Assembly: GCF_026341515.1 (NCBI RefSeq)
Contig: NZ_JAPEOK010000001.1
Location: 4,030,001 to 4,094,000, forward strand
DNA: 64,000 nt
Source: Streptomyces sp. NBC_00878
GTDB taxonomy: Bacteria; Actinomycetota; Actinomycetes; Streptomycetales; Streptomycetaceae
Reading direction: 5' to 3'
Positions 1 to 64,000 of this stretch are shown here, in pieces. Under the pieces are notes generated by a model. The model had not been told where the DNA came from. It searched no databases and was given only the letters and a program-made list of their open reading frames with translations. Made by a program: the position numbers and the translations under genes. Numbering within the stretch: the stretch's first letter is position 1; each line of letters opens with the position of its first letter.

Positions 1-131
1 CGCTCGGCATCTCGCTGGCCCGCTTCCGCGTACTGCGGCCTCTGGTCCGCGAGGTGCACGAACTGTTCACGGACTTCCTGCCGGGGATGACGAACGCACT
101 GCCCGACCCCGCCAAGAAGTCCGCGAAATAG
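1..131 (+). CDS. C-terminal end of an unidentified protein
   Basis: The window opens inside a plus-strand reading frame whose codons start at base 3 and which ends at TAG (129-131). The last 42 residues include LARFRVLRPLVREVHELF and end PDPAKKSAK. They are moderately hydrophobic and basic and match no family I can name. The 13-base gap to the convergent MMPL gene means the two genes meet tail to tail. The start and most of the protein lie outside the window. Confidence 0.5.
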   Translation, partial: LGISLARFRVLRPLVREVHELFTDFLPGMTNALPDPAKKSAK

Positions 132-144
132 CGCCCCCGCGCGG

Positions 145-2571
145 TCAGTTCACCGCGTCCACCTCGTCCTCCGCCAGTTCCACGTCGTACACCAGGGGTT
201 CGGCGCCGACGATCACGTGCCGGGCTCGGGACGGGTGGTCGGTGGCTGTCACGGCCAGCAGGTACGTGCCCGCGGAGGGTACCGAGACGATGTACGAGCC
301 GTCGGCCAGGGACGTCACCCGGTCGAGCTGGCGGCCGCCCTTGGAGAGCAGGGTCAGCGCGGCGCCCTCGACGGGGGCGCCGTCCGGGGTGCGGACGAAG
401 CCGTGGATGACGGTCGAACCGCCGTCGGCGTCGGGCACGCGCGCGTGGGGCTCGGAAACCTCCTCCTCGCGGGGCTCGACCGCCAGGTGCGGCAGCCGCT
501 TCTCCAGACCGGCGGGCAGCCACCAGTTGGAGTTCCCCAGGAGGTGCATCGCGGCCGGCACCAAGGCCGTACGCAGGATGAACGCGTCCAGCGCGACCGC
601 CGCCGCGAGCCCGATGCCCGCCATCGCGCCCTCCATGTCGCCGCTCAGGACGAACGCGGAGAACACGCAGATCATGATCAGGGCCGCGCAGTTGATGACC
701 CGGCTGGTCTCGGCGAGGCCGACCCGGACCGCCCGCGCGTTGTCCTTGGTGTGCACCCATTCCTCGTGCATGCGGCTCACCAGGAACACCTGGTAGTCCA
801 TCGAGAGCCCGAAGAGCAGCGACAGCATGATGACCGGCAGGAAGGCCGTGATCGGCCCCTCCTTGCCGACGCCGATGAGTTCCGTGCCCCAGCCCCACTG
901 GAAGATCGCGACCAGCACTCCGAAGGACGCGGCGGCCGCGATGAGGTTCATCAGGGCTGCCGTCAGCGGCACCACCAGGGAGCGGAAGGCCACCATCAGC
1001 AGCAGGAAGCCGAGCGAGATGATCGCCGCGACGAAGTACGGCAGCCGTTCCCCCGTGACGGCCGCGAAGTCCTTGAAGACGGCGGTCACGCCGCCCACAT
1101 GGGCCTCGGTCCCGGAGGCCGGGATCACGCCGTCCCGCAGGCGGTCGATGAGCTGGTCCGTCTGCTCGGACTGCGGTGACGTGGTCGGTACGACCTGGAT
1201 CACCGTGATGCCCTGCGAAGGCGGCGCGGCGGCCACCTGGGCGACGCCCTCGGTCGACCGGATCGTCGACACGAGCGCGTCCGCGTCACCGCCGTCCATG
1301 ACGACCTGGAGCGGACCGTTGAAGCCGGGCCCGAAGCCCTCCGCGAGCAGGTCGTACGCCTGCCGCGTGGTCGTCGAGTCCTGGTGGTTGCCCTGGTCGG
1401 TGGCGCCCAGCCGGATCGACAGGACGGGCAGCGCGAGGATCATCATCACGACCAGCGCCCCGGCGGCGACCGAGCGCGGCCGCTTCTCCACGTACGAGGA
1501 CCAGCGCGCCGCGAGGCCGCTCGCCTCCGCCGGTTCCGGTCCCGCCGCGGCGAGCCTGCGCCGCTGCCTGCGGCTGAGGACGCGCATGCCGAGCATGCCG
1601 AGGAGCGCGGGCAGCAGGGTGATCGCGGCGAGCACGCTGAGCACGACGGTCAGCGAGGTCGCGACGACCACGCCGTCCAGGAAGCGCATGTTCATCACGA
1701 GCATGCCGGCGAGCGCGATGCACACCGTGCCGCCCGCGAACAGCACGGCGCGGCCCGAGGTGTTGAGGGCCGTGACGGCGGACTCCTCGGGCTTCATGCC
1801 GCGCAGGATGCCGCGCCGGTGCCGCGTGACGATGAACAGCGCGTAGTCGATACCGACGCCGAGGCCGATCAACGAACCCAGCAGCGGGGCCACCTCGGGT
1901 ACGTCGGTGACATGGCTGAGCAGCGAGGTCCCCATCAGGCCGGTGCCGAGGGCCGCGATCGCGACGACGAGCGGCAGCAGCATCGCGAAGAGCGAGCCGA
2001 AGGCCAGGAAGAGGACGATCGCCGCGGCCAGGATGCCGACCATCTCGGCGATGCCGGTGGGCGGCTCCTGGATCCGGGTGATCGCCTGCCCGCCCAGCTC
2101 CACCTGGAGACCGGCGCGTTCGGCGTCCTGCGCCGTGTCGACGACGTCCTGCACCAGCTCCTTGGGGACGCCGTTCGCCTGCTCGGTGAAGGTCACCTGG
2201 GCATAGGCGATCCGCCCGTTCCGGCTGATCTGCGTGTCCCCCTGGGGGGCGTACGGGCTGCTGACCTCGCCGACGCCCTTCATGCGCCCGATCTCCTCCA
2301 GGGCGGGCTCGATCCGGGAACGTACGGACGCGTCCCGTACCGTACCCGCGTCGACCTTCCACACCACCGTGTCGGTGTCGCCCGACCTCTCCGGGAAGGC
2401 CTTCTCCATCAGGTCGTACGCGCGCGTGGAGTCCGTGTTCGGAAGGGTGAAGGTGTCCGCGTAGTTCGTGCCCGCGGCGGATCCCGCGAAGCCCAGCCCC
2501 AACACTCCCCCCACCCACAGCAACAGGACCACCAGCCGGTGCCGATAGCACCACCGTGCCAATGTCGTCAC
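145..2571 (-). CDS. MMPL/RND-family exporter with C-terminal beta-sandwich domain
   Basis: An 808-residue membrane protein of the MMPL branch of the RND superfamily, which moves lipids or hydrophobic compounds across the membrane using proton-motive force. Two halves each carry one N-terminal helix, a large extracytoplasmic domain and a block of five helices. The second block holds GLSMDYQVFLVSRMHEEW and the first GLGVGIDYALFIVTRHRR, the intramembrane Asp-Tyr pairs typical of the family. The start is GTG at 2571, with AAGGAG nine bases upstream. The last 90 residues or so (from STVIHGFVRTPDGAPVEGA) form a carboxypeptidase-regulatory/CnaB-like domain that ordinary MMPL proteins lack. The divergent two-component system next door may regulate it (inference). 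Confidence 0.9.
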   Translation of the reverse strand: MTTLARWCYRHRLVVLLLWVGGVLGLGFAGSAAGTNYADTFTLPNTDSTRAYDLMEKAFPERSGDTDTVVWKVDAGTVRDASVRSRIEPALEEIGRMKGVGEVSSPYAPQGDTQISRNGRIAYAQVTFTEQANGVPKELVQDVVDTAQDAERAGLQVELGGQAITRIQEPPTGIAEMVGILAAAIVLFLAFGSLFAMLLPLVVAIAALGTGLMGTSLLSHVTDVPEVAPLLGSLIGLGVGIDYALFIVTRHRRGILRGMKPEESAVTALNTSGRAVLFAGGTVCIALAGMLVMNMRFLDGVVVATSLTVVLSVLAAITLLPALLGMLGMRVLSRRQRRRLAAAGPEPAEASGLAARWSSYVEKRPRSVAAGALVVMMILALPVLSIRLGATDQGNHQDSTTTRQAYDLLAEGFGPGFNGPLQVVMDGGDADALVSTIRSTEGVAQVAAAPPSQGITVIQVVPTTSPQSEQTDQLIDRLRDGVIPASGTEAHVGGVTAVFKDFAAVTGERLPYFVAAIISLGFLLLMVAFRSLVVPLTAALMNLIAAAASFGVLVAIFQWGWGTELIGVGKEGPITAFLPVIMLSLLFGLSMDYQVFLVSRMHEEWVHTKDNARAVRVGLAETSRVINCAALIMICVFSAFVLSGDMEGAMAGIGLAAAVALDAFILRTALVPAAMHLLGNSNWWLPAGLEKRLPHLAVEPREEEVSEPHARVPDADGGSTVIHGFVRTPDGAPVEGAALTLLSKGGRQLDRVTSLADGSYIVSVPSAGTYLLAVTATDHPSRARHVIVGAEPLVYDVELAEDEVDAVN

Positions 2572-2729
2572 GCCTCAACGCTCCTTAGTCGGTCGTCGGT
2601 CGGTCCCCCAGGTCCTGCGGCTCAGCATCGGGGCACCACGCGCGCGGGGACACGACTCGGCCATGACTCACAAGGAACTCCAAAGCACGACCCGGCCCCG
2701 TTGTCAGTGCCCGCGCCGATACTGGGGGC

Positions 2730-3419
2730 ATGAACGCTCACGAGGGTGCGACCGTCCTGGTCGTCGAGGACGAACCGAGCATCGCGGACGTCCTGGCCAT
2801 CGCCCTGCGCTACCACCGCTTCGAGGTGATGACGGCCGGGACCGTGCGCCAGGCGCTGACGCTGGCCGAGCGCACCCGCCCGGACGCCGCGCTCCTCGAC
2901 GTGATGCTCCCGGACGGCGACGGCCGTGCGCTGGGCCGCGAGCTGCGCGCGAAACAGCCCGACCTGGCCCTGGTGTTCCTGACCGCGCGGGACGCGCCCG
3001 CGGAGATCGTCGGCGCGCTCGCCTTCGGCGACGACTACATCACCAAGCCGTTCAACATCGACGAGGTGATCGCCCGCATCACCGCGGTCCTGCGCCGCAC
3101 CCGCCCGTCCGACGTCCTCCCCGAGCGCCCGCCCCTGCGCTACGGAGACCTGGAGCTGGACGAGACGACGTACTCGGTGCACCGCGAGGGCCGCTCGGTC
3201 GAGCTCACCCCCACCGAGTACGCGCTCCTGCGCTTCCTCGTGCGCAACGGCGGCCGGATCGTTCCCAAGGAGCAGCTCCTGCGCCACGTCTGGCAGTACG
3301 AGCACCCGGCCGAGTCGACCGTCGTGGAGACGTACATCAGCTATCTGCGCCGCAAACTCGACGCCCTCGGCGCCCCGGTGATCACGACCCGCCGGGGCGT
3401 CGGATACGGGCTCGCATGA
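2730..3419 (+). CDS. OmpR/PhoB-family response regulator
   Basis: A 229-residue DNA-binding response regulator. The receiver domain (about 8-120) shows the acidic pair Glu13/Asp14, phospho-acceptor Asp57 in LLDVMLPD, Thr85 in FLTARD and Lys106 in YITKPFN. The C-terminal winged helix (about 135-229) contains LTPTEYALLRFLVRNGG and VETYISYLRRKLD, typical of the OmpR/PhoB class. Its stop overlaps the ATG of the kinase gene that follows (ATGA), so the two are translationally coupled and form a cognate pair. The gene is divergent from the MMPL exporter, a plausible target. No strong ribosome-binding site precedes the ATG. Confidence 0.95.
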   Translation: MNAHEGATVLVVEDEPSIADVLAIALRYHRFEVMTAGTVRQALTLAERTRPDAALLDVMLPDGDGRALGRELRAKQPDLALVFLTARDAPAEIVGALAFGDDYITKPFNIDEVIARITAVLRRTRPSDVLPERPPLRYGDLELDETTYSVHREGRSVELTPTEYALLRFLVRNGGRIVPKEQLLRHVWQYEHPAESTVVETYISYLRRKLDALGAPVITTRRGVGYGLA

Positions 3420-4861
3420 TTTTCCTGCGCTGCCACAGCCGTGGCATCCACTCGCTGCGCGGCAAGCTGACGCTGGCCAACGTGGCGCTGCTGGCGCTCG
3501 GCATCATCGTGGCGACGGCGGTCAGCCTGATGGGCATGCGGTACTACCTGCTGGACCAGATCGACTCGGAGCTCCTCAAAACACGGGACTCGCTGGGGAG
3601 TACGCAGATCACCGCCCGGCAGATCGACTCCCTGAGCGCGCTGGCACTCGTCCGCGACGGGAGGATCCCGGAAACACAGGGGCCGCCGAACTCGGACTCC
3701 CTCTTCGCGGCGGTCGACGGCGAGGGACGGGCCACCACGATCGGCCGTTTCAAGCCGACGGAGAACCAGAACGACCTGGCAGCCGCGGTGGACGACCCCC
3801 GCGCGCTCACCGGTGACGCCGAACCGCACGACGTGAGCGTGGGCGGCAATCCGTACCGGGTCACCGCCGTCTCCCTCACGGACGGCACGACCATCCTGCT
3901 GGCCACCTCGACGGACGCCCTGCACAAGGGGATGGCCAAGGCCCTCAAGCTCGACCTCACCTTCGGCGTCCTGCTGCTGGCGCTCCTCGCCGTACTGACC
4001 ATGCTCAGCGTGAGCCGTCGGCTGCGCCCCCTGGAGGACATGGTCGAGACCTCGTCGGCGATCGCCGAGGGCGACCTGGCCCGCCGGGTGCCGTCCAGCC
4101 ACCACCCGACCCAGGAGGTCGAGCAACTGCGACTCGCCCTCAACTCGATGCTCCACCAGGTCGAGTCGGCGTACCGCACCCGCGAGCGGAGCGCGACACA
4201 GCTGCGCCGCTTCGTCGCGGACGCCTCCCACGAACTGCGTACGCCGCTGTCGGCGATCCGCGGCTACCTCCAGCTGTACGACAAGGGCATGCTGCGCGAG
4301 CCGGCCGAGCGCAAGCGGGCCTGGGACCGGATGACCGGGGAGGCCGACCGCATGGCCCGCCTGGTCGACGAGCTGCTCACCCTGGCCCGCCTCGACCAGC
4401 AGCCCGAGCTGCGCTTCAAGAACGTCGACCTGAGCCGCCTCGTGCGCGACGCGGCCGAGGATCTGCGGGCCCAGCAGCCCGAGCGCCCGGTGTCCGTGGG
4501 CGCCGAAGGAGCCCTCCTGATACACGCCGACGAGTCGGGCCTGCGTCAGATTCTTGGCAACCTCGTGGCGAACGTACGGACGCACACGCCCGCGGATGTC
4601 GCGGTCACGCTCGGGTTGGAGCGGGTGGACGGAGTCGTCCGGCTCTGCGTCGCCGACGAGGGGCCCGGGCTCGACGAGGAGGATGCCTCCCGCATCTTCG
4701 ACCGGTTCTTCCGAGCGGGTGGGGGTGCGGGGAGCGGCCTTGGCATGGCCATCGTGCAGGGGGTGGCCATGGCTCACGGGGGTGAGGTGGCGGTGCGGAC
4801 GGCGCCCGGGGAGGGGTTGGCAGTGACGGTTACGTTGCCTGCGAAGGCGTGTGGGGGGTGA
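3416..4861 (+). CDS. Sensor histidine kinase, partner of the preceding regulator
   Basis: A 481-residue membrane histidine kinase starting at the ATG that overlaps the regulator stop. TM1 is at about 18-40, followed by a roughly 140-residue extracytoplasmic sensor and TM2 at about 181-199. A HAMP domain (RRLRPLEDMVETSSAIAEGD) leads to the dimerisation helix with phospho-acceptor His272 in SHELRTPLSAIRGY. The ATP-binding domain shows the N box (QILGNLVANV, Asn382), the G1 box (DEGPGL) and the G2 box (GSGLGMAIVQG). The architecture is that of MtrB/TcrY/TrcS-type actinobacterial kinases. The sensor region has no domain I recognise, so the signal is unknown. Confidence 0.94.
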   Translation: MIFLRCHSRGIHSLRGKLTLANVALLALGIIVATAVSLMGMRYYLLDQIDSELLKTRDSLGSTQITARQIDSLSALALVRDGRIPETQGPPNSDSLFAAVDGEGRATTIGRFKPTENQNDLAAAVDDPRALTGDAEPHDVSVGGNPYRVTAVSLTDGTTILLATSTDALHKGMAKALKLDLTFGVLLLALLAVLTMLSVSRRLRPLEDMVETSSAIAEGDLARRVPSSHHPTQEVEQLRLALNSMLHQVESAYRTRERSATQLRRFVADASHELRTPLSAIRGYLQLYDKGMLREPAERKRAWDRMTGEADRMARLVDELLTLARLDQQPELRFKNVDLSRLVRDAAEDLRAQQPERPVSVGAEGALLIHADESGLRQILGNLVANVRTHTPADVAVTLGLERVDGVVRLCVADEGPGLDEEDASRIFDRFFRAGGGAGSGLGMAIVQGVAMAHGGEVAVRTAPGEGLAVTVTLPAKACGG

Positions 4862-4922
4862 TCTTTTTGACTGGCTCTTCAGTCAGGGGGCTACTGGTGC
4901 GTGGTGAGCTGCGGGGCGGTGC

Positions 4923-4950
4923 GGGCTGGTCGCGCAGTTCCCCGCGCCCC
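4923..4950. repeat. Dispersed 28-bp intergenic repeat, copy 1
   Basis: The bases read (minus strand) GGGGCGCGGGGAACTGCGCG followed by ACCAGCCC. The same sequence with one mismatch occurs at 10007-10034 in the opposite orientation. From experience this motif is scattered through intergenic regions of many Streptomyces genomes. It lies in the 172-base gap between the kinase stop and the next gene, which otherwise holds only partial repeats of a GCGGCCCTG motif and no gene. Confidence 0.7.
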
Positions 4951-5033
4951 TGAAGGAACGTGGGTGCGGCCCTGCTAAAAGAGCGGGGCGCGGCATTGCC
5001 GAAAGAACGGGGGTACGGCCCTGACCCCGCGCG

Positions 5034-5438
5034 CTACGGCGCCGCCGGGACCAGTGCCCATACCGTCTTTCCGTAGCCTCCGCGGGTCCAGACGCCCCAG
5101 GCCGTTGTGAGGTGTTCCACCAGGGTCAGGCCCCGGCCGGACTCCTCGTCGTACTCTCCGACCAACCGCAACCGGGGCTGTACGGGGCTCTCGTCGGACA
5201 CCTCTATGAGGCAGGAGCCGTCCGCGAGCGCGGTCACCGCGACCTCGAACTCCCGCTCCAGCAGCGGTCCGTGCCGTACCGCGTTCGTCGCCAGCTCGGA
5301 CACCAGCAGCACTACGTCCTCGAACGCCGGCTCCCCCGCGCTGTGCCCCCAGTTCGACAGGTGGTCACGCACCCGGCGCCGGGCGAGCCCGACCGAAGCC
5401 GGGTGCCGGGGCAGCCGGAAGGAGTTGCGTCTCAACAC
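5034..5438 (-). CDS. RsbW-type ATP-binding protein (anti-sigma/regulatory kinase)
   Basis: A small cytoplasmic GHKL ATPase of 134 residues. The N box is ELATNAVRHGP, the G1 motif lies in IEVSDESP, and GRGLTLVEHL is the G2 region. There is no histidine-phosphotransfer or membrane segment, which places it with the RsbW/SpoIIAB-like regulators that streptomycetes carry in dozens, usually acting on anti-anti-sigma partners. I chose the GTG at 5438 because GAGGAG lies 5 bases upstream; starts at 5471 or 5468 would add 10-11 residues without such a site. No partner gene is adjacent, so its target is unknown. Confidence 0.88.
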   Translation of the reverse strand: MLRRNSFRLPRHPASVGLARRRVRDHLSNWGHSAGEPAFEDVVLLVSELATNAVRHGPLLEREFEVAVTALADGSCLIEVSDESPVQPRLRLVGEYDEESGRGLTLVEHLTTAWGVWTRGGYGKTVWALVPAAP

Positions 5439-5610
5439 GTTTGCTCCTCGTCCCGCGCACACCTTCATCACAAGGTGCTGCGTGGGCTGACCTCATCGCG
5501 TCACTCACGCAATCGTCAACCCCACGTGAACGCGTCAGATCCGGTCGAGAGCACGTATTCCCAGCGCTGTCACAGCGGAAGGAGCGGAACCTCACACGGA
5601 GGTGTGCGCC

Positions 5611-6918
5611 TCAGGCCTGTCGGGAAGCCAGTTCCACGACCGTGATGTCCGAGGGGGCACCGACCCGCGTGGGCGGCCCCCAGGCTCCGGCGCCCCGCGA
5701 CACGTACAGCTGCGTGTCCCCGTACCGCTCCAGACCGGCCAGGGTCGGATTGACGCGGTCCGCGACGAGGTTGCCGGGCCACAACTGGCCTCCGTGCGTG
5801 TGCCCCGACAGCTGAAGATCCACGCCGTGCTCCACGGCGTCATGGATCTGCACGGGCTGGTGGGCGAGCAGCACACACGCCCGCGTCCGGTCCCGGTCCC
5901 CGAGCGCCTTGACGAAGTCGGGCCCCTGCCCCTCGTCCTCACCGGCCACGTCGTTGACACCGGCGAGATCGAAATCGGCCAACTCCGTACGGGCGTTCTC
6001 CATCGGCCGCAGCCCCAGCTCCCGTACGTGCGCGACCCACTCGTCGACACCGGAGAAGTACTCGTGATTGCCCGTGACGAAGAACGACCCGTGCCGCGCC
6101 TTCAACTGGGCGAGGGGCGCGGCCGCGGGACCTAGATCCTTCACGCTGCCGTCGACGAGGTCCCCGACGACCGCGATGAGATCGGGCTGCGTCGAGTTGA
6201 TGGTGTCGACCACCTTCTGCGCGAACCCACGCCCCAGCACGGGCCCCAGATGGATATCGCTTACGACGGCGATCCGATACCCGTGAGCCGACCTCGGGAG
6301 CTTCGCGAGGGGCACGGTGACCCGCTTCACCCTGGGCCCACGCAGGACGCCGTACGTCCCGTATCCGACCGTCCCCACAGCCGCGGCGGCAGCGGCCCCG
6401 CCCACCACACGCGACACGAAGAGACGACGCGAGGGCCCGGTGACCAGGGGCTCCGGCTTCTCGGAACGCCCGGCCCCGGCCTCGGCTTTGGCTTCTGAGG
6501 AGGCTTCGGCTTCGGCTTCGGAGTAGGGCTTGGCTTCCAGGTCTGGGACTCGCGCGGGTACGGGTGCGTCCTCGCGTACGTCCGCCGTCTCCGCCGTGGG
6601 CGTCGAACGCCGCTCCAGCACCCGCCGGAGCAAGGGCCGCACAACCTCCCCCACCAGCAAAGCCAGCAGCAGATAGAGCGAGAACGCCATCCACAGGAAG
6701 CCGGGCCAGGCCAGCACCTGTTGCAGCCAGAACGGCGCCCCCGCCCGCTCGGCGGCGACCCCCGCGAACATGAGTACCGGCCCGACAACGATCACGACCG
6801 TGCCCACGCGTCGGGCGGCTCCCGGCCCCGCGGTCGTGTCGCGCACCATCCGACGCCACACGTACCAGTGCAGCCCGCCGAACACGGCCAGGGCCAGGAC
6901 CAGAAACACGATGACCAC
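5611..6918 (-). CDS. Membrane-anchored metallophosphoesterase
   Basis: A 435-residue calcineurin-like phosphoesterase. The N-terminal 110 residues hold about four membrane helices, then an Ala/Glu/Lys-rich linker (SEAEAEASSEAKAEAGAG) and a twin-arginine-like segment SRRLFVSRVVGGAAAAAAV. The catalytic domain follows, with metal-binding motifs VVSDIHLG, VGDLVDG, TGNHEYFSG, LLAHQP and LSGHTHGGQ, all intact. The start is GTG at 6918 with GGGAG upstream; longer in-frame extensions lack the normal amino-acid bias. The gene lies just downstream of the SCO4848-like gene on the same strand (14-base gap), probably one transcript. The natural substrate is unknown; relatives include YkuE/YaeI-type enzymes. 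Confidence 0.9.
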   Translation of the reverse strand: MVIVFLVLALAVFGGLHWYVWRRMVRDTTAGPGAARRVGTVVIVVGPVLMFAGVAAERAGAPFWLQQVLAWPGFLWMAFSLYLLLALLVGEVVRPLLRRVLERRSTPTAETADVREDAPVPARVPDLEAKPYSEAEAEASSEAKAEAGAGRSEKPEPLVTGPSRRLFVSRVVGGAAAAAAVGTVGYGTYGVLRGPRVKRVTVPLAKLPRSAHGYRIAVVSDIHLGPVLGRGFAQKVVDTINSTQPDLIAVVGDLVDGSVKDLGPAAAPLAQLKARHGSFFVTGNHEYFSGVDEWVAHVRELGLRPMENARTELADFDLAGVNDVAGEDEGQGPDFVKALGDRDRTRACVLLAHQPVQIHDAVEHGVDLQLSGHTHGGQLWPGNLVADRVNPTLAGLERYGDTQLYVSRGAGAWGPPTRVGAPSDITVVELASRQA

Positions 6919-6932
6919 GCGGAGACTCCCCG

Positions 6933-7175
6933 TTAAGACGTGTGACGCAAGGCTCGAACACCGCGCAACCCGATGCCACCGACGACCGTCCCCAAAACAA
7001 AGGAGACAACGGCGAGCGTCAGGTGCACCCAGAAGTACCCGGTCGGATCGCCCGCGTCGTCGAACGCGAGGCCGCTCCCGTCCTTCCAGAGGTTTTTGAC
7101 GAAAGTGATCCAGATGACCCAGCTCCACGCCCCGAAGGCGAGCAGGAACCACGACACGGGACGGCTGAGCTTCAT
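6933..7175 (-). CDS. SCO4848-family small membrane protein
   Basis: An 80-residue protein beginning MKLSRPVSWFLLAFGAWSW with two membrane helices (about 6-26 and 49-70) joined by a short loop containing GDPTGYFWVH. I recognise it as the family named after S. coelicolor SCO4848, which has no established function. GATACT lies six bases upstream of the ATG and no Shine-Dalgarno sequence is evident, so the transcript may be leaderless. Its conserved place between a D,D-carboxypeptidase and a metallophosphoesterase suggests an envelope role (inference). Confidence 0.85.
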   Translation of the reverse strand: MKLSRPVSWFLLAFGAWSWVIWITFVKNLWKDGSGLAFDDAGDPTGYFWVHLTLAVVSFVLGTVVGGIGLRGVRALRHTS

Positions 7176-7356
7176 GGGTTCAGTATCGCCGCCGTCGAAC
7201 GGCACCGGCGCCCGGGGTGGGGAGGTCCGCGGCGGCCAGGGCCACGGCGGGGAGGATCACAGCGGGGAGCAGCACCGCGGGAACGACCATGGTGGTACGA
7301 GCCACCGGGAGCAGGTCCACGCGACTTCCCGCCCGACGCCCTGTACGTTCTCGATC

Positions 7357-8709
7357 GTGCCCGCTTCGAAAAAGACCGCCAAGTCCTCCTTGCTGGTCAC
7401 CTCCGCCACCCTGTTGTCGTTCTCGCTCGCGCTCTCGGCGACCGCCACCGCGCCGGCCCTCGCGGACGACAAGCCGACCTCGACACCGTCGGCGACTCCG
7501 TCGACGTCGACCTCACCGTCGGCCTCCTCGTCGAGCAGAACGTCGGCCAGCCCAACGGCCACGCCCCCGGCGAACATGTCGACCGTGGGCGGCGCCCAGC
7601 TCGGCCGGTCCGGCACCCAGGCGAACCTCGGCACCGGCGCCCCGGTCCTCCCGAAGGACCTCAGCGCCCGCTCCTGGATCGTCACGGACGCCGAGTCCGG
7701 CGATGTCCTCGCCTCGCACAACGCGCACTGGCGGCTGCCCCCGGCGAGCACGCTGAAGATGCTGTTCGCCGACACCCTGCTGCCGAAGTTCCCGAGGACG
7801 CAGAAGCACAAGGTCGTGTCGTCCGACCTGGCGGGCATCGGCTCGGGCTCCAGCATGGTGGGCGTCAAGGAGAACGAGACGTACACGGTCCACGACCTGT
7901 GGCTCGGCGTCTTCCTTCGCTCCGGCAACGACGCCGTCCATGTCCTGTCCGCGATGAACAAGGGCGTCGAGCCGACCGTCAAGGACATGAACGCGCACGC
8001 CGAGGAGCTCCAGGCACTCGACACGCATGTGGTCAGCCCCGACGGCTACGACGCGCCGGGGCAGGTGTCGTCGGCGTACGACCTGACCCTGTTCGCCCGC
8101 TCCGGCCTGCAGAAGAAGGACTTCCGGGAGTACTGCTCGACGGTCCGCGCGAAGTTCCCCGGCGAGACCAAGAAGAACAAGAAGGGCAAGACGACCCGCG
8201 GGTCCTTCGAGATCCAGAACACCAACCGGCTGCTGAGCGGCGACTACGGTCTCGACGCCTACAAAGGCATCGCGGGTGTGAAGAACGGCAACACCACGAA
8301 CGCGGGCTCGACCTTCACGGGGGTCGCCGAGCGGGACGGCAAGGTACTGCTCGTCACGGTCATGAACCCCCAGAAGGAGGAGCACGACCAGGTCTACAAG
8401 GAGACCGCCAAGCTCCTCGACTGGGGTTTCCAGGCGTCCGGCAAGGTCGAGCCGGTGGGCGAGCTGGTGGCGCCGAAGGGCGCGGACACGGGCGCGCAGC
8501 CGGGCGCGAACGCCTCGGGCGAGGCAGGCGGTTCGGGCGACGGCAAGGCCTCCTCGAAGCCCGTCGCGGCCTCGACGAAGACGAGCGGCTCGGGCGGCGT
8601 CGGTATCGCGCTGGCGATCACCGGCGGCGTGCTCGTGTTCCTCGCCGCCGGCGTCTTCGTGATCAACCGCCGCTGGCCGCTCCCCGACCTGATGCGCCGC
8701 CGCCGCTGA
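7357..8709 (+). CDS. D-alanyl-D-alanine carboxypeptidase (peptidase S11)
   Basis: A secreted, membrane-anchored low-molecular-weight penicillin-binding protein of 450 residues. A signal peptide (about 1-36, ending PALA) precedes a Ser/Thr/Pro-rich linker (37-80). The catalytic domain has the S-x-x-K nucleophile Ser131-Lys134 (STLK) and the SGN triad at 189-191. The third motif reads KNG (309-311) where the family normally has KTG. A C-terminal helix (GIALAITGGVLVFLAAGVFV) and RRRR tail anchor it. It trims the terminal D-Ala of peptidoglycan stems. The start is GTG at 7357. Its 3' end overlaps the convergent YihY gene by 47 bases. Confidence 0.9.
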   Translation: MPASKKTAKSSLLVTSATLLSFSLALSATATAPALADDKPTSTPSATPSTSTSPSASSSSRTSASPTATPPANMSTVGGAQLGRSGTQANLGTGAPVLPKDLSARSWIVTDAESGDVLASHNAHWRLPPASTLKMLFADTLLPKFPRTQKHKVVSSDLAGIGSGSSMVGVKENETYTVHDLWLGVFLRSGNDAVHVLSAMNKGVEPTVKDMNAHAEELQALDTHVVSPDGYDAPGQVSSAYDLTLFARSGLQKKDFREYCSTVRAKFPGETKKNKKGKTTRGSFEIQNTNRLLSGDYGLDAYKGIAGVKNGNTTNAGSTFTGVAERDGKVLLVTVMNPQKEEHDQVYKETAKLLDWGFQASGKVEPVGELVAPKGADTGAQPGANASGEAGGSGDGKASSKPVAASTKTSGSGGVGIALAITGGVLVFLAAGVFVINRRWPLPDLMRRRR

Positions 8710-9868
8710 CACCGGTGGATCTACTGACGTCGGCGGGCTTGGCGGAGCCGGTGGACTTGGCTGACTCGGTGGACTCGGTGGACTCGGTGGACTTGGCAGA
8801 CCTGGTGGACTTGCCGGAGCCGGAGCCGGTGGCGGTGGCGGTGGACTTTGCGGGGCCGGCGGTCTCGTCCGACCCGGTCGGTCCGTCCTCCTCCTTCTTC
8901 TCCTTGCCGGAGTCGTCGGCCCCATCGGTACCGTCGGGCCCATCGGTACCGACAGACCCGTCAGCCCCTTCTGGCCGGTCAGACCCTTCTGGCCCTTCGG
9001 GCCCTTCGGACTCGGTCGGCTCCTCGTGCGGCGTCGCCGTCCAGGCGGCGCAGAACAACAGCAGCTTCGCGGTGAAGTTGATCCACAGGAGCAGCGCGAT
9101 GGGCACCCCGAACGCCCCGTACATGCTCTTCGACGCGACGCCCTGCATATAGCCGCTGAGCAGCAGCTTCAGCAGCTCGAAGCCGGCCGCGCCGATCAGC
9201 GCGGCGACGATGAGGCGGCGCCGCGCGGGCTGGACGCCGGGCAGCAGCGTCAGGATGTACAGAAGCAGCAGGAAGGCGGCGAGGACGGCCACGGCGAACG
9301 CGGCGATCCGCAGCAGCACCCCGCCCCAGCCGTCCTCGTCGATGCTGAGTTGCCGGGCCGTCCAGCCCACCGCGGTCGACGCGACGGTGGAGGCGGCGAT
9401 GGTGACGAGCACGGCGCCGCCGAGTCCGACGAGTACGCCCCCGTCCTTGAGCTTGCGCAGGACGGGGTTCTCCTCGTCGTCCGGCAGCTCCCAGACCGCG
9501 CGCAGACATTCGCGCATCGAACCGACCCAGCCGATGCCGGTGAACAGCAGCAGCGCACCCGCGATGAGCCCGACCGTGCCGGCGTTGGCGACGAGGCCGC
9601 CGATGTCGAGCTGGCCGGAGATGCCGGGCACCTGCTCGGCGATCTTCTCCTCCAGCTTCTGCTGCCCGTCCTTGTCGAGGGTCGCGGCGGCGATCGCGGC
9701 GGCGACGGTGATCAGGGGAAACAGCGCGATGAAGCTGATGAAGGTCATCGCGGCGGCGAGCCGCGTCCACTTCACCCGGTCCAGTCGTTCGTACGAGCGC
9801 CACGCGTGCGTGGCCATCAGACGCGTGACCAACGGGCCCACGCCGGGGAGCTTTTTCAGCCAGTCCAT
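8663..9868 (-). CDS. YihY/BrkB-family inner-membrane protein
   Basis: A 401-residue membrane protein of the YihY (formerly BrkB) family, with about six helices in the first 270 residues and motifs TFISFIALFPLITVAAAI and MYGAFGVPIALLLWINFTAKLLLF. Function is unsettled for the family. The last 90 residues are a low-complexity cytoplasmic tail, first Gly/Asp/Glu/Pro (EGPEGPEGSDRPEGADGS), then Ser/Thr/Lys repeats (STESTESTESAKSTGSAK) encoded by a 9-bp DNA repeat. That tail runs 47 bases into the 3' end of the convergent carboxypeptidase gene. The start is ATG at 9868 (MDWLKKLPGVGPLV). Confidence 0.88.
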   Translation of the reverse strand: MDWLKKLPGVGPLVTRLMATHAWRSYERLDRVKWTRLAAAMTFISFIALFPLITVAAAIAAATLDKDGQQKLEEKIAEQVPGISGQLDIGGLVANAGTVGLIAGALLLFTGIGWVGSMRECLRAVWELPDDEENPVLRKLKDGGVLVGLGGAVLVTIAASTVASTAVGWTARQLSIDEDGWGGVLLRIAAFAVAVLAAFLLLLYILTLLPGVQPARRRLIVAALIGAAGFELLKLLLSGYMQGVASKSMYGAFGVPIALLLWINFTAKLLLFCAAWTATPHEEPTESEGPEGPEGSDRPEGADGSVGTDGPDGTDGADDSGKEKKEEDGPTGSDETAGPAKSTATATGSGSGKSTRSAKSTESTESTESAKSTGSAKPADVSRSTGVSGGGASGRGAASGG

Positions 9869-10006
9869 GATCCGACTCTGCCCCTCGCCTCGGAAAACCA
9901 AAGACCGGGTACCCCAGAAGCGCAGAACAGTGGCGAGCGCCATGCCGATTCCGGCGCCGGACACGGTGTCCGCGCGCGGGGAGGTGAACCCGAGGCCGTA
10001 GTGGCT

Positions 10007-10034
10007 GGGGCGCGGGGAACTGCGCGACAAGCCC
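10007..10034. repeat. Dispersed 28-bp intergenic repeat, copy 2
   Basis: GGGGCGCGGGGAACTGCGCG followed by ACAAGCCC on the plus strand: the inverted partner of the copy at 4923-4950, differing at one base. It sits in the 253-base gap between the YihY gene and the lipoprotein gene. Confidence 0.7.
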
Positions 10035-10078
10035 CCACGACCCGCACTACGAGTACTGCCCCCGCCCCCCGGCCCCCC

Positions 10079-10113
10079 GCTCCCCGCTCCCCGCTCCCCG
10101 CTCCCCGCTCCCC
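10079..10113. repeat. Five copies of a 7-bp repeat GCTCCCC
   Basis: Five perfect tandem copies of GCTCCCC lie 8 bases beyond the stop codon of the minus-strand lipoprotein gene (which ends at 10122), in a purine/pyrimidine-biased intergenic strip. No function is visible. Confidence 0.8.
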
Positions 10114-10121
10114 GCGAAGCG

Positions 10122-11330
10122 CTACCGCTTGAGCGACACGATCACGGACTTGCTCATCGGATTCCCGCTCTGGTTGACCTGGACGTACCCCACGCCAAAA
10201 ACCCGGTCGGTGCCCGGCACAACCTCCACGGCCGACAGCCACAACGACTGCCGGGAAGTCGCCCGCACCCCACCCTCGCTGGGCAACCGCGGCCGTTTGA
10301 TCTTCGTACAGGCACCGTCAGAGCCGACGTACCGGTTGCCGTCCAGGAAGAGCCCACGCGTGCCGTCGACCGCCATCGGGACACGCCCGGCGCAGTCCCC
10401 CGCGGCGTCGGGCGCCTTGGCCCAGTCGGAGCCGTCCCAGCGCAGCCGTACGGCCTCCTCCTGGGGTTCGTCCTCGACCTCGCCGTGGTTGAAGCTGTGC
10501 ATGCCGTACGCGCGGACGTCGTCGGCCGCGAGAGCGAGGACGTTGTCGATCGAGGCGCCGGGCTCGGGCGGCACCGGCTCGGGGAAGCGGTAGGCGGGGG
10601 TCTCCGTCAGCTGCCAGGAGGAGCCGTCCCAGTGCACGGCCGCGGGCTGTGTGAACTCTCCTCCGTCACTGCCGTCACCCGTTTCGCTGTAGCCAACGGC
10701 CCACAGGTCGTCGGCCGCGACGCCGTCGAGCGAGACGACGGTGGCGGGCAGGGTCGAGGTGCTCCACCGGGTGCCGTCCCAGTGGTGGATCCGCGACTCG
10801 CCGCTCAGGGCCCAGACGTCGTCGGCCGCGAAGGCCTTCATGTCGACGAGCCGGCCACCGCCGCCCGGCAGCTCCGGAAGCGCGGTCCAGCGCGTGCCGT
10901 CCCAGCGGACCGTCCGTGGCCCTGCCAGGGTCGACATGGAGGCGGTCAACAGGAACCCGTCCGCGCCCAGGGAGTCGAAACGGGCCTCGTGGACGGTGGA
11001 GCCGAGCGCGGCGGGCATCGGCTGCCGCTGCCAGCGCGTGCCGTCGTGGTGGAGCAGGAAACCGTCGTCGGGTGACGGATTCTCGCTGTCCGTGGCGGTG
11101 ACGGTGCCCGCGACCCAGACGTCGTCGTCGGCCGTCGCGATCACGTCCGACAGCTTGCTCTCGTCGTCGAGGATCTCGTCGTACGCCCAGGTCAGCCCAG
11201 ATGTCTTGCCTGCCGTCGGCGACGAGGGCGACTTCGCCTTGCCGTCGCCGTCGCTACCGCCGCCGTCCTGCGTACCGCATCCGGTCAGCGCGAGGCCCAG
11301 CACGGCGAGCCCCGTCACGATCCTGCGCAT
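10122..11330 (-). CDS. Secreted lipoprotein, probable beta-propeller
   Basis: A 402-residue protein with a lipoprotein signal peptide (MRRIVTGLAVLGLALTGC, lipobox LTGC) and a Gly/Ser/Lys linker. The repeated core has sheets of the form W-D-G-(T/S)-x-W (WDGTRWTALPELPGGG, WDGTRWSTSTLPATV, WDGSSWQLTETPA, WDGSDWAKAPDAA) alternating with ADDVWA or ADDLWAVG. These repeats resemble the blades of a beta-propeller, as in Streptomyces surface proteins annotated as sialidase- or BNR-like, but no catalytic motif is seen. The start is ATG at 11330 with AGGGGG upstream. It probably acts on the outer face of the membrane; the ligand is unknown. Confidence 0.82.
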   Translation of the reverse strand: MRRIVTGLAVLGLALTGCGTQDGGGSDGDGKAKSPSSPTAGKTSGLTWAYDEILDDESKLSDVIATADDDVWVAGTVTATDSENPSPDDGFLLHHDGTRWQRQPMPAALGSTVHEARFDSLGADGFLLTASMSTLAGPRTVRWDGTRWTALPELPGGGGRLVDMKAFAADDVWALSGESRIHHWDGTRWSTSTLPATVVSLDGVAADDLWAVGYSETGDGSDGGEFTQPAAVHWDGSSWQLTETPAYRFPEPVPPEPGASIDNVLALAADDVRAYGMHSFNHGEVEDEPQEEAVRLRWDGSDWAKAPDAAGDCAGRVPMAVDGTRGLFLDGNRYVGSDGACTKIKRPRLPSEGGVRATSRQSLWLSAVEVVPGTDRVFGVGYVQVNQSGNPMSKSVIVSLKR

Positions 11331-11373
11331 GGTCCCCCTGATCTCTGGAGCGTCCGATCTCCCGCCGGGCCGG

Positions 11374-11952
11374 TCAGTGGGCCGGGAGCGGGCCCCGCTC
11401 CGCGTGGGTGGCCTGCGGCGGCACGACCGCGCCTCCGAAGTCGAAGTCACGCAGCCTGCGCCACACCCCGTCGGCGCCCTGCTCGTAGAGCGCGAAGCCG
11501 GTGCACGGCCACTCGGCCGCGTACTCCGCCAGCTCCTCGAACGCCCTGTCCATCGCCTCGTCGTCGATGCTGTGCGCCACCGTCACATGCGGGTGGTACG
11601 GGAACTGCAGTTCGCGCGCGACGGGCCCGGACGCGTCCCTGACCTGCTTCTGCAGCCACGTACAGGCCTCGGCCCCCTCGGCGACCCGCACGAACACAAC
11701 GGGCGACAGCGGACGGAAGGTTCCCGTGCCGGACAGCCGCATCAGGAAGGGGCGGCCGGCGGTCGCGACCTCGACGAGGTGCGCCTCGATCGCGGGCAGC
11801 GCCGAGTCGTCGACCTCGGTCGGCGGCAGCAGTGTGACATGCGTGGGGATGCCGGAAGCCGCGGGGTCGCCGAAGCCCGCGCGCCGCTCCTGGAGCAGGC
11901 TGCCGTGTGGCTCCGGGACCGCGATCGACACACCGATCGTTACGGTCCCCAC
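11374..11952 (-). CDS. 2'-5' RNA ligase-like 2H phosphoesterase
   Basis: A 192-residue cytoplasmic protein of the 2H phosphoesterase superfamily. The two defining motifs are THVTLLPPT (about 37-45) and HPHVTVAHS (about 120-128), about 80 residues apart as expected. Members hydrolyse or ligate 2',5'-linked or cyclic phosphodiesters of RNA or nucleotides; the substrate here is unknown. The start is GTG at 11952 with AGGAG six bases upstream. It lies on the same strand as the lipoprotein gene, with 43 bases between them. Confidence 0.85.
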   Translation of the reverse strand: MGTVTIGVSIAVPEPHGSLLQERRAGFGDPAASGIPTHVTLLPPTEVDDSALPAIEAHLVEVATAGRPFLMRLSGTGTFRPLSPVVFVRVAEGAEACTWLQKQVRDASGPVARELQFPYHPHVTVAHSIDDEAMDRAFEELAEYAAEWPCTGFALYEQGADGVWRRLRDFDFGGAVVPPQATHAERGPLPAH

Positions 11953-12002
11953 GTCGTCTCCTGTCGTTGTGTTGATGTTCCGTCGTGTTGGTGTACTTCA
12001 CG

Positions 12003-12056
12003 GGCAGCTTTTGCTGCCGGTTCGGCTATCGACTGTACGGCCGTGCGGCCCCGTAC
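12003..12056 (-). terminator. Two hairpins downstream of trpS
   Basis: GGCAGC-TTTT-GCTGCC (12003-12018) and GTACGGCC-GTGC-GGCC(C)CGTAC (12035-12056) lie in the gap between the trpS stop (12134) and the next start (11952). Either could end trpS transcription, which runs leftward. No T-tract follows, as is usual in Streptomyces. Confidence 0.45.
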
Positions 12057-12133
12057 CGGCTGTCGTACCGATGTTGTCCTGGTCTCGTATCCGGGTCCCG
12101 GACCAGATGTCGTACTGGCCGACGTCCCGCCGG

Positions 12134-14031
<1,898 letters not shown>

Positions 14032-14039
<8 letters not shown>

Positions 14040-14982
14040 CGCGCATGAGGCGAATGAGGCACACGAGGGGTACGAAGCTGAGGGCACGGAGTCCTTCGGT
14101 GACCGAGGTCGGCGTGGGCGCGGGCATGGGCACGGGCACAGGCACGGAGACGGGGATGGGGACTGGCATGGCCGTGAGGGTGTCTCGCGGTTGCCCGAGG
14201 AGCTGCGGGCGCTCGGGCGGTCGCTGGACCGGCCCGGAGCCGCGGGCAGCGAGTCTATGGTCGAGCGGGTGCTGGAGCAGATACTCGCTGAGCGGGTGCC
14301 GGTCCCGGTGGCCGAGCCACCGGGCCTCGCGGAGCGGCTGAGGGCGGTGCGCCGCTGGGCACGGGCGCGCGGGCGCGCGCTGACAGCAGGGCTGTGCGGT
14401 CTGCTGACCGTCCTCGTGCTCACGCCCCCGGTGCGCGCCGCGGTCGTCGAGTGGTTCGACTTCGGCGGGGTCGAGGTGCGGTACGACCCGTCGGCGACGC
14501 CGTCACCTGGGACCGAGGTACCCGGCTGCGGCGGCCCGTCCCTCACGCTCGCCGAGGCCGAGCGGCGTGCGGGCTTCACGGCACTCACACCCCCTGCCCT
14601 GGGGACCCCGGAGGCGGTGACGGTGACCCGCGAGCCGAAGGGACGGTTCCTGATCAGCCTGTGCTGGCGCGAGCAGGGGCATACGGTCCGGCTGGACGAG
14701 TATCCGGCGGTGCTGAGTCCCGGCTTCACCAAGTTCGTGCCGGAGCAGCCGGAGTATGTGCCGCTGGGAAAGGACACGGACCCTGCCGCGCGTATGGCGC
14801 TGTGGTTCCCCGACCCCCATCTCCTGCGCCTCTGGCTGGTGGACGGGGACGGCGAGTTCACCCGCTCCCAGCGGACCGCGGGGCCCACGCTGCTGTGGAT
14901 GTCCGGGGGTGACATGACGCTCCGGCTGGAGGGCGTGGAGTCGAAGTCACGAGCGGTGGAGATCGCGAAGTCGCTGGGTTAG
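14032..14982 (+). CDS. Probable membrane anti-sigma factor for the upstream ECF sigma
   Basis: A 316-residue single-pass membrane protein. The cytoplasmic N-terminus carries an unusual Gly/His/Asp tract (GHGHGHRHGDGDGDWHG, about 30-46) and a helical section (SRLPEELRALGRSLDRP, MVERVLEQILAERVPV). The TM helix (ALTAGLCGLLTVLVL) precedes a roughly 180-residue outside domain with two Cys and motifs GRFLISLCWREQGH and GGDMTLRLEGVESKS. No HxxxCxxC zinc anti-sigma motif is present. The anti-sigma role is inferred from the 8-base overlap with the sigma gene and the topology. AGGAGG nine bases upstream favours ATG 14032. The stop codon TAG coincides with the first bases of the IS982-type inverted repeat, so the C-terminus may have been altered. 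Confidence 0.72.
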
Positions 14983-15987
14983 ATGAATGAGTCCGAGGGG
15001 TGTCGTTGCGGTCAGTGATCGTAGGCGGTCAGTGATCGCTTGATCGGTTGTCCGGTCTTGTCGTTGTGCCAGATCGCGGCGGTGAGCGCGAGGATCCGGC
15101 ACAGGACGCGGGCCGCTACCCCCGCCGGGCTCTTGCCGCCGTGTCGTTCCAGGTCGAGCTGTCCCTTGAGGGTCTGGTTGACCGACTCGATGACCTGCCG
15201 CAGGGGCTTGAACAGGTGTGACCCGGCCCGCTCGGCCTCTCCCTTGCGGGCCGGCCGCAGCAACTGAAGGTGACGCTCGGCAAGATCATGCTCGAACTCG
15301 CGGCCGTAGTAGTTCTTGTCCCCGATGATCGTCTGGCCGGGGCGGGCGGCTGCGGCATCGGGCGCGGTGTCGAGCATGTCGCGCAGCGTCTCGCGCTCGT
15401 CGGCCTTCGCGCCGGTGAGGGCGAACAGGACCGGCAGCCCGCCGAGTGTGCACACCAGGTGCAGCCGCAGCCCCCAGAAGTACCGTGAGTGCGACGCGCA
15501 GTAACCGTACTCGGCCCAGCCCGCCAGGTCCGAGCGTTTCGCCGTCTCGCGGGAGCAGCCGCAGCCGACCGGGGTGGAGTCGACCAGCCACACATCGTCG
15601 CTCCACAGCGAGGTGTCCCGGGCCAGGATCCGGATCATGCTGGTGAGCAGCGAGGACGCGGCACGCAGCCGCTTGTTGTAGCCGGACTGCTGGGGCACGT
15701 AGGGGAAGAGGTGGCCGAAGTCCCGCCCGACGCGGCGCAGCCAGCGCCGCTCGGAGGTGTACCCGAGCAGCGCCGACGTGACTGCGAGGGTGACCAGTTC
15801 GGCGTCACTGAGCGTGGGCGCGATCCCGACGGCGGGCCGGTACGGGGCCAGCCACGGCGAAGCCTTCAACTCGTCGTCGATCCGGGCATAGAGTGCCGTT
15901 GCGAGGGTGTCCAGGTCTGTCTTCACACACTGACATTGGACGCCCTCGTCTCATGTCCGCAGGCCATCCCTTGGACTCATTCATCTA
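14980..15987. mobile_element. IS982-family insertion sequence, about 1.0 kb
   Basis: Terminal inverted repeats TAGATGAATGAGTCC at 14980-14994 and, inverted, at 15973-15987 match perfectly over 15 bases, then imperfectly. They enclose one transposase gene on the minus strand. The flanks read TTAG on the left and CTAG on the right, so the target duplication is unclear: the exact boundary may be ATGAATG with TAG as target sequence, or the TAG may belong to the element. Size and gene content fit the family. Confidence 0.85.
15012..15926 (-). CDS. IS982-family transposase
   Basis: A 304-residue DDE transposase that is full length and apparently intact. Catalytic residues are Asp116 (WLVDSTPV), Asp203 (IIGDKNYYG) and Glu247 (LRQVIESVNQTLKGQLD). 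The C-terminal block LALTAAIWHN and ending SLTAYDH are characteristic of the Streptomyces IS982 group. It moves the element at 14980-15987. No frameshift is seen, so the element may still be mobile. Confidence 0.92.
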   Translation of the reverse strand: MKTDLDTLATALYARIDDELKASPWLAPYRPAVGIAPTLSDAELVTLAVTSALLGYTSERRWLRRVGRDFGHLFPYVPQQSGYNKRLRAASSLLTSMIRILARDTSLWSDDVWLVDSTPVGCGCSRETAKRSDLAGWAEYGYCASHSRYFWGLRLHLVCTLGGLPVLFALTGAKADERETLRDMLDTAPDAAAARPGQTIIGDKNYYGREFEHDLAERHLQLLRPARKGEAERAGSHLFKPLRQVIESVNQTLKGQLDLERHGGKSPAGVAARVLCRILALTAAIWHNDKTGQPIKRSLTAYDH

Positions 15988-16140
15988 GGGGGTCTCTTGT
16001 TCGGCTGGGCGGGACGAACTCCTGGGCCCGTGCCGAGCGTGGCCGCGAGCAAGGCCCAAAGAAGGGAAGCGGGAGGGGGACGCGGCGGGGCGGGTGGGCG
16101 GGCTTGGTTCCTGCCGGGACAGTGTGGGCCCGAGCCGGGC

Positions 16141-16281
16141 GAGACCTTCTCACTCGGTGCCGGACGGGACCTCTTGCTCCGTGCCGGACGGGATCTCTCG
16201 CTCGGTGCGGACGGGATCTCTTGCTCGGCGCGGACCGGATCTCTCGCTCCGTGCGGACCGGACCTCTTTCTCAGTGCCGGG
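16141..16281. repeat. Six tandem copies of a 23-25-bp unit upstream of an ECF promoter
   Basis: Units begin at 16141, 16166, 16190, 16213, 16236 and 16259. The consensus is roughly GGGATCTCTCGCTCGGTGC followed by GGAC; the last four units are exactly 23 bp, about two helical turns. The array stops 22 bases before the -35 block of the putative promoter at 16304. Position and periodicity suggest an operator array, but this is inference. Confidence 0.75.
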
Positions 16282-16303
16282 CTCGAAATTTGGTCGGCGG
16301 CGA

Positions 16304-16335
16304 GTGGGAACCCCGGCGGGTCGAGCGGTGTACCA
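16304..16335 (+). promoter_or_regulatory. Putative ECF-type promoter (copy B)
   Basis: GTGGGAACC (16304-16312), 12 bases, GCGGTGTACCA (16325-16335): identical blocks and spacing to the element in front of the ECF sigma gene. The predicted start point leaves a leader of about 45-50 bases before ATG 16391. Confidence 0.62.
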
Positions 16336-16390
16336 GAAGTGACACGCGAGTGCGGGCGGACCGCACCGGGGCCGATTGGGGGGTGTCGGG

Positions 16391-17143
16391 ATGCGCAGGG
16401 TTCGTGCACGGGTGACGGGGAGCCGGGGATGGGCGGCGGTTTCGGGATGGGCGATGGCGCTCGGCCTGGTGGTGCTGGGCGCGCCCACCGCGGCGGCCGG
16501 CGGACCGACGAGCGTGCTGGTGGTCTCGCCGGAGAGCGGGGAGAGCGCGGCGCTCTACAACTCGAAGAAGGAATATGGGGAGTTGGAGCGCCTCCTCGGC
16601 CGGCCGGAGAGCGGCACCCGCGAGGAGCCGCCCGGGCTGGGCTTGGGCAGCGGCAGGCAGATCAACGTCACCTGGATGCTGCACGACGTGTCGCCCTGGC
16701 GGGTCGACCGCGTCTATCCCGAGACGCCTCGTACGAAGGACGTCTGGATACACACGGCGGCCAACCTTCCGACGTCCATGAACGGCTACTGGCACAAGGC
16801 CGAGCAACCGACCGCGGTGCGCGCGCTGTTGAAGAAGCTCGGCGTCCTGGGCGAGTCGTCCGGCGAGGGCGGCGCAGGGGCCATCTATCCGGCGCCCTGG
16901 GAGACGACGGAGGAGGCCGCCGGCGCGCCCGCCCCCGTTCCGACGGAGCCGTCCGGCACGGCTACGGCCGTCGCGGCGGCGGACGACGACACCGACTGGT
17001 GGTGGGCGATACCGGGGCTGGTGACGGGGGCTGTGCTGGCCCTGGGGCTGCGGCCGTTCGTCGGACGGTTGCCGGGAGCGCGGCAGTTGAGCCGGTGGCG
17101 GGAGCGGGAGGCGGGCCCTCGGCAGGAGTTGAGGGATGTTTGA
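16391..17143 (+). CDS. Secreted, membrane-anchored protein of unknown function (putative ECF target)
   Basis: A 250-residue protein with a signal peptide (about 1-32, hydrophobic core AAVSGWAMALGLVVLG, ending TAAAG). The outside domain of about 160 residues includes TSVLVVSPESGESAALYNS, INVTWMLHDVSPWRVDRV and VWIHTAANLPTSMNGYWHK. A Pro/Ala/Thr linker leads to one C-terminal TM helix (WWWAIPGLVTGAVLALGL) and a basic tail. I do not recognise the domain. The start is ATG 16391, seven bases after GGGG. Its promoter-like sequence matches that of the ECF sigma gene, so it is a likely regulon member. Before the IS982 insertion it would have been the next gene after the sigma/anti-sigma pair. Confidence 0.75.
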   Translation: MRRVRARVTGSRGWAAVSGWAMALGLVVLGAPTAAAGGPTSVLVVSPESGESAALYNSKKEYGELERLLGRPESGTREEPPGLGLGSGRQINVTWMLHDVSPWRVDRVYPETPRTKDVWIHTAANLPTSMNGYWHKAEQPTAVRALLKKLGVLGESSGEGGAGAIYPAPWETTEEAAGAPAPVPTEPSGTATAVAAADDDTDWWWAIPGLVTGAVLALGLRPFVGRLPGARQLSRWREREAGPRQELRDV

Positions 17144-17607
17144 GAGGGAGGGCTGAGAAGCGGTGTGCGAGAGGGCCCAGCGCAGGGATGGGCGGACGAG
17201 GAGGGGCGGATGAGGAGCGGAAGTTCTGGCGGGCGGAGCGGCCTGGTCCCGTGGACTCGTGGGGGCGCGCGGGCATGGGCGCGTAAGGGCATGGGGGCGC
17301 ACGGGCGCGGACACGTGAAGGCGTGGAGGCGGCGTGAGGACGTGAAGCTGACGTGCGGACGTAAGGCCGGCGCGGGCGCGTGGTGGGCGATAGCCGGACT
17401 TGCCCCAGCCTGACCCTCGGCTCCGGCGGCACCCTGCTTATACGCCGCGTGGCGGCCCGGCGTGAGCCAGGGCCGCCACGGGAGTCACGACAGCGGTCGA
17501 TCGACTTATGAGTCGGAGTCGCAGTCGGGCTACGAATCCGGTGGTTCGGCTGTGAGGCGGTTCCAGCTGAGCCCGAGTGTCGGTTCTCGGTCTCGGAGCC
17601 GGTGGGC
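17144..17607. other. 464-bp gap without a recognisable gene
   Basis: The first half is G-rich with loose GGGCGCGNGGGCATG repeats. The second half carries a strong hairpin at 17448-17480. Open frames here lack start signals and family resemblance; I see no gene. Confidence 0.5.
17448..17480. terminator. Hairpin terminator between convergent genes
   Basis: CGTGGCGGCCC (17448-17458) pairs perfectly with GGGCCGCCACG (17470-17480) around an 11-base loop. It lies between the plus-strand secreted-protein gene and the minus-strand glyA gene, whose ends face each other, so it can serve both. Confidence 0.7.
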
Positions 17608-19053
17608 TCAGCCCAGGTCGATCTCCGGGTAAAGCGGGAAGTCGGCCAGGAGGTCGGTCGCCCGGTGGGAGATCTCGTCCGCGATCTTCGGGTCCAGGAC
17701 GTGCTGAGCCTTGGAGGGGGCGCCCTTGGCGGTGGTGCCGGGTTCGGTGGTGGCGAGGACGCGGTCGATGAGGCCGGCGATCTCGTCCATCTCGGTGGCG
17801 CCGAGGCCACGGGTGGTCAGCGCCGGGGTGCCGATGCGGATGCCGGAGGTGTACCAAGCACCGTTGGGGTCGGCGGGGATGGCGTTGCGATTGGTGACGA
17901 TGCCCGAGTCGAGCAGGGCGGACTCGGCCTGGCGGCCGGTGAGGCCGTAGGAGGAGGCGACATCGATGAGGTTGAGGTGGTTGTCGGTGCCGCCGGTGAC
18001 CAGCGTGGCGCCGCGGCGCATCAGGCCCTCGGCGAGGGCGCGGGCGTTGTCGACGACGGCCTGGGCGTAGTCGCGGAACTCGGGGCGGCGGGCCTCGGCG
18101 AGCGCGACCGCCTTGGCGGCCATGACGTGCGGGAGGGGGCCGCCGAGGACCATCGGGCAGCCGCGGTCGACCTGGTCGGCGAGGGAGGAGTCGCACAGGA
18201 CCATGCCGCCACGCGGGCCGCGCAGCGACTTGTGGGTGGTGGTGGTGACGATCTGGGCGTGCGGGACCGGGTCGAAGTCGCCGGTGAGGACCTTGCCGGC
18301 GACGAGGCCCGCGAAGTGCGCCATGTCGACCAAGAGCGTGGCACCGACCTCGTCGGCGATCTCGCGCATGATCCGGAAGTTCACGAGACGGGGGTAGGCG
18401 GAGTAGCCGGCGACGATGATCAGGGGCTTGAACTCACGGGCGGAGGTGCGCAGGGCTTCGTAGTCGATGAGGCCGGTGGCAGGGTCGGTGCCGTAGGAGC
18501 GCTGGTCGAACATCTTGCCGGAAATGTTCGGGCGGAAGCCGTGGGTGAGGTGGCCGCCGGCGTCCAGGGACATGCCGAGCATGCGCTGGTTGCCGAAGGC
18601 CTGGCGCAGCTCGGCCCAGTCGGCCTCGGAGAGGTCGTTGACGTTGCGGACGCCGGCCTTCTGCAGGGCGGGGGCCTCGACACGGGCGGCGAGGACGGCC
18701 CAGAAGGCGACGAGGTTGGCGTCGATGCCGGAGTGCGGCTGAGCGTAGGCGTGCTCGGCGCCGAAGAGCTCACGGGCGTGCTCGACGGCGAGGGCCTCGA
18801 CGGTGTCCACGTTGCGGCAGCCGGCGTAGAAGCGGCGGCCGATGGTGCCTTCGGCGTACTTGTCGCTGAACCAGTTGCCCATCGCCAGGAGGGTGGCCGG
18901 GGAGGCGTAGTTCTCGGAGGCGATCAGCTTGAGCATCTCGCGCTGGTCGGCGACTTCCTGCCCGATGGCGTCGGCGACCCGGGGCTCGACGGCGCGGATC
19001 ACTTCGAGGGCGCTGCGGAAGGCGGTGGATTCGGTGGAAAGGGGCTCTGGCAT
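17608..19053 (-). CDS. glyA: Serine hydroxymethyltransferase
   Basis: A 481-residue PLP enzyme interconverting serine and glycine with tetrahydrofolate, supplying one-carbon units. Signature segments are [41 protein letters not shown] and the cofactor lysine block [14 protein letters not shown] (Lys275). It is longer than the roughly 420-residue E. coli enzyme, as in the second SHMT of streptomycetes (SCO4837-like, from memory). The start is ATG 19053, with GGAGG nine bases upstream. It lies divergent from rocD. No glycine riboswitch is visible in the 288-base intergenic stretch. The one-carbon theme recurs in the window with folD, purN and purH. Confidence 0.94.
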
Positions 19054-19341
19054 GACGGCCTCCGGACGTGGCGTTCGGCGTTCACGGTTCGGCCCAGGCG
19101 CACGGCACACAGTTCCCGGGCCGCTCCCCGATGGTCGATCCCATCCCAGCGCGCCAGTCACGGCCCGTGGGTGAGCCTACCGGGCGCGCCCGGAAGAGAT
19201 GTTCCGCCGTCCACCATGCGAGCGACGATAGGAAAGGGGCCACACGCACTCGTACGGCAGGAACGGCAGGAAGGAGGCCGGGGCCGGAACCGGGGAACAG
19301 AAGCAGGTCACGAGCCTCGTGCGGGGCGGAAGGGATATCCC

Positions 19342-20547
19342 GTGAGTACCACCGAAGAACTGATCGCCTCGGCGGAGGCGCACAGTGCGCCCACCTACCA
19401 CCCGCTGCCGGTCGTCGTGGCGACGGCGGACGGGGCGTGGATGACGGATGTCGAAGGGCGTCGCTATCTGGACCTGCTGGCCGGGTACTCGGCACTGAAT
19501 TTCGGTCACGGCAACAGACGGCTGATCGAGGCGGCCAAGGCGCAGCTGGAGCGGGTGACGCTGACGTCGAGGGCGTTCCACCATGACCGGTTCGCCGAGT
19601 TCTGCGCACGACTGGCCGAGCTGTGCGGCATGGAGATGGTGCTGCCGATGAACACGGGCTCGGAGGCGGTCGAGTCGGCCGTGAAGACCGCCCGAAAGTG
19701 GGGGTACCGGGTCAAGGGCGTGCCGGACGGGATGGCGAAGGTCGTCGTGGCGGGCAACAACTTCCACGGTCGTACGACGACGATCATCAGCTTCTCCACG
19801 GATTACGAGGCCCGGGCGGACTTCGGGCCGTACACGCCGGGCTTCGAGATCGTGCCGTACGGAGATCTGACGGCGATGCGCGCGGCGGTCACGGAGAACA
19901 CGGTGGCCGTGCTGCTGGAGCCCATTCAGGGTGAGGCGGGGGTGCTGGTGCCGCCGGCCGGCTATCTCGCGGGCGTACGGGAGCTGACGCGCGAGCGCAA
20001 CGTGCTGTTCGTGGCGGACGAGATCCAGTCGGGCCTCGGGCGGACGGGGCGGACCTTCGCGTGTGAGCACGAGGGGGTCGTGCCGGACATGTATGTGCTG
20101 GGCAAGGCGCTCGGGGGCGGGGTCGTGCCGGTGTCGGCGGTGGTGTCGTCGAGCGAGGTGCTCGGGGTGTTCCGGCCGGGTGAGCACGGGTCGACGTTCG
20201 GCGGGAATCCGCTGGCCTGTGCGGTGGCGCTGGAGGTGATCGCGATGTTGCGGTCGGGCGAGTACCAGCGGCGGGCGACCGAGTTGGGCGAGCATCTGCA
20301 CCGGGAGCTGGGGCTGTTGGCCGGTTCGGGCCGGATCACTCAGGTGCGGGGGCGTGGGCTGTGGGCGGGGATCGACATCGACCCGGCATACGGCACGGGC
20401 CGGGAGATCTCCGAGAAGTTGATGGACCGGGGCGTGCTGGTCAAGGACACCCATGGGTCCACGGTGCGGATCGCGCCGCCGCTGGTGATCAGTAAGGAGG
20501 ACCTGGACTGGGGGCTCGCGCAGCTGCGGGGTGTGCTGGGTCTGTAA
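19342..20547 (+). CDS. rocD: Ornithine aminotransferase
   Basis: A 401-residue fold-type I PLP aminotransferase converting ornithine and 2-oxoglutarate to glutamate semialdehyde and glutamate. Seen are FGHGNRRLIEAA, NTGSEAVESAVKTARKWGY, NNFHGRTTTIISFSTD, EPIQGEAGV, the PLP aspartate in FVADEIQSGLGRTG (Asp226) and the Schiff-base lysine in VLGKALGGGVVPVSAV (Lys255). These motifs favour OAT over acetylornithine aminotransferase. The start is GTG 19342, preceded by GGAAGGG. A 22-copy 9-bp repeat begins on the base after its stop codon. Confidence 0.92.
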   Translation: MSTTEELIASAEAHSAPTYHPLPVVVATADGAWMTDVEGRRYLDLLAGYSALNFGHGNRRLIEAAKAQLERVTLTSRAFHHDRFAEFCARLAELCGMEMVLPMNTGSEAVESAVKTARKWGYRVKGVPDGMAKVVVAGNNFHGRTTTIISFSTDYEARADFGPYTPGFEIVPYGDLTAMRAAVTENTVAVLLEPIQGEAGVLVPPAGYLAGVRELTRERNVLFVADEIQSGLGRTGRTFACEHEGVVPDMYVLGKALGGGVVPVSAVVSSSEVLGVFRPGEHGSTFGGNPLACAVALEVIAMLRSGEYQRRATELGEHLHRELGLLAGSGRITQVRGRGLWAGIDIDPAYGTGREISEKLMDRGVLVKDTHGSTVRIAPPLVISKEDLDWGLAQLRGVLGL

Positions 20548-20745
20548 CCGTCCTGGCCGTCCTCGCCGTCCTGGCCGTCCTAGCCGTCCTAGCCGTCCTA
20601 GCCGTCCTCGCGGTCCTGGCCGTCCTGGCCGTCCTCGCGGTCCTGGCCGTCCTCGCCGTCCTCGCCGTCCTCGCCGTCCTCGCCGTCCTCGCCGTCCTCG
20701 CCGTCCTCGCCGTCCTCGCCGTCCTCGCCGTCCTCGCCGAACCGA
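20548..20745. repeat. 22 tandem copies of a 9-bp unit right after rocD
   Basis: The unit is CCGTCCTCG (variants CCGTCCTGG, CCGTCCTAG, CGGTCCTGG), 22 copies in exact 9-base register. The last 11 copies are identical. The array starts immediately after the TAA of rocD and ends 30 bases before the stop of the convergent ATP-grasp gene. It has no hairpin potential and no spacers. Confidence 0.95.
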
Positions 20746-20775
20746 GGGCACCCGGTCTGGTGCTGTGGGGGTTGG

Positions 20776-22032
20776 TCACAGGATCACGTGCGGCAGGAAG
20801 CGGGCGTACTCGTCCGTGATCAGGCCGGAGGATTCGCGGATGCCGAGGCCTGCCGACTCGTTCTCGACGACCCAGGCTCCGAGGACGACCCGGTTGCCGG
20901 CGAAGGAGGGGAGGGGTGCCAACTCCTGGTAGCAGCAGGGTTCTTCGCGGACGACGGGAGCGGAGCCCGGTTCGTGGACCGTGACGCCGGCGCCCTCGCG
21001 GCCGAGCAGGGGCTTGGCGACGTAGCCGCGGGTGGTGGCCAGGTCGCGGGGGCCGTCGAGGAAGGCGGGGAGGAGGTTCGGGTGGTTCGGGTACAGCTCC
21101 CAGAGGATCGCGAGGAGGGCCTTGTTGCTGAGCAGCATTTTCCAGGCGGGCTCGATCCACATCGTCGTACCCGTGCCGCCGCCGTTGTCGAGGGTGGCGA
21201 GGACGTGTGGGGCGAAGCGGTCGGTGGTGAGCCTCCCCCAGTCTCGACTTCGCTCGACCGGGGGGACCCCCATCCACGGGTAGAGCTTGAAACAGCTGCG
21301 GATGAAACGGAGTTGCTTATCGACAAAGCGGCCGGAGAGGCGGTCCCAGCCGATCTCCTCCATGGCGATCCAGGCGGTGTCGAGGCCGGCCTGTTCCGCT
21401 GTCTCCTTGAGATAGGCGACGGTCATCAGGTCCTCGCCGAGTTCGTCGGCGGCGGAGTGTGCGAAGTAGAGGGGGTTGCCGGGCGGGAGGAGGGCGGACT
21501 GTTTCTTCCAGGCGTCGACGAGGCGTTCGTGGAGGGAGTTCCACTGGTCGGCGCCGGGGAAGCGTTCTTCCATCCAGAACCACTGGGAGCTGGCGGCCTC
21601 GACGAGTGAGGTCGGGGTGTCCGCGTTGTACTCCAGGAGCTTCGCCGGGCCCGTGCCGTCGTGGCGGAGGTCGAAGCGGCCGTACAGGGACGGGAGTTCG
21701 GCGCGGCGGAGCCAGGCCTCGGCGACCGCCTCCGCCACTCGCGGGTCGGTGATGCCGAGGTCGGCGAAGCGGTTCTCCGTGACGATGTGCTCGGCCGCCG
21801 CCAGGCACATCGTGTGGAGTTCCTCGACGACCTCCTCCAGTGCCTCGACCTCGGGCAGGGAGAAGACGTAGTACGCGGACTCGTCCCAGTACGGGCGCAG
21901 GGAGCTGTCCGGGATGGGGGTCCCCCCGGTCGAGCGAAGCCGAGACTGGGGGAGGGTGAGGGGGTAGATGAGGCCCTGTTCCTCGACGGTCCGCTGCCAG
22001 TCGGGGCGGGGGGTCGTGGTGCGGCGTTCCAT
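20776..22032 (-). CDS. Glutathionylspermidine-synthase-like ATP-grasp protein (YgiC/YjfC type)
   Basis: A 418-residue protein of the GSP-synthase preATP-grasp/ATP-grasp family. Seen are YYVFSLPEVEALEEVVEELH, FDLRHDGTGPAKLLEYNADTP, LKETAEQAGLDTAWI, EPAWKMLLSNKALLAILWELYP, KPLLGREGAGV and CYQELAPLPSFAGN, matching the synthetase half of Gss without an amidase. Such enzymes ligate a peptide-like donor to an amine; the substrate is unknown. Two inverted copies of a 44-bp repeat interrupt the coding sequence in frame (LPQSRLRSTGGTPIP near the N-terminus and MGVPPVERSRDWG in the middle). The start is ATG 22032. A small lipoprotein gene lies 61 bases upstream, as ygiB does with ygiC in E. coli. Confidence 0.86.
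   Translation of the reverse strand: MERRTTTPRPDWQRTVEEQGLIYPLTLPQSRLRSTGGTPIPDSSLRPYWDESAYYVFSLPEVEALEEVVEELHTMCLAAAEHIVTENRFADLGITDPRVAEAVAEAWLRRAELPSLYGRFDLRHDGTGPAKLLEYNADTPTSLVEAASSQWFWMEERFPGADQWNSLHERLVDAWKKQSALLPPGNPLYFAHSAADELGEDLMTVAYLKETAEQAGLDTAWIAMEEIGWDRLSGRFVDKQLRFIRSCFKLYPWMGVPPVERSRDWGRLTTDRFAPHVLATLDNGGGTGTTMWIEPAWKMLLSNKALLAILWELYPNHPNLLPAFLDGPRDLATTRGYVAKPLLGREGAGVTVHEPGSAPVVREEPCCYQELAPLPSFAGNRVVLGAWVVENESAGLGIRESSGLITDEYARFLPHVIL
21232..21275. repeat. 44-bp GC-rich repeat inside coding sequence, copy 1
   Basis: Contains CCCCCAGTCTCG and CGCTCGACCGGGGGG. It matches 21912-21955 in inverted orientation with one difference. It encodes GVPPVERSRDWG in the ATP-grasp gene. Similar short GC palindromic repeats are widespread in Streptomyces, both between and inside genes (from experience). 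Confidence 0.85.
21912..21955. repeat. 44-bp GC-rich repeat inside coding sequence, copy 2
   Basis: Inverted copy of 21232-21275, 637 bases apart. It encodes PQSRLRSTGGTPIP close to the N-terminus of the same ATP-grasp protein. Confidence 0.85.
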
Positions 22033-22093
22033 GACGACGGTCCGGTTCCTCGGAGTTCCTGGGTTCCCTTGGGTTCTCCTGGCTTCCCCGGGG

Positions 22094-22456
22094 TCAGCCG
22101 CCGCCGCTGCCCGAGCCGGAGCAGCCGAAGCCGTCACGGTCGACGGCCTCGCTGCGGCTGAAGGTGCCGTAGTCGGCGTGGCCGGCGCTGACGCCGGAGT
22201 CGTAGTACCAGGCGGCATCGACCGTGCCGGTCCGGCTGCCGTTGCTCTTGCGGTTCTTGCCGGACGAGGAGGAGGTGGAGCCCGACTTGCAGTTCTTGTC
22301 GGCGACGATCTTGTAGCCGTTGACGTACTCGTAGCTGTCGCGGTCCACGCAGCGGCGGTCGGGGTCCGAGCCGCACGAGGTGAGGGCCGCGGCGAGGACG
22401 CCCATTCCGCCGAGTACGACCGTGCTCGAACGCAGTTTCCTGCGCTGGTCCGCCAT
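22094..22456 (-). CDS. Small lipoprotein paired with the ATP-grasp enzyme
   Basis: A 120-residue protein starting MADQRRKLRSSTVVLGG with a lipobox (ALTSC) near residue 26. The mature part has two Cys-containing stretches (RRCVDRDSYEYVNGYK, ADKNCKSGS), a Ser-rich middle and the end GFGCSGSGSGGG. The start is ATG 22456, preceded by GGGGGAGAG. Position and size mirror E. coli YgiB (DUF1190), which is encoded next to YgiC; sequence likeness is weak, so the analogy is inference. Role unknown. Confidence 0.72.
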   Translation of the reverse strand: MADQRRKLRSSTVVLGGMGVLAAALTSCGSDPDRRCVDRDSYEYVNGYKIVADKNCKSGSTSSSSGKNRKSNGSRTGTVDAAWYYDSGVSAGHADYGTFSRSEAVDRDGFGCSGSGSGGG

Positions 22457-22585
22457 GTTCTCTCCCCCGTTGGGCCCGTCCGGCGGGCTCGTCCGTCCGA
22501 CATGATCAGCATGATCAGCGTAAAGATCACGTGCACCGGTTGTACAAGCGGCTCCCCCGAACTCGCACTCCCCTACAGTCGCTTT

Positions 22586-23389
22586 GTGCTCTTTGGAATG
22601 GTGTGCGCCCTTGGTGCGGCGGTTTGTTTCGGCACGGCGACGGTGTTGCAGGCGATCGCGGCGCGGGCGGCCTCGCCGACGACGGGCGGCACCGGCTCCG
22701 ACTCCAATTCCGGTTCCGGTTCCGGTTCCGGTTCCGGTTCGTCCGGGGTGGACGCCGCCTTGTTGCTGCGGGCCCTGCGCGAGTGGCGGTACATCGCTGG
22801 GCTCGCGCTCGACGGCGTTGGGTTCGTCCTGCAGATCGCGGCCCTGCGGTCGATTCCGATCTACGCGGTGGGGGCGGCGCTCGCAGCGAGCCTCGCGGTG
22901 ACGGCGGTGGTCGCGGCGTGGCTGCTCCATGTGCGACTGAGCGGGCTCGAATGGGGAGCGGTCGGGGTGGTGCGCGCGGGGCTCGCGATGCTCGGGCTCG
23001 CGTCCGGGGAGGAGGGGGACGAGGCCGGGTCCACCGCGCTCAAGTACGCGATGCTGGGCACCGCCGTGGCCGTACTGCTCCTCGGCGCGGTGGCCGGGCG
23101 GTTGCCCGGGCGGGGGCGGGCGCTCGCGCTCGGGCTGGGTGCCGGGTTCGGGTTCGGAGTGGTCGAGGTGGCGGTGCGGCTCATCGACGGGCTCACTCCC
23201 TCGGCGCTCCTCACCAACCCGGCTGCGTACGCACTCCTGTTGGGCGGCGGCGCGGCGTTCCTCCTTCTTACGTCGGCACTCCAGCGGGGCTCGGTGACGA
23301 CGGCCACGGCGGGGCTGATCATCGGCGAGACCATCGGGCCCGCGGTGGTGGGCGTGGTGTGGCTGGGCGACCGTACACGGGAGGGGTAG
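22586..23389 (+). pseudogene. DMT-type transporter, 5' part, cut by an IS607-type element
   Basis: 267 codons encoding about nine membrane helices of an EamA/DMT-like transporter (VLFGMVCALGAAVCFGTATV, YAVGAALAASLAVTAVVAAW, GLIIGETIGPAVVGVVWLGD). A low-complexity loop (SNSGSGSGSGSGSSG) lies at about 32-46. The frame runs into TAG supplied by the inserted element immediately after REG. The missing final helix and tail are at 25674-25859 in the same frame. Joined through the insertion point the product would be 328 residues. The start is GTG 22586, with TACAGT six bases upstream suggesting a leaderless mRNA. Confidence 0.88.
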
Positions 23390-23455
23390 GAACTGTTCTC
23401 GAATAAGTGTCAATGAGTGTCTTTTAGATGTTATGAGTGTCGTATGCTCTCGTGT

Positions 23456-24034
23456 ATGAACCTGACGGAATGGGCGCGTGCGCAGGGGATCGCCCCGCGT
23501 ACTGCGTACCGCTGGTTCCGTGAGGGCACGTTGCCGGTCCCCGCGGAGCGGGTGGGGCCGCGCACGATCCTGGTGAACATCGACGCGAACACCTCATCCT
23601 CGGTGACCGGAGGTGTGGGTCTGTATGCCCGCGTCTCCTCGCACGACCAGAAGGCCGACTTGGAACGGCAGACCGCGCGCTTGTCGGAGTGGGCCGCGAA
23701 GGCCGGGCATCGCGTAGTGCGCGTGGAGTCGGAGATCGCCTCTGGCATGAACGGTGCCCGTACGAAGGCACGTCGCTTGCTGGCTGATCCGGCAGTGACC
23801 ACTGTGGTGGTGGAGCACAAAGACCGCCTCGGCCGTATGAACGTCGAACTCGTCGAATCCGCTCTGTCTGCCACCGGCCGCCGACTCGTCGTCCTCGATG
23901 ACGGCGAGGTCGAAGACGACCTGGTGCGCGACATGGTGGAAGTACTGACCTCGTTCTGCGCCCGCCTGTACGGCCGCCGCTCGGCGAAGAACCGCGCCAG
24001 GAAGGCCCTTGAGGCGGCTGCGGCCGATGACTGA
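23456..24034 (+). CDS. tnpA: IS607-family serine recombinase TnpA
   Basis: 192 residues. The N-terminal MerR-like helix-turn-helix (LTEWARAQGIAPRTAYRWF, about 3-21) is followed by a serine resolvase catalytic domain. Nucleophile Ser61 is in LYARVSSHDQ, with further motifs LERQTARLSEWA, VEHKDRLGRMNVELVESAL and LTSFCARLYGRRSAKNR. The DNA-binding domain precedes the catalytic domain, the reversed order typical of IS607. The start is ATG 23456; tnpB overlaps its end by 8 bases. It appears complete and catalyses excision and insertion of the element. Confidence 0.93.
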   Translation: MNLTEWARAQGIAPRTAYRWFREGTLPVPAERVGPRTILVNIDANTSSSVTGGVGLYARVSSHDQKADLERQTARLSEWAAKAGHRVVRVESEIASGMNGARTKARRLLADPAVTTVVVEHKDRLGRMNVELVESALSATGRRLVVLDDGEVEDDLVRDMVEVLTSFCARLYGRRSAKNRARKALEAAAADD

Positions 24035-25667
24035 CAGGAAGCAGCTCCGCACCATCGACGCCCCGTTCGTCGCCCTGGGGCCGTCCGGTGTGGCGATACG
24101 CGACCGGCTCAAGCACCTCATGCCCGAAGACGAGACGATTCTTCGCCTGGTGGGCGAGCACCAAGGCCGCCTGGCCTCGGCTGATCTCAAGGCACGCTGC
24201 AAGTCCGGACACGACCACGACAACGACGCGTGGGCGGCCCGCAAGCGAGAGCTGACCGAGCAGTCCTCCTCCCGCATCGCCGGGACGATCACCAAGTCCA
24301 CCCACGACCAGTACGGCTTGGCCCGCAGGTGCCTGCTCGCGCACATCCACAGCCTTGATGCCGGTATCCGCACGCTGCGGCACCGCTTGTCGCTGCCGAT
24401 CGGCGAACGCGGCTCGAAACAGGCTCCGGGCGGCTACCGCAGCAAGGGCGAGTGGTTCAACAAGTCCCGCCGACTGGCCACCCTGGAACACCGGCTCGAA
24501 ACAGCCCGCGCTGACTGGTCTGCCGGCCGTGTCCGTGTGGTGCGCGGCGGCCGACGCCTGCTGAAGAACCGGCACAACCTGCAAGCAGCCCATCTGACCC
24601 AAGCCCGATGGCGGCAGCGCTGGGAGGCCGAACGCTGGTTCCTCGCCGCCGATGGAGAGTCGGGGAAGCGGTTCGGTAACGAGACGATCCGCGTCACGCC
24701 GGACGGCGAGGTCAGCATCAAGCTGCCCGCCCCGCTCGCGCACCACGCGAACGCCCGGCATGGCCGCTACGTGCTCTGTTCCAAGGTCGCGTTCACACAC
24801 CGTGGGCAGGAGTGGCGGGATCGCATCGACGGCAACCGGGCTGTCGCCTACCGCATCCACCTCGACATTGAGCGGGGCCGCTGGTACCTCACCGCGTCGT
24901 GGACCAGGCCGGCGGTCAAGACCGTGCCGCTGGATGCGGCCCGCGCAGGCGGCATGGTTGGCGTGGACACCAATGCCGACCACTTCGCCGCCTACCGGCT
25001 CGACCCGCACGGCAACCCGGTCGGCGACCCGCGCCGCTTCTCCTACGACCTGACCGGGTCGGCCGACCACCGCGACGCCCAGATCCGGCACGCCCTCACC
25101 CGGCTCCTGCACTGGACCAAGCAGACCGGCGCAACCGCGATCGGTATCGAGAACCTGGACTTCGCCGCCGAGAAGACCCGCGAGAAGCACGGCCGCAGGA
25201 AGCAGTTCCGGCAGCTGATCTCGGGCATGCCCACCGGCAAGCTCAAGGCCCGCATCGTGTCCATGGCCGCCGAACACGGCCTCGCCATCGTCGCCGTGGA
25301 CCCGGCATACACCTCCATGTGGGGCGACCAGCACTGGCGCAAGCCCCTCACCAGCAAGACTCGCAACATGACTCGCCATGACGCCGCTTCGGTGGCGATT
25401 GGCAGACGCGCCCTCGGGCACCCGATCCGGCGACGGACGGCACCGCCCCAGCATCACCAGAGTGATGGTGCTGGGCATCGGACCATCCAGGCCGGCCGTG
25501 GTACCCGAGGGCGCGAGGAACCTCGCCACCCCGTCACGGAACGTGCACGCGATGCACGTCCCCGGACGAAGGGAACAAGAACGCGGGCGACCAGCGCATC
25601 CAACACCGTTTGGGATGCGCGCAGTTCCGGGACGTGGGTCCAAGACTCACTCCTGGACACTGTTTAG
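24027..25667 (+). CDS. tnpB: TnpB, RNA-guided nuclease of the IS607-type element
   Basis: 546 residues. The RuvC-like active site is intact: Asp314 in GVDTNADHF, Glu375 in AIGIENLDF and Asp452 in RHDAASVAIGRR. The zinc-ribbon CxxC pairs found in many TnpB proteins are absent between the second and third motifs (AYTSMWGDQHWRKPLTSKT). The last 90 residues or so after the active site are Arg-rich and probably reflect the overlapping guide-RNA region rather than a domain. TnpB proteins cut DNA using an RNA made from the element's right end; the stop lies six bases from that end. Confidence 0.9.
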   Translation: MTDRKQLRTIDAPFVALGPSGVAIRDRLKHLMPEDETILRLVGEHQGRLASADLKARCKSGHDHDNDAWAARKRELTEQSSSRIAGTITKSTHDQYGLARRCLLAHIHSLDAGIRTLRHRLSLPIGERGSKQAPGGYRSKGEWFNKSRRLATLEHRLETARADWSAGRVRVVRGGRRLLKNRHNLQAAHLTQARWRQRWEAERWFLAADGESGKRFGNETIRVTPDGEVSIKLPAPLAHHANARHGRYVLCSKVAFTHRGQEWRDRIDGNRAVAYRIHLDIERGRWYLTASWTRPAVKTVPLDAARAGGMVGVDTNADHFAAYRLDPHGNPVGDPRRFSYDLTGSADHRDAQIRHALTRLLHWTKQTGATAIGIENLDFAAEKTREKHGRRKQFRQLISGMPTGKLKARIVSMAAEHGLAIVAVDPAYTSMWGDQHWRKPLTSKTRNMTRHDAASVAIGRRALGHPIRRRTAPPQHHQSDGAGHRTIQAGRGTRGREEPRHPVTERARDARPRTKGTRTRATSASNTVWDARSSGTWVQDSLLDTV

Positions 25668-25673
25668 GAACGG
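25431..25673 (+). ncRNA. Candidate omega/reRNA at the right end of the IS607-type element
   Basis: TnpB guide RNAs derive from the 3' part of tnpB and the element end. Here GCGCATCC (25594-25601) pairs with GGATGCGC (25613-25620), and GTCCA (25638-25642) with TGGAC (25654-25658), just before the boundary at 25673. The guide would then read into flanking transporter sequence starting TTGGCCTGGC. Structure and extent are inferred; the 5' limit is a guess. Confidence 0.45.
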
Positions 25674-25859
25674 TTGGCCTGGCTCGCCGTACTCGGTTTC
25701 GCGGTGGCGGTGGCCGGGGCGTTGGCACTGGCGCGCTTCGGGGAGGCGCCGGGGGAGGTGTCAGAGGCGGTGTCGGAGGCGGTGTCGGAGGCGGGATCAG
25801 AATCGGCATCTCCATCGGAATCGGCATCGCCATCGCCATCGCCATCGGCTACGCCGTAA
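25674..25859 (+). pseudogene. DMT-type transporter, 3' part beyond the IS607-type element
   Basis: 62 codons including the stop, in the frame that continues the fragment ending at 23386. It encodes the last membrane helix (LAWLAVLGFAVAVAGALAL) and a tail with VSEA repeats and a Ser/Pro run (SASPSESASPSPSPSATP). It has no start of its own apart from TTG at the junction, so it is a detached remnant. Confidence 0.88.
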
Positions 25860-25973
25860 GACTCCGAGGGTGGGAGGGGTGACGGGTGGCGCGTGGCGGT
25901 TGGCGGCTGGCGCGTGCGGCAGAGGTTCGCTCGCTCCCCACGACCGCCGGGCCCGCCACCGGGCGGCTCGGCC

Positions 25974-26053
25974 ACTCAGCCTCTCGACCACTCAGCCACT
26001 CAGCCACTCAGCCCCTCGACCACTCGGCCACTCGGCCGCCGGGCTACTCGGCC
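25974..26053. repeat. Ten tandem 8-bp units (ACTCAGCC/ACTCGGCC)
   Basis: Ten 8-base units in register, seven of them ACTCAGCC or ACTCGGCC and three diverged, in the 248-base gap between the transporter remnant and the convergent MocR-type gene. The rest of that gap (25860-26107) is C-rich with CCACC runs and holds no gene. Confidence 0.85.
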
Positions 26054-26107
26054 ACCCAGACCACCACCCCACCGTGCCACCACCCCACCGCGCCGCCCGC
26101 CGCCGCG

Positions 26108-27640
26108 CTAGGGCAGCGCCCTGACCAGTGCCTCCAGTGCCCCGGGCCATCCACTGTCCGTCGGGGTTCCGTACCCCACGACCAAGGCGTCCAGGGGTGG
26201 GGCCGTGGCGGACGGGTGGCGGTAGCGGGTCAGGCCGTGGACCGCCAGGCCCTGCCAGACAGCCGCGCGGACGACCGTCTGCTCGGTGCCGGGCGGGAGT
26301 TGGAGTACCGCGTGGAGGCCGGCCGCGATGCCGGTGGCCGTCACTGAGGGCGCGTGGGCGGCCAGGGCGGAGACGAGTTGGTCGCGGCGACGGCGGTAAC
26401 GGAGGCGTGAGGCGCGTACGTGACGGTCGTACGCGCCCGACGTGATGAGCTCCGCCAGGGTCAGCTGGTCCAGCACTCCGCACGACCAGTCCGCGCCGCC
26501 CTTCGCCGCCGTCACCTCGGGCGCCAGGTCCGGCGGCAGGACCAGCCAGCCGAGGCGCAGGCCGGGGGCCAGGGACTTGCTGGCGGTGCCGAGGTACACC
26601 ACGCGGTCCGGGTCGAGGCCCTGGAGCGCGCCCACGGGTTGCCGGTCGTAGCGGAACTCCCCGTCGTAGTCGTCCTCCAGGATCAGCCCGCCCGTCCGCC
26701 GCGCCCAGTCGACGACGGCGGCCCGGCGGTCGGGGTGCAGGGGCACGCCCATGGGGAACTGGTGGGCAGGCGTCAGCAGCACCGCCCGCACCCCGGCCCC
26801 GGCCCCAGCCCCAGCCCCAGCGGAACCGCCCCTGCCCTCGCCCTTGTGCCCACGCCCGCCGCCACCGCCGGGGCCGCCGCCAGGGCCACGTGTACCTCTT
26901 GTTCTCCCCCCGCTCCGACCAAGCCCTCCCCCGGTCAACTCGTCCGTGCGCGTGCCCAGTTCGTCGAACGGCAGCGTCACCGAGCGCAGGCCCGCCCGCT
27001 CCACCAGCCCCCAGTGCACATCGAGCCCGTACGACTCCATCGCCAGCGCGCCCGCGCCCCGCTGTCGCAGTACCGCGCCGAGCAGCATCAGCCCGTGCGC
27101 GAACCCGGAGCAGATGAGGATGTGTTCGGGGTCGGCGCGTACGCCGCGCGCCCTGGCGAGGTAGCCCGCGAGCGCGGTGCGCAGTTCGAGGCGGCCTCGC
27201 GGATCCCCGTATCCGAGGGCGTCGTACGGGGCCGCCGCGAGCGCTCGGCGGGATGCCTTGAGCCACTCGGCGCGCGGGAAGGAGGCGAGGTCGGGGGTGC
27301 CGGGGACGAGGTCGTACGCCGGGCCGCCGGGCGAGCGCGGCCGGGGCGGGGCGGAGGCCGGTGCCACCACCGCGCGTTCCGCCACCCGCGTGCCGGAGCC
27401 CTGGCGGGCGGTGAGCCAGCCCTCGGCCACGAGGTCGGCGTACGCGTCGGCGACGGTGTTGCGCGCGATGCCCAGGTCGGCGGCGAGGGAACGGGACGAC
27501 GGCAGCCGGGTTCCGGACGCGAGCCGTCCGCCGCGTACCGCCTCCCGCAACGCGTCCGTCAGGCCTCTGCGCAGGCCGGAGCCGGTACGCGTCACGTCGA
27601 CATGCAGGTCCACACCGAAAGTGGCCCAGGATCTCACCAT
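26108..27640 (-). CDS. MocR-type transcription factor (GntR helix-turn-helix + aminotransferase fold)
   Basis: 510 residues. The N-terminal GntR winged helix (about 15-85: GTRLPSSRSLAADLGIARN, TVADAYADLVAEGWL) is fused to a fold-type I aminotransferase domain. That domain has YGDPRGRLELRTALAGYLAR, HQFPMGVPLHPDRR, LILEDDYDGEFRYD and the PLP lysine in TASKSLAPGLRLGW. MocR/PdxR proteins use PLP as effector to control pyridoxal or amino-acid genes. A Gly/Arg-rich insertion of about 45 residues (GPGGGPGGGGGRG and GAGAGAGAGAG) interrupts the large domain. The start is ATG 27640, with TATGGT 8 bases upstream. The divergent AhpD-like gene, 47 bases away, is the likely target (inference). Confidence 0.9.
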   Translation of the reverse strand: MVRSWATFGVDLHVDVTRTGSGLRRGLTDALREAVRGGRLASGTRLPSSRSLAADLGIARNTVADAYADLVAEGWLTARQGSGTRVAERAVVAPASAPPRPRSPGGPAYDLVPGTPDLASFPRAEWLKASRRALAAAPYDALGYGDPRGRLELRTALAGYLARARGVRADPEHILICSGFAHGLMLLGAVLRQRGAGALAMESYGLDVHWGLVERAGLRSVTLPFDELGTRTDELTGGGLGRSGGRTRGTRGPGGGPGGGGGRGHKGEGRGGSAGAGAGAGAGVRAVLLTPAHQFPMGVPLHPDRRAAVVDWARRTGGLILEDDYDGEFRYDRQPVGALQGLDPDRVVYLGTASKSLAPGLRLGWLVLPPDLAPEVTAAKGGADWSCGVLDQLTLAELITSGAYDRHVRASRLRYRRRRDQLVSALAAHAPSVTATGIAAGLHAVLQLPPGTEQTVVRAAVWQGLAVHGLTRYRHPSATAPPLDALVVGYGTPTDSGWPGALEALVRALP

Positions 27641-27687
27641 GGAAATGGACCATACTCCTGGGCTACTCCGGCCCTAGGCTCATGATC

Positions 27688-28269
27688 ATGACGACGAACA
27701 CCACCCCGACCGACACCACCCCCACCGCGACCACCCCCACCGCGACCAAGACCGCCGCGACCCGGACCGCCGCCGGCATCCCGCAGGGCACCCCGAACGC
27801 TCCCGAGCACACCCCCCGGCTCCAGTGGACGGAGTTCGCCCCCGAGGTCTTCGACGCCATGATCAAGCTGGACGCCGCCGCCCGGAAGGGTGTCGACCCG
27901 GTGCTGCTGGAGCTGGTGAAGATCCGCGCGTCGCAGCTCAACCACTGTGCGTTCTGCCTCGACATGCACACGAAGGACGCGTTCGCGGCGGGCGAGAGCG
28001 TCGAGCGGATCGTCCAGCTCAGCGCGTGGGAGGAGTCACGGCACTTCTACACGGAGAAGGAGCTCGCGGCGCTCGCGCTCGCCGAGGCCGTGACGGTCCT
28101 GACGGACGGCTTCGTACCGGACGAGGTGTACGAGGCCGCCGCCCGGCACTTCGACGAGGCCGAACTGGCCCAGCTGATCGCCGCGATCACGGTGATCAAC
28201 GCCTGGAACCGCTTCGGCGTGACCTGCCGTCTCGTGCCCGGCCACTACACGCCGGGCCAGTACAAGTAG
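27688..28269 (+). CDS. AhpD-like / carboxymuconolactone decarboxylase-family protein
   Basis: 193 residues. The N-terminus is a Thr/Ala-rich leader (TPTDTTPTATTPTATKTAAT). The all-helical core has PEVFDAMIKLDAAARKGVDP, the CxxC redox motif in NHCAFCLDMHTKDA and the end VINAWNRFGVTCRLVPGHY. Proteins of this kind act as alkylhydroperoxidases or thiol redox partners. The ATG at 27688 follows TAGGCT by seven bases, suggesting a leaderless mRNA; ATG 27682 is an alternative. The gene is divergent from the MocR-type regulator. Confidence 0.88.
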   Translation: MTTNTTPTDTTPTATTPTATKTAATRTAAGIPQGTPNAPEHTPRLQWTEFAPEVFDAMIKLDAAARKGVDPVLLELVKIRASQLNHCAFCLDMHTKDAFAAGESVERIVQLSAWEESRHFYTEKELAALALAEAVTVLTDGFVPDEVYEAAARHFDEAELAQLIAAITVINAWNRFGVTCRLVPGHYTPGQYK

Positions 28270-28281
28270 CCAATAAGTAGC

Positions 28282-28310
28282 CAACCGCATGGGCTACTGC
28301 CCAGCGGTTG
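28282..28310. terminator. Bidirectional hairpin terminator
   Basis: CAACCGC (28282-28288) pairs with GCGGTTG (28304-28310), extended inside by TGGG/CCCA past a one-base bulge. It fills the 50-base gap between the convergent AhpD-like and GMC oxidoreductase genes. Confidence 0.75.
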
Positions 28311-28319
28311 ACGTACTCC

Positions 28320-29897
28320 TCACACCTCGCCCCGCAGCAGGTCCGCGCACTTCTCGCCGACCATGAGCACCCCGAGCATCGGGTTCACGGCGGGCAACGT
28401 CGGGAAGACGGACGCGTCGGCGATCCGGATGCCTTCGAGACCGCGGATCCGCAACTCGGGGTCCACGACAGCCAGTTGGTCGTCCGGCGCTCCCATGCGG
28501 CAGGTGCCCGCCGGGTGGTACACGGTGTGGGCGACCTTCCGCGCGTACTCGCTCAGCTCCTCGTCCCCCGTGACGTCCGGTCCGGGGCACACCTCGCGCG
28601 TGAGCCAGTTCGCGAGCGGCTCGGACGCGGCGATCTCGCGGGCGATCCGGATGCCGTCGACGAGCGTGCGGCCGTCGTAGTCGTCCTCGTCCGTGAAGTA
28701 ACGGAAGTCGAGGGCGGGCTTCTCGGCCGGGTCGGCGCTCGTCAGGTACACCCGGCCGCGGCTGCGCGGCTTGGGGATGTTCGGAGTCATACAGACGCCG
28801 TGCGCGGGGCGTTCGTAACCGAGGCGCTCCGCGTGGTCCGTGAACGGGATCTGGTAGAAGTGGAACATCAGGTCGGGACCGGCGTGTTCGGGGTCGCGCC
28901 GCACGAACAGGCCCGCGTCGGCGTCCATCGCGGAGTTCTCGGGGATCGGTCCGTCCGTCTCCCAGACGATGACCGACTCGGGATGGTCGAGCAGGTTCTC
29001 GCCGACGCCCGGCAGGTCGTGGACGACGGGGATACCGAGCGCTTCGAGGTCCGCGCGCGGCCCGATACCGGAGTGCAGGAGCAGCCGGGGCGTGTCGACG
29101 GCACCGGCGCACAGCAGCACTTCGTTCCTGGCCTTGACCAGGACTTCCTCGCCGTCCTTGGTGCGTACGTGGACACCGCGGGCGCGCGTCCCGTCGAGCT
29201 CCAGCTTGTACGCCCAAGTCTCCAGCAGGAGACGGAGGTTGGGCCGTTCGTCCATGAACGGATGCAGGTAGGCGACCGACGCGCTCGACCGCTTGTTGTT
29301 CTCCGGGTGGTACGCGAGGTCGAAGAAGCCGACGCCCTCGGTGAACGGCTCCTTGTTGAAGCTCTCCATGCGCGGCACGCCGAGCGTCGCCGCCGCCGCG
29401 TCGACGAAGTCGCGGGCGATGGCGTTCTGGTCCTTCTCGTCGACCGGGACGATGTTGTTGAGCAGCCGCGGGAAGTACGCCTCCATCTGCCCCGCGCCCC
29501 AGCCCTCGGCGCCCGCCGCCTCCCACTCGTCCCAGTCGGAGGGCAGCGGATTGAACGCGATGAGGGTGTTGTGCGAGGAGCATCCGCCGAGGACGCGGGC
29601 GCGGCTGTGCCGGATGTGCGAGTTGCCGCGCGGCTGCTCGGTCGTCGGGTAGTCGTAGTCCAACTCCCCGCCGAGCAGGCCGACCCAGCGGCGCAGGGTC
29701 AGTACGTCGTCGCGGCCGACGTCGCTCGGACCGCCCTCGATGACGGCGACGGTGATGTCCGGGTTCTCGGTGAGCCGGGAGGCTATGACGGATCCCGCGG
29801 TGCCGCCGCCTATGACGACGTAGTCGTACGTGTTCGCTTCTTCGTTGTCGTACGTGTTCGCTTCACCGTTGTCGTACGCGTTCTCGTTATCGGGCAT
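28320..29897 (-). CDS. GMC-family flavin oxidoreductase, probable choline dehydrogenase/oxidase
   Basis: 525 residues. The FAD-binding Rossmann motif is VVIGGGTAGSVIASRL (about 27-42), with the GMC signatures RARVLGGCSSHN and LLCAGAVDTPRLLLHSGIGP. The C-terminal block holds the catalytic His (about 461, TVYHPAGTCRMG) and the partner Asn (about 505, PAVNPMLGV). It should oxidise choline to betaine aldehyde, judged mainly from the aldehyde dehydrogenase gene 65 bases upstream on the same strand. The first 25 residues contain a tandem repeat (AYDNGEANTYDNEEANTYDY) not normal for the family. The start is ATG 29897. Other alcohol substrates cannot be excluded. Confidence 0.87.
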   Translation of the reverse strand: MPDNENAYDNGEANTYDNEEANTYDYVVIGGGTAGSVIASRLTENPDITVAVIEGGPSDVGRDDVLTLRRWVGLLGGELDYDYPTTEQPRGNSHIRHSRARVLGGCSSHNTLIAFNPLPSDWDEWEAAGAEGWGAGQMEAYFPRLLNNIVPVDEKDQNAIARDFVDAAAATLGVPRMESFNKEPFTEGVGFFDLAYHPENNKRSSASVAYLHPFMDERPNLRLLLETWAYKLELDGTRARGVHVRTKDGEEVLVKARNEVLLCAGAVDTPRLLLHSGIGPRADLEALGIPVVHDLPGVGENLLDHPESVIVWETDGPIPENSAMDADAGLFVRRDPEHAGPDLMFHFYQIPFTDHAERLGYERPAHGVCMTPNIPKPRSRGRVYLTSADPAEKPALDFRYFTDEDDYDGRTLVDGIRIAREIAASEPLANWLTREVCPGPDVTGDEELSEYARKVAHTVYHPAGTCRMGAPDDQLAVVDPELRIRGLEGIRIADASVFPTLPAVNPMLGVLMVGEKCADLLRGEV

Positions 29898-29962
29898 GGC
29901 GTGGCGCTCCAACGTGCTGTGTGCGGTGGGGCAGGGTGACGGGGTCGGTTCGGGGCCGGTCG

Positions 29963-31474
29963 TCAGCCCGCGAACCACCTGACCGGCTTCGGCGCGAGGT
30001 TCTGGTACACGTGCTTGGTCTCACGGTACTCGGCGAGCCCCGCGGGCCCGAGTTCGCGCCCCACGCCGCTCTTGCCGAAGCCGCCCCACTCCGCCTGCGG
30101 GAGGTAGGGGTGGAAGTCGTTGATCCAGACGGTGCCGTGCCGCAGCAGGCGGGCGACGCGCCGGGCGCGCCCCGCGTCCGCGGTCCAGACGGCTCCCGCG
30201 AGCCCGAACTCCGTGTCGTTGGCGAGCGCGACGGCCTCGTCCTCCGTACGGAAGGTCTCGACGGTCAGGACCGGGCCGAACATCTCTTCCCGGACGACCC
30301 GCATGTCGCGGTGGCACTGGTCGAGGACGGTCGGCTCGTAGAAGTAGCCGGTGGCGGGCCGCTCGGCGGACGGCTCGGGGCGGGCGCCGCCGGCTCGCAG
30401 CACCGCGCCCTCGGCGAGGGCGGAGGCGACGTACGACTCGGTCTTCTCGCGTTGGTCGGCGGAGACGAGCGGTCCGCACTCGACGCCGTCCTCGGTGCCG
30501 CGGCCGAGCCGGATCCGCTCGGCCCGCCACGCCAGTTCGGCGACGAAGCGCTCGCGTACGGACTCCTCGATGATGAGCCGGGAACCGGCGGAGCACACCT
30601 GCCCGCTGTGGATGAAGGCGGCGTTGAGAGCCTGGTCGACGGCGGTGTCGAACCCCTCCTCCGTGGCGCAGGCGTCGGCGAAGACGACGTTGGGGTTCTT
30701 GCCGCCGAGTTCGAGGGCGACCTTCTTCACCGTGACGGCGGCGGCCTGCGCGACCTTCGTACCGCTGACGAGTCCGCCCGTGAACGACACCAGGTCGACG
30801 TCCGGATGCTCGGCGAGCCGGGCGCCGACGCTGTGGCCGGGTCCGGTGACGATGTTGGCGACGCCGTCGGGCAGCCCGGCCTCGGCGAGCAGCTCGATGA
30901 GGGCGACCGTCGTCAGCGGGGTGATCTCGCTCGGCTTGACGACGAAGGTGTTCCCGGCGGCGAGGGCGGGGGCGATCTTCCAACTCGCTTGCAGGAGCGG
31001 GTAGTTCCAGGGGGTGATCATCGCGCAGACGCCGACGGGTTCGTGCACGACGACGCTGTGGATGTCGTCCGACCCGGCGTCGACGACCCGGCCGGCGCCC
31101 TCTCCGACGACGAGATCGGCGAAGTACCGGAAGGCGTCGGCGACACAGTCGATGTCGACGCGCCCCTCCTCCAGGGTCTTGCCCGCGTCCCGGCTTTCGA
31201 GGAGCCCGAGCCGTTCGCGGTCGCGTACGAGGAAGTCGGCGACGCGGCGCAGGAGCGCGGCCCGCTCGGCGACGGGCGTGCCCGGCCACTCTCCGTGGTC
31301 GAAGGCGCGCCGGGCGGCCTCGACGGCGGCGTCCGTGTCCGGTACGCCGCCTTCCGCGACCACGGCGAACGTCTTGGCGTCCGCCGGGTCGAGAATGTCG
31401 CGCGTGGCCCCCGAAGCGGCCGCACGCCACTCTCCGCCCACGTGAATCGTCTGCTGCGCCTGGTTTCCCGACAT
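29963..31474 (-). CDS. betB: Betaine-aldehyde dehydrogenase-like enzyme
   Basis: A 503-residue NAD(P)-dependent aldehyde dehydrogenase. It shows TPWNYPLLQASWKIAPALAAG, the general base Glu255 in ALELGGKNPNVVF, the nucleophile Cys294 in SGQVCSAGSRL, and EEMFGPVLTVETF. With the GMC oxidoreductase downstream it would complete choline to glycine betaine, an osmoprotectant. The start is ATG 31474, preceded by GGAAGG. A perfect 14-bp palindrome 39 bases upstream is a good operator candidate. I use betB because of the gene pair; the substrate is inferred. Confidence 0.88.
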   Translation of the reverse strand: MSGNQAQQTIHVGGEWRAAASGATRDILDPADAKTFAVVAEGGVPDTDAAVEAARRAFDHGEWPGTPVAERAALLRRVADFLVRDRERLGLLESRDAGKTLEEGRVDIDCVADAFRYFADLVVGEGAGRVVDAGSDDIHSVVVHEPVGVCAMITPWNYPLLQASWKIAPALAAGNTFVVKPSEITPLTTVALIELLAEAGLPDGVANIVTGPGHSVGARLAEHPDVDLVSFTGGLVSGTKVAQAAAVTVKKVALELGGKNPNVVFADACATEEGFDTAVDQALNAAFIHSGQVCSAGSRLIIEESVRERFVAELAWRAERIRLGRGTEDGVECGPLVSADQREKTESYVASALAEGAVLRAGGARPEPSAERPATGYFYEPTVLDQCHRDMRVVREEMFGPVLTVETFRTEDEAVALANDTEFGLAGAVWTADAGRARRVARLLRHGTVWINDFHPYLPQAEWGGFGKSGVGRELGPAGLAEYRETKHVYQNLAPKPVRWFAG

Positions 31475-31512
31475 GATCGGTGCTGCCTTCCGTTCCTGTT
31501 CCGTGCCCCTGT

Positions 31513-31526
31513 GTCACACGTGTGAC
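31513..31526. promoter_or_regulatory. 14-bp perfect palindrome upstream of betB, candidate operator
   Basis: GTCACACGTGTGAC is perfectly symmetric and lies 39 bases before the betB ATG on the minus strand, where a repressor would block transcription of the choline/betaine pair. No regulator gene of this pathway is adjacent. The rest of 31475-31836 holds a 7-bp repeat (CCTGGGA, about 31788-31812) and the mdh terminator, but no gene. Confidence 0.5.
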
Positions 31527-31740
31527 GCTCGGGGGCCGGGAGCACCTGCCCCTGACCCTGGAATGCATGCACAACCGGTGACGGAAAGTGCGCGGCGTCA
31601 CTCAAGAAGGCCGTGCTCAGCCAGCGTACGGCCCGGCCGGCGTACGGCAGTTGGAGCACCGGGGTCCATGCCTTCGCGGTCCGCCTGGAACTGGAAGAGG
31701 GTCACCACCCCCAGGTGAGCGGTAAGGCGCGGTGCGCAGA

Positions 31741-31777
31741 AAGCCGCCCCCGGGGAGCGAGCTCCCGGGGGCGGCTT
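31741..31777 (-). terminator. mdh terminator
   Basis: AAGCCGCCCCCGGGGAGC pairs with GCTCCCGGGGGCGGCTT through 17 base pairs with one bulged G and a 2-base loop. It starts about 60 bases past the mdh stop on the minus strand. Confidence 0.85.
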
Positions 31778-31836
31778 CAGGCTTGGGGCCTGGGACCTGG
31801 GACCTGGGACCTGAGGCTCGGCCTTCGGGCTTCGGC

Positions 31837-33468
<1,632 letters not shown>

Positions 33469-34791
33469 TTACTCCGTGCAGCCCTCCGTGCCCGAGGCCT
33501 GGAGGGTGCCGCAGGCCTTCGCCTGGGTGGCGCTCTTCACGGCCACCATCGGGGTGTAGGCGTCGGTGTCCGTGGTCTCGGCGGTCTGGGCGGCTGCCGA
33601 GCCCGCCGTGATCCGGACCTCGTCGCCGGGCGCGGCCCCCGTGATGCGCGCCCACGCGGCCCCGCACGTCTCGCTGTAGCGGACCTCGACCTTGGCGGTG
33701 CCGACGGTGGCCGTCTCGACGGTCTGCGCCAACGTGCCGCCGCAGCCCATGCTTTCCGGGTCCTTGCCCGCGCAGTCCGCGCCGAAGCACTCGACACCGG
33801 CCGGCAGCTCCTTGCTGACGGTCGGTGTCGGCGACGGCTTGGTGTCGCTCCCTGCCGTGTCGTTGCCCCCCGGGTTCGTGAGGAACCAGGCAGCGGCTAT
33901 CACCACGAGCGCGCCCACGACCCCCGCGAGGAACATCTTGAGCCGCCGCTTCCCCGGCCGCCCGTCGGGCGAACCGCCGGAACGCGGCCGCGCGTCCTGA
34001 GGCGGACCCCCGGCGGAACCGGTGGAACTGGCGGGACCGGCCATGCCGGACGGCCCGAAGGAACCCGCCGGGCCATAGCCCGACGCCCCGGACGAGCCGG
34101 GCGCACCGGCCGAGCCGGAGGAACCGGCCGCGCCGACACCCGACGCACCAAGGCCCCCGGGGTATCCATACCCCCCGGACGACCCGGAGGTCCCCGCCGA
34201 CCCCGGAGGCGCGGCAACGACTCCCCAGCCGCCACCGCGCGATCCCGAGCCCGAGCCCGGCCTTCCGTCGGCGCCACTACCGCTATCGCCCCCGTACGGC
34301 GTCCGCCGGTCGTCTCCCGACACGGGAGTCTTCGGCGGCACCGTGGGTGCCACCCCGGCCGGACCGGCGATACCCGGCTTGGGCGCCGCCGTCGTACTAC
34401 CCCCGGCGCGCGCCTGCTTCCCGTTCCTTCCCCCCTTGGCCGAAGCCGTCCCGAGCTCCCCGAGCGCAGCGCGCGCCTGGGAGATCCGGATCGCTTCCAT
34501 GGTCATGTCGTGGCGCATCTCCGAGCGGCTCCAGGCCCGCTCAGCAAGCTCCCACATGGTCGTCAGATGGACGGGATTGGTCCCAGTCACCTCGGCCAAC
34601 GCCACGATCGCGCCCTTCGGCGCGAGCAGTCGGCCGTTCAGATACCGCTCCCAGGACGTCTTGCTGTACCCGGTGCGGTCGGCCACGGCGGCGACACTCA
34701 GTCCGCTGCGGTCGACCAACCGGCGCAGCTGGCTGGCGAACTCCCTGACCTGCGGATCGAGTTCATCCGGCAAGGCCCTCCAACGAGGCAT
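33469..34791 (-). CDS. Helix-turn-helix membrane protein with extracytoplasmic DUF2690
   Basis: 440 residues. The N-terminal XRE-like helix-turn-helix (about 12-65: LRRLVDRSGLSVAAVADRTG, YSKTSWERYLNGRLLAPKGA) is joined by a roughly 200-residue Gly/Ser/Pro/Ala-rich linker to one TM helix (FLAGVVGALVVIAAAWFL). The DUF2690 domain outside has three conserved Cys (VECFGADCAGKDPESMGC) and further Cys (SETCGAAWARI, KACGTL). The design suggests a DNA-binding protein tethered to the membrane that senses the envelope (inference). The 35744 gene has the same helix-turn-helix and topology, so they are paralogues. The start is ATG 34791 after a G-rich ribosome-binding site. Confidence 0.85.
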   Translation of the reverse strand: MPRWRALPDELDPQVREFASQLRRLVDRSGLSVAAVADRTGYSKTSWERYLNGRLLAPKGAIVALAEVTGTNPVHLTTMWELAERAWSRSEMRHDMTMEAIRISQARAALGELGTASAKGGRNGKQARAGGSTTAAPKPGIAGPAGVAPTVPPKTPVSGDDRRTPYGGDSGSGADGRPGSGSGSRGGGWGVVAAPPGSAGTSGSSGGYGYPGGLGASGVGAAGSSGSAGAPGSSGASGYGPAGSFGPSGMAGPASSTGSAGGPPQDARPRSGGSPDGRPGKRRLKMFLAGVVGALVVIAAAWFLTNPGGNDTAGSDTKPSPTPTVSKELPAGVECFGADCAGKDPESMGCGGTLAQTVETATVGTAKVEVRYSETCGAAWARITGAAPGDEVRITAGSAAAQTAETTDTDAYTPMVAVKSATQAKACGTLQASGTEGCTE

Positions 34792-35743
34792 TGCTACCCC
34801 CCTCTTTCCCCCCGTACGTGCTGGCTTTTCCCGCGCGTGAAGCCCTCTGCCGAGTCCTCGTTCCGGCTACCCACAGGGATGCGCAGAGCAAGGATCTCAG
34901 TTCCCGGGATGGGGGCGCACGGGAGCATTCGGGCCTGTGGGCATGCACCGTTGCACGCCCGTTGGTCTGCGGTCCAGTGTCCCACCGACTTCCCTCCCGG
35001 CCGACAGGATCACCTGGTCAATGCACGGGACGTCCCGGAGCGTCCCGATTGCCCACGTTATCCCCGGTGTCATGGGTGATCAGCGTAAATCCTCGAACTT
35101 GTCAACACATCGACACATGGGGAACACATGCGCGACCTCGTGCGTCCCTCGCGTCTTCAAGGGGAACACCCGCACGCCAAGGGCAGGTTGGATCGTCGAC
35201 CGCCCAGGCCGTCACCGTGACGACGGCGAACGGCCTCGCGCTCGGCACGGGCGGCCCACTCGCGGCGGCGACTTCCGGGTCCGCCGCGTCTGCGCAGGTC
35301 ATCGACGGTATCGGCGGCACGTATAACGATTGAGACGACGAAAAGCACGCTCCCGTCCGCCGCCTCACCAGCAGCGACGCGACGTGTCCGTGGCGGACGG
35401 TCCTGTACGCGGACGACGCCGAGCGGAGGTCGGCAACGGCTTGAAACACCCCTTCGCGAAGTACGACATCGACGGGCCCTTCGACCGGAAGACGCACCGG
35501 AGGGCATTCACGACATCACGAAAAGGTGACTTTCGGCCAAGCGAAAGACGGCCTCGACGGCCCATACGGGAGCGGCAAGTTACGTACAGCGGCTACGGGC
35601 GGAACGTCACGTTCGAGCGACTGAGCGGGAAGTACTACGTCAAGATCGGTACGCAGCGGAAGTCTCGGCGCATGGCCGGCGCGGCCTACCTCCCTCGCCC
35701 CTCGCTCATCGGACGCCCCTCGGACTCTCACTCCGACGTGTGA
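34792..35743. other. 950-bp stretch with no intact gene, possibly decayed coding sequence
   Basis: Open frames are short, switch frames and lack ribosome-binding sites. Peptide-like fragments such as GTGGPLAAATSGSAASAQVI and LSGKYYVKIGTQRKSRR appear in different plus-strand frames, and G+C is slightly lower than around it. The left 250 bases must contain the promoter of the DUF2690 gene. I see no family resemblance. It could be a decayed small gene or simply noncoding. Confidence 0.4.
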
Positions 35744-36277
35744 TCACGCCAAGGTGAAGGCCCCGATCACCGCGGTCAGCAGCAGGAGCAGGACGAGCAG
35801 CAGGGCGAAGAGCAGCAGGCGGTGCGAGGAGGCCCAGGAAGCCGCGACGGCGGCAGGTTCCGGTTCCGGCGTCTCGGCGAGCAGGTCCCACCAGGGGACC
35901 GTGGGGACGTCCTCGTACGCGCCCTCCTCCGCCGTCCGGTTCGTACGCGCGCCTCCGCCGGGGGGCGCGCCGGCCGGAGCCGGTGCCGGAACCTGAACCG
36001 GAACCACGATGCGCGGCCACACCCGCACCGCCATCTCCCAGCGCACGCAGAAGCGCTCCGCGTCCGTCCTCGTGACGCGGCACAGGGCAACGACCGCCTG
36101 CCGGGGCGGGGGCTGCGTCGCGTTCAGATAGCGGTGCCAGGAGGACTTGCTGTACGCCGTGCGCTCGCCCAGGGCCACCAGGCTGAGCCCGGTACGGTCC
36201 TTGAGCAGCCGCAGCTGCTCCACGAAGTGCCGCACCTCCGGCGGAAGATCCGCAGGCAGTGGCTGCCAGGCGCTCAT
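35744..36277 (-). CDS. Helix-turn-helix membrane protein, paralogue of the 33469 gene
   Basis: 177 residues. The N-terminal XRE-like domain (LPADLPPEVRHFVEQLRLLK, RTGLSLVALGERTAYSKSSW, HRYLNATQPPPRQAVVALC) matches the 33469 protein nearly position by position. A Pro/Ala/Gly linker follows, then one C-terminal TM helix (LLLFALLLVLLLLLTAVIGA) with almost nothing outside the membrane. The start is ATG 36277, with GGAGAAGG immediately upstream. Unlike its paralogue it lacks a sensor domain, so it may depend on a partner. Function unknown. Confidence 0.8.
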   Translation of the reverse strand: MSAWQPLPADLPPEVRHFVEQLRLLKDRTGLSLVALGERTAYSKSSWHRYLNATQPPPRQAVVALCRVTRTDAERFCVRWEMAVRVWPRIVVPVQVPAPAPAGAPPGGGARTNRTAEEGAYEDVPTVPWWDLLAETPEPEPAAVAASWASSHRLLLFALLLVLLLLLTAVIGAFTLA

Positions 36278-36446
36278 CCTTCTCCTCGCCCCCTCATCGT
36301 CCCTCCACACGCTTCCCCCCTACGACCGGGTGACGGCACCGACGGCGGATTGGTTCCCTTCGAAGCCGCCGCGGGACGTACGCCACACGTGCGCCACATG
36401 TACGCCGCACACGGGCGGGCCGACGGGCGCCGCCCCCGCCCACGAA

Positions 36447-36481
36447 GAAGCCCGCCTTCCTCGCGAGAGGGAGCGGGCTTC
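36447..36481 (-). terminator. Terminator of the folD-DUF3017 operon
   Basis: GAAGCCCGC (36447-36455) pairs with GCGGGCTTC (36473-36481), with additional pairing CCTC/GAGG inside. It lies 41 bases past the DUF3017 stop. Confidence 0.85.
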
Positions 36482-36521
36482 GTCACACGCTCGCCGGGTA
36501 CGCCGGGTGCGCCCACGTCCG

Positions 36522-37514
36522 CTATGTGCGGATCGTGAAGTGCAGCGTGTCGTCCAGGAACGGGATCTCCAGCCACGCGTGCGGCTGCGCCATCATCGCG
36601 AGCAGCACGATCGTCACGCCCAGGACGCCGTACGTGACGAGGTCCGTGAACCGGGAGCGGACGGCGAGCATGCCCACGTCGGGCAGCATCCAGCGCAGGG
36701 CGGCGCCCGCGAGCAGCGCGAGACCGATCAGCAGGATGCCGACCTTGAAGGCGTCGAGCGCGGTCAGCAGCAGACCGAGTCCGACGGTGCCGATGACCGC
36801 GAGAATCGGCCACTGCCGCGCGGGCGCGGGCGCGTCGCGGGGAGCCGCCCGGCCACCGCCCTCGGGCCGTGCGGTGTCCCGCGTGAGCGACGGGAACCGC
36901 CGCGTGACCCGCTGGGGCTGTCCATCGGGGCCGGGGGCACTGACCGCGTCCCGGGTGACGGGTTCGCCGTCCCGCGCGCCGGCGGCGACAGGTTCGCCGT
37001 CGCGGGCCGGTGCGACGGCCGATCCGGCGTCCGGTGCGACGCCCGATCCCGCGTCCGATCCGGCCTCCGACGACGGGGCCCCACGGCCGGGGACCGCGTC
37101 GGCACCGGCTTCGTCGCCCTCCGGCAGGACGCCCCGGGATACCGCTTCCGCGTCGCGGGTGCTCGCGGCCCGCGACCTGGTGCCGGACGACTCCGGCTCC
37201 CGTACGGACGGCTCCGGCTTCGACTCCCGTACGGGCGACTTGTCCAAGGGTGTCCCATTCACGGGCGACTTATCCAAGGGTGTCCCATTCACGGGCACCC
37301 CGTCCACAGGCGTCTCATCCACCGGCGCCCCGTCCACGAGCGCCCCATCCACGAGCGCCCCGGCCAGGGACGACGCATCCGCAGGCGTCCCGTGCGACTC
37401 GGCGCCCCTGGCCTCGCCGCCCTGAACCTCATCGTCGGTCTTGCTGCCCGTGTTGCTGTCGGTGTTGCTGTCGGTGTTGCTGTCCCGCCCGGTGGCGGCC
37501 CGGTCAGCCGGCAT
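36522..37514 (-). CDS. DUF3017 membrane protein with long repetitive N-terminus
   Basis: 330 residues. Only the last 95 are the DUF3017 domain: three membrane helices ([60 protein letters not shown]). The first 235 residues are disordered and repetitive, including [15 protein letters not shown] and pentads of the form PVDG(T/V/A) ([19 protein letters not shown]). The start overlaps the folD stop by 11 bases, so the two are coupled. DUF3017 next to folD is a standing actinobacterial arrangement; function unknown. Confidence 0.88.
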
Positions 37515-38358
37515 CGCGTTCCGCCGCCTCGACCACGTTGACGAGGAGCTGGGCGCGGGTCATCGGGCCCACTCCGCCGGGGTTCGGGGAGATCCAGGCG
37601 GCGACCTCGGCGACGCCGGGGTGGACGTCGCCCACGATCTTGCCCTCGGCGCTGCGGGAGACGCCGACGTCGAGGACGGCGGCCCCGGGCTTCACGTCCT
37701 CGGGGCGGATCAGGTGCGCGGAGCCCGCCGCGGCCACGATGATGTCGGCCCGGCGCAGGTGCGAGGCGAGGTCGCGGGTGCCGGTGTGGCACTGCGTCAC
37801 CGTCGCGTTCTCGGAGCGGCGGGTGAGCAGCAGCGGCATCGAGCGGCCGATCGTCACGCCACGGCCGACGACCACGACCTCGGCTCCCTTGATCTCCACG
37901 CCGTACTGGCGCAGGAGGGTCAGGACACCGTTGGGGGTGCAGGGCAGCGGGCCCGGCTCGTTCAGGACGAGGCGGCCGAGGTTCATCGGGTGCAGCCCGT
38001 CCGCGTCCTTGTCCGGGTCCATCAGCTCCAGGATGCGGTTCTCGTCGATGCCCTTGGGCAGCGGCAGCTGGACGATGTAACCGGTGCAGGCCGGGTCCTC
38101 GTTGAGCTCGCGGACGACCGCCTCGATCTCCTCCTGCGTGGCGGTCGCGGGCAGTTCGCGCTGGATGGAGGCGATACCGACCTGGGCGCAGTCGCGGTGC
38201 TTGCCCGCGACGTACTTCTGGCTGCCGGGGTCGTCGCCCACCAGGACGGTTCCGAGGCCGGGCGTGATGCCCTTCTCCCTCAGGGCCGCCACGCGGACGG
38301 TCAGGTCGGACTTGATCGCGGCTGCGGTGGCCTTGCCATCGAGAATCTGGGCGGTCAT
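37504..38358 (-). CDS. folD: Methylenetetrahydrofolate dehydrogenase/cyclohydrolase
   Basis: A 284-residue bifunctional folate enzyme interconverting 5,10-methylene-, methenyl- and 10-formyl-tetrahydrofolate. Seen are [18 protein letters not shown] with catalytic Lys53, [45 protein letters not shown], the NADP site [18 protein letters not shown] and [14 protein letters not shown]. It is full length. The start is ATG 38358. It feeds 10-formyl-THF to purN and purH further along the window and works with glyA. Confidence 0.97.
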
Positions 38359-38681
38359 GTGCCCATCCTCGCGGATGACCGGGCCATGGTTCCAATCCGG
38401 CCCCGATCCGGCCCCGATCCAGCCCTCACGGCCGCTTCCGGGTTCTCCGGCGCGACTCCTCGACGCCCGCCGTCCGGTCCCCGTCGGTCCTGCGCCCATG
38501 ATCGGCGATGTTGCACTTGCACAACACACGCGGTATCCGGCTGGACAAGTAAGTGGCGCGTTAAGGACGATGAGCGGCACAGTGCCGCGGACAGTACCGG
38601 GGGGACGAACCGCATCTGTAGAACTTTCCTCCGAATTGTGCCGCGTCGTCCCCGCACTTACGCAACGACGGAGGAAGCGCC
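38359..38681. promoter_or_regulatory. Divergent promoter region between folD and a membrane-protein gene
   Basis: 323 bases without a gene. It contains a perfect direct repeat TTGCACTTGCAC (38511-38522) flanked by ACAACACACG in the only A/T-richer part, and a C-rich CCGATCC repeat near folD. Promoters for both directions must lie here, but I cannot assign hexamers with confidence. Confidence 0.4.
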
Positions 38682-39323
38682 ATGAGTTTCGGCGACCCGA
38701 ACAACCCCTACGGGCAGCCGCCCCAGCAGCCTCCGGCCGCTCCCGGCTACGGCTACCCGCAACAGGCCCCGCCCGGCGTCCCGCCGCAGGGTTACGGCTA
38801 CCCGCAGCAGCCGGGGTACCCCGGCTACCCGGGCGGCAACCAAATGCCGCAGTCGATGCCGGGGCTTCTCGTTACGGCCCGTGTCTTCCTGTTCATCATC
38901 TCGGCGGTGCAAATCATCATGGGCCTCGCCTGGTTGTACGTGGCGGCCATCGCCAACGACGTGTCGGACGCGGCGGACGACCTGAGCTCCTCGTCGGACG
39001 ACCCGTTCAGCGCGATCGGCGAGGGCGGTAACGTCGCGGCCGGGATGCTGGCGTTCATCGCGTTCATCGTGCTGGGCCTCGCCGCGCTGTCCATCATCCT
39101 CGGCGTGAAGTTCAACAAGGGCGGCCAGGGCATCCGGATCACCACCGTCGTCTACGGCGCACTCGGCACGATTGTCGGGCTCATTCTCCTGTTCATCGGC
39201 CTCGACTCCGGTCTGGCCACGACAATCATCTTCCCGCTCATCTGGGTCACCTTCGGCGCCATCATCACGGCGGCTCCGGTCGTGTCCAGCGGCACCGCCT
39301 GGTTCGCCCGACCGCGCTACTGA
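38682..39323 (+). CDS. Membrane protein with Pro/Gly/Tyr/Gln-rich N-terminus
   Basis: 213 residues. The first 60 are a repetitive cytoplasmic tail ([20 protein letters not shown], then [16 protein letters not shown]). Four TM helices follow: [59 protein letters not shown] and [20 protein letters not shown]. Such PGYG tails on small helical bundles are common in streptomycetes; function unknown. The start is ATG 38682 with GGAGGAAGC upstream. A hairpin terminator lies 36 bases past the stop. Confidence 0.85.
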
Positions 39324-39358
39324 GTCCCCGAACGACACGTTCACGCCATTCACGCCGA

Positions 39359-39394
39359 GGGCCGTGTTTCACCCTGCCGAGGGTGACACGGCCC
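39359..39394 (+). terminator. Terminator after the 38682 membrane-protein gene
   Basis: GGGCCGTGTTTCACCCT pairs with AGGGTGACACGGCCC, with a TT bulge and a GCCG loop. It separates the membrane-protein gene from the FHA/kinase region. Confidence 0.85.
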
Positions 39395-39467
39395 TGCCGC
39401 GTCGTCCTACCCTGATCCCGTACCGCGTACGGGACTTGAAACGGGGAGCGGGACGGGGAGAACGGCC

Positions 39468-40274
39468 TTGTACAGCATCATCGTGGTACCTCCGCCGACC
39501 ACGGAGGACGAACACAGCGACGCGTACGGCGACACGCAAAGCGGTACGCACAGCGGCACGTACGGCGACCGGCGCACCAGCACCCAGCTGCGGCTCGCGC
39601 CCGGAGAGCGACTGGCCTTCGGCCGTTCCGCGGCCGACAACGGACTTGCGATCGCACACGAGGGCGTCTCCCGGAAAGCCGGGGAGATCACCGCGCAGGG
39701 CGCCTTCTGGGTACTGAGCAACCTCTCGGCCCACCAGACGTACGTGGTGGAGAACCCGGAGGGCGCGGGCGAGCACATCAAGGTCGGACCGGGCAGGCTG
39801 GACGCGCCGGTCCCCTTCGAGTTCTCCCGGATCGTGCTCCCGGCGGCGGGCGACCTGCTGCACATCGAGGTGTGGGCACCCCGTCACGACTATCTGCGCT
39901 CCCCGGAGGGCATGGACGGGGCGACGACCGCGCCCGCGTTCTCCGTCGACCGCACCAAGCGGTACTTCGCGGTCCTGGCCGCCCTCTGCGAGCCCCGGCT
40001 GCGCGGCGAACCGCACGCCCCGCTGCCCACGGTCGACCAGGTCGTGGCGCGGCTGCGCCCCAACTGGCCTGCCGCGGCCCGCACTTCGGTCCAGTGGAAC
40101 ATCGACTACCTCGCCGTGAAACTGCGTCTCAAGCCGGGCCCCGACACGGCGGACACCGGCCCGCGCCTCAACGGCAAGAAGGAGTCCCTGGTCTCCCTGG
40201 CCCTGCGCTTCGATCTCGTACGGGAGGACGACCTGCTCGTCCTGACGGAGCCGGCGAGCCGGACGGCCCGGTGA
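39468..40274 (+). CDS. FHA-like/winged-helix protein, module 1
   Basis: 268 residues, TTG start supported by GGGGAG seven bases upstream and by the matching start of the paralogue at 42000 (MYSVIVVPP). The N-terminal half is FHA-like: LAFGRSAADNG with the Gly-Arg, then AHEGVSRKAGEITAQGAFWV and LSNLS. The usual His of the SxxH motif is missing. The C-terminal half (about 160-262: TKRYFAVLAALCEPRLRG, SVQWNIDYLAVKLRLKPG, LVSLALRFDLVREDDLLVL) looks like a winged-helix DNA-binding or effector domain. The stop overlaps the kinase gene (GTGA). I infer a phospho-dependent transcription factor, the substrate or reader of the kinase encoded next. Confidence 0.8.
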   Translation: MYSIIVVPPPTTEDEHSDAYGDTQSGTHSGTYGDRRTSTQLRLAPGERLAFGRSAADNGLAIAHEGVSRKAGEITAQGAFWVLSNLSAHQTYVVENPEGAGEHIKVGPGRLDAPVPFEFSRIVLPAAGDLLHIEVWAPRHDYLRSPEGMDGATTAPAFSVDRTKRYFAVLAALCEPRLRGEPHAPLPTVDQVVARLRPNWPAAARTSVQWNIDYLAVKLRLKPGPDTADTGPRLNGKKESLVSLALRFDLVREDDLLVLTEPASRTAR

Positions 40275-41839
40275 CCGGGGCGTACGCGGTCACGGTGCCC
40301 AAGGGGTACCGGGTGGGGTCCTGGGAGGTGCGGGAGCCGATCGCCACCGGCGCGTTCGGCAGCGTGTACGAGGCCCGGTCCACCGGCGCCGACGAGGACC
40401 TGCCGAAGTCGGCCGCGCTGAAGTTCCTGCCCACCGGCACCGGTACGCCCCGTCAGCTGACGCATCTGCGTGAACTCGCCGAGCGCGAGATCGAGTTGCA
40501 CCGCAGGCTCAGGCGCCCGCGGCTCATCCGGATGTACGAGACCCTCACCGTCGACGACCCCGGCCGCCCCGGCCTCGACGGCGCCACCGTCCTCGTACTG
40601 GAGCGCGCGGAGGGCTCGCTCGCCGCGCTGCTTGCCCGCTCCCCGCGTCCGCCGCACGGCCCCGCGCTGCTCGCGCAGATCTGCGAGGGCCTGGCGCAGC
40701 TGCACCGAGCGGGCTGGGTGCACGGCGACCTCAAGCCCGCCAACGTGCTGCTGATGAAGGACGGTTCGGCCCGGCTCGCCGACTTCAACATGGCCGCCGA
40801 ACTGGAGGGCACCCACGCCTACACCGCCGCCTTCGCCACCCCCGACTACACCCCGCCCGAACTCCTCTGGGCCGAGATCGGCGAACGCGGCCGCCAGATC
40901 AGGCCCTCGGCCGACGTCTGGGCCTTCGGCGTCCTCGCCCACCTCGTGCTCACCGACACGTTCCCGCTGCCGGGCGGCACCCCTACAACCCGCCGGGACG
41001 CGGCGGTCCGCTACGCACGCGGCACCGATGAGCTCCGGCTGTCCCCCCAACTCCCGGACGCCTGGCGGGAGATCGTACGGAACTGTCTGGCCCGTACGCA
41101 CACGGAACGGATCTCCGGCGAGACGCTGCTGCGACAGGTGGAGGCGGCGGCCGGCACCGGCCGGTCCCCCCGTCCGCCGAGGCTGCGCGCGTGGCGCGGA
41201 CGCCGCCCGAGGCTCGTCCTGGCCGCCGCGGCGGCCACGGTCGCCGTCTCGGCGCTCGCGTACGGCATCACCGCCTGGGCGGGCGACAGCGCGGACGGCA
41301 CGGAGGAGGGCGGGGGCCGCGCTCCCGCGACCGAGAAGGTCGTCCAGGCCTCCTACGGCGACGGCGAACTCCGTACCGGCAAGGGCGTACCGGCCGTCTA
41401 CCGGCCGCTGATCGTGGACTCCGCGCACGAGTGTGTGCAGGAGGACGTCACGCCCGCACTCCTCGCCGCCATGCTGAAGGTGGAGAGCGATTTCGACCCC
41501 GATCTGTCCGATCCCGCCGCGAACGAGTACGGAATCGCCCGCTGGACCCCGCGCGTGCTGCGCTGGTGGATCCGGTCCGACGGCACCACCCCCAAGGCCA
41601 TCCCCGAGCCCCCGTTCTCGCCCGCCGAGTCCATTCCGGCCATGAGCCGCTACCTGTGCTGGATCGCGCCCCGTATCGACGCCAAGCTCACCGGCGACCA
41701 CCGGGTGCTGATCGCGGCCGCCTACCGGACGTCGTTCGAGAAGGTGAACGACGCGGCCGGCGTTCCCCCGAAGTACCACGACTACGCCGCCCGCGTCGCT
41801 CACTACCTCAAGGAATACACGCCTCCGGGGAAGAAGTGA
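40271..41839 (+). CDS. Membrane Ser/Thr kinase with extracellular lytic-transglycosylase-like domain
   Basis: 522 residues, GTG start overlapping the upstream stop. The Hanks-type kinase domain has glycine loop ATGAFGSVYEA (25-35), ATP Lys51 in AALKFLP, the catalytic loop HGDLKPANVLL (Asp153, Asn158) instead of HRD, DFN (171-173) instead of DFG, and TPDYTPPELLW as APE-like motif. The key Lys/Asp/Asn/Asp are present, so activity is likely. One TM (about 314-336) leads to an outside lysozyme/SLT-like domain: TPALLAAMLKVESDFDPDLS with the expected catalytic Glu405, NEYGIARWTPRVLRWW, and a C-terminal AYRTSFEKVNDAAG. A kinase tethered to a muralytic-type domain suggests direct reading of peptidoglycan. 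Confidence 0.88.
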   Translation: MTGAYAVTVPKGYRVGSWEVREPIATGAFGSVYEARSTGADEDLPKSAALKFLPTGTGTPRQLTHLRELAEREIELHRRLRRPRLIRMYETLTVDDPGRPGLDGATVLVLERAEGSLAALLARSPRPPHGPALLAQICEGLAQLHRAGWVHGDLKPANVLLMKDGSARLADFNMAAELEGTHAYTAAFATPDYTPPELLWAEIGERGRQIRPSADVWAFGVLAHLVLTDTFPLPGGTPTTRRDAAVRYARGTDELRLSPQLPDAWREIVRNCLARTHTERISGETLLRQVEAAAGTGRSPRPPRLRAWRGRRPRLVLAAAAATVAVSALAYGITAWAGDSADGTEEGGGRAPATEKVVQASYGDGELRTGKGVPAVYRPLIVDSAHECVQEDVTPALLAAMLKVESDFDPDLSDPAANEYGIARWTPRVLRWWIRSDGTTPKAIPEPPFSPAESIPAMSRYLCWIAPRIDAKLTGDHRVLIAAAYRTSFEKVNDAAGVPPKYHDYAARVAHYLKEYTPPGKK

Positions 41840-41999
41840 CCCTGAGACTTCCGAGGTACCGCTCAGGGCTCTTCCCTGGGGCGACTGGTGGGTCGTGCCG
41901 CTATGACTTGCCTCCGGTAACTCCCGATAGCCTGGCCGACCCCCCTGACTCCCTTTAGCCTGGCCATCGTTGGGGGCAGGGGTAAGGGGAGACGACTCC

Positions 42000-42740
42000 A
42001 TGTACAGCGTCATCGTGGTACCGCCGGGGGGCACTGGATCAGGCGACCAGATCCATCTCTCGGCGGGCGAGAAGCTCGTCTTCGGCAGGTCCGCGCGGGA
42101 GGGCGGTCTGACGATCGCCCACGAAGGAGTGTCCAGGGTCGCCGGTGAGATCACCGCGCACCGGGCCTTCTGGATCCTGAGCAACCTCAGCCAGGACCAG
42201 ACGTACGTGGTGGAGAACCCGGAGGGCGCGGGCGAGCACATCAAGGTCGCGCCGGGCCGCCTGGACGCGCCCGTGTCGTTCGAGTTCTCGCGCGTGGTGC
42301 TGCCCGCGGCGGGTGAGCTGCTCAGCTTCGACGTGTGGGCGCCGCGCCACACGTACAGCCGTACGGCTCATCCCGGGGTCTCCGGCGCCACCACGGCCGC
42401 GGCGTTCTCGCTCGACCGCACCAAGCGGTACTTCGCGGTGCTGGCCGCCCTGTGCGAGCCCCGGTTACGGGGCGAACCGCACGCCCCGCTCGCCACGAGC
42501 GACCAGCTCGTGGAGCGGCTGCGGCCCTCCTGGCCCGCGGCGAGCCGCTCGTCCGTGTACTGGAACATCGACTACCTGGCGGTCAAACTGCGCCTGAGAC
42601 CCGGCCCTGACACGGCGGAACCCGGCCCGCGCCTCTACGGCAAGAAGGAGTCACTGGTCTCGCTCGCGCTCCGCTTCGACCTCGTACGGGAGGACGATCT
42701 CGTCGTCCTGGCGCCGGCCCCGCGGGAGGCGGAGCAGTGA
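42000..42740 (+). CDS. FHA-like/winged-helix protein, module 2
   Basis: 246 residues, paralogue of the 39468 protein with the same layout: FHA-like half (LVFGRSAREGG, AHEGVSRVAGEITAHRAFWI, LSNLSQDQTYVVEN) and winged-helix-like half (TKRYFAVLAALCEPRLRG, SVYWNIDYLAVKLRLRPG, KKESLVSLALRFDLVREDD). It lacks the spacer with DTQSGTHSGTYGD found in module 1. The start is ATG 42000, with GGGGAG upstream. A 54-bp block (42196-42249) is identical in DNA to 39733-39786. Coupled to the kinase gene by a 4-base GTGA overlap. The 160-base gap to module 1 carries TAGCCTGGCC twice (41928 and 41957), perhaps part of its own promoter. Confidence 0.8.
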   Translation: MYSVIVVPPGGTGSGDQIHLSAGEKLVFGRSAREGGLTIAHEGVSRVAGEITAHRAFWILSNLSQDQTYVVENPEGAGEHIKVAPGRLDAPVSFEFSRVVLPAAGELLSFDVWAPRHTYSRTAHPGVSGATTAAAFSLDRTKRYFAVLAALCEPRLRGEPHAPLATSDQLVERLRPSWPAASRSSVYWNIDYLAVKLRLRPGPDTAEPGPRLYGKKESLVSLALRFDLVREDDLVVLAPAPREAEQ

Positions 42741-44296
42741 GTGGCGCGGCGAGCGACGCACCGAACGGACGTTCCTACGCCGTCTCCGTTCCGAAGGGCT
42801 ACCGGGTGGGCCCCTGGGAGGTGCGCGAGCCGATCGCGTCCGGCGCGTTCGGCAGCGTGTACGCGGCCCGGCGGGCCGGGGGCGGGGGCGGGGACAGAGG
42901 TGGGGCAGGTGACGGGGATGTGGCCGGAGCGCGGACCACGCAACAGGCCGGGAAGGGGGCCGGGAAAAGGTCCCGAAAGGGGGCCGGGGAACGGGCCGGG
43001 AAGGGAGCCGGTGACGGGGCCGCCGAGAAGACCGTCGCCGTCGGCGGTTCCGCCGTCGTGGGCTCCGCCGTCGCCGACGGCGGAACCGGCCCGCTGCCCC
43101 GGCACGCCGCGCTGAAGTTCCTGCCGACCGGTACCCGCACCCCGCGCCAGCTGCACCACCTGCGTGAACTGGCCGACCGTGAACAGGAGTTGCTGAAGCG
43201 GCTGCGCTCACCACGCCTGATCCGGATGTACGAGGCGCTGACGGTCGACGACCCGGAGCACCCCGAACTCGACGGCGCCACCGTCCTCGTACTGGAACGG
43301 GCGGAAGGCTCGATGGACGCGCTCCTCGACCGGTCCGCCACCCCGGGATCCGGGCCCGCCCTGCTGGCCCAGGTCTGCGAGGGCCTGCACCAGCTGCACC
43401 ACGCCGGCTGGGTGCACGGCGACCTCAAACCCGCCAACATCCTGCTGATGAAGGACGGTTCGGCGCGTCTCGGCGACTTCAACCTGGCGGCGGAACTGGA
43501 GGGCACCCACGCCTACTCCCCCGCATTCTCCACCCCCGACTACACACCACCGGAACTCCTCTGGGCCGAGATCGGCGTACGCGGCCAGCAGATCCGCCCG
43601 ACCGCCGACATCTGGGCCTTCGGTGTACTGGCCCACCTGGTCCTGACGGGCTCCCTGCCCCTGCCGGGCGCCACGGCCGAGGCCCGCCGCGACGCGGTGG
43701 TGCGGTACGCGCGGGGGACCGACGAGCTCCGTCTGTCCCCCGAACTCCCGCCGGACTGGCGGGAGATCATCACCGACTGCCTGGCCCCTACGCACGCGGA
43801 GCGCGCCCCGTACGACGCGGCCTCGCTGCTGCGCCGGGTGGAGCAGGTCGCGGGGACGGCCCGTTCGGCCCGCCTGCCGAGGCTGCGGCCCCGCCGGTGG
43901 CGCCGCCCCGTCCTGGCGGCCGCGGTCGCGGTGGCGGTGCTGAGCGCGGCGACGGTGACGGTGACGTACGCCCTGCGGGACTCGGACACGGTGGTCGCCG
44001 CGCCGCCCACCTGCGAGAAGCCCGCGGTGTACGAGGACAGCACCTACGGCCGCGGCTATACCGCGGGTTGGAGCGGCACGTGGGACTTCGCCATCAAGCA
44101 GGGCGAGGGTGGCAGCCAGGTCAGAGAGCTCCAGTGCCTGCTCAAGCACCTTCACGGCTTCACCGGAATCGGAGTGGACGGCGAATTCGGCCCGCTGACC
44201 GACGCGGCCGTCGTGGCCTTCCAGAAGCGGGAGGGCCTGTCGGCGGACGGAGAGGTGGGCCCGAACACGTGGCGCGCCCTGCGTACCAGGGACTGA
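42737..44296 (+). CDS. Membrane Ser/Thr kinase with extracellular peptidoglycan-binding domain
   Basis: 519 residues, GTG start. The kinase domain matches module 1: ASGAFGSVYAA, Lys127 in AALKFLP, HGDLKPANILL (Asp229), DFN (247-249), TPDYTPPELLW. Between the glycine loop and Lys127 lies a roughly 75-residue Gly/Ala/Lys insertion (GKGAGKRSRKGAGERAGKGA) absent from module 1. After one TM helix (PVLAAAVAVAVLSAATVTVT) the outside part has two Cys and a PG_binding_1 domain (REIQ-like SQVRELQCLLKHLHG, VDGEFGPLTDAAVVAFQKRE, GLSADGEVGPNTWRAL). The sensor is therefore exchanged relative to the first kinase while everything inside the cell is kept. Confidence 0.88.
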   Translation: MSGAASDAPNGRSYAVSVPKGYRVGPWEVREPIASGAFGSVYAARRAGGGGGDRGGAGDGDVAGARTTQQAGKGAGKRSRKGAGERAGKGAGDGAAEKTVAVGGSAVVGSAVADGGTGPLPRHAALKFLPTGTRTPRQLHHLRELADREQELLKRLRSPRLIRMYEALTVDDPEHPELDGATVLVLERAEGSMDALLDRSATPGSGPALLAQVCEGLHQLHHAGWVHGDLKPANILLMKDGSARLGDFNLAAELEGTHAYSPAFSTPDYTPPELLWAEIGVRGQQIRPTADIWAFGVLAHLVLTGSLPLPGATAEARRDAVVRYARGTDELRLSPELPPDWREIITDCLAPTHAERAPYDAASLLRRVEQVAGTARSARLPRLRPRRWRRPVLAAAVAVAVLSAATVTVTYALRDSDTVVAAPPTCEKPAVYEDSTYGRGYTAGWSGTWDFAIKQGEGGSQVRELQCLLKHLHGFTGIGVDGEFGPLTDAAVVAFQKREGLSADGEVGPNTWRALRTRD

Positions 44297-44415
44297 AGCC
44301 GACTTTCCGGGTCGACCCTGAAAGGTTCTAGGTACCGCTCTCCCGGCACTCCCGCCACAGTGATGACACGCCGCCACGGGGGACGGCGCGGTCGGACGGG
44401 GGAGTGGGAAACAGC

Positions 44416-45351
44416 ATGGGGCGAGCACTCGCATTCGCTTCCGGGTGCCTGGCCGCGGTGATCGTGACGTTCACCGCGGCCGGCTGCACCACGAGCGCCG
44501 AAGCCGGTTCCCAGAGGAAGGGCCAGAGCGAGAGCAAGAGCCGGGGTCAGGCACGGGAGCTGACCGACGCCGAGCAGGTCCTGCTCCAGCGCGCGGAAGC
44601 ACTGCTGGTCAAGAAGTGCATGGAGGCGGAGGGCTTCAAGTACTGGCTGGGGTGGCTGCCCACCGTCGACGACCTCAAGGGCGGCGGCTACGTGCTCACC
44701 GACGTCGGCTGGGCGAAGAAGCACGGCTACGGCAGTCGGCTCAAGGACAAGCTCCAGGACGTCCAACGCGACGATCCGAACTCCGCGTACGCCAACGCGC
44801 TCCCGAAGGAAGAGCGCGTCCGCTACAGCAAGACGCTCGAAGGCGGCCCCTCCAGCGGCATGCTGACCGCCGAACTGCCCGCCGGCGGCACCGTCCAGAC
44901 CCCCCGCGACAGCTGCCAGGCCGATGCCAAGGGCCGGCTCTACGGAAACTTCGAGACCTGGTTCCGGGCCGAGAAGACGGCCACGAACCTGTCCGCCCTG
45001 TACGTGCCGGACCTCATCAAGGACAAACGCTTCGTGAACGCGGTCAAGGACTGGTCGGCGTGTATGCGCGAGGCGGGCCACGACTACGCCGATCCACCAG
45101 AGATTCGCGAGCGGTTGTCGAAGGTCACCAAGGGGCTGAGCACCGAGAAGGCGTTCGCCGCCGAGGTGGACCTGGCGGTCGCCGAGGCCACCTGCGCAAC
45201 CGAAACACCTCTGGCCGACACGGCACGCACACTGCAGACCGAGTACCGCGACAAGAAGCTCCAGCGGTACGGCGACGACATCGCCACCTATCAGCGCATG
45301 CGGCTCGACGCGCTGGCCCGGGCCGAGGACATCACCGGCTCGACGGCCTGA
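44416..45351 (+). CDS. Secreted lipoprotein of unknown function
   Basis: 311 residues with a lipoprotein signal peptide (MGRALAFASGCLAAVIVTFT, lipobox TAAGC). The mature part is mainly helical and charged with six or so Cys: LLVKKCMEAEGFKYWLGWLP, PRDSCQADAKGRLYGNFE, KDWSACMREAGHDYADPPEI and VAEATCATETPLADTARTLQ. The C(M/x)R/K-AG-(F/H)-x-Y pattern repeats twice, as in a family of streptomycete secreted proteins I cannot name. The start is ATG 44416; GTG 44404 is possible. It follows the kinase modules by 119 bases and could be an envelope partner of them (inference). Confidence 0.8.
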   Translation: MGRALAFASGCLAAVIVTFTAAGCTTSAEAGSQRKGQSESKSRGQARELTDAEQVLLQRAEALLVKKCMEAEGFKYWLGWLPTVDDLKGGGYVLTDVGWAKKHGYGSRLKDKLQDVQRDDPNSAYANALPKEERVRYSKTLEGGPSSGMLTAELPAGGTVQTPRDSCQADAKGRLYGNFETWFRAEKTATNLSALYVPDLIKDKRFVNAVKDWSACMREAGHDYADPPEIRERLSKVTKGLSTEKAFAAEVDLAVAEATCATETPLADTARTLQTEYRDKKLQRYGDDIATYQRMRLDALARAEDITGSTA

Positions 45352-45492
45352 GGCCGCACCTTCAGCCCGGCTCCCCGGGCTCCCCACACTTCCGCGACGT
45401 CGGCGCCGTCCGGCACCACGCCTGCGGAACACCAGCACGACCACCTGCACGACCACCTGCACCAAAACCATCAGAACAAGGAGCAATCCACC

Positions 45493-45951
45493 ATGCGTAA
45501 AATCCTGGCCACTGCCGCCACTCTCGGTCTCGCGGGTCTCGGAGTGCTCGTCCCCGTCACCGGCGCCCAGGCCGCCACGCCCTGCGACAACGCATATAGC
45601 AGCGCCTCGTCCGGCTACTTCTACGCCTACGCCAACGACAACTGCAGCGGATACCTCGGCAGTGCCTCGGGCGTGGACTCGAACTGGGGCAACGACCAGG
45701 GCTCGTTCCAGGGCAGTGACACCAACAACGCGGAGTCCATCCTGCACAAGGGCACGTCCGGCCTGGCCGTCCAGGTCTTCAACGGGACGGGCGACGACTG
45801 GGCGGGCGGCCACACCTGCATCAAGAAGACCGAGTTCTACATGAGCAGCCTCAACGGGTTCTCGTTCACCAGCGGTTACGACGTGGACAACGAGATCAGC
45901 TCCCACCGCTGGGTGGCGGAAGGCTCGTGCGGCAAGTTCCTGGACTCCTGA
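45493..45951 (+). CDS. Secreted protein of the peptidase inhibitor I36 (SMPI-like) family
   Basis: 152 residues, signal peptide MRKILATAATLGLAGLGVLV ending AQAA, mature part about 125 residues. Beta-crystallin-like features are seen: YFYAYANDNCSGYLGSASG, SNWGNDQGSFQGSDTNNAES, HTCIKKTEFYMSSLNGFSF and four Cys that can form two disulfides. The I36 family includes the Streptomyces metalloproteinase inhibitor; inhibition here is not shown. Codon use is slightly less GC-rich than its neighbours. A strong AAGGAG site lies just before the ATG, suggesting high expression. A 56-bp perfect palindrome ends the transcript. Confidence 0.85.
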   Translation: MRKILATAATLGLAGLGVLVPVTGAQAATPCDNAYSSASSGYFYAYANDNCSGYLGSASGVDSNWGNDQGSFQGSDTNNAESILHKGTSGLAVQVFNGTGDDWAGGHTCIKKTEFYMSSLNGFSFTSGYDVDNEISSHRWVAEGSCGKFLDS

Positions 45952-45984
45952 GCCGACCGGATCCCCGCGCGGTTGACCCGCGCA

Positions 45985-46040
45985 CCGTACGTGCAAGGCG
46001 CCCGGCCGGGAATTCCCGGCCGGGCGCCTTGCACGTACGG
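45985..46040. terminator. 56-bp perfect palindrome, bidirectional terminator
   Basis: Two 28-base arms meet at GGGAATTCCC with no loop bases. It lies between the convergent I36 inhibitor gene and purH, so each transcript can form the hairpin. Confidence 0.88.
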
Positions 46041-46090
46041 GACCGCGGGGCGTACAGGGCCCCGGGGCATACGGGTCCGCGACGGCCTCG

Positions 46091-47722
46091 TCAGTGGAAG
46101 AAGTGCCGCGTCCCCGTGAAGTACATCGTCACGCCCGCCTTCTTCGCGGCGTCGACGACCAGCTCGTCGCGGACCGAACCGCCGGGCTGGACCACGGCCT
46201 TGACGCCGGCGTCGGTGAGGATCTCCAGGCCGTCGGGGAAGGGGAAGAAGGCGTCCGAGGCGGCGAAGGAACCCCGGGCCCGCTCGGCGCCCGCGCGCTC
46301 GACGGCGAGCTTGGCGGAGTCGACGCGGTTGACCTGGCCCATGCCGACGCCGACGGAGGCGCCGTCCTTGGCGAGGAGGATCGCGTTGGACTTCACCGCA
46401 CGGCAGGCCCGCCAGGCGAAGGCCAGTTCGGCCAGCTCGCCCTCGGAGAGGGGCTCGCCGGTCGCCAGGGTCCAGGAGGACGGGTTGTCGCCGTCGGCCT
46501 GGAGGCGGTCGGTGACCTGGAGGAGGCGGCCGCCATCGATCTGCTTGACCTCGACCGGCGCGGCCGGGCCCTGGTGGGCGCGGAGCACGCGGATGTTCTT
46601 CTTCTTGGTGAGGGCCTCCAGCGCACCGTCCTCGTACTCGGGCGCGACGATGACCTCGGTGAAGATCTCGGCGACCTGCTCCGCCATCTCCTTCGAGACG
46701 GGACGGTTGACGGCGATCACGCCGCCGTACGCCGACACCGGGTCGCAGGCGTGCGCCTTGCGGTGCGCCTCGGCGACGTTCGCGCCGATCGCGACGCCGC
46801 ACGGGTTGGCGTGCTTGATGATCGCGACACAGGGCTCGTCGTGGTCGTACGCGGCACGGCGCGCGGCGTCCGTGTCCGTGTAGTTGTTGTACGACATCTC
46901 CTTGCCGTGCAGCTGCTCGGCGTCGGCCAGGCCGCCCCCCGCGGCGGAGCCGCTATTGGATGCAGTGTCGACGTACAGCGCGGCGCCCTGGTGCGGGTTC
47001 TCGCCGTACCGCAGGGTGCTGCGCTTCTCGAAGGTCGCGCCGATGAAGTCGGGGAAGTCCGACTCGTCGGCGGGCGCGTACGAGCTCGCGAACCAGGAGG
47101 CGACGGCGACGTCGTACGCGGCTGTGTGCTGGAACGCCTCGGCGGCGAGCCGCTTGCGGGCGTGCAGGTCGAACCCGCCGTCGCGAGCGGCGGACAGCAC
47201 GTCGGCGTACCGCTCGGGGCTGGTGACCACGGCCACGGACGGGTGGTTCTTGGCGGCGGCGCGGACCATCGAGGGGCCGCCGATGTCGATCTGCTCGACG
47301 CACTCGTCGGGCGTGGCCCCCGAGGCGACGGTCTCGCGGAACGGGTAGAGGTTCACGACGACCAGCTGGAACGGCTCCACCCCCAGCTCGCCGAGCTGCT
47401 CGCGGTGGGACTCCAGACGCAGGTCGGCGAGGATGCCCGCGTGCACACGCGGGTGCAGCGTCTTGACCCGGCCGTCCAGGCACTCGGGGAAGCCGGTGAG
47501 CTCCTCGACCTTGGTGACCGGGACTCCGGCGGCAGCGATCTTCGCGGCGGTGGAGCCGGTGGAGACCAGCTCGACACCGGCAGCGTGCAGGCCGCGGGCG
47601 AGCTCTTCAAGACCGGTCTTGTCGTAGACGCTGATGAGCGCGCGGCGGATGACCCGCTTGGTGCCCTGCGCGCCCTGCGCGCCCTGCGAACCCTGAGTGC
47701 CCTGCGTACCTTCGGCGGTCAC
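46091..47722 (-). CDS. purH: AICAR transformylase / IMP cyclohydrolase
   Basis: A 543-residue bifunctional enzyme for the last two steps of IMP synthesis. The N-terminal cyclohydrolase domain has [47 protein letters not shown] and VVNLYPF. The transformylase domain has [44 protein letters not shown] and [13 protein letters not shown]. The extra N-terminus is a repeat ([18 protein letters not shown]). The GTG start overlaps the purN stop by 4 bases. It uses 10-formyl-THF made by FolD. Confidence 0.97.
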
Positions 47723-48339
47723 GGGATAAATACCTTTCGTCCCTCAATGCGATAGCCGTTGCGGGCGAGCCGCCCCACGACATCGACGAGCAGCCTTCGC
47801 TCGACTTCCTTGATGCGCTCGTGCAGAGCGCTTTCGTCGTCCTCGTCCCGGACCTCGACCACGCCCTGGGCGATGATCGGGCCGGTGTCGACGCCGTCGT
47901 CGACGAAGTGGACGGTGCACCCGGTCACCCGCGCGCCGTACGCGAGAGCGTCGCGAACGCCGTGCGCCCCCGGGAAACTCGGCAGCAGCGCGGGATGGGT
48001 GTTCACGAACCGGCCACCGAAGCGGGCCAGGAACTCCTTGCCCACGATCTTCATGAACCCGGCCGAGACAACGAGATCCGGCTCGTACGCGGCGGTCGCC
48101 TCGGCCAGTGCCCTGTCCCACTCGTCGCGCGTGGCGTGGTCCTTCACCCGGCACACGAAGGTGGGAAGCCCGACGCGCTCGGCGCGCTCCAGGCCCGCGA
48201 TGTTCTCGCGGTCGGCGCCGACCGCGACGATCTCGGCTCCGTAGGCGGCCGACCCCGCCGACGCGATCGCGTCGAGGAGAGCCTGCAGATTCGTACCTGA
48301 TCCGGAGACCAGCACGACGAGGCGCTTGGCCTTGGCCAC
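47719..48339 (-). CDS. purN: Phosphoribosylglycinamide formyltransferase
   Basis: A 206-residue GAR transformylase of purine synthesis. It shows [28 protein letters not shown], the catalytic set Asn113 and His115 in [20 protein letters not shown], and Asp151 in [10 protein letters not shown]. The start is GTG 48339 (MAKAKRLV), seven bases after AAAGGG. The upstream frame is a repetitive stretch, not part of the protein. It forms an operon with purH through a GTGA overlap. Confidence 0.96.
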
Positions 48340-48725
48340 GACGGGGCCCTTTCTCGGGGAGTTCTGGGGGTTCTGTACGTTCTGGGCGTTCTCGGGGGGT
48401 CTCGGGAGAGAGAGTGTGTCTACGGTCGGCATTTGTACGGTCGTACGAATGCTTCGCGCCCCCGGATACGGGGAAGTCTACGAAGCGGCCGACCGTCAGC
48501 AACGATACCGGCACTCCGGGCGGCCCCCACGGGACGGGGGCGTGGCCGGAAGGTAGCGTCTGGGGAGGATCCGCCCGGTGAACACGGTCCGCGCAGGGGA
48601 ACGCCTTGTGCGTACGGGACGTTGACCAGGGACGGGTACGAACGCTTGGGCGCGAGCCCCGGACACGTAACCAGCTCTGTGGACACGTTGCCGCCAGAGA
48701 CCATCAAGGGGAAGACGCACACCTG

Positions 48726-49727
48726 ATGCCGGACCGCAGTCTCCGACTCCCTCCGCTCCTGCTGCGCGAGCGGCGCCCCTCTCCCACTCCGCCACGGGAG
48801 GGCGACGACGTGCCCGAGGGCGGCGGGCAGGGCTCCTCGGGCCGCCAAGGCTCCGCTGGTGGGCAGGGCTCCTCGGGCGGCCAGAGCGGCTCCGGTACTC
48901 CGAGCGGCTCTGGTGCATCGGGGGGCTCCGGCACTTCGGGTGGCTCTGGCGGCGCGCCCGCTTCCGGGCAGCGGCCCGAGCCGCCGCAGTCTCCTGCCCC
49001 TCCTGCCCCTCCTGCTCCTCCCGCCACTCCTGCCACTCCTGCCACTCCTGCCGACGACAATCCCTTCGCTCCGCCGCCGGAGGGCACGCCCGATCGGCCG
49101 TGGCAGCCGCGGCGGCCCGCGGGCGGGCAGGGCGACGGCCAGGACGGCGGGGGCGAGGGCGACGGCTCCCCCTGGGGCAGCCAGTGGAGCGACCGGCAGC
49201 CGGGACCCGCGCAGGGCGGCCGCTTCGGTGACCGGCCCGGTGCCAACGGCGGTTCCAACGGCGGCGGTTCCGGCGGCGGCCCGAGCGGTCCGGAAGGGTC
49301 CGGCGGCCCGGGCCCCGGTATGCGCTGGGACCCGTCGGACCCGGCCCAGCGCCGCGCCCGGTACGCGCTCCTGTCCGGCATGTGGGCGTTCTTCTTCTCC
49401 CTCTTCAACTGGCCGTACGTGGCACTCCTGCTCGGCGCGCTGGCTCTGTACTGGGCGATCAGCGCCCTGCGCAGCAAGCCGCGTACGCCGGATCCGGACA
49501 CCCCGGCGCCGGCCTCCTCGGGCACCAGGCCCCAGACCACGGCGGCGATCAGCGGCCTGGTCACGGCGTCCCTGGCGCTCGCCATGGTCGCGGCCACGTT
49601 CACGGCACAGCTCGTGTACCGCGACTACTACACGTGCGTGAACGACTCGCTCACGAACACGGCCAAGAAGTCCTGCGACAAGCTGCTGCCGGAGGAGCTG
49701 CGGGGACTGCTGGGGACACAGAACTGA
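48726..49727 (+). CDS. Membrane protein with long Gly/Ser/Pro-rich N-terminus
   Basis: About 333 residues. The N-terminal 210 are disordered: [57 protein letters not shown]. The C-terminus holds three or so TM helices ([57 protein letters not shown]) and an outside tail with two Cys ([20 protein letters not shown]). Two starts are possible: ATG 48726 ([13 protein letters not shown]), or GTG 48810, which has the better GGGAGGG site. It lies divergent from purN. Function unknown. Confidence 0.78.
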
Positions 49728-49730
49728 CGG

Positions 49731-49805
49731 GTCCCCTCCGTACAGGTCTCCTCCGTACAGGTCTCCTCCGTACAGGTCTCCTCCGTACAGGTCTCCTCCG
49801 TACGG
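49731..49805. repeat. Five tandem copies of a 15-bp unit
   Basis: GTCTCCTCCGTACAG repeats five times (first and last copies with one change), starting three bases after the stop of the upstream gene. A second short repeat, AGCCGAAGAC, lies at about 49840-49865. The rest of the gap to the aldo/keto reductase gene holds nothing clear. Confidence 0.92.
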
Positions 49806-49958
49806 GTGGCCCGCGAGTCGGCAGGGTTATGGCCGGGGGCAGCCGAAGACAGCCGAAGACAGCCAACTGCAGGCCGTGGGTTGACTTCGAGTGCGCTTCA
49901 AAATCCATGCTCCTCTCAACGTCCGCCGCTCGGCGGGCCGTAAGGGGAGGACACCCGC

Positions 49959-50945
49959 ATGCGCTACCGCACGATCGGCACGGCCCCGGAGACCCGCCGT
50001 GAGGTGAGCGTCCTCAGCCTCGGCGCGATGCTGTTCGGCACGGTCACGGACGAGGCGACCTCGTTCGCGATCCTCGACCGTTTCGTCGAGGCGGGCGGCA
50101 CGTTCATCGACACGTCCGACAACTACGCGTTCTGGGCCAACGGTACGCAGGGCGGTGAGAGCGAGGCCCTGCTCGGCCGCTGGCGGCGCAGCCGTGGCAT
50201 CGGCGACGAGATAGTCATCGCCACGAAGCTGGGCGCACGGCCGCTCGCCCCGGGCACGAGCTACCTCGACAACCCGGAGGGCCTGTCCGCCAAGGCCATC
50301 CGCGAGGCGGCGGAGGGCAGCCGCGAACGGCTCGGCGTCGCGAAACTGGACCTTCTGTACGCCCACATCGAGGACACGGCCGTGTCCCTGCGGGAGACCG
50401 TCGAGGGCTTCGCCGAACTAGTCGCCGAGGGCACGGTCGGGCTGCTCGGCGCCAGCAACCACTGGACCTGGCGCCTGGAGCGGGCGCGGAACCTCGCCGC
50501 GGCGGCCGGCCTGCCCGGCTACGAGGTCCTCCAGTACCAGCACAGCTATCTGCGCAAGCGCGCCGACCTGCCCAGCCGGCTCTCGCCGGACGGCGACCAG
50601 GGTGTGACCGGCGGTCACCTGCTCAGCTATCTGCGCGCCGACCCGTCCCTCACGCTCGTCGCCTACACCCCGCTCCTGTCCGGCCGTTACGTCCGCGAGG
50701 ACAAGCCGCTCGGTCCCGAGTTCGACCACGCGGGCACCCCGGCCCGGCTGGCCGCACTCCGCTCGGTCGCCGAGGAGACCGGCGCGACCGTCAACCAGGT
50801 GGTCCTGTCGTGGCTGATCGGCGGCGAGATCCCGGCGATCCCTCTCGTCGGCTGCTCCTCACTGGCCCAGCTGAACGAGAACCTGGCAGCGGTGGACCTG
50901 GAACTGACGGCGGAACAGCGGGCCCGGCTGGACGCGGCCCGCTGA
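49959..50945 (+). CDS. Aldo/keto reductase
   Basis: A 328-residue NADPH-dependent oxidoreductase of the AKR TIM-barrel superfamily. It shows GGTFIDTSDNYAFW with the catalytic Asp and Tyr, IVIATKLGARP with Lys, LLYAHIED, LLGASNHWTW and the cofactor end AIPLVGCSSLAQLNEN. It is full length and cytoplasmic; the substrate is unknown. The start is ATG 49959 with GGGGAGGA upstream. Its stop is 6 bases from that of the convergent DUF6350 gene, so the two share a terminator region or overlap in transcription. Confidence 0.93.
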   Translation: MRYRTIGTAPETRREVSVLSLGAMLFGTVTDEATSFAILDRFVEAGGTFIDTSDNYAFWANGTQGGESEALLGRWRRSRGIGDEIVIATKLGARPLAPGTSYLDNPEGLSAKAIREAAEGSRERLGVAKLDLLYAHIEDTAVSLRETVEGFAELVAEGTVGLLGASNHWTWRLERARNLAAAAGLPGYEVLQYQHSYLRKRADLPSRLSPDGDQGVTGGHLLSYLRADPSLTLVAYTPLLSGRYVREDKPLGPEFDHAGTPARLAALRSVAEETGATVNQVVLSWLIGGEIPAIPLVGCSSLAQLNENLAAVDLELTAEQRARLDAAR

Positions 50946-50951
50946 CCCTGT

Positions 50952-53048
50952 TCAGCCCGTTCGATCCCCTCGGTCCCTTCCATTCAGGGGATCGATGGGG
51001 GTGGACGCCTGCTTGAGAGCAGCCCAGCGGGTCTCCCGCGAGGCGTCGTCGTGCCAGAGCGAGCCGAACGAGTCGGAGGGCGGCAGGAAATCGTACGGCT
51101 CGAAGTCCGGGTCCGGGGTGGTGCGGCGGCTCTCGGCGGGGATGGCGGGCGGTGTCTCCGGACGCCGCCGGAACCGTACGCGCGAGAACCAGCTGGTTCG
51201 TGGGGTGCGCGGGGGCTCGGAGTTGTCGGGGTTGAGGGCCGGCTCGGAGGGTTCGTCGGCCAGGAGCGAGGTTCCTGACGGCTCATGGCCCGGGGGCCGC
51301 GCCTGCGGCTCCTGGGCCGTCGGCTCCCGGAGAGACAGCTCCACGGCTGAAGTCATCCGGACTCTCACCGGAGGCTCATGCGCTGGAGGTTCCTGGGCCG
51401 AGGGTCTCTGGGCCGGGTGTTCGTGGGCTGGGGGTTCCTGGGCCGGGTGTTCCTGGGCTGGAGATTCCTCGACCGGGGGTTCCTGGATCCGTCGGCTACG
51501 GCTGAGCGTCCAGGGCCTCCGTACCCAGGACGCCCGACCCCCGAGCCCACGCGCACGAGAAGCCCGTACGCGAGGGACCTTCGCCTGAGGCGCCTTCACC
51601 CGAGGCGTCTTCACGCGAGGCGTCCTTACCCGAGGCACCCGTACCCGAGGCTCTCGCAGTCGCCATGCCCGCAGGGTCAGCGCCACGGGCACGCCCACCG
51701 CCGCGGTCCAGCCGGCCGCCGCGGGCCCCGTCTGCCACCAGACGGGGCCCAAGTCGGCGAGTGCGTGGGTACCGAGGGGGCCGTCCGCCAGCGTGGCGAG
51801 CGCGGCGAGGGCCAGCCCGCAGAGGAGCGCCGCGAGCGTCACGTTCCCGGCGGTCCGGGCGCGTGACCACGCCCCACGCCGGAGGGCCGCCGTCGGCACT
51901 TGGCCCTCTTTCTCCCCCCGCCTCTCCCCCTGGGCCTCCCCCTGACTCTCTCCCTGGCTCTCTCCCTGTCCCTTTCCCTCCGCCGCGTTCTTCCGTGCCG
52001 GCACCCCCGCTCTCACCGTGAACCAGGCCACCACCACCCCCGCCACCAACGGCACAGCCCCCGCCGCCCAGTTCACCGGAGTGCCAGGACCCGCTCCCGG
52101 AATCGCCGCCAGCAAGGGGAAAGGCGGAAGCGTCGGACCGGGCGACGACACCAAGGGATCCACCGCGTGCCCGGCCCCGAGCACGAAGCCGGGGCCGAGG
52201 GCGTACGCGGCCCCCCACACGGCCGCGTTCGGCACGAGGGCCAGTGCCAGCAGCAGCACCGCGAACCGGCCCGACCAGCTCTCCGTGACCTGCAAGAACG
52301 ACGCGCGGGCCAGGCCCCCGTGCCACACCACCGAGGCACCGACCAGCACGGCCCCGCCCCCGACGAGCGCCGCCGCACCCGCACTAGCGGCGCGCACGGC
52401 GACCGGGAGCCGCGTTCCAGCGGCGGACGAGGCGAAGGGGAGGGCGCGGAGAGCCCGGCGCACGCGCGGCGGCAGGGGCCCCCGCGGGCGCCCGTACGCC
52501 GTCCACACGCCCACCCCCGCGGCGGTCACCACGAGCAGCGGCGGCCATACGGCGGCCGATGCCCACGCCGGACGCAGCGCACCGCCCGAGGCGTACACCA
52601 CGGCGGCCGCGCCGACCGTCAGATAGCCCGCGACGACACCGCCCCAGGCCGTACGGACGGCGGGCGGTGCCAACTCCTCGTCGCCGTCAGCCGCGTCGCG
52701 TCCCGCGCGGTGCAGCAGCCACGCGGGCAGCACTACCAGGAGCAGCGGAGTCACACCTACGGGCGCGGGTACGCCGGACAGCGTGTCCGTGCGGACGAGT
52801 TCGCCGCCGTGCGCGAGCAGCCACAGCCCGGCGGCGACGTGCAACGCCCCCTCGGGACCGCTGTCCGGGTAGGGCGAACTGATCCACAGGACCATGACAA
52901 GTACGGTCACTGCCCCGAGTCCGAGCCCCGCCGCGAGCACGCCGCCGACCAGGCTCGCGGCCAGTCCGGGCGACCTCACACGCGATCGGGCGGGCGGGGG
53001 CGGCAGGGAGGGAGTGCGGTCCGGGCTGCGGTCGGTCGTCTGGGTCAC
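50952..53048 (-). CDS. DUF6350/PerM-like polytopic membrane protein with repetitive tail
   Basis: 698 residues. The first 470 form about ten membrane helices ([78 protein letters not shown]), the layout of actinobacterial proteins annotated DUF6350 or cell division protein PerM. A charged loop [20 protein letters not shown] interrupts it. The C-terminal 210 residues are cytoplasmic repeats, first basic ([19 protein letters not shown]), then acidic ([18 protein letters not shown]), ending with [19 protein letters not shown]. The start is GTG 53048 with GGGAG upstream. A role in growth or division is inferred from the mycobacterial name only. Confidence 0.8.
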
Positions 53049-53153
53049 GCCGCCATGCTCCCAACGACACGCGCTTTCTTCGCGTAACAGCTGAACTCCG
53101 GATGTGTCGCTCAACATACGTTTTATGCATTTTTACGCACGAAGGGGCGCCCG

Positions 53154-54077
53154 GTGACGCTGACCGCTGTTCCTGCCGATACCGACGCCGATACCGACGC
53201 CGATGTCGAAGCCGATGTCGAAGCCGATGCCCACGCCGATGCCCACGCCGACGCCAATGCCGCGGCTCGCCCTGCCGATCTGACGCCCGCTCAGGCCTTC
53301 GACGCCCTCTACGCGTTCGCGGCCCCCGACCTCGTACGGCAGGCCTATCTGCTCACCGGGCGGCGCGAGTTGGCGCGCGAGTGCGTGCAGCGGGCCTTCC
53401 AACTGGCGTGGCAGCACTGGCCGGAGGTGGCGGTCGACCCGGATCCGGCGGGGTGGGTGCGGGCGGCGACGTACGAGTACGCGATGTCCCCCTGGCAGCG
53501 GCTGAGTCTTCGTCACCGGCTCCCGGAGCCGCCACCCCTCGCCACGGACGACCGGTGGCTGCTCTCCGTACTGCTCAGCCTGCCGCCCTCGTACCGCCGC
53601 ACCCTGCTCCTCTGCGACGGCCTCGGCATCGGGCTGCCGGAGACCGCGGCCGAGACGGAGGCGAGCACGCCCGTGGCGGCGCACCGGCTGCTGCACGCGC
53701 GCGAGGCCGTCGCCGCGCGCGTGCCCGAGCTGGCGGATCCGCGGGAGCTGCGGCGGAGGCTGACGGAGCTCGGCAGCAAGGAGTCGCTGCGGACCCCCGC
53801 GAAGCCTGTCGTGGTGCGTTCGGTGAGCGAGTGCCGCGCCCGCCGCTGGACCCGTACGGCCATCGCCCTCACGGTCCTGCTCATCGGTTCCACCGCGCTC
53901 ACGCTCCGTACGGCGCCCGACCACTACGAGGCCCCCCAGGCGCCCGCCGCGACGATCAGCGGAGTTCCGCCGCGGTCGGGCCCCGGCCCGCTGTCCGAGT
54001 CGGAGCGGAAGCTCCGCACCAAGCTTCGCTGGATGTTCGAGTCGGGTCCGGAGAGGCTCCGGCCGGAGCTCCGCTGA
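53154..54077 (+). CDS. ECF-sigma-like protein with its own membrane anchor
   Basis: 307 residues. After a repetitive acidic leader (DADTDADVEADVEADAHADA) comes a sigma region-2-like part (ALYAFAAPDLVRQAYLLTGR, RECVQRAFQLAWQHWPEV, DPAGWVRAATYEYAMSPWQR) and a region-4-like part (LLSLPPSYRRTLLLCDGLG, LPETAAETEASTPVAAHRLL). One TM helix (TAIALTVLLIGSTALTL) and a 60-residue outside tail follow. Region 2 departs from the usual DxxQ core motif, so promoter activity is uncertain. It could be a membrane-held sigma factor or a degenerate regulator. The start is GTG 53154, preceded by GAAGGGG; the 105-base gap to the divergent DUF6350 gene is unusually A/T-rich. Confidence 0.75.
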   Translation: MTLTAVPADTDADTDADVEADVEADAHADAHADANAAARPADLTPAQAFDALYAFAAPDLVRQAYLLTGRRELARECVQRAFQLAWQHWPEVAVDPDPAGWVRAATYEYAMSPWQRLSLRHRLPEPPPLATDDRWLLSVLLSLPPSYRRTLLLCDGLGIGLPETAAETEASTPVAAHRLLHAREAVAARVPELADPRELRRRLTELGSKESLRTPAKPVVVRSVSECRARRWTRTAIALTVLLIGSTALTLRTAPDHYEAPQAPAATISGVPPRSGPGPLSESERKLRTKLRWMFESGPERLRPELR

Positions 54078-54203
54078 GGAAGCCGAGGAGGCTGAAGAGG
54101 CTGAAGAGGTCGAGGATGTCGAGGAGGCTGGGGGGCCGAGCAGCGCGAGCAGGAGCTGGTGCCGGAGGACCGCCGAACGCCCACTCGGCAACTCGGCAAC
54201 GCC

Positions 54204-54244
54204 GATGGGCCCGCACCCCCGTATTCCAGGAGTGCGGGCCCATC
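54204..54244. terminator. Bidirectional terminator between sigma-like gene and sucD
   Basis: GATGGGCCCGCAC (54204-54216) and GTGCGGGCCCATC (54232-54244) form a perfect 13-bp stem with a 15-base loop. The 126 bases before it are a GAGGCTGAA-type 9-bp repeat and filler. Confidence 0.85.
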
Positions 54245-54290
54245 CGCGTACGGCCCGCAGGCAGCCGTGCTATGCCGTGCTGTGCTGAGC

Positions 54291-55175
54291 TCAGCCGGCG
54301 AGGATGGCGCGGGCCAGCTTCGCCGTCTCGGTCGGCGTCTTGCCGACCTTGACGCCGGCGGCCTCAAGGGCCTCCTTCTTCGCGGCGGCCGTGCCGGAGG
54401 AGCCGGAGACGATGGCGCCGGCGTGGCCCATGGTCTTGCCCTCGGGCGCGGTGAAGCCGGCGACGTAGCCGACGACCGGCTTCGTCACGTTCTTCGCGAT
54501 GAAGTCCGCCGCGCGCTCCTCGGCGTCGCCGCCGATCTCACCGATCATGACGATCAGGTCGGTGTCGGGGTCCGCCTCGAACGCGGCGAGCGCGTCGATG
54601 TGCGTCGTACCGATGATCGGGTCACCGCCGATACCGACGGCCGACGAGAAGCCGATGTCACGGAGCTCGTACATCATCTGGTACGTCAGCGTGCCGGACT
54701 TCGAGACCAGGCCGATACGGCCCGGCTTCGTGATGTCGCCCGGGATGATGCCGGCGTTGGACTGGCCCGGGGTGATGAGACCGGGGCAGTTCGGGCCGAT
54801 GATGCGGGTCTTGTTGCCCTTCGACTTCGCGTACGCCCAGAAGGCGGCGGAGTCGTGGACGGCGATGCCCTCGGTGATGACGACCGCGAGGGGGATCTCG
54901 GCGTCGATGGCCTCGACGACGGCGGCCTTGGCGAAGGCCGGCGGCACGAAGAGGACGGAGACGTTGGCGCCCGTCTTCTCGATCGCCTCGGCGACCGTGC
55001 CGAAGACCGGGATCTCGTTGCCGTCGACGTCGACCGAGGTGCCCGCCTTGCGCGGGTTCACACCGCCGACGATGTTCGTCCCGTCGGCCAGCATGAGCTT
55101 GGTGTGCTTCATGCCGGTGGCACCGGTCATGCCCTGGACGATGACCTTGCTGTCCTTGTTGAGGAAGATAGCCAT
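54291..55175 (-). CDS. sucD: Succinyl-CoA synthetase alpha subunit
   Basis: 294 residues. The CoA-binding Rossmann domain has [37 protein letters not shown] and [14 protein letters not shown]. The ligase domain has [11 protein letters not shown] and the phosphorylated His251 in [13 protein letters not shown]. With SucC it converts succinyl-CoA to succinate with nucleotide triphosphate formation in the TCA cycle. The start is ATG 55175, 22 bases after the sucC stop on the same strand, so they form one operon. Confidence 0.97.
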
Positions 55176-55197
55176 GGCTGTGGTTTTCCCTCGTCCC

Positions 55198-56376
55198 TTA
55201 CTTGGCCGCGGCCAGCTCGGCGGCCTTGTCGGCCGCGCCGTCCATGGTGTCCACGCGCTGCACCAGCGGGTGGTTGGCGTCGGACAGGATCTTGCGACCC
55301 AGCTCCGCGTTGTTGCCGTCGAGACGGACGACCAGCGGCTTGGTGACTTCCTCGCCCTTGTCGGCGAGCAGCTGCAGCGCCTGGACGATGCCGTTGGCGA
55401 CCTCGTCACAGGCGGTGATGCCACCGAAGACGTTGACGAACACGGACTTGACGTCCGGGTCGCCGAGGATGATCTCCAGACCGTTGGCCATGACCTGCGC
55501 CGAGGCGCCGCCACCGATGTCCAGGAAGTTGGCGGGCTTGACGCCGCCATGGTCCTCACCGGCGTACGCGACGACGTCGAGGGTGCTCATGACGAGCCCC
55601 GCGCCGTTGCCGATGATGCCGACCTCGCCGTCGAGCTTGACGTAGTTGAGGTTCTTCTCCTTGGCGGCGGCCTCCAGCGGGTCGGCCGCTTCCTTGTCCT
55701 CCAGGGCGGCGTGGTCGGCCTGGCGGAACTCGGCGTTCTCGTCCAGGGAGACCTTGCCGTCCAGCGCCAGGATGTCGCCGGAGGCGACCTTGGCGAGCGG
55801 GTTGACCTCGACGAGGAGCGCGTCCTCGGCGATGAAGGTGTCCCACAGGGTCACGAGGACCTCGGCGACCTTCTCGGCGACCTCGGCCGGGAACTTCGCC
55901 TGGGCGACGATCTCGCGGGCCTTCTCGATCGAAACACCCTCGACGGCGTCGACCGGGACCTTCGCGAGGGCCTCGGGGGTCTTCTCCGCGACCTCCTCGA
56001 TGTCCATGCCGCCCTGTACGGACGCCATGGCGAGGAACGTGCGGTTCGTGCGGTCGAGGAGGTACGAGACGTAGTACTCCTCAAGAATCTCCGGAGCCGT
56101 CTCGGCGATCATCACCTTGTGGACCGTGTGGCCCTTGATGTCCATGCCGAGGATGTCCACCGCGCGGGCGACGGCCTCGTCCGGGGTGGCGGCCAGCTTC
56201 ACGCCGCCGGCCTTGCCGCGGCCACCGACCTTGACCTGGGCCTTGACGACGGACTTGCCGCCAAGACGCTCGGTCGCCGCGCGCGCCCCCTCAGGCGTGT
56301 CGATGACTTCACCGGCCAGCACCGGTACACCGTGCTTGGCGAAGAGGTCCCTCGCCTGGTACTCGAACAGGTCCAC
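55198..56376 (-). CDS. sucC: Succinyl-CoA synthetase beta subunit
   Basis: A 392-residue ATP-grasp subunit: [74 protein letters not shown] and [17 protein letters not shown]. The start is GTG 56376 with AGGGACGGA upstream. First gene of the sucCD operon. The promoter must lie in 56377-56592, where I see two TGTGACC direct repeats but no sure hexamers. Confidence 0.97.
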
Positions 56377-56824
56377 GCGCGTCCGTCCCTATCAGTGATC
56401 TCGCCGCTCTGCGGTTAGCTGTCTGCGTGGGCGTGCCGCGAGGGCAACGTGACTGCGCGGTCACAAGGAGGGCGTGGGCACGATGGCCGACACGCGGCAT
56501 GTCCGCCTCGCAGGTTATCCCCGCTCGTGGTGGGGTCGTAAATCGCAGGTCACACCTGGGCGGTGATTACGGTCACAGACTGCCAAGCAAAAGGGCCTCA
56601 CCAGGCTGGGGTTTGCCTGGTGAGGCCCCTCGAACAGCCCCTGAGGCTGACCTAAGGGGCGCAGGGCGGCCGGTCCCCACCCCAATGAGGACCGCCCGAC
56701 CCGGACCGCAGGGTTTCGGTCGCACGGACCGACGGATTTCGGCCGTACGGGGCCGTCGCCCTGCGGGGTCGGATGGGTGCCGTACGACCGGCCGCCGGGC
56801 ACGGTCGTACGGCGGGGGCGTCGG
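56377..56824. other. 448-bp sucC upstream region plus terminator of the next gene
   Basis: The left part (to about 56590) is the sucC promoter and leader. It holds TGTGACC twice on the minus strand (about 56550-56580). The right part holds the strong hairpin at 56593-56628 and about 195 bases of unremarkable sequence. No gene is seen. Confidence 0.55.
56593..56628 (-). terminator. Strong hairpin terminator
   Basis: GGGCCTCACCAGGC (56593-56606) and GCCTGGTGAGGCCC (56615-56628) form a perfect 14-bp stem with loop TGGGGTTT. It lies 197 bases past the stop of the minus-strand repeat-protein gene and upstream of sucC, insulating the operon. Confidence 0.85.
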
Positions 56825-58777
56825 TCAGACGCCGTAGGGGGAGCCGTGCTGCCCGTACGGAGCGGTCGGCGCGTGACTCGGAGTGATCCCGTACTGGGTG
56901 GTCGGCAGATAGCTCGGGGTGACGGACTCGGCGACGTCCTCGACTCCGCCGACGGCGTTTTCCGCCAGCGGGCCCGCGGCCGACTCGACGGTTCCGGTCA
57001 CGTTCCGCGCGAACGGCCCGACCTGTCCGGTCACGTGGGCAGCGAACGGGGCAACCTCGCCGACGACACCGTCCGCGAAGGGGCGCACGTCGCCCGTGAC
57101 GCCGTACGCCAGCGTCGTGGCGCTCCCGCCGACCCCGTCCACGACGGGCCGGACGTACTGGACGACCGTGTCCACGACCGGCCGCACCGCGCCGACGGCG
57201 CCCTCGGCGAACGGCGGCACCTGGCCGACGACGCCCTGCGCGAACGGGTCGACCTCGCCGACCACGCCGTACGCGAGCGGCGGCACCTCGCCGACGACGC
57301 CGCCCACGAAGGGCCGCACGTCACCGACGACACCGTCGGCGAGCACGGTCGCGTCACCGACCGCCTGCCCGGCGACGGGCACCACACCGTCCACCAACGT
57401 GGCGGCGACGGGCGGGAGCACGGAGTCGACGGTCTCGTCGGTGACCTGGGTGACCACGGCGGTGGCGTACGGGGGGACGTCCGCGACCACGCCCGTCGCG
57501 TACGGGGCAACATCGCCGACGACGCCGGTCGCGTACGGGCCGACGTTCCCGACCACGCCCGTCGCGTACGGGGTCACGTCGCCGGTGACGCCGTCGGTGT
57601 AGGTGCGCACGTCGGCCACCACTTCGTGGGCGAGACCGGTGGCGTTGCCCACGGCCTGTCCGGCGACCGGGACCACGCCGTTCACGGCGCCGGTGGCGAC
57701 CCGGGTGACTCCGGTCACGGCCTGGTCGGCGACGGGGGTGACACCGGCGACGGCCTGCCCGGCTATCGGGGTGACGCCGTGCACGGCGGTGGCGGCGACG
57801 GGTGGCAGCGCGGCGGCGGCCGTCTCGTCGACGACCGGGGTGACGGACCGAGTGACGGTCCCCTGCATGCCGCGGACGGCGGAGGGGAGGCCGGTGACGG
57901 TGGCGGCCGCGTCGGCCTTCACGGAGGTCACGGTGGCCTGGGCCCGGCTGCCGAACGTGGCGACGGTGCCGCGGACTTGGCCCTTCGCGCCGGTGACCGT
58001 GTTCTGGAGGCGGGTGGGGGTGGTGTCGAGGGTGACCTGGAGCCGGGCGGGCACGTCGTTCGCGGTGGCGCGGGCGTCGGGGACGGTCCGGCCGGCGGTG
58101 GCGACGGTCTGCCACACCTCGGCACGGGCGCCGGAGGGGACGGCGGTTGTGGTGCGCCGGGTGGCCCCGAGCTTCGTCTGCATAGCGGCGAGGGCCTGCT
58201 CCAACTCCGGCGCGAACGCGGAGAGGGGGCCGAAGAGGTAGTCGACCTCGCCCTGGGGACAGGGGCCGCAGGCATCGGACATTGCGTCGGTGGCCACGGC
58301 GGTCGTGTCGGCGGCGGACTCGGCGACAGTCTCGGCCTTGGCCTTGGCCTTGGCCTGGGTCTGGGTCTGGGTCTGGGTCTTCTGGGCCGGCAGCTCGGCA
58401 TCGACGTACCGGCGGGCCTGGTCGGCCGCCTTCGTCTTCGTGTCGGCGGCCGGCTGGGTCCTGGCGATGGTGTCGGTGCTCGTGCCGGTGACGTCGGTGA
58501 CGGTGTCCTGCGCCTTGGCGGTCGTGCCGCCGGTGACGTCGGTGAGGGTGTCCGTGGTCGTGCCTGTGGCCGGGGAGACGTCGGTGCGGACGTCACCGAC
58601 CACCCCGTCGACGGTGTCGGTGACCGTGCCGACCACGTCGTCCACGGAGAGGGACGCGTCGGGTACGGAGGCGGACGTGGCGGGCAGTTCGTCCGCGCCG
58701 GCGACGGTTGAGCCGAGCGCCCAGGCGCCGGTGACACCGGCGGCTATGACGACGGAACGGCGGATGTTCTTGTGCAT
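56825..58777 (-). CDS. Secreted protein built of 11-residue repeats
   Basis: 650 residues. The signal peptide (MHKNIRRSVVIAAGVTGAWA) ends near VAGA. A Thr/Asp/Val-rich region (VGTVTDTVDGVVGDVRTDV), a Gln/Thr-Lys/Ala stretch (TQTQTQTQAKAKAKAE), a short helical part with a CxxC (SDACGPCPQGEVD) and a Thr/Ala/Val region precede the repeats. From about residue 355 to 640 there are about 26 consecutive 11-residue units of the form GDVxPYATGVV or GEVxPFAxGVV, with only one 9-residue slip, then a Tyr/Pro/Gly tail. No enzyme motif is seen. The pattern suggests an elongated surface or wall-associated protein. The start is ATG 58777. It lies near another secreted repeat protein (59235) on the same strand. 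Confidence 0.82.
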   Translation of the reverse strand: MHKNIRRSVVIAAGVTGAWALGSTVAGADELPATSASVPDASLSVDDVVGTVTDTVDGVVGDVRTDVSPATGTTTDTLTDVTGGTTAKAQDTVTDVTGTSTDTIARTQPAADTKTKAADQARRYVDAELPAQKTQTQTQTQAKAKAKAETVAESAADTTAVATDAMSDACGPCPQGEVDYLFGPLSAFAPELEQALAAMQTKLGATRRTTTAVPSGARAEVWQTVATAGRTVPDARATANDVPARLQVTLDTTPTRLQNTVTGAKGQVRGTVATFGSRAQATVTSVKADAAATVTGLPSAVRGMQGTVTRSVTPVVDETAAAALPPVAATAVHGVTPIAGQAVAGVTPVADQAVTGVTRVATGAVNGVVPVAGQAVGNATGLAHEVVADVRTYTDGVTGDVTPYATGVVGNVGPYATGVVGDVAPYATGVVADVPPYATAVVTQVTDETVDSVLPPVAATLVDGVVPVAGQAVGDATVLADGVVGDVRPFVGGVVGEVPPLAYGVVGEVDPFAQGVVGQVPPFAEGAVGAVRPVVDTVVQYVRPVVDGVGGSATTLAYGVTGDVRPFADGVVGEVAPFAAHVTGQVGPFARNVTGTVESAAGPLAENAVGGVEDVAESVTPSYLPTTQYGITPSHAPTAPYGQHGSPYGV

Positions 58778-59020
58778 GCGTGCGTCAGTCCTTCGGAAGA
58801 CAGGGAGTTCGGGACGTGGTGTGGGCAGGGACCGGGCGTCCGGATGGGCCGATGCGCCCCGTCGGTGAGGGGAGTCGAGCACCGACGGCCTTGGCAGCGG
58901 CCCGCGTCCGGGGTGTGTCCGGCCGATCGCGTCCGGAGAGATCGGAGGGATGTCCGGACGGGTGCGGGCAGACCTGTTCCGCCCCCGCGCGGCAGGTCTC
59001 AGCGGGGGAAGGCCGGCCCC

Positions 59021-59236
59021 AGGGCCTGTCTGACAATTCCCGTCGTCGCCCGGAGGGCGGCCTCGCGGCGTCCGGTGCGTGCTCTCGGGGTGCCGGGCGT
59101 AGATCCTCGTACTGGACGTACTTGGGTCTGCGCCGGTGCGGCGAGAGTGTGTGCATGGCGTCGCGAGACTGGGGGCACTTCCCGGCCGGAGGCTGGGGGC
59201 TGGGGGCTGGGGGGAGGGAATTGTCAGACAGGCCCT
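59021..59236. mobile_element. 216-bp MITE with 21-bp perfect terminal inverted repeats
   Basis: AGGGCCTGTCTGACAATTCC(C) at 59021-59041 is repeated exactly inverted at 59216-59236. The interior encodes no transposase. Flanks read CCCC on the left and AGCC on the right with no clear target duplication. Related inverted repeats are familiar from many Streptomyces genomes (from experience). Its right end supplies part of the TAG stop of the neighbouring gene. Confidence 0.88.
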
Positions 59237-60380
59237 AGCCGGGGAATGCCGGAATGTCCCGGTGCCTGTCCCGGATCCCGGCCGCGGTGACGTCCGCGGC
59301 GGCGCCGGGCACCAGCGTCGGCCGGGCCCTCTCGTTCAACGCGACGGCCTGCGCGTCGCCGTGCCGCGGCGACCCGTTGTCGACCGCGGAATGACGCCCC
59401 AACGCACCGGTGGGGTCGCCGTCGGGAACCTGGTGCACGGGTGCCTGCACGGCCCGCGTGCCTCGGGTGTCCGCGTGGTGGCGTACGTCGTCACCGGCCG
59501 CCGTGTGGCCACCGGCGAGCTGCGGCCCGTACGCCGTCGCCGCGCTCTCGTCCCGCGACTGCTTCTCGGCAGCCCGGTGGTTGTCCGTCGCCCCGCCGGG
59601 CTGCTGCGGCGCCGTACCGACCGGCAGGGTCTGACCGGGAACCGCGGGCAACGGCAGGCCTGGCAACTCCGGCAGCCCGGGAAGGCCCGGCAGCGCGGGC
59701 AGTTGAGGCAGCGACGGCCACCACTGCGGCGGGGCCGGCCGCTCGACGATCCCGCCGGTGATCTGATCCACCAGATCACCAATGGGCCGACCGATGGGCC
59801 GTACGACGTCCTCGACGGCCGGCGCTGTCACGCGCTCGGTGACCGGGCGCACCACCTGCTCGGTGACCGGCCTTACGACGCGCTCGGTCACCGGCCGCAC
59901 GGCAGGCTCAGTGACCGGCCGTACGACTCGCCGGACTTCGTCGGTCACGGGCGTGATCGCCTTGGCGAGTCCAGGCTGTTCGGAGCCAGAGCGGGAGCCG
60001 GAGTCAGCGGTGGAAGCGGAGCCGGGGGCAGCGGTGGAAGCGGACGGCGGCAGGGCGGCCGGCGATGGTGAGGTGGCCGACGAGGCGGTCGCGGACCGGG
60101 AGTTCGAGTCCGGGGACTGCTCTCCGAACCGCTGCGGCAGCTGCTGCCGCTCCGAACCCTTCGCCATCTGCGTCTGCTCGGCCGAACTCGTCACCGACCG
60201 CACGACCTCTGCGGGCTTCCAGGCCGGCACGACACCGTCCGCCGCGCGCGCCTGCTCCCCGCAGAGGAGCCCCAGCACGAACAACCCGCCCACCAGCAAC
60301 GCCACTTGCAGCGCACGCCGTGCCGCCGCCGTGCGCGTCACGCGCAGGGCGACATCGGGCAGTACGGCTGAAGGGGCCAA
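59235..60380 (-). CDS. Secreted protein with RPVTE repeats
   Basis: About 381 residues, TTG start at 60380 (GGGAGG 13 bases upstream); GTG 60341 is an alternative. The signal peptide (ALQVALLVGGLFVLGLLCGE, ending ARA) precedes a Ser/Ala/Pro linker. Then come four 8-residue repeats (RPVTEPAVRPVTERVV, RPVTEQVV, RPVTERVT), the motif RPIGRPIGDLVDQITGG, a Pro/Leu repeat (LPALPGLPGLPELPGLPLP) and a hydrophilic tail. The repeats resemble in style those of the 56825 protein, and the two may act together at the surface (inference). The stop codon lies at the edge of the MITE, so the natural C-terminus may be lost. Confidence 0.72.
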   Translation of the reverse strand: MAPSAVLPDVALRVTRTAAARRALQVALLVGGLFVLGLLCGEQARAADGVVPAWKPAEVVRSVTSSAEQTQMAKGSERQQLPQRFGEQSPDSNSRSATASSATSPSPAALPPSASTAAPGSASTADSGSRSGSEQPGLAKAITPVTDEVRRVVRPVTEPAVRPVTERVVRPVTEQVVRPVTERVTAPAVEDVVRPIGRPIGDLVDQITGGIVERPAPPQWWPSLPQLPALPGLPGLPELPGLPLPAVPGQTLPVGTAPQQPGGATDNHRAAEKQSRDESAATAYGPQLAGGHTAAGDDVRHHADTRGTRAVQAPVHQVPDGDPTGALGRHSAVDNGSPRHGDAQAVALNERARPTLVPGAAADVTAAGIRDRHRDIPAFPG

Positions 60381-60601
60381 GGCGGCGAGAGCCTCCCGTG
60401 CGGAGGGACGAGGTGAAGCGCGACGGAGCGGGGCGGGATGGAGCGGCCTGGGGCGCGGCTACCAGGCTGCGCGCCCCCTGAAGACGCGCCGATCCTTGCA
60501 CGGGACTCCCGAGGTTGCGCAAGTCCCCTGCTACCGATGGACACTCATGTCCGCTTTTTCCGTCGTCTTTCAGCTCCGCCGCGTCTCCCCCGCTGCCGCC
60601 T

Positions 60602-61861
60602 CTACTGCCCCGGGTTCCCGGCGTCCGGTATCGGCAGCGGGCGCTTCTCGATCGCCGCGGCCATCACGTCCGGGAAGAGGTCGGGCGTACAGGCGAACGC
60701 CGGTGCGTCCAGCGCCGCGAGCGCCGCCGCGTGCTCACGGTCGTACGCGGGAGCCCCCTCGTCGGACAGCGCCAGCAGCGTCACGAACTGCACCCCCGAT
60801 GCCTTCATCGCCGCGACCCGCTTCAGCATCTCGTTCCGGATGCCGCCTTCGTAGAGGTCGCTTATGAGGACGACCACGGTGTCGGCCGGGCGCGTGATCT
60901 GCGACTGGCAGTACGCCAGCGCCCTGTTGATGTCCGTACCGCCGCCGAGCTGCGTACCGAACAGCACGTCGACCGGGTCGTCGAGTTGGTCGGTGAGATC
61001 GACGACCGCCGTGTCGAACACTACGAGCCGGGTGTTGATGGACCGCATGGAGGCGAGCACCGCACCGAACACGGACGCGTAGACGACCGACGCCGCCATC
61101 GACCCCGACTGGTCGATGCAGAGGATGACCTCCTTCTTCACCGACTGCGACGCGCGCCCGTACCCGATGAGCCGCTCGGGCACGATCGTGCGGTACTCGG
61201 GCAGGTAGTGCTTGAGGTTGGCCGAGATCGTGCGGTTCCAGTCGATGTCGTGGTGGCGTGGCCGGTTGATACGGGCACTGCGGTCGAGAGCACCGGTGAG
61301 CGTGGCCCTGGTACGGGTCGCGAGCCGCTTCTCCAGGTCCTGAACCACCTTGCGTACGACCGCTCGTGCCGTTTCCTTGGTCGTCTCGGGCATGGCCTTG
61401 TTGAGCGACAACAGCGTGCCGACCAGGTGGACGTCCGCCTCCACCGCCTCCAGCATCTCCGGCTCCAGGAGCAGGGCGGACAGGCCGAGCCGGTCGATGG
61501 CGTCCCGCTGCATGACCTGGACGACGGAGGACGGGAAGTACGTCCGGATGTCCCCCAACCACCGGGCAACGGACGGCGCCGACGCCCCGAGCCCCGCCGA
61601 ACGCTCCCTCCCCGCCCGCGCCGTGCCCCCCTTGCCGTTCCCGTACAACGCACCGAGCGCCCCGTCCATCGCGGCGTCCTGCCCGGCGAGCGAGCACCCA
61701 GTGCCGTCCGCGTCCTCCCCACCCAGCACGAGCCGCCAACGCCGAAGTCGCTCGTCGACGGCGAAGGCGAAGGCGAAGGCGTCGGCGTCGGCGTCGGCGT
61801 CGGCCGGATCGGGCGCGCCGGCCTCGTCAGCCGCTTCCGTGTTCACCGCTCCCGCGCTCAT
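60602..61861 (-). CDS. VWA-domain protein
   Basis: 419 residues. The leader carries DADADADAFAFAFAVDE. A helical central part (FPSSVVQVMQRDAIDRLGLS, LLLEPEMLEAVEADVHLVGT) precedes the von Willebrand A domain with the metal site DxSxS intact (Asp250, Ser252, Ser254 in CIDQSGSM), Thr in GGGTDINRAL and Asp in LISDLYEGG. The ATG overlaps the stop of the DUF5682 gene (ATGA). VWA, DUF5682 and a MoxR-type AAA+ ATPase usually form one operon; the ATPase should lie beyond the right edge. Confidence 0.88.
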   Translation of the reverse strand: MSAGAVNTEAADEAGAPDPADADADADAFAFAFAVDERLRRWRLVLGGEDADGTGCSLAGQDAAMDGALGALYGNGKGGTARAGRERSAGLGASAPSVARWLGDIRTYFPSSVVQVMQRDAIDRLGLSALLLEPEMLEAVEADVHLVGTLLSLNKAMPETTKETARAVVRKVVQDLEKRLATRTRATLTGALDRSARINRPRHHDIDWNRTISANLKHYLPEYRTIVPERLIGYGRASQSVKKEVILCIDQSGSMAASVVYASVFGAVLASMRSINTRLVVFDTAVVDLTDQLDDPVDVLFGTQLGGGTDINRALAYCQSQITRPADTVVVLISDLYEGGIRNEMLKRVAAMKASGVQFVTLLALSDEGAPAYDREHAAALAALDAPAFACTPDLFPDVMAAAIEKRPLPIPDAGNPGQ

Positions 61862-64000
61862 CGGCCCACCCCCACAAGGTCGTTGTCATCGGCGTCGTTG
61901 TCGTTGGTGCTGGTACTGGTGCTGGTGTCATTGGTGCTGCTGTCATTGGTGCTGCTGTCGGCGGCGGCGTCCGCGGCTTCGTCCAGCCCCAGCAACATGC
62001 GCAGCACCGGCAGCACCGCGTCGGCGCGCCCGGTGTCGAGATCGGGCGCGAAGCCAGGTATGCCCGAGGCGGCGGCCGTGGCGCTGCCGCGGGTTCCCGG
62101 TCCGCGCCGGACCAGTTCGCCAAGGGTGCGGCGCACTCCGGGCTCGTACGCCGAGAAGGTGCGCCGCAGCAACGGCAGCACGTCGGTGAACGCGTCCCCC
62201 GGCACCCCCGTCAGCCAGGCGTCGACCAGCCCGAGCAGCCGCTCGTCGTGCACGAGCAGCAGCCCGCCCCCGGAACCCCCGCCGACGAACCCCTCGATCC
62301 ACGCCGCCGCGTCCCCCGGCTCCGTCCCCGGCGACAGCACGAGCCCCATGAGCCGCGCAGCCTCCTCCTGCCCCAACTCCCCGTCGTCCAGCAGCAACCG
62401 CACAGCCCGCCCCCGGATGACCCCGGGAACCGTGTCCCGCCCGGACAGCGTGCCCAGAACGCCGTGCCAACGGCCACGTATACCCACACGGGAGCCGCCC
62501 CCTGTCCGGGCCCTCTCCCCGGCCCGCGCGGAGGCGTCCTCGGCCCGCGCGGAGGCATCCTCGTCCCCCTCCCCCAGCAACCCCACTGCCCCGTGGACCG
62601 CGTCCACATGGCCCCGCATCTCCTCCGCGGCCTCCGTGTCGAGCGCGGCGCAGGCCGGGGGCAGCCCGACGAAGACGCGCTCGGCCAGCCCCGCGGCGAC
62701 CTCGGCCAGGGCCTGCGTACCGGTGCCGCGCACGTCGCCGTAGCGGAGGGAGCGGACCAGGGCGGGCAGTGCCTGGGCGAGGTGCCCGACGTCGGTGTCC
62801 AGGGCGGCGCGGTCGGCGAGGATCCGCATCACCACCGGGAGCGCGTCCGGGAGTTCGGCGAGGAGGCAGCGCTCGGCGAGGCCCGTGACGTCGGCGAGGG
62901 AGCGTGCGCCGACGGCGTCCGCCTCGGCCTTCGCGGTCGCGGCAGCGATCACGGTCGTGCCCCACACCCCGGCCTCGGCCACCCGCACCGCCAGCTCCGG
63001 CTCCCACCGCAGCCGCCAGGTCTCCCGGAACGTACCGGTGCTGCCGCGCGACGCGGCCGGCTCGCCCCACTCGACGCCCAGAAGGCGCAGCCGGTGCAGC
63101 AGCCTGCTGCGCCCGGCGTCGTTCTCCTTGCGCAGGTCGAGCTCCAACTCCCGCTCCTGCGCCTCCGGTTTGAGCCGCAGCCGCCGCTGGAGCCGGTCGA
63201 GGTCTCGCTGCAACGGCACGGCGGGCGCCGCCGCGGGCACCTCGCCCAGGACATCACCGACGACGAGCCGGTCGTGCACGAGCGCGAGCGGCACGTCCGA
63301 GCCCTCGCACATCACGGCCCGTACGGCGTCGGTGGTCTCGGTCAGGCCGGGCAGGGGGCGGCCCCGCATCGCGGCGAGCGTGTCGGCGAGCCGCACCGCC
63401 TCTATGACGTGCGCCGACGAGACGAGCCGGTCCTCGTCACGCAGCAGCCGGGCCACCTTCGTCATCCAGCGCTCGATCGGGCGGTCGGCGGCGCCGAACA
63501 AGTGCCCGTACCAGCCCGGTGAGTCGATCCCCGCGCCGTAGCCGCTCATCCGCGACAGCCGCCGGTGCGTCCAGGGCACCCACGTCATGTCGGCCTTGGC
63601 CTTGGGCAGTCCCTTCAACAGCGCCCGGTCGGCGGCGACGGTGGTCCGCTGCCGCAGCGCGGGCACGTGCCAGGCACCGCACACCACGGCCACGTCGTCC
63701 CCGAACTCCCGCTGAGCCGCCCGCACCTGGAGCCGCATGTACGCCTCCCGCACGAGATCCCGCTCGTGTCCGCCGGTTCCGTACGCCTCCCGCAGCGCCC
63801 CCATCGCCTCGCCGAGCACCTCGAACGGCACAAACGGTGCCAACGCGTCCCCGTCGTGCGCCCCCCGGTGCTCGATCACGTCCTCCCACCACCGCTCGGG
63901 GTCGTCGTACCCGGCGGTGTGGGCGAGCACGGCGAGCGGGTCGATCCGCACGGCCTCCTCGGGCTCGGCCGGAAGTCCGCCCGGCTCCCGCGCCCTCGCC
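61858..64000 (-). CDS. DUF5682-family protein, 5' end outside the window
   Basis: At least 714 residues are in the window and the frame stays open to base 64000. Seen are DPLAVLAHTAGYDDPERWWE, DVIEHRGAHDGDALAPF, LVREAYMRLQVRAAQREFGD, VAVVCGAWHVPAL and YGAGIDSPGWYGHLF, the central block of DUF5682 proteins, which I recall as having a TraB/ChaN-like N-terminal part. The C-terminal 300 residues are helical, ending in an Asn/Ser/Thr/Asp repeat (SSTNDSSTNDTSTSTSTNDN). It is coupled to the VWA gene by a 4-base overlap. DUF5682-VWA-MoxR sets are thought to be chaperone- or conflict-type systems; the role is unproven. Confidence 0.85.
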   Translation of the reverse strand, partial: ARAREPGGLPAEPEEAVRIDPLAVLAHTAGYDDPERWWEDVIEHRGAHDGDALAPFVPFEVLGEAMGALREAYGTGGHERDLVREAYMRLQVRAAQREFGDDVAVVCGAWHVPALRQRTTVAADRALLKGLPKAKADMTWVPWTHRRLSRMSGYGAGIDSPGWYGHLFGAADRPIERWMTKVARLLRDEDRLVSSAHVIEAVRLADTLAAMRGRPLPGLTETTDAVRAVMCEGSDVPLALVHDRLVVGDVLGEVPAAAPAVPLQRDLDRLQRRLRLKPEAQERELELDLRKENDAGRSRLLHRLRLLGVEWGEPAASRGSTGTFRETWRLRWEPELAVRVAEAGVWGTTVIAAATAKAEADAVGARSLADVTGLAERCLLAELPDALPVVMRILADRAALDTDVGHLAQALPALVRSLRYGDVRGTGTQALAEVAAGLAERVFVGLPPACAALDTEAAEEMRGHVDAVHGAVGLLGEGDEDASARAEDASARAGERARTGGGSRVGIRGRWHGVLGTLSGRDTVPGVIRGRAVRLLLDDGELGQEEAARLMGLVLSPGTEPGDAAAWIEGFVGGGSGGGLLLVHDERLLGLVDAWLTGVPGDAFTDVLPLLRRTFSAYEPGVRRTLGELVRRGPGTRGSATAAASGIPGFAPDLDTGRADAVLPVLRMLLGLDEAADAAADSSTNDSSTNDTSTSTSTNDNDADDNDLVGVGR

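Follow-up and report, generated by a model that had tools for sequence, protein, structure and literature searches.

Within the window, by which we mean the whole 64,000-nucleotide stretch of DNA that was analysed, positions 39468-44296 hold four consecutive + strand genes, which make up two tandem pairs, F1-K1 followed by F2-K2 (Table 1). In each pair the stop codon of the F gene and the GTG start of the K gene overlap by four bases, with a GTGA at 40271-40274 between F1 and K1 and another at 42737-42740 between F2 and K2. F1 and F2 are 75% identical and K1 and K2 are 60% identical. The preliminary description of this DNA had reported tandem pairs of an FHA-type protein and a membrane Ser/Thr kinase with GTGA stop/start overlaps, and the coordinates, the identities and the Pkinase matches confirm this. 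We take SCO4816-SCO4821 (including SCO4817 and SCO4820) to be the S. coelicolor counterparts. The available part of one paper lists sco4820 only as a low-quality variant (PMC6629963). Two further genes follow K2, a lipoprotein-like gene (window positions 44416-45351, found in 8 of 78 loci) and a gene for a small secreted protein (45493-45951, found in 4 of 78 loci); neither has a Pfam match above the cut-off.

Table 1. Features of the two F-K pairs and of the region upstream of F1 (window positions)
Feature	Position	Strand	Evidence
Inverted repeat GGGCCGTG-N20-CACGGCCC upstream of F1	39359..39394		Both arms exact in 48/51; RNA fold z -5.19
TACCCT, -10-like hexamer 13 nt past the inverted repeat	39408..39413	+	Conserved spacing
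F1, FHA domain and C-terminal LuxR-like HTH, 268 aa, TTG start	39468..40274	+	75% identity with F2
K1, membrane Ser/Thr kinase, 522 aa, GTG start	40271..41839	+	Pkinase 3.4e-36
K1 kinase domain (residues 19-288)	40325..41134	+	K51, E73, D153, N158 and D171 invariant in 82 aligned kinases
K1 hydrophobic segment, probable transmembrane helix	41213..41269	+	Hydropathy maximum 2.09
K1 SLT-like ectodomain	41438..41758	+	Pfam, clustering, conserved Glu and Cys
F2, FHA domain and C-terminal LuxR-like HTH, 246 aa, ATG start	42000..42740	+	Fold model and comparison
F2 predicted FHA beta-sandwich (residues 1-113)	42000..42338	+	Predicted model and fold comparison
F2 linker (residues 118-141) with conserved Thr132, candidate phosphosite	42351..42422	+	Model and alignment
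F2 predicted HTH region (helices 143-237)	42426..42710	+	Models and fold comparison
K2, membrane Ser/Thr kinase, 519 aa, GTG start	42737..44296	+	Pkinase 2.9e-33
K2 hydrophobic segment, probable transmembrane helix	43910..43966	+	Hydropathy maximum 2.24
K2 PG_binding_1 ectodomain	44111..44281	+	Pfam 3e-17

There is an inverted repeat upstream of F1, and its exact arms, GGGCCGTG...CACGGCCC, are found upstream of 48 of the 51 SLT-type F genes (the type of the F1-K1 pair, see below); the arms of the other three, judged by eye, are imperfect. The distance from the second arm to a TANNNT hexamer is 13 nt in 43 of the 48 and 14 nt in two, and there is no hexamer in the remaining three. No T-run was found at the repeat upstream of F1. 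The repeat may terminate transcription of the preceding gene, act as an autoregulatory operator, or do both. Its fixed distance from the promoter-like hexamer fits an operator. As a global operator or regulon motif the repeat was rejected: the genome has 2 sites, with 4 in the backward control, and a scrambled version of the pattern gave 4 sites, with 0 in its control. The second genomic site with exact arms is at G000:C1:4395089-4395117. Hairpins after K1 and K2 were no better than shuffled sequences (z -1.02 and -0.04). Additionally, ACCTTGTA, which contains the TTG start of F1, is present in 42 of the 51 SLT-type upstream regions, and this supports the choice of start codon.

K1 and K2 are Hanks-type kinases. 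The catalytic Lys and Glu, the HxD motif, the Asn and the DF are invariant in the 82 kinases that were aligned out of 115. The HxD search pattern missed five of the 115; all five are in the 82-kinase alignment, where the His and Asp are invariant. The DFG motif (K1 residues 171-173) reads DFN in 93 of the 115 kinases and DFG in 13, and DFN is possibly a mark of the subfamily. Between its glycine loop and catalytic lysine, K2 carries about 70 additional residues rich in Gly, Ala and Lys (window positions 42875-43096), an insert that is absent from K1. Pfam finds no PASTA repeats in either kinase (E≤1), nor is there a histidine kinase or receiver Pfam domain in F1, K1, F2 or K2. The preliminary description had suggested that the locus departs from two-component and PASTA-kinase logic; EmbR-PknH is a published precedent for the logic proposed here (see below).

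In 107 of the 115 kinases the kinase domain is followed by a hydrophobic segment and then by an ectodomain of at least 60 residues, and by BLAST the ectodomains fall into four clusters of 59 (including K1), 28 (including K2), 17 and 3 members. The clusters were named from a Pfam scan of 82 kinases, which gave 27 SLT, 16 PG_binding_1 and 17 Inhibitor_I36 matches at E≤0.01. The SLT match of K1 itself is weak (E 0.0041, 17.1 bits against a cut-off of 21.3). Within the SLT-like cluster the Glu of the ES motif is present in 58 of 59 members and two Cys are present in all 59, which makes it possible that this ectodomain is an active enzyme. We would guess that the Inhibitor_I36-type ectodomain is SH3-like.

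The preliminary description had proposed a search for the two-gene pair across actinobacteria. Here 99 loci (78 from genome contigs, 20 from further genomes, and the window) with 132 F copies were classed, a set that over-represents Streptomyces because the loci were chosen by similarity to F. A kinase follows F in 124 of the 132 copies, and the pair recurs in many Streptomyces. The junction is a four-base overlap in 119 copies (the kinase starting with GTG in 74, ATG in 42, TTG in two and CTG in one) and of another kind in five. Five F copies have no kinase (L020, L021, L022, L084 and L088), two are decayed (L101) and one is cut by the end of its contig; L027, counted as paired, retains merely a kinase remnant. 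In these loci, chosen by similarity to F, the pairing of F with a kinase is far beyond chance. Of the 56 full-length loci, 50 have the island close to folD, purH or purN, and 45 have the small membrane protein that precedes F1. One kinase-free copy, L022:5142-5909, is a divergent F paralogue in which both the GR motif and the SR belonging to the SxxH region have been lost.

Homologues of F are present in 22 of 41 genomes (our own and 40 relatives), close homologues (best E<1e-95) in 14 of the 25 genomes of the genus, our own counted, and matches in 49 of the 394 genomes of the class. Three overlapping database sets gave at least 1277, at least 1370 and at least 1081 matches, and only some of these F homologues are paired with a kinase. 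Many homologues of about 265 aa are labelled 'serine/threonine protein kinase' in public records with no Pfam domain given, which is likely to be a misnaming.

In a further 20 distant loci the arrangement varies. F precedes K in five (L149, L150, L151, L155 and L156, the kinase of L155 being split over two frames); in L142 (2938-5441), a distant actinobacterial locus, the order is reversed, K then F, with one shared base by the script-chosen starts; and in L148, L152 and L153 a kinase lies close by on the opposite strand. The other 11 have no match to the kinase profile within the available stretch, and a remote kinase could have been missed there because the profile was built on near relatives. 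An AMP-binding enzyme gene lies near F, with no kinase match nearby, in L143, L144 and L145, and that of L144 overlaps F by four bases. Within the loci sampled, the tight F-K pair thus belongs mostly to Streptomyces and its near kin.

The patristic distances of F and K are highly correlated (r = 0.964, 115 pairs), and shared species history accounts for much of this. The nearest F relative of an SLT-type pair is also of SLT type in all 59 cases. The same is true of 22 of 28 PG_binding-type pairs and 11 of 17 I36-type pairs, and these two types intermix, as would be expected if a single F-K core had exchanged its ectodomains. Of the 25 multi-copy loci, 24 begin with the SLT type.

Neither F1 nor F2 has a Pfam or NCBIfam match at E≤1, and F2 as query found no match among PDB sequences. 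The term 'FHA-like', which the preliminary description had given to the N-terminal half, therefore required a family alignment and structure prediction. The predicted model of F2, with fold comparison, gives an FHA beta-sandwich, and the structures matched include the FHA folds of GarA, OdhI and FhaA. There are weak Pfam matches to FHA (best 0.00083) in 31 of 77 F members and to Yop-YscD_cpl (best 2.7e-05) in 39 of 77, with none of either in P0003. The motifs by which FHA domains bind phosphothreonine are GR, SxxH and NG, according to the available text of one source (PMC1262709). The GR motif is present in 76 of the 77 F proteins, with one gap. The SxxH motif is not kept: all 77 proteins have Ala where the His would be, and at position 45 there are 62 with Ser, 11 with Pro and four with Ala. 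An NG motif was not found by eye in the 77 aligned proteins, in which positions 66-67, placed by eye, are variable; Asn62 is present in all 77. As modelled, the N-terminal half of F is an FHA fold, and its reading as a phosphothreonine-binding domain is putative, two of the three motifs being missing. In the loose linker that follows, position 132 is Thr in 75 of 77 proteins, Ser in one and Asp in one, with variable direct neighbours, and this conservation makes Thr132 a candidate kinase target. GarA and similar proteins are said to carry phosphosites outside the FHA core, and Thr132 recalls these.

The C-terminal half had been called a winged helix. The predicted models give it the four-helix GerE fold, and the first 34 rows of the fold comparison are all of the DNA-binding LuxR/NarL type, in a list from which the absence of a fold does not exclude that fold. 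The models have no strands for a wing after the recognition helix, but the loop there is of low confidence, and two of the five C-terminal models have pLDDT values of 55.6 and 57.1. Pfam GerE matched none of the 77 full F proteins (E≤1) and none of eight C-terminal pieces (E≤10), so we use the term 'LuxR-like' and do not file F as a member of the LuxR/NarL (GerE) family. With hhalign the F C-terminus gave 57% for MarR_2, 8% for GerE, 4% for Trans_reg_C, and 0.35% each for Sigma70_r4_2 and HTH_36. Five of six control pairs of HTH families scored 83-98% (the sixth, 0.7%), which indicates that F is remote in sequence from all the HTH families compared. MarR_2 scored 54.7% when the distant group was added; the distant group alone, effectively one sequence, gave 73.5% for Sigma70_r4_2, 33% for GerE and 11.5% for MarR_2. 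L137, a distant relative, has an HTH_36 match (0.0013) below the family cut-off. A winged helix is favoured by the MarR_2 score and the hint from L137, and was set aside because the structure comparison gives the LuxR/NarL type. The earlier interpretation is upheld in part: a kinase-coupled FHA-HTH regulator is the most likely reading, and the winged helix is replaced by a predicted LuxR/NarL-like HTH that would bind DNA.

Taken together, the data suggest, with a probability that we put at about 0.58, that each pair is a signalling unit in which an FHA-HTH regulator is driven by its cognate Ser/Thr kinase, in place of a two-component system. The supports are the pairing and the intact catalytic residues, both computed, the folds, which are models, the co-inheritance and the varying ectodomains. 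The steps that we infer, from wall sensing and its ligand through phosphorylation and its site, phosphopeptide binding and DNA binding to target genes, would run as follows. Outside the membrane the kinase ectodomain, which is SLT-like for K1 and of the peptidoglycan-binding kind for K2, would respond to a cell-wall ligand and alter kinase activity. The kinase would autophosphorylate and would also phosphorylate F, with which it is co-translated, probably in the linker between FHA and HTH (Thr132). By binding a phosphothreonine, either of the kinase or of F, the FHA domain would free or dimerise the C-terminal LuxR/NarL-like HTH for DNA binding. A Ser/Thr kinase and an FHA-HTH regulator would in this way replace the histidine kinase and the NarL-type response regulator of a two-component system. 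Such a mechanism is plausible. Against it are the missing SxxH His and NG, the failure to find a regulon with the one motif tested, and the fact that kinase-free F genes are common among distant loci. Additionally, the HTH helix is nearly invariant across paralogues and unusually conserved between genera, which is odd for regulators with different targets and counts against this explanation. The remoteness of the F C-terminus in sequence from the HTH families compared, the lack of a Pfam GerE match and the low pLDDT of two C-terminal models count against it too.

A fuller version is possible but tentative. The pairs would form a recurrent Streptomyces class, translationally coupled, in which FHA stands in for the NarL-type receiver and a Ser/Thr kinase for the histidine kinase, with ectodomains swapped on the F-K core; in one type a possibly active muramidase-like domain would make the cutting or binding of glycan the sensing event.

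The near-invariant C-terminal helix would also fit an F that acts chiefly on the kinase, as an FHA adaptor or regulator of the GarA/OdhI kind or as a scaffold, with an HTH-like domain for protein contact and not for DNA. The lack of a regulon with the one motif tested, the close pairing with a kinase and the GarA, OdhI and FhaA folds among the matches agree with this, but the 34 leading C-terminal rows are of DNA-binding type and kinase-free F genes exist, and we consider it unlikely. We rank next, as rather improbable, an F that is a transcription factor whose FHA-like domain binds some other ligand or partner and not phosphothreonine, the kinase merely sharing the operon or having other targets. 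The missing SxxH His and NG, the Pro in place of Ser45 in 11 of 77 and the kinase-free F genes point this way, but GR is kept in 76 of 77 and F and kinase are co-inherited and overlap. SsaA, a regulator said to be subject to ligand feedback, may be such a case. In their available text, the papers on published FHA-LuxR regulators make no mention of a kinase (PMC3466318, PMC4572928), which is also in keeping with a non-phosphothreonine ligand. Finally, MAD6 is the best NCBIfam and PADLOC match of K1 and K2, but this is generic kinase similarity only: the NCBIfam hits reach 77 and 76 bits where the cut-off is 460, and cover only part of the profile. F1 and F2 have no PADLOC match, and the island mostly lies near folD, purH or purN. 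A MAD6-like part in phage defence was rejected as very improbable.

To our knowledge, many bacterial Ser/Thr kinases have no known dedicated output. The signalling unit, if real, would be a compact and testable path from cell-wall state to transcription by Ser/Thr phosphorylation, with a partner for each kinase, and it may show Streptomyces gaining new sensors by a change of ectodomain alone. Among the matches listed from the open-access literature there is, in the text available, no report of a kinase-coupled FHA-HTH pair with varying ectodomains; FHA is mentioned in other settings (PMC7159879, PMC12419801, PMC11784345).

PASTA kinases (PknB/Stk1) are, like K1 and K2, membrane Ser/Thr kinases with an outward-facing domain, but K1 and K2 are without PASTA. 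In Streptomyces AfsK-AfsR, as in our proposal, a Ser/Thr kinase phosphorylates a transcription factor; in the passages available, AfsR is of SARP type with other domains and AfsK carries PQQ repeats, unlike F and K (PMC1262709). The FHA and LuxR proteins of Nocardia and Rhodococcus have the same domain combination as F, and one fusion in the Rhodococcus-Nocardia ancestor is inferred for them, with Nocardia farcinica and two Rhodococcus among those listed; the available text does not mention kinase coupling (PMC3466318). The SsaA/SSGG_02995 class of Streptomyces resembles F by its description, with an N-terminal FHA and a C-terminal LuxR-type HTH, and SsaA is reported to bind five promoter regions; unlike F, it lies within an antibiotic gene cluster, and the passages available mention no kinase partner (PMC4572928). 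In Mycobacterium tuberculosis the gene for EmbR, an FHA and DNA-binding regulator, lies upstream of the Ser/Thr kinase gene pknH in one operon, as F lies upstream of K, and its FHA domain is needed for interaction with PknH and phosphorylation, according to the available text (PMC9239209, PMC4601284, PMC6213207). One among these papers states that EmbR phosphorylation could not be established in M. tuberculosis under normal conditions, a caution for any model of an FHA regulator and its kinase. EmbR consists of an OmpR-like DNA-binding domain, a BTAD and a C-terminal FHA as far as these passages go, whereas F has its FHA first, a LuxR-like HTH and no BTAD match, and tandem copies with four-base overlaps are a feature of F-K, unlike EmbR-PknH. 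By analogy, EmbR-PknH, as a published precedent, is nearest to the F-K pair in logic, and the SsaA type is nearest in architecture.
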